From: an uncultured Oscillospiraceae bacterium
Lineage (GTDB): Bacteria > Bacillota > Clostridia > Oscillospirales > Oscillospiraceae
NCBI GenBank assembly: GCA_944385475.1
Contig: CALWXJ010000002.1
Span: 1 to 33,112, forward strand
DNA: 33,112 nt
Direction of reading: 5' to 3'
Shown: positions 1 through 33,112 of the stretch, one piece after another
How positions within the stretch are numbered: position 1 is the first letter of the stretch
How the letters are laid out: each line of letters starts with the position of its first letter
Program-made: the position numbers and the translations under genes
The notes under the pieces: model-generated
What the model saw: only the letters and a program-made list of their open reading frames with translations
What the model was told of the DNA's origin: nothing
Databases searched by the model: none

Positions 1-241
1 CCACGTGGGCATAGTGACGCTTCTCGGTCTCATACTCCACGTGAGCGGTGTTGATGGTGATGCCGCGCTCCTTCTCCTCGGGAGCCTTGTCGATGGCGTC
101 ATAGGCCTCGAACTGGGCCTTGCCCTGCAGGGACAGCCACTTGGTGATGGCAGCGGTCAGCGTGGTCTTGCCATGGTCGACGTGACCAATGGTGCCGATG
201 TTTACATGGGGCTTGGTTCTCTCAAATTTCTGCTTAGCCAT
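1..241 (-). CDS. tuf: Elongation factor Tu, N-terminal 80 codons (cut by window edge)
   Basis: EF-Tu delivers aminoacyl-tRNA to the ribosome as a GTP complex in the cytoplasm. The visible part starts [20 protein letters not shown] and contains the G1 P-loop (GHVDHGKT, about residues 19-26) and the switch I region ending in RGITIN, both diagnostic of EF-Tu. The ATG at 241-239 follows a good AGGAGG about 6 nt upstream (plus-strand bases 247-254). It is the last visible gene of the L7Ae-rpsL-rpsG-fusA-tuf operon, 101 nt after fusA. The C-terminal 80 percent lies outside the window. Confidence 0.97.
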
Positions 242-262
242 TTGATGATCCTCCTATCAAAT

Positions 263-300
263 TACAAAATCACTTTGTAGCGGTGCAACTCAGCACCACT
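263..300 (-). other. Two small hairpins in the fusA-tuf spacer
   Basis: Read on the minus strand, AGTGGTGC/GCACCGCT (279-300, one G-U pair, 6-nt loop) is followed by ACAAA/TTTGT (263-277), just ahead of the tuf ribosome binding site. Neither has a U-tract, so they are not terminators. They may be mRNA stabilising or processing structures between fusA and tuf (inference). Confidence 0.35.
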
Positions 301-342
301 TATTTTACAGGATATTACAGGGAAAATCAATCCCTTTTTCCC

Positions 343-2448
343 TTAGGCCTGGGGCTTGGAGCGGGCGTCCACAATCTTGTCCCGGATATTCTTGGGGATC
401 TCGATATAGTGGCTGGGCTCCATGGTGTACTGGCCGCGGCCCTGGGTGCGGGAACGAAGGTCGGTGGCGTAGCCAAACATCTCCGCCAGGGGCACATGGG
501 CATCGATCTGCTGCGCGCCGGGACGGGCCTCCAGCTTGATGATCTGTCCGCGGCGGGCATTCAAATCGCCGATAACGTCACCCATATATTCGTCGGGGAC
601 AATGACGCTGACCTTCATGATGGGCTCCAGCAGCGTGGGATCCGCCTTGCGCATTGCCTCTTTAAAGGCCATGGAACCGGCGATCTTAAACGCCATTTCA
701 GAGGAGTCCACTTCATGATAGGAGCCATCGTACAACGTGACTTTCACGTCCACCACAGGGAAGCCGGCCACGACGCCGGCGTTCATGGCGCCCTGGATAC
801 CGGCATCCACCGCCGGGATATATTCCTTGGGCACGGCACCGCCCACGATGGCGTTGACAAACTCATAGCCCTTGCCGGACTCGTTGGGCTCCACATGGAT
901 CTTGACATGACCGTACTGGCCCTTACCGCCAGACTGACGGGCATACTTGGTATCCTGATCCACAGCCTTCTTGATGGTCTCCTTGTAGGCCACCTGAGGT
1001 GCGCCTACGTTGGCTTCCACCTTGAACTCCCGGAGCAGGCGATCCACAATGATCTCCAGATGCAGCTCGCCCATGCCGGCGATGATGGTCTGACCCGTTT
1101 CCTCGTCTGTCCAGGTCTTGAAGGTAGGATCCTCCTCCGCCAGCTTCACAAGGCCCATGGTCATCTTCTCCTGGCCTGCCTTAGTCTTGGGCTCGATGGC
1201 CACGCGGATCACGGGCTCGGGGAATTCCATGGACTCGAGAATAATGGGGGCCTTCTCGTCGCACAGGGTATCGCCGGTGGTGGTGTTCTTCAGACCCACA
1301 GCGGCTTCGATATCGCCGGAGAAGACCTCCTCGATATCCTCCCGGTGGTTGGCATGCATCTGCAGGATCCGGCCCATGCGCTCTTTGACATTCTTGGTGC
1401 TGTTGAGCACAGAGGAACCGGTGGTAAGATGGCCGGAATAAACCCGGAAGAAGCTCAGCCGTCCCACATAGGGATCGGTCATGATCTTAAATGCCAGGGC
1501 GGAGAAGGGGGCGTTATCGTCAGCAGGACGCTCGTCCTCCTCCTCAGTTTTGGGATTGATGCCCTTGATGGGAGGAATATCCACAGGGGAGGGCATATAA
1601 TCCACGATGGCATCCAGCATCTTCTGCACGCCCTTATTCTTATAAGAGGTGCCGCAGGTAACAGGCACCATCTCATTGGCGATAGTAGCCTTGCGGATGG
1701 CAGCCCGGATCTTAGCCTGAGGTACCTCCTCGCCGCCCAGATACATCTCCATGATCTCATCATCGAACATGGACACGGCATCCATCAGCTTTTCCCGGTA
1801 CTCAGCGGCCAGGTCCGCCATGTCGGCGGGGATTTCCTCCACCCGCATGTCCTTGCCCAGGTCATCATAGTATACATCGGCGTTCATCTCAATGAGGTCG
1901 ATGATGCCCTTGAAGGTATCCTCCGACCCGATGGGCAGCTGAATGGGCACTGCATTACACTTGAGGCGATCGTCCACCATCCGCAGTACGTTGTAGAAGT
2001 CCGCGCCCATGATGTCCATCTTGTTGACGTAAATCATGCGGGGGACTTTGTACTGGTCGGCCTGGCGCCACACCGTCTCGGACTGGGGTTCCACGCCGCC
2101 CTTGGCGCACAGCACGGTCACAGAGCCGTCCAGCACCCGCAAAGAGCGCTCCACCTCCACGGTGAAGTCCACGTGGCCCGGGGTGTCGATGATGTTGATC
2201 CGGGTCTTGGGAAACTGATTCTTAGAACCGGACCAGTAGCAGGTGGTAGCGGCGGACGTAATGGTAATACCGCGCTCCTGTTCCTGGGCCATCCAGTCCA
2301 TGGTGGCAGTACCATCATGGGTCTCACCGATCTTATAGTTCACGCCGGTGTAGAACAAAATCCGTTCCGTGGTCGTGGTCTTGCCTGCATCGATGTGAGC
2401 CATAATGCCGATATTTCTGGTGTTTTCAAGCGATGTTTTTCTCGGCAT
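343..2448 (-). CDS. fusA: Elongation factor G
   Basis: EF-G is the translocase GTPase that moves tRNA-mRNA through the ribosome and, with RRF, recycles it. The 701-residue product has the usual length. It opens [20 protein letters not shown] and shows G1 ([12 protein letters not shown], about residues 17-28), G3 (DTPGHVDF), G4 (NKMD), then EF-G domains II-V, ending in a KPQA tail. The ATG has an AGGAGA 6-7 nt upstream. It lies 15 nt after rpsG and before tuf, the standard str-operon order. No defect was seen. Confidence 0.98.
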
Positions 2449-2463
2449 ACACTTTCTCCTAAC

Positions 2464-2934
2464 TTACCAGCGGAAGTGCGCGAACGCCTTGTTGGCCTCC
2501 GCCTGCTTGTGCATCTCTTCCCGCTTTTTCACGGATGCGCCGGTGTTGTTGGCGGCGTCCATGATCTCACTGGCCAGGCGCTCGGCCATGGTGCGCTCAC
2601 TGCGGGCGCGGGAATAGGTGGTCAGCCACCGCAGAGCCAGTGTGGTGCGGCGAGCGGGACGAACTTCCATAGGCACCTGATAGTTGGCGCCGCCCACGCG
2701 GCGGGCCTTGACCTCCAGGCTGGGCATGACATTCTCCATGGCCTGGGTAAAGACCTCCACGGGGTCTTTGTCGGTCTTCTCCTTCACCTGTTCAAAGGCG
2801 GAGTAGACCACTTTCTGCGCAACACCCTTCTTGCCGTCCAGCATGACGCTGTTGACCAGCTTCGTCACCAGGACGGAGCCGTACACGGGATCGGGCAGAA
2901 CTTCTCTCTTGGGAACATTACCTCTTCTGGGCAC
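2464..2934 (-). CDS. rpsG: 30S ribosomal protein S7, GTG start
   Basis: S7 nucleates assembly of the 30S head by binding the 3' major domain of 16S rRNA. The start chosen is GTG at 2934-2932, giving 156 residues beginning (M)[19 protein letters not shown], exactly the family length and N-terminus. An in-frame ATG 18 nt upstream (2952) would add six residues, but it consists of the Shine-Dalgarno itself (AAGGAGGG). A start there would therefore lack its own ribosome binding site. It is co-directional with rpsL (142-nt spacer) and fusA (15-nt spacer). Confidence 0.97.
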
Positions 2935-3076
2935 TATGCTTCCCTCCTTCATAATGATTCTATGATCTCATAGGTACTCAAAAGGCGTATCTCAGCCTTC
3001 CGTGGATGCCTGCCAAAGAGGTCTGATCCCGAAGAATCTATATAAACCTATTCGGCAAACCTTCAAAATGGTGTCC

Positions 3077-3493
3077 TTACTTGGACTTGGGGCGCTTGGC
3101 ACCGTACTTGGAGCGGGCCTGCATACGGCCGGAAACACCCTGGGTATCCAGCGTACCACGGATGATGTGGGAACGGACGCCGGGGAGGTCCTTGACACGG
3201 CCGCCGCGGATCATCACCACGGAGTGCTCCTGCAGGGAGTGACCCACACCGGGGATATAAGCGGTGACCTCATAGCCGTTGGTCAGACGCACACGGGCGA
3301 TCTTACGCAGAGCGGAGTTCGGCTTCTTGGGGGTCGCAGTTCTCACAGCGGTGCAGACGCCTCTTTTCTGGGGAGAAGGCAGATCGGTGGTCTTGGTCTT
3401 CAGGGTGTTGAGACCATACTGCAGGGCGGGAGAAGTGGACTTGTAAGTCACCTGCTCTCTTCCTTTACGGACCAGCTGGTTAAAAGTAGGCAT
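3077..3493 (-). CDS. rpsL: 30S ribosomal protein S12
   Basis: S12 sits at the decoding centre of the 30S subunit and controls accuracy. The 138-residue product starts [20 protein letters not shown] and carries the conserved decoding-site motifs [13 protein letters not shown] and [11 protein letters not shown]. The Lys of KKPNS and the second Lys-type site are where streptomycin resistance usually arises (known of the family). The longer reading frame from 3514 only adds the ribosome binding site region AAAGAAAGGAG, so ATG 3493 is preferred. Confidence 0.98.
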
Positions 3494-3548
3494 TGAATTT
3501 CTCCTTTCTTTCATATTTTTGGCAGTTTCTTTGGAAACAGCCTCTTTA

Positions 3549-3584
3549 TTTTTTGCGGAACAGCCGCAGGCTATTCCGAAAAAA
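3549..3584 (-). other. A/T-flanked stem-loop between the L7Ae-like gene and rpsL
   Basis: On the minus strand T6 plus CGGAATAGCC, loop TGC, then GGCTGTTCCG, one bulged C and A6 form a stem of about 16 bp. The U-run precedes the stem and A's follow it, so it is not an intrinsic terminator for this operon. Possible roles are an mRNA-processing site or a regulatory leader of rpsL (inference). Confidence 0.4.
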
Positions 3585-3590
3585 CCAATT

Positions 3591-3851
3591 TTATAAAAGC
3601 GCCACCACAGAGGCGCCCACCGTGATCCGGCAGGCCTGGCCCAACTGAGCCATGGTATAGGCGTCCTCCACGGGAATCCCCGCCCCCGCGCAATTTTCCG
3701 CTACAGGGTCGGTGATGGCAGGGTCGGCATCACAGGCCAAATAGACGCGCTTGGCCCGGCCTTCCCGGATGGCCTTGCGGGACTGCTTGATGCCAATGAC
3801 CTTGTCCCGCGCCTCCAGTTCCTTCATCAGGGGGGGCGTTCCATCTGACAT
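3591..3851 (-). CDS. rplGB: L7Ae/L30e/S12e/Gadd45-family RNA-binding protein (YbxF type)
   Basis: This is a small K-turn RNA-binding protein of the L7Ae family. The standard neighbour between rpoC and rpsL in Firmicutes is YbxF, and this gene occupies that place. The roughly 80-residue core shows the pattern [28 protein letters not shown], here split as KVIGIKQS...AIREGRAK...ACDADP, and ends with the [10 protein letters not shown] strand, matching YbxF. ATG 3851 (86 aa) is preferred over the longer frame from 3914; an AAGGAG lies about 14 nt upstream, a little far, so the internal ATG at MKELEARDK is an alternative. It is the first gene of its operon, after a consensus promoter. Confidence 0.85.
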
Positions 3852-3920
3852 AGAAATCGTGACAACTCCTTCTCGGGAACATGCCTGCTTTGCAAAAAGA
3901 TCTATGCATGACAATGTGCA

Positions 3921-3932
3921 TGGGTATACCCA
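3921..3932. repeat. Perfect 12-bp palindrome TGGGTATACCCA in the operon leader
   Basis: The palindrome lies about 6-17 nt downstream of the expected transcription start of the L7Ae-rpsL operon. Its position would suit an operator or a start-proximal RNA hairpin; no regulator is recognised. Confidence 0.4.
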
Positions 3933-3943
3933 CGCAGATTGAA

Positions 3944-3972
3944 ATTATACCATTGGCGCTTGTATTCGTCAA
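3944..3972 (-). promoter_or_regulatory. Sigma-A promoter of the L7Ae-rpsL-rpsG-fusA-tuf operon
   Basis: On the minus strand -35 TTGACG (3972-3967), a 17-nt spacer and -10 TATAAT (3949-3944) give 11 of 12 consensus bases. The expected start is near 3937, leaving a leader of about 85 nt before the L7Ae-like gene. Together with the rpoC terminator just upstream, it makes this operon independent of rpoBC. Confidence 0.88.
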
Positions 3973-4059
3973 GTGGCTTTTGGGAAGAAAATCATTCTCC
4001 TCCCTGTTTTTTCTGCCATAAAGGGGGGTGGACAGGGCCACCGGAAAAGACCGGGGCGC

Positions 4060-4098
4060 AAAAAGCGCCGGGGCCGCGTGGGATTCGCGGCCCCGGCG
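4060..4098 (-). terminator. Intrinsic terminator after rpoC
   Basis: A perfect 13-bp stem (4066-4078 with 4086-4098, 7-nt loop), almost all G-C, is followed on the minus strand by C and TTTTT (4064-4060). It lies 30 nt past the rpoC stop codon, so most rpoBC transcripts should end here. Confidence 0.92.
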
Positions 4099-4128
4099 TC
4101 CTCCTCTGCAAAAACGGGGAGGTCCTGT

Positions 4129-7923
<3,795 letters not shown>

Positions 7924-7975
7924 TTGGCTGTATCCTCCTTACATGATGCAATGTCGCTTACGGTACGAATCTGCA

Positions 7976-11683
<3,708 letters not shown>

Positions 11684-11880
11684 CTTCTCATTCACCTTTC
11701 TTTTGCCTCTGCGCCCTGTCCGACGGAGAGGGCAGGTTGTTGCTCCAAAACCGGTGGTCAGACCGACACGCTCGGATAGGTTGTTAAATTTATACCCGTT
11801 CGGCTTGCTTTTTTCGGGCAGATGTGCTATCCTCACCATAGTGGTAAAAATGGGTAAATCGCTTCTGCCGATCATATAAG
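11684..11880 (-). other. rpoB leader of about 200 nt with a hairpin at 11713-11733
   Basis: Between the predicted start near 11880 and the rpoB ATG is an untranslated leader. It contains a compact stem, GCCCT/AGGGC plus TCC/GGA around a single mismatch (11713-11733), about 30 nt ahead of rpoB. No U-tract follows, so it is not a terminator. No known riboswitch or L10 leader is recognised. Confidence 0.5.
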
Positions 11881-11886
11881 CGATTT

Positions 11887-11915
11887 ATTTTACCATTTTT
11901 TTTTGCCCATGTCAA
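11887..11915 (-). promoter_or_regulatory. Sigma-A promoter of rpoB-rpoC
   Basis: On the minus strand, -35 TTGACA (11915-11910), a 17-nt spacer containing an A9 tract, and -10 TAAAAT (11892-11887) match 11 of 12 consensus bases. It gives rpoBC its own promoter, apart from any rplJ-rplL transcript. Confidence 0.87.
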
Positions 11916-11972
11916 GGAATAAATGTGAAGATCTTGTCATCTTTTCCTTCTCCAGATTCATAAAAGGCAGTG

Positions 11973-12009
11973 CCGCCGTCCCTTCTTTCAGGAGGGCCGG
12001 CGGTTTTTT
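11973..12009 (+). terminator. Terminator-like hairpin pointing toward the plus strand
   Basis: CCGCCG + CCCTTCT pairs with AGGAGGG + CGGCGG (one mismatch, one G-U), followed by T6 at 12004-12009. No plus-strand gene ends here; it may stop antisense transcription that runs out of the rpoB promoter region. Confidence 0.6.
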
Positions 12010-12050
12010 GCGCCGCCGCACAGATCCCCCCGTCTCTTTCCCCTCAGGCC

Positions 12051-12083
12051 AAAAAAGCCCGGCCATCATCAGATGGCCGGGCT
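12051..12083 (-). terminator. Intrinsic terminator of the 59-residue membrane-protein gene
   Basis: A perfect 12-bp stem (12056-12067 with 12072-12083, loop of 4) is followed on the minus strand by T6. It lies 56 nt past the stop codon at 12139 and separates that gene from rpoB. Confidence 0.9.
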
Positions 12084-12138
12084 TTAAACGGTCTTTCCCA
12101 CAACCGCCCCCAGGCGGCTGCCGCAACGACTCAATTTC

Positions 12139-12318
12139 TTAGTTGTACAGCTCCTCATCTTCGTAGTCGTCATACTCGGACCGGGCTCCCATGCGCTTTT
12201 TCATGCCGCACAGGCCGGTGGCCAAGTCATGCCATCCGCCAATCAGCAGGCAGACCACTGCTGCCAGCGCCAGGCTGGCCCCGATGATCTTCATGACCAT
12301 GCTCGCAGTTTTGCTCAT
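12139..12318 (-). CDS. Small single-pass membrane protein, 59 residues
   Basis: The reading frame ATG 12318 to TAA 12139 encodes a 59-residue protein starting MSKTASMVMKII. A hydrophobic segment (about residues 8-27) is followed by a short basic stretch (KKR, 40-42) and an acidic, Tyr-rich tail (YDDYEDEELYN). It has its own promoter (12365-12393), a GGAGGA ribosome binding site and a strong terminator, which argues that it is a real, separately expressed gene. The family is not recognised. The basic patch after the membrane segment predicts the acidic tail is cytoplasmic (inference). Confidence 0.7.
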   Translation of the reverse strand: MSKTASMVMKIIGASLALAAVVCLLIGGWHDLATGLCGMKKRMGARSEYDDYEDEELYN

Positions 12319-12364
12319 ACATCGTCCTCCTCATCAACAGGCTGTCAATTCCGTGTTTTCTGCT

Positions 12365-12393
12365 ATTATACGCTGCCCGGGGAAATTTTACAA
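12365..12393 (-). promoter_or_regulatory. Promoter of the 59-residue membrane protein
   Basis: On the minus strand TTGTAA (12393-12388), 17 nt, TATAAT (12370-12365). The -10 is perfect and the -35 matches 4 of 6. The leader would be about 40 nt. Confidence 0.7.
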
Positions 12394-12449
12394 GCCCCTT
12401 TCCCTCCGCAGCTCCAAAAGCCCGTTTTTTTGTTCTTCCGGCTCCGGCT

Positions 12450-12674
12450 TCAGCACTCCTCTTCCATCAAAAAAGGAAGGAAGCGCAGCATCAAAGGGAT
12501 ATAAGCTGCCACAAATGCCAGGGATGCCGCCCATGCCGCCTTGCGCCGTTTTCTCCCGGGAACGGCAAGGCCCATGAGTACCCCCATGGCGCACAGACAT
12601 ACCTTTACCAGTGCCAGATCCCGCCAAGTACATACCTGCAAAAAAGAGTCTGCTGCGTCAAAGAGCTTTTTCAT
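12450..12674 (-). CDS. Small two-helix membrane protein, 74 residues
   Basis: ATG 12674 follows GGGGAGGAGG at good spacing; a longer frame from 12716 would precede this site. The product begins MKKLFDAADSFLQVCTWRDL and has two membrane segments (about 22-39 and 47-68) joined by a basic loop GRKRRK. The pattern (MKKLF..A..., TWRDLALVKVCL, small basic loop, YIPLM) resembles a short clostridial family often labelled 'permease of phosphate ABC transporter'. That label is historical and the function is unknown. It lies upstream of the 59-residue protein, with a 131-nt gap containing a new promoter. Confidence 0.72.
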   Translation of the reverse strand: MKKLFDAADSFLQVCTWRDLALVKVCLCAMGVLMGLAVPGRKRRKAAWAASLAFVAAYIPLMLRFLPFLMEEEC

Positions 12675-12742
12675 AGGATCCTCCTCCCCGTGCTCTGTGG
12701 TATCTTCTGCTGCCAAAGCAGCCGGATCTCAAATCTCTTTGC

Positions 12743-12751
12743 ATCATACCA
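12743..12751 (-). promoter_or_regulatory. Possible extended -10 promoter of the 74-residue protein
   Basis: On the minus strand TGG-TATGAT (extended -10) lies about 70 nt ahead of the ATG at 12674. The -35 region (TTTCTT at 17 nt) is poor. Assignment rests on the extended -10 only. Confidence 0.4.
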
Positions 12752-12848
12752 CAATTTTTTTCAAAAAGAAAGTCTGACTTTAAAAAGGACGCAGCCCATG
12801 CCGCTGCTCGGATTCCCCACCCTCTGCGGATTGTTTGTCAGTTCTGGG

Positions 12849-12876
12849 TTGATAATCGGATTTTTGATGTTATGAT
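12849..12876 (+). promoter_or_regulatory. Likely promoter of the GNAT acetyltransferase gene
   Basis: TTGATA (12849-12854), 16-nt spacer, TATGAT (12871-12876). It lies about 65 nt ahead of the ATG in an AT-richer stretch. Confidence 0.55.
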
Positions 12877-12941
12877 TATGGAAAGGCCGTCACAAGGTAT
12901 GGAAGACAGGCCTTCCGAGAAAATACAGGAGGCGCTATACC

Positions 12942-13445
12942 ATGAATTTAAGAAAACTTGAAAAAGGTGACTGCCAGCTGATCTTAAACTGGATGAAGGA
13001 CGAAAGAGAATTTTATATCATCACCGGCGGGACCCTGGGAACTTACCCCATCACCGCCGATGCGCTTTATGACCAGTATGTCAAACAGGAAGATACGCTT
13101 TTGACATTTATAGCAGAAGACCCGGAGCATACGCCGGTGGGCCATTTTGCGCTACGCATCAAGGGTAACGGCAATGATCGCCTCTGCTACGTTGTGGTGG
13201 ATAAGGATAAACGCGGACAGGGCCTTGGCGAAAGCATGGTCAAAGCGGCCTGCAGATACGCCTTTGATGAACGCAAGGCCGAAAAGGTCACCCTTGCCGT
13301 CTTTCAGATCAATGAACCTGCCCTCAACTGCTATAAAAAGATCGGCTTTGACACTGACGGTCCCAACAGCATCTTTGATTTCATGGGCGGCAAAGAGGCG
13401 TGCTATGAGATGGCATTATACCGGCGGCCCAACGAAACGACGTGA
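12942..13445 (+). CDS. GNAT-family N-acetyltransferase
   Basis: The 167-residue product transfers an acetyl group from acetyl-CoA to an amine; the substrate cannot be told. It has the single-domain GNAT layout: N-terminal helices, the motif A pyrophosphate loop RGQGLG (about residues 89-94) after the strand LCYVVVD, then the motif B helix with NEPALNCYKKIGF, typical of the RimI/RimJ-like subgroup. AGGAGG lies about 10 nt ahead of the ATG. The gene is less GC-rich than its neighbours and stands alone with its own promoter, so it may have been acquired (inference). A long palindrome follows. Confidence 0.9.
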   Translation: MNLRKLEKGDCQLILNWMKDEREFYIITGGTLGTYPITADALYDQYVKQEDTLLTFIAEDPEHTPVGHFALRIKGNGNDRLCYVVVDKDKRGQGLGESMVKAACRYAFDERKAEKVTLAVFQINEPALNCYKKIGFDTDGPNSIFDFMGGKEACYEMALYRRPNETT

Positions 13446-13493
13446 TTCAAAGGCTCCCATATTCCATATCCTTGATGTGAAAGAAAGCATACA

Positions 13494-13575
13494 AAAACAC
13501 GGTCCTGTTGCCCTGTGTCTCTTGCTTGACAGCAAACTGTCGATGCCGGACACTTCGGTAACAGGACCGTGTTTT
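13494..13575. repeat. 82-nt imperfect palindrome between convergent genes
   Basis: Outer arms of 19 nt (AAAACACGGTCCTGTT.CC, 13494-13512, with its complement at 13557-13575) differ at one base. Inside are a GTGTC/GACAC pair and a GACAG-CAAA-CTGTC mini-hairpin, giving one rod-like fold. A-tract and T-tract ends make it able to terminate transcription in both directions, which suits its place between the GNAT gene (+) and rlmD (-). A mobile palindromic unit (MITE/REP-like) or a small RNA is also possible. Confidence 0.7.
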
Positions 13576-13657
13576 GTACCGCTCAGGATAGGCCGCTTTC
13601 GTCTCAGATGTCGCCAACGCAAGGTCTTCAGGGCCCAATTTCACATGGATATGGCCA

Positions 13658-15010
13658 TCAGGATGTTTTCCTAACCAAACTGACAACCGTCTCCACATGG
13701 GCCGTGCCGGGGAACATGTCCACCGCAACGGCCCGGACCGCCTCATAGCCAAAGCCGCCGAAGATCTTCACATCCCTTCCCAGGGTGGCCGGATCGCAGG
13801 AGACATACACCGCCCGCTCCGGCGCCATGGCCGCCACAGAGGCGATCACCGCCGGCGCAAGGCCCTTGCGGGGGGGATCCACCGTCACCACCCGGGGCCG
13901 CAGGCCCTGGGATTCCATTCGGGCCGCGGCATCGGCGGCATCCGCGCAGAAAAATTCCACGTTGTCGATGTGGTTGTGCCGGGCATTTTCCCAGGCGTCT
14001 TGAATGGCGGGAGGCACGATCTCCGCCCCAATGGCCCGGCCCGCCCGGCGGGCCAGGCACAGTGTGATGGTCCCCGTCCCGCAGTACAGGTCCAAAGCCG
14101 TGTCCTGCCCATCCAGATCTGCAAACTCCACCGCCTTATCATAGAGCACCTCCGCCTGCTCCCGGTTCACCTGATAAAAGGAGGGCACGGACAGGCGGAA
14201 CTCCAGGCCACAGAGCGTGTCCATCAAATGGTCCTGCCCCCATATGGTGCGATAGCTGTCCCCCAAAATCACGTTGTCCTTTCGGGTGTTGACATTCAGG
14301 ACGACTCCCACCGTCTTGGGGGCAGCAGAGCGGACAAAGGCCACCAGCTCCGGCTCCCGGGGGACCTGGCGCCCATTGGCCACGATGCAGCAAAGGCTCT
14401 GCCCCTGCTGGTTCACCCGGACATACACATGCCGCAGCAGCCCCTTGCCCCGGGCCTCGTCATAGGGGGCGATCTTATAGCGGTGCATCCAGTCCCTTAC
14501 GGCTCCGGCCGTCCGGTCGGATACCTCCGACTGGATGAGGCAGCGGTCCACCGCCACCACCTTGTGGGTCCTGGCCTGAAAAAATCCAATGGTCCCGTCC
14601 GCCCCCACGGGATACTGGCTTTTATTCCGATAGCGCAGGGGATTTTTCGCTCCCAGAATCCCCTCCACGCTCACCCCGCTGCCGCCGATGCGGCGCAGGG
14701 CGTCCTTCACTCGCTGCTCCTTGGCCCACAGTTCCTCGGCATAGCTCACATGCTGGAAGGTACATCCGCCGCAGCGGCCGAAATAGGGGCACTCCGGCAC
14801 CGCCCGCTCCGGCGAGGGGGTACGGATCTTCACGATCTCCCCCGCGGCGGCGTTTTTCATCACCCGGGTGATTTTGATATCCAGGGTCTCTCCCCGGACG
14901 GCACCGGGCACGAACACCACCGTGCCCTCTATTCGGACAATGCCCGCCCCTTCGCTGGAGTAGCCCTCTGCCGTGCCGGTATAGATGCTTTGTTCTCTCA
15001 GCTGTTCCAT
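13658..15010 (-). CDS. rlmD: 23S rRNA (uracil-5-)-methyltransferase, RlmD/RlmCD (RumA) family
   Basis: The enzyme makes 5-methyluridine in 23S rRNA from S-adenosylmethionine. The 450-residue protein has an N-terminal TRAM-like RNA-binding domain (about 5-62), four cysteines placed as the family's [4Fe-4S] ligands (C74, C80, C83, C157), the FYQVN motif (278-282), the SAM loop LDLYCGTGT (307-315) and the catalytic nucleophile C405 in SCDPATLGRD. In Gram-positives one RlmCD enzyme often modifies both U747 and U1939, so the exact target is open. The start ATG has GGGAGGAGA upstream. It lies 48 nt after the beta-CASP gene and is probably co-transcribed with it. Confidence 0.93.
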   Translation of the reverse strand: MEQLREQSIYTGTAEGYSSEGAGIVRIEGTVVFVPGAVRGETLDIKITRVMKNAAAGEIVKIRTPSPERAVPECPYFGRCGGCTFQHVSYAEELWAKEQRVKDALRRIGGSGVSVEGILGAKNPLRYRNKSQYPVGADGTIGFFQARTHKVVAVDRCLIQSEVSDRTAGAVRDWMHRYKIAPYDEARGKGLLRHVYVRVNQQGQSLCCIVANGRQVPREPELVAFVRSAAPKTVGVVLNVNTRKDNVILGDSYRTIWGQDHLMDTLCGLEFRLSVPSFYQVNREQAEVLYDKAVEFADLDGQDTALDLYCGTGTITLCLARRAGRAIGAEIVPPAIQDAWENARHNHIDNVEFFCADAADAAARMESQGLRPRVVTVDPPRKGLAPAVIASVAAMAPERAVYVSCDPATLGRDVKIFGGFGYEAVRAVAVDMFPGTAHVETVVSLVRKTS

Positions 15011-15058
15011 GGCATTCTCTCCTCCCGGGAGACTCCTTTTCGTAAAATCAAGCCGCTT

Positions 15059-16660
15059 TCACGACTCCCACTTTTCCAGCAAAGCCCGCAGCTGGTCGGC
15101 AAACCGTGCCAGGGACTTGTTGTCCCGTCCCCGGCTGCGCTTGATGGACTCCATCACCATCTGTCCCACAGACACCAGCCGCTCGTAAGCGGCACTGCTC
15201 TTCACGCCGCCCGGGGCCTTGGCCTTTCTCTCGGGAAGATACCCCATCTCCAGCACCCGGTCCTCCAGCAGGTCATACACCTCCGTATACTGGGGGGCGT
15301 GGGCCTTCAGCCCCATGCCGTTAAGTGTCTGGGCAAAGAAGGGAGCCACCTCCCGGTCGCCGTGGACCACAAAGACCTGGCGGGGGCGGGGGCTTCGGAA
15401 ACCCTCAATCCAGGAGAGGAGGTGATCCCGGTCAGCGTGGGAACTGAGACCCTGGAAATTCACGATCCGGGCCCGGACGGCGATCTCCTCTCCGAAGAGC
15501 TTGACATGGTCGGCCCCGTCCAGAAGCGTACGGCCCAGCGTTCCCTCGCCCTGGAAGCCCACAAACACCACCGTGCACTCCGGCCGCCAGAGATTGTGTT
15601 TGAGATGGTGGCGGATCCGCCCCGCATCGCACATGCCGGAGGCGGAGATGATGACCTTAGGGGTGGGGTCGGTGTTCAGTGCCTTGGACTCTTCGCTGGT
15701 CTCCGTCATCCGCAAATTGGTGAAGTTGAACATATGCGTGCCATCCTTCACCAGCTCCAGGGCATCCTCGTCCAGATACCCCCGCAGATCCCCGGCAAAG
15801 ATGGTGGTGGCCTTCTTGGCCAGGGGGGAGTCGATATACACCGGGAAGTTGGGGTCGCTCTTTACCAGGCCCTGGTCCTTGATCTCCCGGATAAAATACA
15901 AAAGCTCCTGGGTGCGCCCCACGGCGAAAGAGGGGATCACCACATTGCCTCCCCTGCCCAGGGTCTCGTCAATGATCCTGGCCAGATCATCGGTATAGTT
16001 CCACACCTCTTTGTGGTTGCGGTCGCCATAGGTGGACTCCATCACCACATAATCCGCCCCGTCGATGGTGCTGGGATCCCGGATAATGGGCTGGTGGACG
16101 TTGCCCAGGTCCCCGGAGAAGACGATGCGCCGCCGCTGGTCCCCCTCTTCGGCATCCACGATGATGCAGGCGGAACCCAAAAGGTGCCCCGCATCCACAA
16201 AGGTAGCCGTCACCCCGGGACACACCGGCACAGCCTGTCCGTATTCGCAGGTATCCAGGAACTCCCGGACCCGGTCGGCATCTTCCACGGTGTAAAGCGG
16301 CTCCACCCGGGGCGCACCGGAGCGCTCAGCCTTGCGGTTTTTCCACTCCGCGTCCTGTTCTTGAATATAGGCCGAGTCCAAAAGCATGATATCCAGCAGG
16401 TCCGCCGTCAGGCGAGTGGTGAGAATGCGGCCCTGGAACCCCTGCTTGATCAGCATGGGTACCCGGCCGGAGTGGTCGATGTGGGCATGGGTGATGAGGA
16501 CGCAGTCGATGGAGCCCGCCGCAAAGGGGAACTCCTCGTTGGACACCTCGTCTCTCCCCTGCTGCAGACCGCAGTCCACCAGGATGCGTTTGCCGCCCAC
16601 CTCCAGACAGTGACAGCTGCCGGTGACACACTGGTCGGCTCCATAGAAGCTCAGTTTCAT
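15059..16660 (-). CDS. MBL-fold beta-CASP RNase-like protein (YSH1/CPSF type)
   Basis: Proteins of this family are zinc-dependent RNA endo/exonucleases related to eukaryotic CPSF73. The 533-residue product carries the metallo-beta-lactamase signature H58-A-H60-I-D62-H63, later ligands in DAGHLLGSA and FSGDLG, the beta-CASP segment (VIPSFAVGRTQELLYF to ISASGMCDAGR), and the C-terminal RMM-CBD motif with GLSSHADRD and FVVHGD. The extra 70-residue tail is basic and probably helical. ATG 16660 follows AAGGAGG. It is first of a two-gene operon with rlmD, suggesting a shared role in RNA metabolism (inference). Confidence 0.92.
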   Translation of the reverse strand: MKLSFYGADQCVTGSCHCLEVGGKRILVDCGLQQGRDEVSNEEFPFAAGSIDCVLITHAHIDHSGRVPMLIKQGFQGRILTTRLTADLLDIMLLDSAYIQEQDAEWKNRKAERSGAPRVEPLYTVEDADRVREFLDTCEYGQAVPVCPGVTATFVDAGHLLGSACIIVDAEEGDQRRRIVFSGDLGNVHQPIIRDPSTIDGADYVVMESTYGDRNHKEVWNYTDDLARIIDETLGRGGNVVIPSFAVGRTQELLYFIREIKDQGLVKSDPNFPVYIDSPLAKKATTIFAGDLRGYLDEDALELVKDGTHMFNFTNLRMTETSEESKALNTDPTPKVIISASGMCDAGRIRHHLKHNLWRPECTVVFVGFQGEGTLGRTLLDGADHVKLFGEEIAVRARIVNFQGLSSHADRDHLLSWIEGFRSPRPRQVFVVHGDREVAPFFAQTLNGMGLKAHAPQYTEVYDLLEDRVLEMGYLPERKAKAPGGVKSSAAYERLVSVGQMVMESIKRSRGRDNKSLARFADQLRALLEKWES

Positions 16661-16744
16661 ACTCTGCCTCCTTTTTCAAGACAGGGGCACGGCGGAGTTC
16701 CTCCCCATCCCCCGGAATGTCGCCTTCGTAAAATGCAAGAGCCC

Positions 16745-16790
16745 GCAGCCGCTTTGCCCTCCCCTGGGAAGGGCGCCCTCCGGCGGCTGC
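16745..16790 (-). other. Large stem-loop in the beta-CASP gene leader
   Basis: GCAGCCGC (minus strand from 16790) pairs with GCGGCTGC (16752-16745) and encloses a second stem GCCCTTCC/GGAGGGC-like. It lies about 85 nt upstream of the ATG, inside the predicted leader. No U-tract follows. Confidence 0.45.
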
Positions 16791-16799
16791 CTTGCAGCC

Positions 16800-16828
16800 A
16801 TTGTACCACATCCCTCCGCCCCGTGCAA
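16800..16828 (-). promoter_or_regulatory. Promoter of the beta-CASP-rlmD operon
   Basis: On the minus strand TTGCAC (16828-16823), 17 nt, TACAAT (16805-16800), with TGG directly before the -10 as an extended element. It gives a leader of about 130 nt. Confidence 0.6.
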
Positions 16829-16864
16829 TGGCGGGGCGGGGAGGATTTTGTAACCCTTCTGTTC

Positions 16865-16893
16865 TTGTCATTTTCCCGGCGGCAGGGTATGCT
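16865..16893 (+). promoter_or_regulatory. Promoter of the dehydratase-activase-related gene
   Basis: TTGTCA (16865-16870), 17 nt, TATGCT (16888-16893), 39 nt ahead of the ATG. It is divergent from the beta-CASP promoter about 40-60 bp away. Confidence 0.65.
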
Positions 16894-16932
16894 GAATCAT
16901 ATAGAAATTCCAAGCCGGAAGGAGGCAGCCCT

Positions 16933-18126
16933 ATGGAAAAAGGCACATTGCTCATCCCCTCTTTGCTGGATGCCCACTACCCCCTGCTGCGCTGGGCCTT
17001 TTCCTGCCCCCAGTGGGAACCGGTGCTGCTGGAGGGGGAGCGGGGGGAGCTGGAGGCCCTGGGCCAACGCTGTCTCCACAACGATCTGTGCCTTCCCTTC
17101 CTGCTCATCACCGGGCAGGTTCTCTCCGCCCTGCGCTCAGGGAACTATGACCCTGCCCGGACGGGGGTTTTGGTGGCCCAGGCGGGAGACGCCTGCCGGG
17201 GATCCTGCCTGATCCGGCTGCTGCGGCCCATCCTGGACCGGGAGGGGTTTTCCCGGGTAACGCTGCTGAGTCTCAATGTCCGGGGCATCGACCGGGAAAA
17301 AGCCCTCAAGGTAGGACCCAAAATGGCCCTGCGGGCCAGAGCGGCCCTTTTTTGGGGGGATGCCCTGTTGGCCATGTCCGCCCAGCGGCGGCCCTACGAG
17401 GCCGTTCCCGGCCAGACAGAGGCCCTGCGCCGGGCCTGGATAGAGACCCTGAGTCAGGATCTGCAGCTGGGGAGAAATCTGCTGGGCCCCGGCCTCTTGG
17501 GGCGAGTGCGGCAGATGGCCCGCCAGTTCCGGGAGCTTCCCGTGCGCCGCCGCTCCTGCCAGTGCGTGGCGTTGACGGGGGATATCTACACAAAGAACTG
17601 CCACCTTGGAAACCGGGATATGGTGCGCTATTTGGAAAGCCTTGGCTGCGAGGTGCGGGTGAGCGGCATGAGCTGGTACACTCTTTATTATCTCGACACT
17701 CACCTGGATGTGTGGCCCCTGCCGGTGCGCCTGGGGGGACGGGTCCTGGGGGCCTGGCTGGAGAGGACCCAGCGGCAGATGCTCTCCGCCATGAAAGAGG
17801 CGGGCTTTACCGCTCTGCCCCCCTATCATGTCTTAAAGGCCCAGGCCAAAGGGCTCGCCCCTATGTCCTGTGCCCTGGGGGCAGGATGGCTCATGGCGGC
17901 GGAGATGGCCGGCTGGGTGAAAAGCGGCTGCCGCAAGGTGCTTTGCTGCCAATCCTTTGGCTGCCTGCCGGGCCATATCTGCGCCCGGGGACAGTACAGC
18001 CCCCTGATGCGCCGTCTGCCGGGGTGCCTCATTACGGGGGTGGACTTTGACCCCTCCACCGGGGACGGCACCATCCAAAGTCGGGTGCGCATGCTGGTGG
18101 ACACCCAGCTTCCCCCCCTGCCGTGA
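16933..18126 (+). CDS. 2-hydroxyacyl-CoA dehydratase/activase-related protein (COG3581 type)
   Basis: The 397-residue product belongs to the family built around the C-terminal part of large acyl-CoA dehydratase activases. Recognisable family marks are NDLCLPFLLITGQVLSAL (about 51-68), the Cys-containing GDACRGSC (about 86-93), and near the C-terminus the CCQSFGCLPGHI block with a following DFDP. Cys residues in these blocks probably bind an Fe-S cluster. ATG 16933 follows GGAAGGAGG; the frame is open 47 codons upstream, but without a ribosome binding site. No partner dehydratase or activase gene lies nearby, so its substrate is unknown. The family is typical of anaerobes. Confidence 0.83.
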   Translation: MEKGTLLIPSLLDAHYPLLRWAFSCPQWEPVLLEGERGELEALGQRCLHNDLCLPFLLITGQVLSALRSGNYDPARTGVLVAQAGDACRGSCLIRLLRPILDREGFSRVTLLSLNVRGIDREKALKVGPKMALRARAALFWGDALLAMSAQRRPYEAVPGQTEALRRAWIETLSQDLQLGRNLLGPGLLGRVRQMARQFRELPVRRRSCQCVALTGDIYTKNCHLGNRDMVRYLESLGCEVRVSGMSWYTLYYLDTHLDVWPLPVRLGGRVLGAWLERTQRQMLSAMKEAGFTALPPYHVLKAQAKGLAPMSCALGAGWLMAAEMAGWVKSGCRKVLCCQSFGCLPGHICARGQYSPLMRRLPGCLITGVDFDPSTGDGTIQSRVRMLVDTQLPPLP

Positions 18127-18198
18127 CCCGATTCGCTCTGCCCACAGGGGCAGGGCGGTTTGGAATTGTGAATTTTTTGCGTCATCGCCTGATTTTCT

Positions 18199-18227
18199 TT
18201 GCATTTTTAATGGTATTGTGGTATGCT
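18199..18227 (+). promoter_or_regulatory. Likely secA promoter
   Basis: TTGCAT (18199-18204), 17 nt, TATGCT (18222-18227) with a TGG extended element. The leader would be about 115 nt. A 9-bp hairpin (18309-18329, TTTTCC/GGAAAA arms) sits just ahead of the secA ribosome binding site and could modulate translation (inference). Confidence 0.5.
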
Positions 18228-18348
18228 ACTTCTGTTTTATGCGGATGTCTGAGCCGGTTTGACAGCAGGGAACTGCCTGAGGCCCAGGCGGTTTCCAGCA
18301 GTTTAAGGTTTTCCTCCCCTGGGGGAAAATGGAAAGGACGTTTCAAAC

Positions 18349-21099
<2,751 letters not shown>

Positions 21100-21140
21100 T
21101 TTTGGGGAGCCGCCTCTTCAAAACCGTATTTGAAATCACC

Positions 21141-21174
21141 GCGCCCCTGTTCTCCTGCCGGAGGGCAGGGGCGC
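21141..21174 (+). other. GC-rich hairpin in the secA-pgeF spacer
   Basis: GCGCCCCTG (21141-21149) pairs with CAGGGGCGC (21166-21174) around a 16-nt loop. No T-run follows, so it is unlikely to end secA transcription; it may mark a processing point or modulate pgeF expression. Confidence 0.4.
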
Positions 21175-21201
21175 CTGCCTATCTTGAGAAAGGAGCGCCC
21201 T

Positions 21202-22023
21202 ATGGCTTTCACCACCCATGACAAAAATGGCCTGGTCTATCTCACCGCCGCCTGCCTTTCCGGCATTCCCCACGGATTTTCCACCCGGCTGGGAGGCGTG
21301 TCCCCCGCCCCGTGGGACTCTTTGAACCTGCGGCGGGATCAGGGGGACGGTCCTGAGGCCTTGATGGAAAATTACCGCCGCCTCTTAGGCGCCCTGGAAA
21401 TGGATCTAAACCAGTCCGTCATGTCCTATCAGGTGCACGGGGCAGCTGTGCGGGTCTGCACCCGGGAGGATGCGGGAAAGGGTCTTTTCCGTGAGCGGGG
21501 CTTTGTGGCCGACGGCCTGGTCACAGACGTGCCCGGCATGCCTTTGATGGTCTTTTCCGCCGACTGCGGCACGATTTTGCTCCACGACCCTGTCACCGGC
21601 GCCGTAGGGGCGGTCCACGCCGGATGGCGGGGCTGTGCCGCCGGGATCCCCGCCCAGGCGGTGGAAACCATGGTGCGGGCCTATGGCACCAATCCCGCAG
21701 ATGTGCGGGCCGCCCTGGGCCCATGTATCCAATCCTGCTGCTTTGAGACCGACGCAGACGTACCGGCAGCCATGGAGGCCGCCCTGGGGGCAAAAGCCCG
21801 GTCCTATTTCCAGCGCCGGGGCCCGAAATGGCATGTGGACTTGTCTGGACTGAATATCCAGTGGCTGCTGGACGCTGGGGTGCTGCCCCGGCACATTGAA
21901 AACAGCGGCCTTTGCTCCGCCTGCCACCCGGAGCTGTTTTGGTCCCACCGCAAGATGGGAGAGCGCCGGGGCGTCCAGGGCGCTGTGATCGCGCGGCCTG
22001 CCCCGCAAGAGGGCTGCGTATGA
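21202..22023 (+). CDS. pgeF: Peptidoglycan editing factor PgeF / multicopper polyphenol-oxidase-like (YfiH family)
   Basis: Members of this family are zinc proteins reported as laccase-like, purine nucleosidase-like, or peptidoglycan-editing enzymes. The 273-residue product has the three family blocks: the His of SYQVHGAAV, the Cys of SADCGTILLHDP, and the His of VHAGWRG, followed by GPCIQSCCFE and the C-terminal GLCSACHPELFWSHR block. ATG 21202 is chosen because AAAGGAG lies 8 nt upstream; a longer frame from 21130 passes through the spacer hairpin. Its stop codon overlaps the next gene's start (ATGA), implying translational coupling. Confidence 0.93.
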   Translation: MAFTTHDKNGLVYLTAACLSGIPHGFSTRLGGVSPAPWDSLNLRRDQGDGPEALMENYRRLLGALEMDLNQSVMSYQVHGAAVRVCTREDAGKGLFRERGFVADGLVTDVPGMPLMVFSADCGTILLHDPVTGAVGAVHAGWRGCAAGIPAQAVETMVRAYGTNPADVRAALGPCIQSCCFETDADVPAAMEAALGAKARSYFQRRGPKWHVDLSGLNIQWLLDAGVLPRHIENSGLCSACHPELFWSHRKMGERRGVQGAVIARPAPQEGCV

Positions 22024-23576
22024 TCAGGCGCGTCTTATCCGGGCTGCTGGGCACCCTGCTGCTCTTTGCTCTGGCGGGCTGCTACCGGGATCCCTCTGCG
22101 GAGCTGGACGACCGCTCCTGGACTCCCCAGGAGGGATCCTCCCCCCAGGAGGAAGAGTCCCAGCCCCTCACCTCCACCGCCCCTTTGCCGGAGATCCTCT
22201 CCCTTCCCTATGCCCCTGATCAAACGCTGGATCCCATTACCTGTCCCGACGGGATGCAGCAGGTGGTGGGGTCACTGCTGTATGAGGGGCTTTTCCACCT
22301 TGACTCGGCCCTGAACCCCCAGCCTCTGCTGTGCAGCAGCTACACCTATGATCCCAACACCTACACTTATGTTTTTACGCTGCGGGAGGGGGTGTGCTTT
22401 TCCGACGGCTCTCCCCTTACCGCCTCTGACGTGAAAGCCACACTGGATCGGGCCCGCACTTCCCAGCGGTATGGCCGGCGGCTCTCCGCCGTCAGCTCCA
22501 TCTCTGCGTGGGACGGGCAGGTGCAGATAGTCCTCTCCGGCCCCAACAGCGCCCTGCCGGCACTTTTGGACATCCCCATCGTCAAGTCCTCCTCCGATGC
22601 CGATGCCCCCCTGGGAACAGGGCCGTATCTGCTCTCTCAGGGGGAGACGGCCATGCTGGTGGCCAATCAGGTCTGGTGGCAGGGGGACAGCCAGCCCACA
22701 GAGCACATTGCCCTGGTGGAGACCGGAGATCAGGACGCCATGCTCTACCGGTTTGCCTCCCATGACGTCCAGCTCATTACCGCCGATCTCACCGGAACTG
22801 CCCCCATCAGCATCACCGGCAGTGTCACCGTCCAGGATACCGACACCACCGTGCTGCAATATTTGGGGTGCAACCTCCGGCGGGAGATCTTCCAAAATGC
22901 GGCCTTCCGCAGCGCCCTCTCCATGGGCTTCAACCGCTCGTATATTGTCAGCGCCTTTCTCTCCGGCCATGGCCGCCCCGCCCAGTTCCCCCTCTCCCCC
23001 GCCAGCGACCTCTACCCGGCTGACCTGGAAAAAGATTTCAGCGCGGCCTCCTTTATAGAAGCGGTGCAGGCCTCCGGCTATACGTCCCAGGGGACTTTGA
23101 CACTGCTGGTCAACGCAGAAAATAGCTTCAAGGTCTCCGTGGCAGAATATATTGCCGCGTCCTTTACCGCCGCCGGCGTACCTACTGAGGCCAAGGTGCT
23201 GCCCTGGGAGGAGTATCTCTCCGCCCTCTCCTCCGGAGAGTTCGACTTCTACTACGGGGAGGTCCGCCTGGGAGCCGACTGGGATCTCACGGCCCTTTTA
23301 TCCACCGGAGGATCCCTGAACTACGGCGGCTGGAGCGACGAGACCACCGACGCTCTTTTAAGTGCCTCCCTGGCCTCTGAAAACCGGGAGAGCGCGCTGC
23401 GTCAGCTGTGCATGCATCTGCAGGAGTCCTCCCCCATCTTCCCCGTATGCTTCAAGCTCTCTTCCGTCCTGACCCAAAGCGGCGTCTTTCAAGGGCTGCA
23501 GTCCACTGCCGCAGAGCCGTTTTACAGTCTCTCCTCCTGCACCGTCACTCTGCGGGCAAGTACTGCGGAAGAGTAG
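22020..23576 (+). CDS. Lipoprotein solute-binding protein of a peptide/nickel-type ABC transporter
   Basis: This is an extracytoplasmic binding protein of the SBP_bac_5 (OppA/DppA/NikA) type. The 518-residue precursor has a basic start (MIRR), a hydrophobic segment and the lipobox L-A-G-C21, then a Ser/Pro/Glu-rich linker. The family core contains DPITCPDGMQQVVGSLLYEG and the YTYVFTLREGVCFSDGSPLT block (about 118-137). It starts within the pgeF stop codon (ATGA). No permease or ATPase gene accompanies it, so it may be an orphan receptor or use a remote transporter. The ligand is not predictable. Confidence 0.9.
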   Translation: MIRRVLSGLLGTLLLFALAGCYRDPSAELDDRSWTPQEGSSPQEEESQPLTSTAPLPEILSLPYAPDQTLDPITCPDGMQQVVGSLLYEGLFHLDSALNPQPLLCSSYTYDPNTYTYVFTLREGVCFSDGSPLTASDVKATLDRARTSQRYGRRLSAVSSISAWDGQVQIVLSGPNSALPALLDIPIVKSSSDADAPLGTGPYLLSQGETAMLVANQVWWQGDSQPTEHIALVETGDQDAMLYRFASHDVQLITADLTGTAPISITGSVTVQDTDTTVLQYLGCNLRREIFQNAAFRSALSMGFNRSYIVSAFLSGHGRPAQFPLSPASDLYPADLEKDFSAASFIEAVQASGYTSQGTLTLLVNAENSFKVSVAEYIAASFTAAGVPTEAKVLPWEEYLSALSSGEFDFYYGEVRLGADWDLTALLSTGGSLNYGGWSDETTDALLSASLASENRESALRQLCMHLQESSPIFPVCFKLSSVLTQSGVFQGLQSTAAEPFYSLSSCTVTLRASTAEE

Positions 23577-23625
23577 AGCCCTTTTTCCTTGCATCTTTTA
23601 AGGCACATCTTCTTAAAAAGGATAT

Positions 23626-23668
23626 AAAAAAGCAGCGCCCCCACCTCCTGCAGGAGGTGGGGGCGCTG
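23626..23668 (-). terminator. Intrinsic terminator of the GIY-YIG/NimA-like frame
   Basis: A perfect 36-nt palindrome (18-bp potential stem, 23633-23668) is followed on the minus strand by C and T6 (23631-23626). It begins a few bases after the stop codon at 23673. On the plus strand no T-run follows, so it serves the minus strand mainly, although it also faces the convergent lipoprotein gene. Confidence 0.93.
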
Positions 23669-23672
23669 TCCT

Positions 23673-24410
23673 TCATCCTCGGTTGGCCTTCCCGGTGATC
23701 TCGTGGATATGGATGCACCAGACGGCCGTTTTTTGCAGTCCGCCCATCACGCACTTTTCCACCTTCTGGGCATCGACCCCCGCTGCGTGGCGGCGGCACA
23801 GCAGACGCAGGGCCTTTTCCTTGGTCTTCTCGTCTGTGACCTCCTCTGCCACGCCCAGGGCCACCGCCGACCCGTAGATCATGGTCATTTTCTCCGGCTG
23901 GTGTCTTGCGCCCTCCACACATGTCAAACACACCTTGGGGGCCCGCCGCATGCATGCGGTCTTGTACCCCTCCATGGCGCAGTGGAAGTACACATCCAGT
24001 CCGTCCCGGACCGTACTCAGCGGCAGGCAATAGGGATTGCCGTCCTCCCCGGTCATGGCCAAAAACGCGTACTCGCAGCGATCCACTACCTCCAGCGCTT
24101 CCTCCTGGGACAGCTGCCGGTCCGCCCGTTGCATCTTGATCATTTCTCTGGCTCCTTTCTCCATCAGTCTTAGTTTTTCCATCCGGGGCAGGGCCTTGAT
24201 GGCCGCCTCCCGCCGCAAGGCTGCCGAGCGGTCGCTGGCCGGTTCATAATAGACCAGCTCCACAGGTAGATGGCTGCGGGTATACCGGGCCCCCCGGCCG
24301 CTGCTGTGGGCCCTGAGACGGCGCTGAAGATCCAGCGTAATCCCGGTGTAGAGGCTGCCGTCGCCGCAGCGCAGGATATAGACATACCAAACCAACTCTC
24401 CGCCCCCCAT
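23673..24410 (-). CDS. In-frame GIY-YIG (UPF0213) + NimA-like flavin-binding protein
   Basis: One 245-codon frame encodes two domains. Residues about 8-85 are a GIY-YIG endonuclease-like domain of the UPF0213/YhbQ type (YVYILRCGDGSLYTGIT, then RREAAIK). Residues about 90-245 are a pyridoxamine-phosphate-oxidase-like split-barrel of the NimA (nitroimidazole-resistance) group (PYCLPLSTV, VYFHCAMEGYK). An ideal AAAGGAG stands 8 nt before the internal ATG at 24143, so the NimA-like part (156 aa, 23673-24143) may be made on its own as well as, or instead of, the fusion. The upstream start is uncertain: ATG 24410 or TTG 24395 (giving MVWYVYIL, the usual family N-terminus). Confidence 0.85.
   Translation of the reverse strand: MGGGELVWYVYILRCGDGSLYTGITLDLQRRLRAHSSGRGARYTRSHLPVELVYYEPASDRSAALRREAAIKALPRMEKLRLMEKGAREMIKMQRADRQLSQEEALEVVDRCEYAFLAMTGEDGNPYCLPLSTVRDGLDVYFHCAMEGYKTACMRRAPKVCLTCVEGARHQPEKMTMIYGSAVALGVAEEVTDEKTKEKALRLLCRRHAAGVDAQKVEKCVMGGLQKTAVWCIHIHEITGKANRG
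24141..24158 (-). promoter_or_regulatory. Internal ribosome binding site and ATG for the NimA-like part
   Basis: On the minus strand AAAGGAG (24158-24152), 8 nt, ATG (24143-24141), within the GIY-YIG/NimA reading frame. A product from here would have the normal length of single NimA-like proteins. Confidence 0.75.
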
Positions 24411-24419
24411 TTTCCTCTC

Positions 24420-24449
24420 ATTATATAACGTAGGCAAGAGGAAAGTCAA
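24420..24449 (-). promoter_or_regulatory. Sigma-A promoter of the GIY-YIG/NimA frame
   Basis: On the minus strand TTGACT (24449-24444), 18 nt, TATAAT (24425-24420). The expected start, near 24413, is only about 3 nt ahead of ATG 24410, so the message is nearly leaderless if that ATG is used, or has a leader of about 18 nt if TTG 24395 is used. Confidence 0.75.
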
Positions 24450-24451
24450 GG

Positions 24452-24481
24452 GCATAGGGACTTCCCCGCCCCGCATAGGAA
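24452..24481 (+). promoter_or_regulatory. Possible sigma-E-type promoter of sigK
   Basis: GCATAGG (24452-24458), 15 nt, CATAGGAA (24474-24481), compared with the known sigma-E consensus KMATATT, 13-15 nt, CATACAHT: 5/7 and 5/8 matches. It lies just ahead of the sigK ribosome binding site. Sigma-E control of sigK is established in Bacillus; here it is inferred. Confidence 0.42.
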
Positions 24482-24501
24482 ACAGCGGGAGGGATGTATA
24501 T

Positions 24502-24702
24502 ATGATATCTGCCGCTTTGCTGCTGTTCGCCAATACACTGCTGTTTGCCCTGCGCCTGTCCGGCGGGTCGTTTCCCCGTCCTCTCAGCGCCTCGGAAGAG
24601 CGGCAGTGGCTCCAGCGCCATGCCCAGGGGGACCCGGAGGCCCGGAACGTGCTCATCGAACACAATCTGCGTCTGGTGGCCCACATTGTTAAAAAGGACT
24701 GA
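24502..24702 (+). CDS. sigK: Sporulation sigma factor SigK, 5' part (split gene)
   Basis: SigK directs late mother-cell gene expression during sporulation. This part encodes a hydrophobic N-terminal pro-sequence-like segment (about residues 1-22), then FPRPLSASEE and the region 2.1-2.2 motif ARNVLIEHNLRLVAHIVKK, the most conserved stretch of SigK. After codon 65 the gene leaves the family sequence and stops at once (Asp, TGA at 24700-24702), where the skin-like element begins. GGGAGGG lies about 7 nt ahead of the ATG. The rest of the gene is at 29710-30162. Alone it is inactive; it needs excision of the element. The hydrophobic leader suggests SpoIVFB-type processing, as in Bacillus. Confidence 0.93.
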   Translation: MISAALLLFANTLLFALRLSGGSFPRPLSASEERQWLQRHAQGDPEARNVLIEHNLRLVAHIVKKD

Positions 24703-26320
24703 AGCGGAAGGAAGCGGTCTCCCGGTCAAAAACGGCCGCCCAGAGGCCGCCGAATTTTAAGGAGATATCCAAGTGCAGTATTTTTTTCGTGCTCTCTTTT
24801 TTGACCACCACATGGTCCAAAACCGTGGTCACCAAAGCGGCGTTTACACCATTTTGAAAGGAGAGCTCCGCCCTCAAAGCCTCTTTGATACGGTCCATCT
24901 GCTCCTGAGAAAGCCGGTCTTTTTCCTCCTCCGCCTGCAAGGCCTCCAGCTGCCGCTGCCGCTGGTGGATCTGCCGGTTGAACCCGTCGTTACGGGCTTT
25001 GAACTCCGCTGTGGAGAGCGCTCCTTCCATACTCATCTCCAGCAGGCGGTCCTTTTTGGATTCCAGGGCCGTCACTTCCTCTTCCAGCCGGCGGGTCTCC
25101 CGCTGCCGGCGTTGTTGCCCCGGGGCGCGCAGGATCACCTTCATCACCGTCTCTATGATCCGCTCTTGATCCGGGGCCAGGCGGCGAAAGACCTCCGCCA
25201 GGACACAATTCAGTTCTTCTGTCCGGACCTGGGGTGCCAGGCAGCCTGCCCTGCCCCGGTTTCGGTACACCCGGCACTGCCAGACCTCCCTCTCCCCTCC
25301 GGCGTTTTTCTGCACCTGCCGGTGAAAACTGGTGCCATGCTCCTGGCAGAGGATCTTTCCGCTGTAGGGGTAGCGGTTGTGGAACTGGGCGGCACGTTGA
25401 TGGCTCCGCATCTGGGCGCTGCGCAATTTATACAGGGCGTTGGCCCGGTCCCAAAGCTCCGCTGATACGATAGCCGGAACAGACGGGTCGGGGTACATCA
25501 CCCACTCGCTCTCATCCAAAGCCACCTTCCGCTTGCTGCGATAGTCCAGCGTCTTGCTCTTATTCCCGCAATACCATCCCTTGTACTTGGGGTTTTCCAG
25601 AATATGACGGATGGTCAATACGTTGAAGGGATTGCCCTCCCGGCTGGTGATCCCCTCTTCGTACAGCGTTTTGGAAATGCGGCGGATCCCCATCTCCTCG
25701 TTGGCATAGAGGTGGAAGATCCGCCGGACCACCTGGGCCTCCTGTTCGTTGATGGTGAGAACGCAGTCTTTTTTATCGTACCCCCACAGCTTGTCATTGC
25801 CCAGCACGTGCCCGTTTTTGATGGCCTGGCGGAAGCCGAACTTCAGCCGCTGTGAGAGCTTGCGCACCTCATCCTGGGCCACCCCTGCCATGACCACCAG
25901 GCGGAATTCGCTGTCACTGTCCAGCGTATTGATGTTGTCGCTTTGAAACAGCACCCCGACATCGTGCTCCAGCAGTTCCTGGGTGTAGCGGATGCTGTCC
26001 AGGGTGGAGCGGGAAAACCGGGAGATCTCCTTGGTGATGATAAAGTCAAAGCACCCAGCCCTGGCGTCTTCGATCATCCGGAGGAAGCTGTCCCGTTTCC
26101 GGGTGCTCGTCCCGCTGATCCCCTCATCGATGTATCCCGGGACATAGGTCCAATTCTCCTTGGACGCAATGAGCTCTGTATAATACTGCACCTGGTTTTC
26201 CAGGCTGTTGCGCTGCTCATCCTTGTCCGTGGAAACTCTGGCGTAAAAGGTCACCCGCAGGGGAAGATCAAAAACACTCTTTCCCTGCCCCAGCTCACGG
26301 CGTACCTGAAGAATATCCAT
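24689..26320 (-). CDS. spoIVCA: Large serine recombinase of the skin element (SpoIVCA type)
   Basis: This enzyme is predicted to excise the element from sigK. The 543-residue protein has the resolvase catalytic domain (about 22-165) with nucleophile S30 in YARVSTDKDEQ and the active-site arginines in SRFSR (101, 104), the recombinase domain (about 180-300), a zinc ribbon with C325-x-x-H328 ... C349 ... C360, and a coiled-coil/C-terminal part (about 405-485) used by large serine recombinases for synapsis control. AAGGAG precedes the ATG. Its last codon and stop (TTT TAA) lie in the left attachment core. After excision the same frame would read TTT TGA, so the protein is unchanged. The gene overlaps the 62-residue gene upstream by 26 nt. 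Confidence 0.95.
   Translation of the reverse strand: MDILQVRRELGQGKSVFDLPLRVTFYARVSTDKDEQRNSLENQVQYYTELIASKENWTYVPGYIDEGISGTSTRKRDSFLRMIEDARAGCFDFIITKEISRFSRSTLDSIRYTQELLEHDVGVLFQSDNINTLDSDSEFRLVVMAGVAQDEVRKLSQRLKFGFRQAIKNGHVLGNDKLWGYDKKDCVLTINEQEAQVVRRIFHLYANEEMGIRRISKTLYEEGITSREGNPFNVLTIRHILENPKYKGWYCGNKSKTLDYRSKRKVALDESEWVMYPDPSVPAIVSAELWDRANALYKLRSAQMRSHQRAAQFHNRYPYSGKILCQEHGTSFHRQVQKNAGGEREVWQCRVYRNRGRAGCLAPQVRTEELNCVLAEVFRRLAPDQERIIETVMKVILRAPGQQRRQRETRRLEEEVTALESKKDRLLEMSMEGALSTAEFKARNDGFNRQIHQRQRQLEALQAEEEKDRLSQEQMDRIKEALRAELSFQNGVNAALVTTVLDHVVVKKESTKKILHLDISLKFGGLWAAVFDRETASFRFSPF
24691..24695 (+). repeat. Left attachment core (AAAAA) in sigK
   Basis: Core shared with 29710-29714. 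Left context is GTT|AAAAA|GG; the codon phase is AAA AA|G (Lys64, Lys65). Confidence 0.8.
24702..24713. repeat. Right arm of the predicted attP inverted repeat
   Basis: AAGCGGAAGGAA is the complement, at 10 of 12 positions, of TTCCTTTTGCTT at 29689-29700. In the circle the two arms are 20 nt apart and symmetrical about the first two A's of the core. Confidence 0.65.
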
Positions 26321-26483
26321 CCATCTGCTCCTTTGCTGCCGCAGAAGGCGAAAAGAACGCCGGGATCTCCTTCATGGCCCGTACCAGATCCACACCGCCG
26401 TCATATGCGGCCTTAGAGAGCAGGCCCAGGGCGTGGAGCCGCCCCAGCAAAACGCAGAGTATCTCCTTTTGCGCCTCATCCAT
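26295..26483 (-). CDS. 62-residue protein, candidate recombination directionality factor
   Basis: The product (MDEAQKEILCVLLGRLHALG...) is not firmly recognised. The stretch LLGRLHALGLLSKAAYDGGVDLV has the helix-turn-helix-like look of short SHOCT-type segments, and the tail is Ser/Ala/Gly-rich. Its stop codon lies 26 nt inside the recombinase gene, so the two are co-transcribed and probably coupled. It stands behind the sigma-E-type promoter at 26503-26531. A small protein made together with a serine recombinase at the time of excision is a reasonable directionality-factor candidate (inference only). GGTGATGG ahead of the ATG is a modest ribosome binding site. Confidence 0.72.
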   Translation of the reverse strand: MDEAQKEILCVLLGRLHALGLLSKAAYDGGVDLVRAMKEIPAFFSPSAAAKEQMDGYSSGTP

Positions 26484-26502
26484 TTTCCATCACCTCATTG
26501 GA

Positions 26503-26531
26503 TGGGTATGAAGGACCCTCCGCAAAAATGC
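26503..26531 (-). promoter_or_regulatory. Sigma-E-type promoter of the 62-residue gene and recombinase
   Basis: On the minus strand GCATTTT (26531-26525), 14 nt, CATACCCA (26510-26503), against the known sigma-E consensus KMATATT, 13-15 nt, CATACAHT: 6/7 and 6/8 matches with ideal spacing. The expected start, near 26497, is just ahead of the 62-residue gene. This fits mother-cell expression of skin recombinases known in Bacillus. Confidence 0.65.
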
Positions 26532-26571
26532 CCCTGGGTCCGCCCTCCTCCCCCCTGCAAAGGCACCCAGG
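26524..26571 (-). terminator. Terminator-like hairpin after the Crp/Fnr gene
   Basis: CCTGGGT (26571-26565) pairs with ACCCAGG (26539-26533); after a short GGCA gap comes T5. It would insulate the recombinase unit from the regulator gene; the T-run is shared with the -35 of the sigma-E-type promoter. Confidence 0.55.
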
Positions 26572-26574
26572 ATC

Positions 26575-27240
26575 TTAAAGCGGCTCGTTTAGCAGGCAAA
26601 AGTGACTCTTGTCCACCTTTAGCAAACCCTCTTTTTGCATTTTGCTCAACTCATTGGACAGCGCGCTGCGCTCCACATGGAGATAGTCCGCCAACTGCTG
26701 GCGGTTAAAGGGGATGGTGAAGCTGCGGCTGCCGCTGCGGACCGCCTGATAGGAAAGGTAGGACAAAAGCCGGCCCCGAATGGTTTTGGAGGAGGTGTGG
26801 AAGATCTTTCGGGACAGGTGCAGGTTTTTTTCGGCAGAGAGAAACAGCAGGTTCCCAATGAGTTTATTGTGGTAATCACAGGCGCGACAGCACACATTCA
26901 AAATCCGGCTCACGTCCATAAACAGCACCTGGGCGGGTTCTGCCGCCACCACGTTCACCATCAGCGGCTCTCCGGGAAGACATGCGTATGTCTCCGCGAA
27001 GATCTGGCCGGGGCCCACACTGTCCAGGACCGTGGTATTGCCCCACAGATCGTCACTTTCAATCAAAACACTGCCGGAGAGCACCATTCCCAGGGAGGAT
27101 ACCACCTCTCCCACGCCATAGATGGTTTCCCTGCGTTCAAATTTGCGCCGCACTGCCCCCAGGCAGGCCAGCATCGCCTCCACCTCCTCCCCAGTGGTGC
27201 CCCGAAACAACGCCGTTTTGGAAAGCAATGTAAATTCCAT
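26575..27240 (-). CDS. Crp/Fnr-family regulator (HcpR-like by position)
   Basis: The 221-residue protein has an N-terminal cyclic-nucleotide-binding-type beta-barrel (about 10-120), a dimerisation helix, and a C-terminal winged helix (about 174-207, [20 protein letters not shown]) typical of Crp/Fnr. It stands divergent to hcp. Clostridial HcpR regulators activate hcp in response to nitrosative stress, and a palindrome fitting class II activation lies between the genes, so an HcpR-like role is likely. Two adjacent Cys plus a third (NVCCRAC, 116-121) could be involved in sensing, but the classic Fnr N-terminal Cys cluster is absent. AAAGGAG precedes the ATG. Confidence 0.85.
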
Positions 27241-27254
27241 AACATGCTCCTTTT

Positions 27255-27293
27255 GTTGTTAAAACAACATATTAGTTGTTTTAAATCTATTAT
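27255..27293 (+). promoter_or_regulatory. Candidate Crp/Fnr operator and hcp promoter
   Basis: The inverted repeat GTTGTT-AA-AACAAC (27255-27268) is followed by a -10 TATTAT (27288-27293) without a recognisable -35. With a start near 27300, the repeat centre lies at about -40, the class II activator position. The repeat also overlaps the leader of the divergent regulator gene, so it could mediate autoregulation. A half-similar GTTGTTTTAAAT follows at 27275. Confidence 0.62.
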
Positions 27294-27375
27294 AGTAGCT
27301 CCAGAAAGTCAAGGGCGCCCTCTGTTTTTTCAAAAGCGCCGGAGGACGAATGCATCCCATAGGAGGAAGAAAACC

Positions 27376-29016
27376 ATGGAACAAAAAATGTTTTGCTATC
27401 AATGCCAGGAGGCCGCCGGCTGCAGCGGCTGCACTATGGCGGGTGTATGTGGAAAAAAGCCGGACGTGGCGGCCATGTAGGATCTGCTGGTCTATGTGAC
27501 CCGGGGCCTGTCCGCTGTGACCACTGCCCTGCGGGCCCAGGGGGAGACGGTGGCAGCAGAGGTGAATCACCTCATCACCTTAAATCTCTTTACCACCATT
27601 ACCAACGCCAATTTTGACAAAGAGGCTATTTTGCAGCGGATCCGGGATACACTGCAGGCAAAAGAAGCCCTGCTGCCTCAGGTGCGGGAGCCGGAAATCC
27701 TGCCCCCCGCCGCCCTGTGGGACGGCGCAGGCGACTGGGACGCCAAAGCCGCCCAGGTGGGCGTGCTGTCCACCAAGGATGAGGATATCCGCTCTTTGCG
27801 GGAGCTGATCACCTATGGACTCAAGGGCCTGTCAGCTTATTCCAAGCACGCCAACGCCCTGCTTCAGGAGGACGGCGAGGTGGACGCATTTTTGCAGCGG
27901 GCGCTGGCCGCCACCCTGGACGATGCCCTCACTGTGGAGGATCTGGTGGCCCTGGCCCTGGAGACGGGAAAATACGGTGTTCAGGGCATGGCACTGCTGG
28001 ACAGGGCCAATACTGCCTCCTATGGGAACCCGGAGATCACCCGGGTGAACATCGGCGTGGGCAAGAACCCCGGCATCCTGGTCTCCGGCCACGACCTGCG
28101 GGACCTGGAGATGCTGCTGGAGCAGACCCAGGGCACCGGTGTGGATGTGTATACCCACTGTGAGATGCTGCCTGCCCACTACTATCCCGCGTTTAAAAAA
28201 TATCCCAACTTCGTGGGCAATTATGGCAACGCCTGGTGGAAACAGGGAGAGGAATTCGCCTCCTTCCGGGGTCCCATCCTCATGACCACCAACTGCATTG
28301 TTCCCCCCAGGGACAGTTACAAAGACCGTCTCTATACCACCGGGGCGGCAGGCTACCCCGGCTGTCGGCACATCCCCGGGGAGATTGGCCAGGAGAAGGA
28401 CTTCTCCCAGCTGATCGCCCACGCAAAACAGTGCCAGCCCCCTCTGGAGATCGAGCAGGGGGAGATTGTGGGCGGGTTTGCCCACGCCCAGCTGCTGGCC
28501 CTGTCGGATAAGATCGTGGAGGCGGTAAAAAGCGGCGCCATCAAAAAATTCGTGGTGATGGCAGGATGTGACGGCCGCGCCAAAAGCCGGAACTACTATA
28601 CGGACTTTGCCAAGGCCCTGCCCCAAGACGCTGTGATCCTCACCGCAGGCTGCGCCAAGTATAAGTACAACAAGCTGAACCTGGGAGAGATCGGCGGCAT
28701 TCCCCGGGTGCTGGATGCCGGGCAGTGCAACGACTCCTACTCCCTGGCGGTCATCGCTCTGAAACTCAAGGAGGTCTTCGGCCTCGATGATCTCAACGAT
28801 CTGCCCATTGCCTACAACATCGCCTGGTATGAGCAAAAGGCGGTCATTGTGCTGCTGGCGCTTTTATACCTGGGTGTCAAAAACATTCACCTGGGTCCCA
28901 CCCTTCCCGCTTTCCTCAGCCCCAACGTGGCCAAAGTTCTGGTGGAGAACTTCGGCATTGCAGGGATCAGCAGCGTGGAAGAGGATCTCAAAGTATTTTT
29001 CGGAGAAAGTCTTTAA
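27376..29016 (+). pseudogene. hcp: Hybrid-cluster protein (hydroxylamine reductase), with in-frame TAG at codon 35
   Basis: Hcp reduces hydroxylamine or nitric oxide in anaerobes and protects against nitrosative stress. The frame opens [16 protein letters not shown] with cluster ligands C7, C10, C19 and C25, then meets TAG at 27478-27480 where Hcp proteins have Gln ([12 protein letters not shown]). From there the frame stays open for 511 codons to TAA at 29014-29016 and keeps the hybrid-cluster blocks ([53 protein letters not shown]). A single C-to-T change would explain it. TAG ends other genes here, such as the lipoprotein at 23574-23576, so recoding is unlikely. AGGAGG precedes the ATG. 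Confidence 0.9.
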
Positions 29017-29017
29017 G

Positions 29018-29046
29018 AAAAAAGCGGCAGGCTGCGCCTGCCGCTT
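29018..29046. terminator. Bidirectional terminator between hcp and tspO
   Basis: A 10-bp perfect stem AAGCGGCAGG/CCTGCCGCTT (29022-29046). On the minus strand it ends in T6, good for tspO; on the plus strand GTTTA follows, weaker, for hcp. Confidence 0.85.
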
Positions 29047-29048
29047 GT

Positions 29049-29525
29049 TTATCCGTTGAGATTCCAGACCCCGAAATTGAGATAGGCGGCAAATGTCACC
29101 CACAGAAGATAAGGGATTTGCAGGTAGGCCGCTTTTTGATCCACCTTATAAAACGAAATGATCATGAACAAAATCAGCACCCATAAAACCAGCAGCCAGA
29201 TCAGGGCAAAGCCGTATGCCTGCAGGTTGAAAAAGAAAATGCTCCAGAAGAAGTTTAAGGCCAGCTGAATCAAAAAAAGTGCCAGGCTGCAGGAGCGGAA
29301 GCGGGATGGCGCCGCCAAATAAATCCGGGCTGCCCCAATGCCCATCAGGGCAAACAGGATGCCCCAGACAATGGGAAATACTATGGGAGGCGGGGAAAAG
29401 GGAGGTTGGATGACCTCCTGGCTATATGTCTTGGCGCCGTCCCGGGTCAGCCAGCCCGACAGGGCGCCCACCGCCTCTGTAAATAGGATCCAGGCGCCGT
29501 ACGTTTTCCATGTGCGCTTGTTCAT
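29049..29525 (-). CDS. tspO: TspO/MBR-family tryptophan-rich membrane protein
   Basis: TspO proteins bind tetrapyrroles and are linked to oxidative-stress responses and porphyrin control. The 158-residue product has five hydrophobic segments, is rich in Trp and Pro, and shows the PPFSPPPIVFPIVWGILFAL pattern (about 41-60) and the C-terminal YLNFGVWNLNG, both characteristic. Its ribosome binding site is weak (GGGTGATG). As cargo of the sigK element with the Crp/Fnr-hcp pair it adds to a redox/nitrosative-stress theme (inference). No promoter was clearly seen in the 169 nt upstream. Confidence 0.92.
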   Translation of the reverse strand: MNKRTWKTYGAWILFTEAVGALSGWLTRDGAKTYSQEVIQPPFSPPPIVFPIVWGILFALMGIGAARIYLAAPSRFRSCSLALFLIQLALNFFWSIFFFNLQAYGFALIWLLVLWVLILFMIISFYKVDQKAAYLQIPYLLWVTFAAYLNFGVWNLNG

Positions 29526-29656
29526 TTATCATCACCCAGCAGTAGCTTATGCCAAGCGCCCCGGAATATACATGATCGCTTCAGCAAAGAAATCTGCCTT
29601 ATGCCGGCGCCTTGCGCATGGCCTCTTCCAAGATGCTGTTTTATGACAATTTGGCA

Positions 29657-29702
29657 GCAGGCTTGTCCGGCAGCTTGGAAAGCCTGCGTTCCTTTTGCTT
29701 TT
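29657..29702 (+). terminator. Terminator-like hairpin at the right end of the element
   Basis: GCAGGCTT (29657-29664) pairs with AAGCCTGC (29680-29687) and is followed by a T-rich tract (GTTCCTTTTGCTTTT). It may insulate the second part of sigK from read-through; the T-rich part doubles as the left attP arm. Confidence 0.45.
29689..29700. repeat. Left arm of the predicted attP inverted repeat
   Basis: TTCCTTTTGCTT; partner at 24702-24713 (10/12 complementary). In the excised circle the 20 nt between the arms hold the AAAAA core, with the symmetry axis between its first two A's; an inner G.CCTT pair is also symmetrical. Confidence 0.65.
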
Positions 29703-29709
29703 GGCCTTC

Positions 29710-29714
29710 AAAAA
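29710..29714 (+). repeat. Right attachment core (AAAAA) in sigK
   Basis: Core shared with 24691-24695; right context is TTC|AAAAA|ATAT, in the codon phase needed to continue SigK. Confidence 0.8.
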
Positions 29715-30162
29715 ATATTACACCCAAACCGGTGATCAGGAGGATCTGGTCTCTATCGGCACCATTGGGCTGATCAAGGCCATCTCCACCTTTGATCCCT
29801 CCAAGGGGGCACGTCTGGCCACTTACGCCGCCCGCTGCATTGAAAATGAGATCCTGATGTATTTTCGCAGCCAGAAAAAACTTCAAGGAGAAGTCTCTCT
29901 TTCTGATACCATCGAATCCGATCGGGAGGGGGACGCCTTGCAGCTTATGGATGTCATCGGGGTGGAGGACACCATGTTGGATGATCTCCACGACCGGGAC
30001 AACGCATCCCGGCTGCGGCAGTTGGTGGATCAGTGCCTTTCCGACCGGGAGGCAAGGATCGTGCGGCTGCGCTATGGCCTGGGCGGCACCGTTCCCCTGA
30101 CGCAGCGGGAGATCGCCACCTCCTTTGGGATCTCCCGCTCCTATGTATCGCGCCGCCACTAA
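29710..30162 (+). CDS. sigK: Sporulation sigma factor SigK, 3' part (split, C-terminus truncated)
   Basis: From Lys-Lys-Tyr-Tyr the frame encodes SigK regions 2.3-4: DLVSIGTIGLIKAISTFDPSKG and LATYAARCIENEILMYFRS (regions 2.3-2.4, -10 recognition), a region 3 linker, and region 4 with LTQREIATSFGISRSYVSR. It has no start codon of its own; any upstream in-frame start lies in the element. The protein then ends Arg-His-TAA, where SigK normally continues with IEKRAL and some 15-30 more residues. The break is in the -35 recognition helix, so even the rejoined protein (about 213 residues) may be impaired. The foreign island begins at this point. Confidence 0.9.
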   Translation, partial: KKYYTQTGDQEDLVSIGTIGLIKAISTFDPSKGARLATYAARCIENEILMYFRSQKKLQGEVSLSDTIESDREGDALQLMDVIGVEDTMLDDLHDRDNASRLRQLVDQCLSDREARIVRLRYGLGGTVPLTQREIATSFGISRSYVSRRH

Positions 30163-30169
30163 TGTAAAC

Positions 30170-30211
30170 GATGCCCGGAAAGCCTTGAAAATACAGGCTT
30201 GTCCGGGCATC
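30170..30211. terminator. Long hairpin after sigK and the protease operon
   Basis: GATGCCCGGAAAGCCT (30170-30185) pairs with AGGCTTGTCCGGGCATC (30195-30211), one bulge, 9-nt loop. No strong T-run on either strand (GTTTACA on the minus). It probably ends the convergent Fic-protease-membrane-protein transcript. It shares CAGGCTTGTCCGG and GGAAAGCCT with the hairpin at 29657-29687. Confidence 0.55.
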
Positions 30212-30279
30212 AGTCATGTTAGGGTAGCGCCGCCGTTATTGCAAGCGGTAGAAAAATTAGGACAATAAGCGGCCATTCA

Positions 30280-30756
30280 TCATTTATTAGCGTTTTCAGC
30301 CGGATTTTCCATGACAGCTCTTTTCTCTTTGCGCATGGTCAACCATGCATTAATTCCCATTTTGGTTATTGTAACAAGAACTATAGCAATGACAGGGGAA
30401 AGAAAGGCTGCGGATGCGCCCAACACAGGAGACAACGCAACCGAAATTGCGCCTACAATATATGTTTGAACAACGCTTTTCTCTTGGAGGATAGCTATAC
30501 GGTCATCTCTGTATTTCTCATTCCCAGAAAGGAAGGCTTCAAGTTCATTTAAAACCTTTTCAAAGAATACGGAATGCCCTTTTTCGGTCCCGAACGGAAC
30601 GGTGGTTGACATGGACGCAGACAACCAGGCTTTAGCAGTTTCCTCATAACTTCCATTCTCGTTATATAGTTTATTAATCATGTTCCTTTGATAAGGCTGT
30701 AAAGCATCAATCCACGAATCGGGATCAACTGCAAACAATTCATCAATTCGTTCCAT
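30280..30756 (-). CDS. Unrecognised two-helix membrane protein paired with a protease
   Basis: The 158-residue protein is not recognised. The first 90 residues look soluble and helical, with an aromatic/acidic stretch (about 14-45) and the segment TTVPFGTEKG. Two hydrophobic segments follow (about 97-113 and 116-137), separated by a short Ser/Ala turn, then a basic patch (RKEKR) and a polar tail. Its ATG overlaps the protease stop codon (TAATG), so the two proteins are coupled and probably act together. A membrane effector or anchor controlled by the protease is a reasonable guess. Base composition is lower in GC than the surrounding chromosome. Confidence 0.8.
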   Translation of the reverse strand: MERIDELFAVDPDSWIDALQPYQRNMINKLYNENGSYEETAKAWLSASMSTTVPFGTEKGHSVFFEKVLNELEAFLSGNEKYRDDRIAILQEKSVVQTYIVGAISVALSPVLGASAAFLSPVIAIVLVTITKMGINAWLTMRKEKRAVMENPAENANK

Positions 30757-31409
30757 TATGTCATCTCCTTAATGTATTCTGCAGAAATTGCGTGTGTTGT
30801 CTGATGTAAAGTTTGAGGATCAATTCCACCAATGCTAATACCTCCATTTGTATTAGGTGCATACGAACCTATTACCATTCCAACTATCTCGTTGGTTTGA
30901 GAATTAATAATTGGTCCACCTGATTGGCCAGGACGAGTTTGAATATTTAATATTATATTCTTCAATTTGATTCCTGCGGATTCAATCAAAATCTTTGCAC
31001 CAATGTGGGTATTCTGCTGTGTCAGCACCATGCGGCCATGGTTGCTATGCGGATAACCAAAAACAACTACTTCGCTTCCGACCTGAATGTTATCGGTAGA
31101 TGAGAGAGACATGGTCGACTGAATAGTCATTTCGGTTTTTATTAAGCACACATCGCAAATCGGGTTTATTTCTGCAATTACTGCGGACATATACTGCACT
31201 TGTTTTCGTGAGGTGTCTTGGTAATCTTGCATGCTGGACATTCCGTTGAAAATTATCACTAAACCATTATCGTTGTGATTCACAACATGCGCAGCTGTGG
31301 CAAAAAAACCAGGTTTGTTGATGGCAAAAGCAGTTCCTAAAAGAGTGAGACCAGTTGGAGTAATACGGCCTACAGAAAAAATTCCTCTACAAATATCCGT
31401 GAAAATCAT
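30756..31409 (-). CDS. Trypsin-like serine protease, cytoplasmic, 217 residues
   Basis: This is a chymotrypsin-fold protease with an apparently complete triad: H41 (FFATAAHV), D86 (ICDVCLIK) and S163 (TRPGQSGGPI). The barrel core alone fills the protein; there is no signal peptide, PDZ domain or transmembrane segment, so it is not HtrA. Cytoplasmic trypsin-like proteases without export signals are frequent in prokaryotic conflict systems (established for trypsin-associated systems; application here is inference). A strong AAAGGAG precedes the ATG, 20 nt after the Fic gene; the stop overlaps the next ATG. It is the middle gene of a three-gene operon. Confidence 0.88.
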   Translation of the reverse strand: MIFTDICRGIFSVGRITPTGLTLLGTAFAINKPGFFATAAHVVNHNDNGLVIIFNGMSSMQDYQDTSRKQVQYMSAVIAEINPICDVCLIKTEMTIQSTMSLSSTDNIQVGSEVVVFGYPHSNHGRMVLTQQNTHIGAKILIESAGIKLKNIILNIQTRPGQSGGPIINSQTNEIVGMVIGSYAPNTNGGISIGGIDPQTLHQTTHAISAEYIKEMT

Positions 31410-31429
31410 ACAATGTCTCCTTTCTTCGA

Positions 31430-32443
31430 TTAGCTAAATGTGTATTGGGTTGCATATCTGTTCTTTAATTGATATGCCCAATGTCCACTTTCTCGATATT
31501 TAACAAGTTTCCCCGAGGAGGCAAATCCAGCCAAAATGCGATTTGCCGTGGCAGCTGATACTCCACATAACGCCCGCACATCTGCATTCATGATAAACTC
31601 ATGCGTTTCCAAAAACTTTTCAATCTGCTTCCAGCGCATCGTTGCCTTATCCATCGGCCCATCGCTCATTTCATCACTCGTATTGATTGCATCAATGAGC
31701 GATGCCTTGATGGTTGAGAGCATGAACTCGATAAACGCTGTGGACTCTCCGGCATCGTTAGACGCATTGATTGCTGCATAGTATTCCGGTTGACGGGCGT
31801 GGATCATGGACTCTACCGGCAACCAAGCAAAGGTCGGGTTCCATTTGGAGAGCAGCAACGTATGCCATAGGCGACCAATACGACCATTGCCGTCAGCAAA
31901 GGGATGGATCAGCTCCAGCTCGTAGTGAAACACGCAGCTGCGGATCAGCATGTGTATGTCGCTGTTCTTCACCCAGTCCAACAGTTCCATCACCAAATCC
32001 GGTACATATTGCGGAAGTGTTCCAAAGTGTAGGACATGCCCCTCCTGATTGACAACGCCGACTGGACGGGAACGGAACATACCAGATTCCTCAACCAAGC
32101 CTTGCGTCATAATGCCATGGGCCATCAGCAGATCGTCCACAGCGTAAGGATCAAGCTCATCCATCCGCTCATAGATCTCATAGGCATTCTTGACCTCCGC
32201 AATATCCTTCGGCGGAGCCAGCACCTGCTTGCCGTTCAGAACTGCGGTAACCTGTTCCAGACTCAGGGTGTTCTGTTCAATAGCCAGAGAGCCGTGGATC
32301 GTCCGGATACGGTTTGTCCGCCGCAAGGTTGGGTTTGCAGACAGCTGATTGGTGGAAGTCAACTTGCCCACCAGTTCGGCGATTTCCGCCACCTCATGGA
32401 TCATCGTATTTGTAATTTCAAAAGGAGGTTTCTTGTTCCTCAT
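31430..32443 (-). CDS. Fic-domain protein with C-terminal winged helix
   Basis: Fic enzymes transfer AMP (or other nucleotide groups) to target proteins. The 337-residue protein has the full active-site motif HPFADGNGRIGR (180-191), with H180 catalytic and D184 for Mg. An N-terminal S52-L-A-I-E56-Q segment resembles the class II inhibitory (S/T)xxxE(G/N) helix, here with Gln in the last place, so self-inhibition is expected. The C-terminal 70 residues form a winged-helix-like domain (NADVRALCGVSAATANRILAG), suggesting autoregulation. It is the first gene of the operon with the protease and membrane protein; AGGTG-type ribosome binding site. Confidence 0.92.
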   Translation of the reverse strand: MRNKKPPFEITNTMIHEVAEIAELVGKLTSTNQLSANPTLRRTNRIRTIHGSLAIEQNTLSLEQVTAVLNGKQVLAPPKDIAEVKNAYEIYERMDELDPYAVDDLLMAHGIMTQGLVEESGMFRSRPVGVVNQEGHVLHFGTLPQYVPDLVMELLDWVKNSDIHMLIRSCVFHYELELIHPFADGNGRIGRLWHTLLLSKWNPTFAWLPVESMIHARQPEYYAAINASNDAGESTAFIEFMLSTIKASLIDAINTSDEMSDGPMDKATMRWKQIEKFLETHEFIMNADVRALCGVSAATANRILAGFASSGKLVKYRESGHWAYQLKNRYATQYTFS

Positions 32444-32477
32444 AGAAGCACCTCATGTGAAAGATTCGTTCGACAGT

Positions 32478-32506
32478 ATTATACCACACATCACTCGTTT
32501 CATCAA
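32478..32506 (-). promoter_or_regulatory. Promoter of the Fic-protease-membrane protein operon
   Basis: On the minus strand TTGATG (32506-32501), 17 nt, TATAAT (32483-32478) with a TGG extended element. The leader is about 30 nt. Confidence 0.82.
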
Positions 32507-32534
32507 TCATTTTTGGCGACATGATTGAGTGATG
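32489..32534. repeat. Interrupted inverted repeat over the Fic promoter
   Basis: CATCACTC (32489-32496) and CAATCAT (32504-32510) are both complementary to ATGATTGAGTGATG (32521-32534). The left arm covers the spacer and -35, a good place for a repressor, possibly the Fic winged helix itself (inference). Confidence 0.5.
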
Positions 32535-32558
32535 GAGTGTATTGCTTTTATAAAATAG

Positions 32559-32584
32559 GGCCCGGAGAGGGAACTCTCCGGGCC
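32559..32584. terminator. Strong hairpin upstream of the Fic promoter
   Basis: An 11-bp perfect stem GGCCCGGAGAG/CTCTCCGGGCC with a 4-nt loop. GTTTCAATTT follows on the plus strand and CTATTTTAT on the minus, so it may terminate weakly in both directions. Confidence 0.55.
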
Positions 32585-32813
32585 GTTTCAATTTAGATTG
32601 TTATTATTCAATTCGAACCCATACATGAATTTCTCAAACTGATTTCGAGTGCCATGGAGTGAAATTCCCTTAAAAGTCGCTAAGAGACTTTAGGCTCCCT
32701 CCAAAACACAAACCACTCGCACTCCACGCCAAATGCAATCGCAAACGGTAGTGTAGAAAAAGCGTAGAAACGCCCTCTACCCTGCACAAAAGGATACCCC
32801 AAAAATGCAGTAA
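32585..32813. other. Non-coding stretch at the right side of the island
   Basis: No convincing reading frame or RNA gene. A small hairpin TAAAAGTC/GACTTTA lies near 32670-32692, and short repeats of GTAGAAA occur near 32750-32770. Together with 32444-32584 this makes a 370-nt gap holding only the Fic promoter region and the hairpin. It may contain the right boundary of the island. Confidence 0.4.
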
Positions 32814-33112
32814 AATCAAGGGTTAGCGGCAGAAAAGAGAAAACTGACCCACACGATTTCGAAGCGCATCCGAGACCAGTTGATCCGACTCTATGAGCAG
32901 GGATTCCGCCAGTTCTGGGTGGGCGGCGCCTTGGGCGTGGACATGTGGGCCGGCGAAATTCTGCTCCGCCTCAAAGAACAGCCAAAATATAGTGAGATGC
33001 AACTGATGATCGCACTCCCCTTTGAAGGACATGATAGGAACTGGGAGGAGCGCAGCCGCAAACGCATGGCTTTTCTCATACAGCACAGTTCGGAAACGGT
33101 GAGCACAGGTCA
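32814..33112 (+). pseudogene. DUF1273/SLOG-family protein fragment lacking its N-terminus, continuing past the window
   Basis: The frame is open from 32814 to the edge and matches the DUF1273 (YpsA-like, SLOG/Rossmann) pattern: LIRLYEQGFRQFWVGGALGV, DMWAGEILL, LMIALPFEGHD. These proteins normally begin with a short strand followed by TGHRP and some 20-30 further residues before this point. Here that part is missing, a stop lies at 32811-32813, and no ATG or ribosome binding site is seen before the conserved core. The 5' end was probably removed when the neighbouring island inserted. The 3' end is outside the window. Confidence 0.75.

What the first reader, a model, noticed from the sequence alone, without database searches (positions are those of the whole stretch)
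24502..30162. sigK is split by a miniature 5-kb skin element
The two halves of a SigK gene are seen at 24502-24696 and 29710-30162. They share an AAAAA core in the correct codon phase, and joining them restores an uninterrupted SigK frame. The insert encodes a large serine recombinase at its left edge, as SpoIVCA does in Bacillus. Known skin elements (B. subtilis, C. difficile) are phage-like and larger; this one is 5,019 bp with no phage genes.
Basis: partly seen in the sequence, partly recalled or inferred. Interest (0 to 1): 0.88.

Follow-up and report, generated by a model that had tools for sequence, protein, structure and literature searches.

The report
Sporulation gene sigK split twice
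In this gut bacterium the master gene for late spore formation is cut by a small, probably excisable DNA element and again, near its end, by a second one; relatives carry up to three such cuts in the same gene, so making a spore would need several precise DNA deletions in the mother cell.

Summary
In detail: sigK is cut at codon 65 by a 5,019-bp element with core AAAAA at both ends, and joining the flanks restores the frame. Of 13 genomes with that boundary, 12 keep the missing tail exon elsewhere; the window's own does not show it. In 74 of 80 loci with a relative of the window's recombinase, sigK is cut at the same codon, in both orientations. Of these 80 loci, 17 are cut again at a site B and 10 at site C, two of them at both. 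Four exons of Anaeromassilibacillus sp. An200 join to an open 240-aa SigK. In 77 of 77 loci a small ORF stands before the recombinase, like the B. subtilis factor Skr, usually behind a sigma-E-like box. Best reading: a non-phage skin-type element, one of two in this sigK, each removed by its own recombinase. Excision was not observed. Skin elements are known; no paper listed reports a sigK cut more than once.

The parts
24502..24695 (+). sigK exon 1 (codons 1-65), with hydrophobic pro-sequence-like N terminus
   Evidence: NF004471 SigK 66.5 bits; join
24691..24695 (+). site A left core AAAAA (attL-A); recombinase arm GGACTGAAGCGGAAGG to its right
   Evidence: inverted arms in most of 15 loci
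24689..26320 (-). large serine recombinase (site-A family), 543 aa; stop codon formed over the sigK junction
   Evidence: Pfam Resolvase/Recombinase/Zn_ribbon; 56-77% relatives in 80 loci
26295..26483 (-). 62-aa companion ORF overlapping the recombinase start; candidate recombination directionality factor (Skr-like by position and size)
   Evidence: 77 of 77 loci carry one; Skr architecture in PMC6957869 (passages)
26503..26531 (-). sigma-E-like promoter: GCATTTT (26525-26531), 14 bp, CATACCCA (26503-26510)
   Evidence: CATA at about this place in 74 of 77 loci, shuffle mean 5.0; consensus recalled
26575..27240 (-). Crp/Fnr-like regulator (cargo)
   Evidence: cNMP_binding + HTH_Crp_2
27376..29016 (+). 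hcp (prismane, hydroxylamine reductase) cargo, broken by an in-frame TAG at codon 35 (27478-27480)
29049..29525 (-). TspO/MBR cargo gene
   Evidence: PF03073
29710..29714 (+). site A right core AAAAA (attR-A)
29710..30153 (+). sigK exon 2 (codons 65 to about 211); codon 113 (site B) is uninterrupted here
   Evidence: NF004471 186.2 bits, profile 69-215 of 235
30142..30170 (+). site C left boundary (attL-C) TATGTATCGCGCCGCCACTAATGTAAACG
   Evidence: pattern match with 0 mismatches; like boundaries after the same codon in 11 further loci
30154..33112 (.). left end of second (site C) element: unknown 158-aa protein, trypsin-like peptidase, Fic protein, all on the minus strand; runs off the contig end
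   Evidence: Fic 82% identical 1.35 kb past site C in Flavonifractor sp. An100 (L170)

Best explanation
The window's sigK is a composite gene interrupted by two independent elements. Element A (24,691-29,714) is a compact, non-phage skin-type element. Its operon (62-aa companion plus large serine recombinase) follows a sigma-E-like promoter, so I infer that it is made in the mother cell; there the companion acts as directionality factor and lets the recombinase recombine attL-A with attR-A, dropping a 5-kb circle and joining exon 1 to exon 2. Element C, of which only the left end is in the window, must be removed by its own recombinase to add the last exon (C-terminal end of region 4.2). Only then is full SigK made; the spore chromosome keeps both elements. 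Shown: junctions, frames, att arms, the conserved companion and promoter-like box, purifying selection in relatives, intact tail exons in relatives. Inferred: mother-cell timing, companion function, excision, presence of the tail in this organism.
For: Joined flanks give an open SigK frame; in 74 of 80 loci the recombinase abuts sigK codon 65; in 15 of 15 loci with both flanks the joined frame has no stop before site C. Arms at both ends are inverted repeats (CCTTYYGCTT / AAGCRRAAGG and variants) in most of these 15 (read by eye). Companion in 77 of 77, CATA box in 74 of 77. Site C boundary in the window and 11 further loci; tail exon found in 12 of 13 genomes with it. An200: four exons give a 240-aa SigK; An82: three exons on one contig give 231 aa, 283.8 and 279 bits on NF004471 (cut-off 252) and better there than on SigE models. 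dN/dS of sigK codons 66-112 is 0-0.15 in the 15 of 30 pairs where it could be computed, 10 of which are pairs of multiply cut loci. Own genome has SigE and SigG, each above one of two NCBIfam cut-offs.
Against: The window's own tail exon was not found in G000, so completeness of its sigK is not shown; the genome is 86% complete. No reads, no excised junction seen. The companion profile was built from 50 of the 77 sequences, and the 77 are related (75 distinct proteins). The sigma-E consensus is recalled; only 43 of 77 have [CT]ATTTT at the -35 place, and the score against the full consensus rose only from 9.8 (shuffled) to 10.9 in 50 regions. The window's hcp is broken. The host's ability to make spores is unknown; the dpaA search was uninformative (rang in 14 of 14 controls). 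Two loci carry the recombinase without sigK beside it (L114, L168).
Confidence: 0.8

Rival explanations
1. sigK is a dead gene in this lineage: two mobile elements landed in it after sporulation was lost, and nothing is excised.
For: Tail exon not found in G000; small MAG; hcp broken; 13 of 36 same-genus genomes gave no clear sigK (read).
Against: The window's two exons have no frameshift or stop and join in phase; sigK codons 66-112 evolve at dN/dS 0-0.15 in 15 pairs of relatives and recombinases at 0.03-0.19 in 30 (several dS values exceed 1.5); tails stay open in 12 of 13 genomes; SigE and SigG are present in G000. The dN/dS was not obtained for the window's own sigK.
Confidence: 0.13
2. 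The elements are ordinary integrative elements that use sigK only as a landing site; excision is stray or stress-driven, not part of sporulation.
For: Site-specific insertion, both orientations (9 changes on the recombinase tree), varied cargo; L114 and L168 show the recombinase beside what looks like a joined attP instead of sigK.
Against: CATA box at a near-constant place before the companion in 74 of 77 loci; sigK kept under selection; Skr and CD1234 are mother-cell-controlled in known skins (PMC6957869 and PMC5025042, passages). Excision outside sporulation is not excluded.
Confidence: 0.15
3. Assembly chimera in the MAG.
For: Contig of a 63-contig MAG that ends 3 kb past site C.
Against: The same genes at the same codon in Oscillibacter sp. 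PC13 (72-74% nucleotide identity in two blocks), the site-A junction in 74 of 80 loci, a like site-C boundary in 11 further loci.
Confidence: 0.02

Closest known systems
skin element of Bacillus subtilis (sigK; recombinase SpoIVCA, factor Skr)
   Same: Interrupts sigK; large serine recombinase; a 64-aa directionality factor encoded just before and overlapping the recombinase, its expression under mother-cell sigma-E (PMC6957869, passages).
   Different: 48 kb prophage-like (PMC13141910, passage) against 5 kb without phage genes; different codon (the B. subtilis core AATGA, recalled, matches site B here, not A); one interruption, not two or three.
skin(Cd) of Clostridioides difficile (CD1231 recombinase, CD1234 factor)
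   Same: Large serine recombinase, separate factor, site inside sigK, recombinase beside the 3' part as in orientation II here (PMC5025042, passages).
   Different: 19 genes; site and orientation differ from B. subtilis; from construct sizes quoted in the passages (about 265 bp of 3' sequence) its site fits none of A, B, C (rough inference).
gin element in gerE of Bacillus cereus ATCC10987
   Same: Non-phage gene-intervening element excised in sporulation by a serine recombinase plus an additional factor (PMC5595907, abstract and Discussion).
   Different: Different gene, three recombinases; single interruption.
Oscillibacter sp. PC13 site-A element (L115)
   Same: Same recombinase family, Crp, Hcp, TspO, orientation I, 5.09 kb.
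   Different: Hcp is one open 548-aa frame; the sigK tail is present, so no site C.

Membership tests
skin-type sigK-intervening element | Splits sigK so that removal restores one frame | tested here: met
   15 of 15 loci with both flanks. In the window only up to site C.
skin-type sigK-intervening element | Own site-specific recombinase at the edge | tested here: met
skin-type sigK-intervening element | Short shared core with inverted arms | tested here: met
   (arms read by eye)
skin-type sigK-intervening element | Directionality factor (Skr, CD1234) | tested here: inconclusive
   Companion in 77 of 77 loci; function and homology to Skr not tested
skin-type sigK-intervening element | Mother-cell (sigma-E) expression | tested here: inconclusive
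   CATA box 74 of 77, -35-like letters 43 of 77; consensus recalled, no expression data
skin-type sigK-intervening element | Excision during sporulation | not testable with these tools
   No reads
skin-type sigK-intervening element | Prophage-like gene content (classical skin only; not required since gin) | tested here: not met
   Of the window element's five proteins only the recombinase matches a PHROG; 58 of 64 larger cargo ORFs of 15 relatives: among the first 25 of 47 PHROGs shown, integrases, a transposase, ABC transporters, a kinase and unnamed families, no named structural one; best listed phage record 39% identity
SpoIVCA lineage of recombinases | Closest sequence kin is SpoIVCA | not tested
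   No SpoIVCA sequence was fetched

The most novel reading that the evidence does not exclude
In Oscillospirales sigK has become a multi-exon gene at the DNA level: three fixed sites (A codon 65, B codon 113, C codon 212) are occupied one, two or three at a time by unrelated elements, each with its own recombinase, so that SigK is made only after all have been excised in the mother cell: an AND lock on late sporulation built repeatedly by stacking elements. The site-A family is a host-resident, non-phage class with a built-in Skr-like factor and switching orientation.
Probability: 0.6. Interest if true: 0.88.

Novelty: new variant of a known kind. Interest (0 to 1): 0.8.

Why it matters
Why spore formers keep skin elements in sigK is an open question; the C. 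difficile work (PMC5025042, abstract and passages) ties excision to control of SigK. A gene cut by two or three unrelated elements, kept under selection and recurring in a family of gut bacteria, offers natural replicates: species with zero, one, two or three locks. It may also explain why SigK looks missing or truncated in some gut genomes, and it gives a large matched set of serine recombinases, att sites and candidate directionality factors.

Tried and rejected
Phage origin: a pattern scan of viral contigs gave 3 relatives of the recombinase; the best listed phage and plasmid records have 39% and 37% identity, none of 385 and 317 matching records reaches 60%; rejected for site A. A second intact sigK in G000: not found. 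The window's tail exon: looked for by two sigK-tail patterns, one peptide and one attR pattern; not found. dpaA as a sign of sporulation: the family search rang in 14 of 14 control genomes, so not used. Pfam on 11 companion proteins at E up to 1 gave nothing usable. Short ORFs before the recombinases of sites B and C were looked for in two loci each: one stands close before each site-C recombinase, none with a ribosome site close before either site-B one; not pursued. A first join of An200 and An82 exons was off by a base or two and was redone. Literature: (listings, titles and abstract starts) showed no paper on a sigK with more than one interruption; subscription journals are mostly not held.
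Full report
What is in the window. The window is a whole contig (33,112 bases) of a 1.73-Mb genome assembly in 63 contigs, 86% complete. sigK begins at 24502. After codon 65 the frame leaves SigK at core AAAAA (24691-24695); SigK resumes at a second AAAAA (29710-29714). The cores are 5,019 bp apart and the joined flanks read HIVKKYY in an open frame of 213 residues. Between them lie a large serine recombinase next to the 5' exon and on the opposite strand, a 62-aa ORF overlapping its start, a Crp-like regulator, hcp with an in-frame TAG at codon 35, and tspO. Of the five element proteins only the recombinase matches a PHROG. Codon numbers follow the intact SigK of G030.

SigK does not end where an intact SigK ends. 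It reads ...SYVSRRH* and matches the SigK profile only to position 215 of 235. Eight intact same-genus genes go on past ...SYVSR, seven with IEKRALEKL and one with LESKALAKL. A search for TA.TGTAA[AG]C after this sigK codon gave the window and 11 further loci (12 alignment rows, one place twice). Five of the 11 (L126, L129, L146, G033, G036) stay close to the window over about 100 bases, others diverge sooner, and L154 looks like the other orientation. In two same-genus genomes with this break (G033, G036) the lost tail lies elsewhere, directly behind a serine recombinase, next to an inverted copy of the arm (ATCGTTTACAATA). This is a second insertion site, called C here. GC is 0.57 in element A, 0.58 in exon 2 and 0.46 from site C to the contig end. 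The Fic gene 1.28 kb past it has an 82% relative 1.35 kb past site C in Flavonifractor sp. An100.

The site-A family. A scan of one genome per species (84,980) with four recombinases kept the best 80 of 146 loci; record titles name Oscillospiraceae, Oscillibacter, Flavonifractor and neighbours, or only Clostridia or uncultured bacterium. In 74 of 80 a sigK exon abuts the recombinase's 3' end at codon 65: 32 with the recombinase beside exon 1 (as here), 42 beside the 3' exon. Of the six exceptions, two end at the contig end (L128, L150), one is a short contig (L173), one has sigK 4.6 kb away (L130), and two (L114, L168) have what looks by eye like both element arms joined, an attP. Where both flanks were held (15 loci) the joined frame has no stop before site C: 13 have none, and in L103 and L146 I take the one stop to be the later one near codon 212. 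Eleven show KKYY over the junction, L146 shows NKYY, the junction of L109 was not in the printed stretch, and in L129 and L161 my automatic join added a few codons. Element lengths are 3.06-11.25 kb. Orientation changes 9 times on a quick recombinase tree against 23 in shuffles; starred branches force at least 4. Arms on both sides are inverted repeats, so a change at the centre could flip orientation; this last point is inference.

The same genus. Among 36 same-genus genomes, judged by where the matches break: 12 have sigK contiguous across sites A and B, and 8 of these were read to full length (the other four tails were not printed); 3 are cut at A (G019, G021, G032), 7 at B (G003, G016, G019, G022, G024, G026, G029), 2 at C (G033, G036); 13 gave no clear sigK, two of them contig-end pieces. 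G019 is cut at A and B.

More than one cut. In the 80 loci 17 show A plus B (the exon ends in CIEN or CVEN followed by A or T, mostly attL GAAAATG|CTATCCT or CTACCCT; L121 and L125 have another arm). Ten show A plus C; L151 and L165 have all three. These are lower bounds, since many contigs end early. L103 ends near site C with a different arm and is not counted. The 3' exon beyond site B was found in 12 of 18 genomes searched (in the other six only SigE-like matches), with TAGC[AG]AATGA at its start printed for seven. The tail exon beyond site C was found in 12 of 13 genomes with that boundary; the one without is the window's own (L137 and L165 by a match with 3 mismatches, then read). A recombinase directly before the tail was checked in G033, G036 and An82. 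In Flavonifractor sp. An82 three exons lie on one contig, with about 17 kb (A) and 103 kb (C) between them. In Anaeromassilibacillus sp. An200 four exons of 197, 137 and 304 bases plus tail join to an open 240-residue SigK; the tail lies on another contig. None of the three lengths is a multiple of three, so the phases must match. The An200 and An82 joins score 283.8 and 279 bits on NF004471 (cut-off 252), an intact relative 287; none of the three reaches the TIGR02846 cut-off of 298.65, and SigE of G000 also passes NF004471 (255.6), so the assignment rests on the better SigK than SigE score. In a family sample of 200 genomes the site-A recombinase was found in 28 (E up to 1e-140; the weakest may not be sigK-specific), the C boundary pattern in 16 (one mismatch allowed), the B pattern in 14.

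How it probably works. The 62-aa ORF has a relative before the recombinase in 77 of 77 loci with a held recombinase start (74 named, the window, G021 and G032; L110 and G032 are the same sequence, and six of the 80 named loci, entered without a recombinase start, were left out). The profile was built from 50 of them. In 72 the ORF overlaps the recombinase start, in 38 by the same length, its stop ending 26 bases in. The B. subtilis skin factor Skr is a 64-aa protein overlapping the start of spoIVCA (PMC6957869, passages); the parallel is of position and size, no sequence comparison was made. Before the ORF, CATA lies 18-38 bases upstream in 74 of 77 (mononucleotide shuffles: mean 5.0, maximum 11), and [CT]ATTTT lies further upstream in 43 of 77; the window has GCATTTT-14-CATACCCA. 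This resembles a sigma-E promoter (consensus recalled). The score against the full consensus rose only from 9.8 in shuffles to 10.9 in 50 regions; the fixed place is the stronger sign, though the sequences are related. I infer mother-cell production of recombinase and factor, excision of A, and a separate excision of C by its own recombinase, in either order.

Is sigK alive? Across 30 chosen pairs dN/dS was 0.03-0.19 for the recombinase and 0.06-0.59 for the companion (29 pairs; one had no synonymous change). For sigK codons 66-112 it was 0-0.15 in the 15 pairs where it could be computed; four gave no valid dS, one of them through a misaligned exon (L133/L176, dN 1.07), and eleven had no sequence, both window pairs among them. 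Ten of the 15 are pairs of loci that are both cut more than once (0-0.15). Five of the dS values exceed 1.5 and are near saturation. G000 has SigE (363 bits, cut-off 339) and SigG (427, cut-off 372), each below the cut-off of a second model; a SigF-like protein is below its cut-offs.

Against. No excision was seen; the window's tail is missing; its hcp is broken; the host's ability to form spores is unknown. L114 and L168 show that the recombinase also occurs away from sigK.

What is known. PMC5025042 (passages): skins of B. subtilis and C. difficile sit at different sites in opposite orientation; CD1231 plus CD1234 excise. PMC5595907 (abstract and Discussion): the non-phage gin element in gerE. 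PMC13141910 (passages): an Alicyclobacillus phage in sigK. PMC12946183 and PMC11536998 (passages) had nothing on this point. Eight searches listed no report of a sigK with several interruptions. I therefore call it a new variant of a known kind.

Noticed in passing
L114 11,600-11,680; L168 2,930-3,000: The recombinase is followed not by sigK but by both element arms joined, as expected of an attP (read by eye); L114 is on a 245-kb contig of Flintibacter muris. Whether sigK is intact there is unknown.
   Followed up: partly
window 27478-27480: Single in-frame TAG in hcp inside element A; the relative in Oscillibacter sp. PC13 is open.
   Followed up: partly
L076 390-725 and 3087-3347 (G003): Two copies of the sigK 5' part about 2.6 kb apart, both ending near site B.
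   Followed up: no
G023:C6:861-1301: A second SigK-like gene (67% identity) besides an intact one in the same genome.
   Followed up: no
L185 5,030-10,740 (G033): Three serine recombinases in a row at the end of the site-C element, reminiscent of girA-C of gin; a short ORF stands close before the edge recombinase, and one also in An82.
   Followed up: partly
G174:C16:68105 and 71308: Two matches to the site-C left boundary, each with one mismatch, 3.2 kb apart in one genome.
   Followed up: no
L156 5,193-8,580: Smallest site-A element of the 15 measured, 3.06 kb: recombinase, companion and one further ORF of at least 70 aa.
   Followed up: partly
L103 12,050-12,081 and L187: sigK broken near site C with a different arm; tail found elsewhere (IEKKALEKL...), perhaps a fourth element type.
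   Followed up: no
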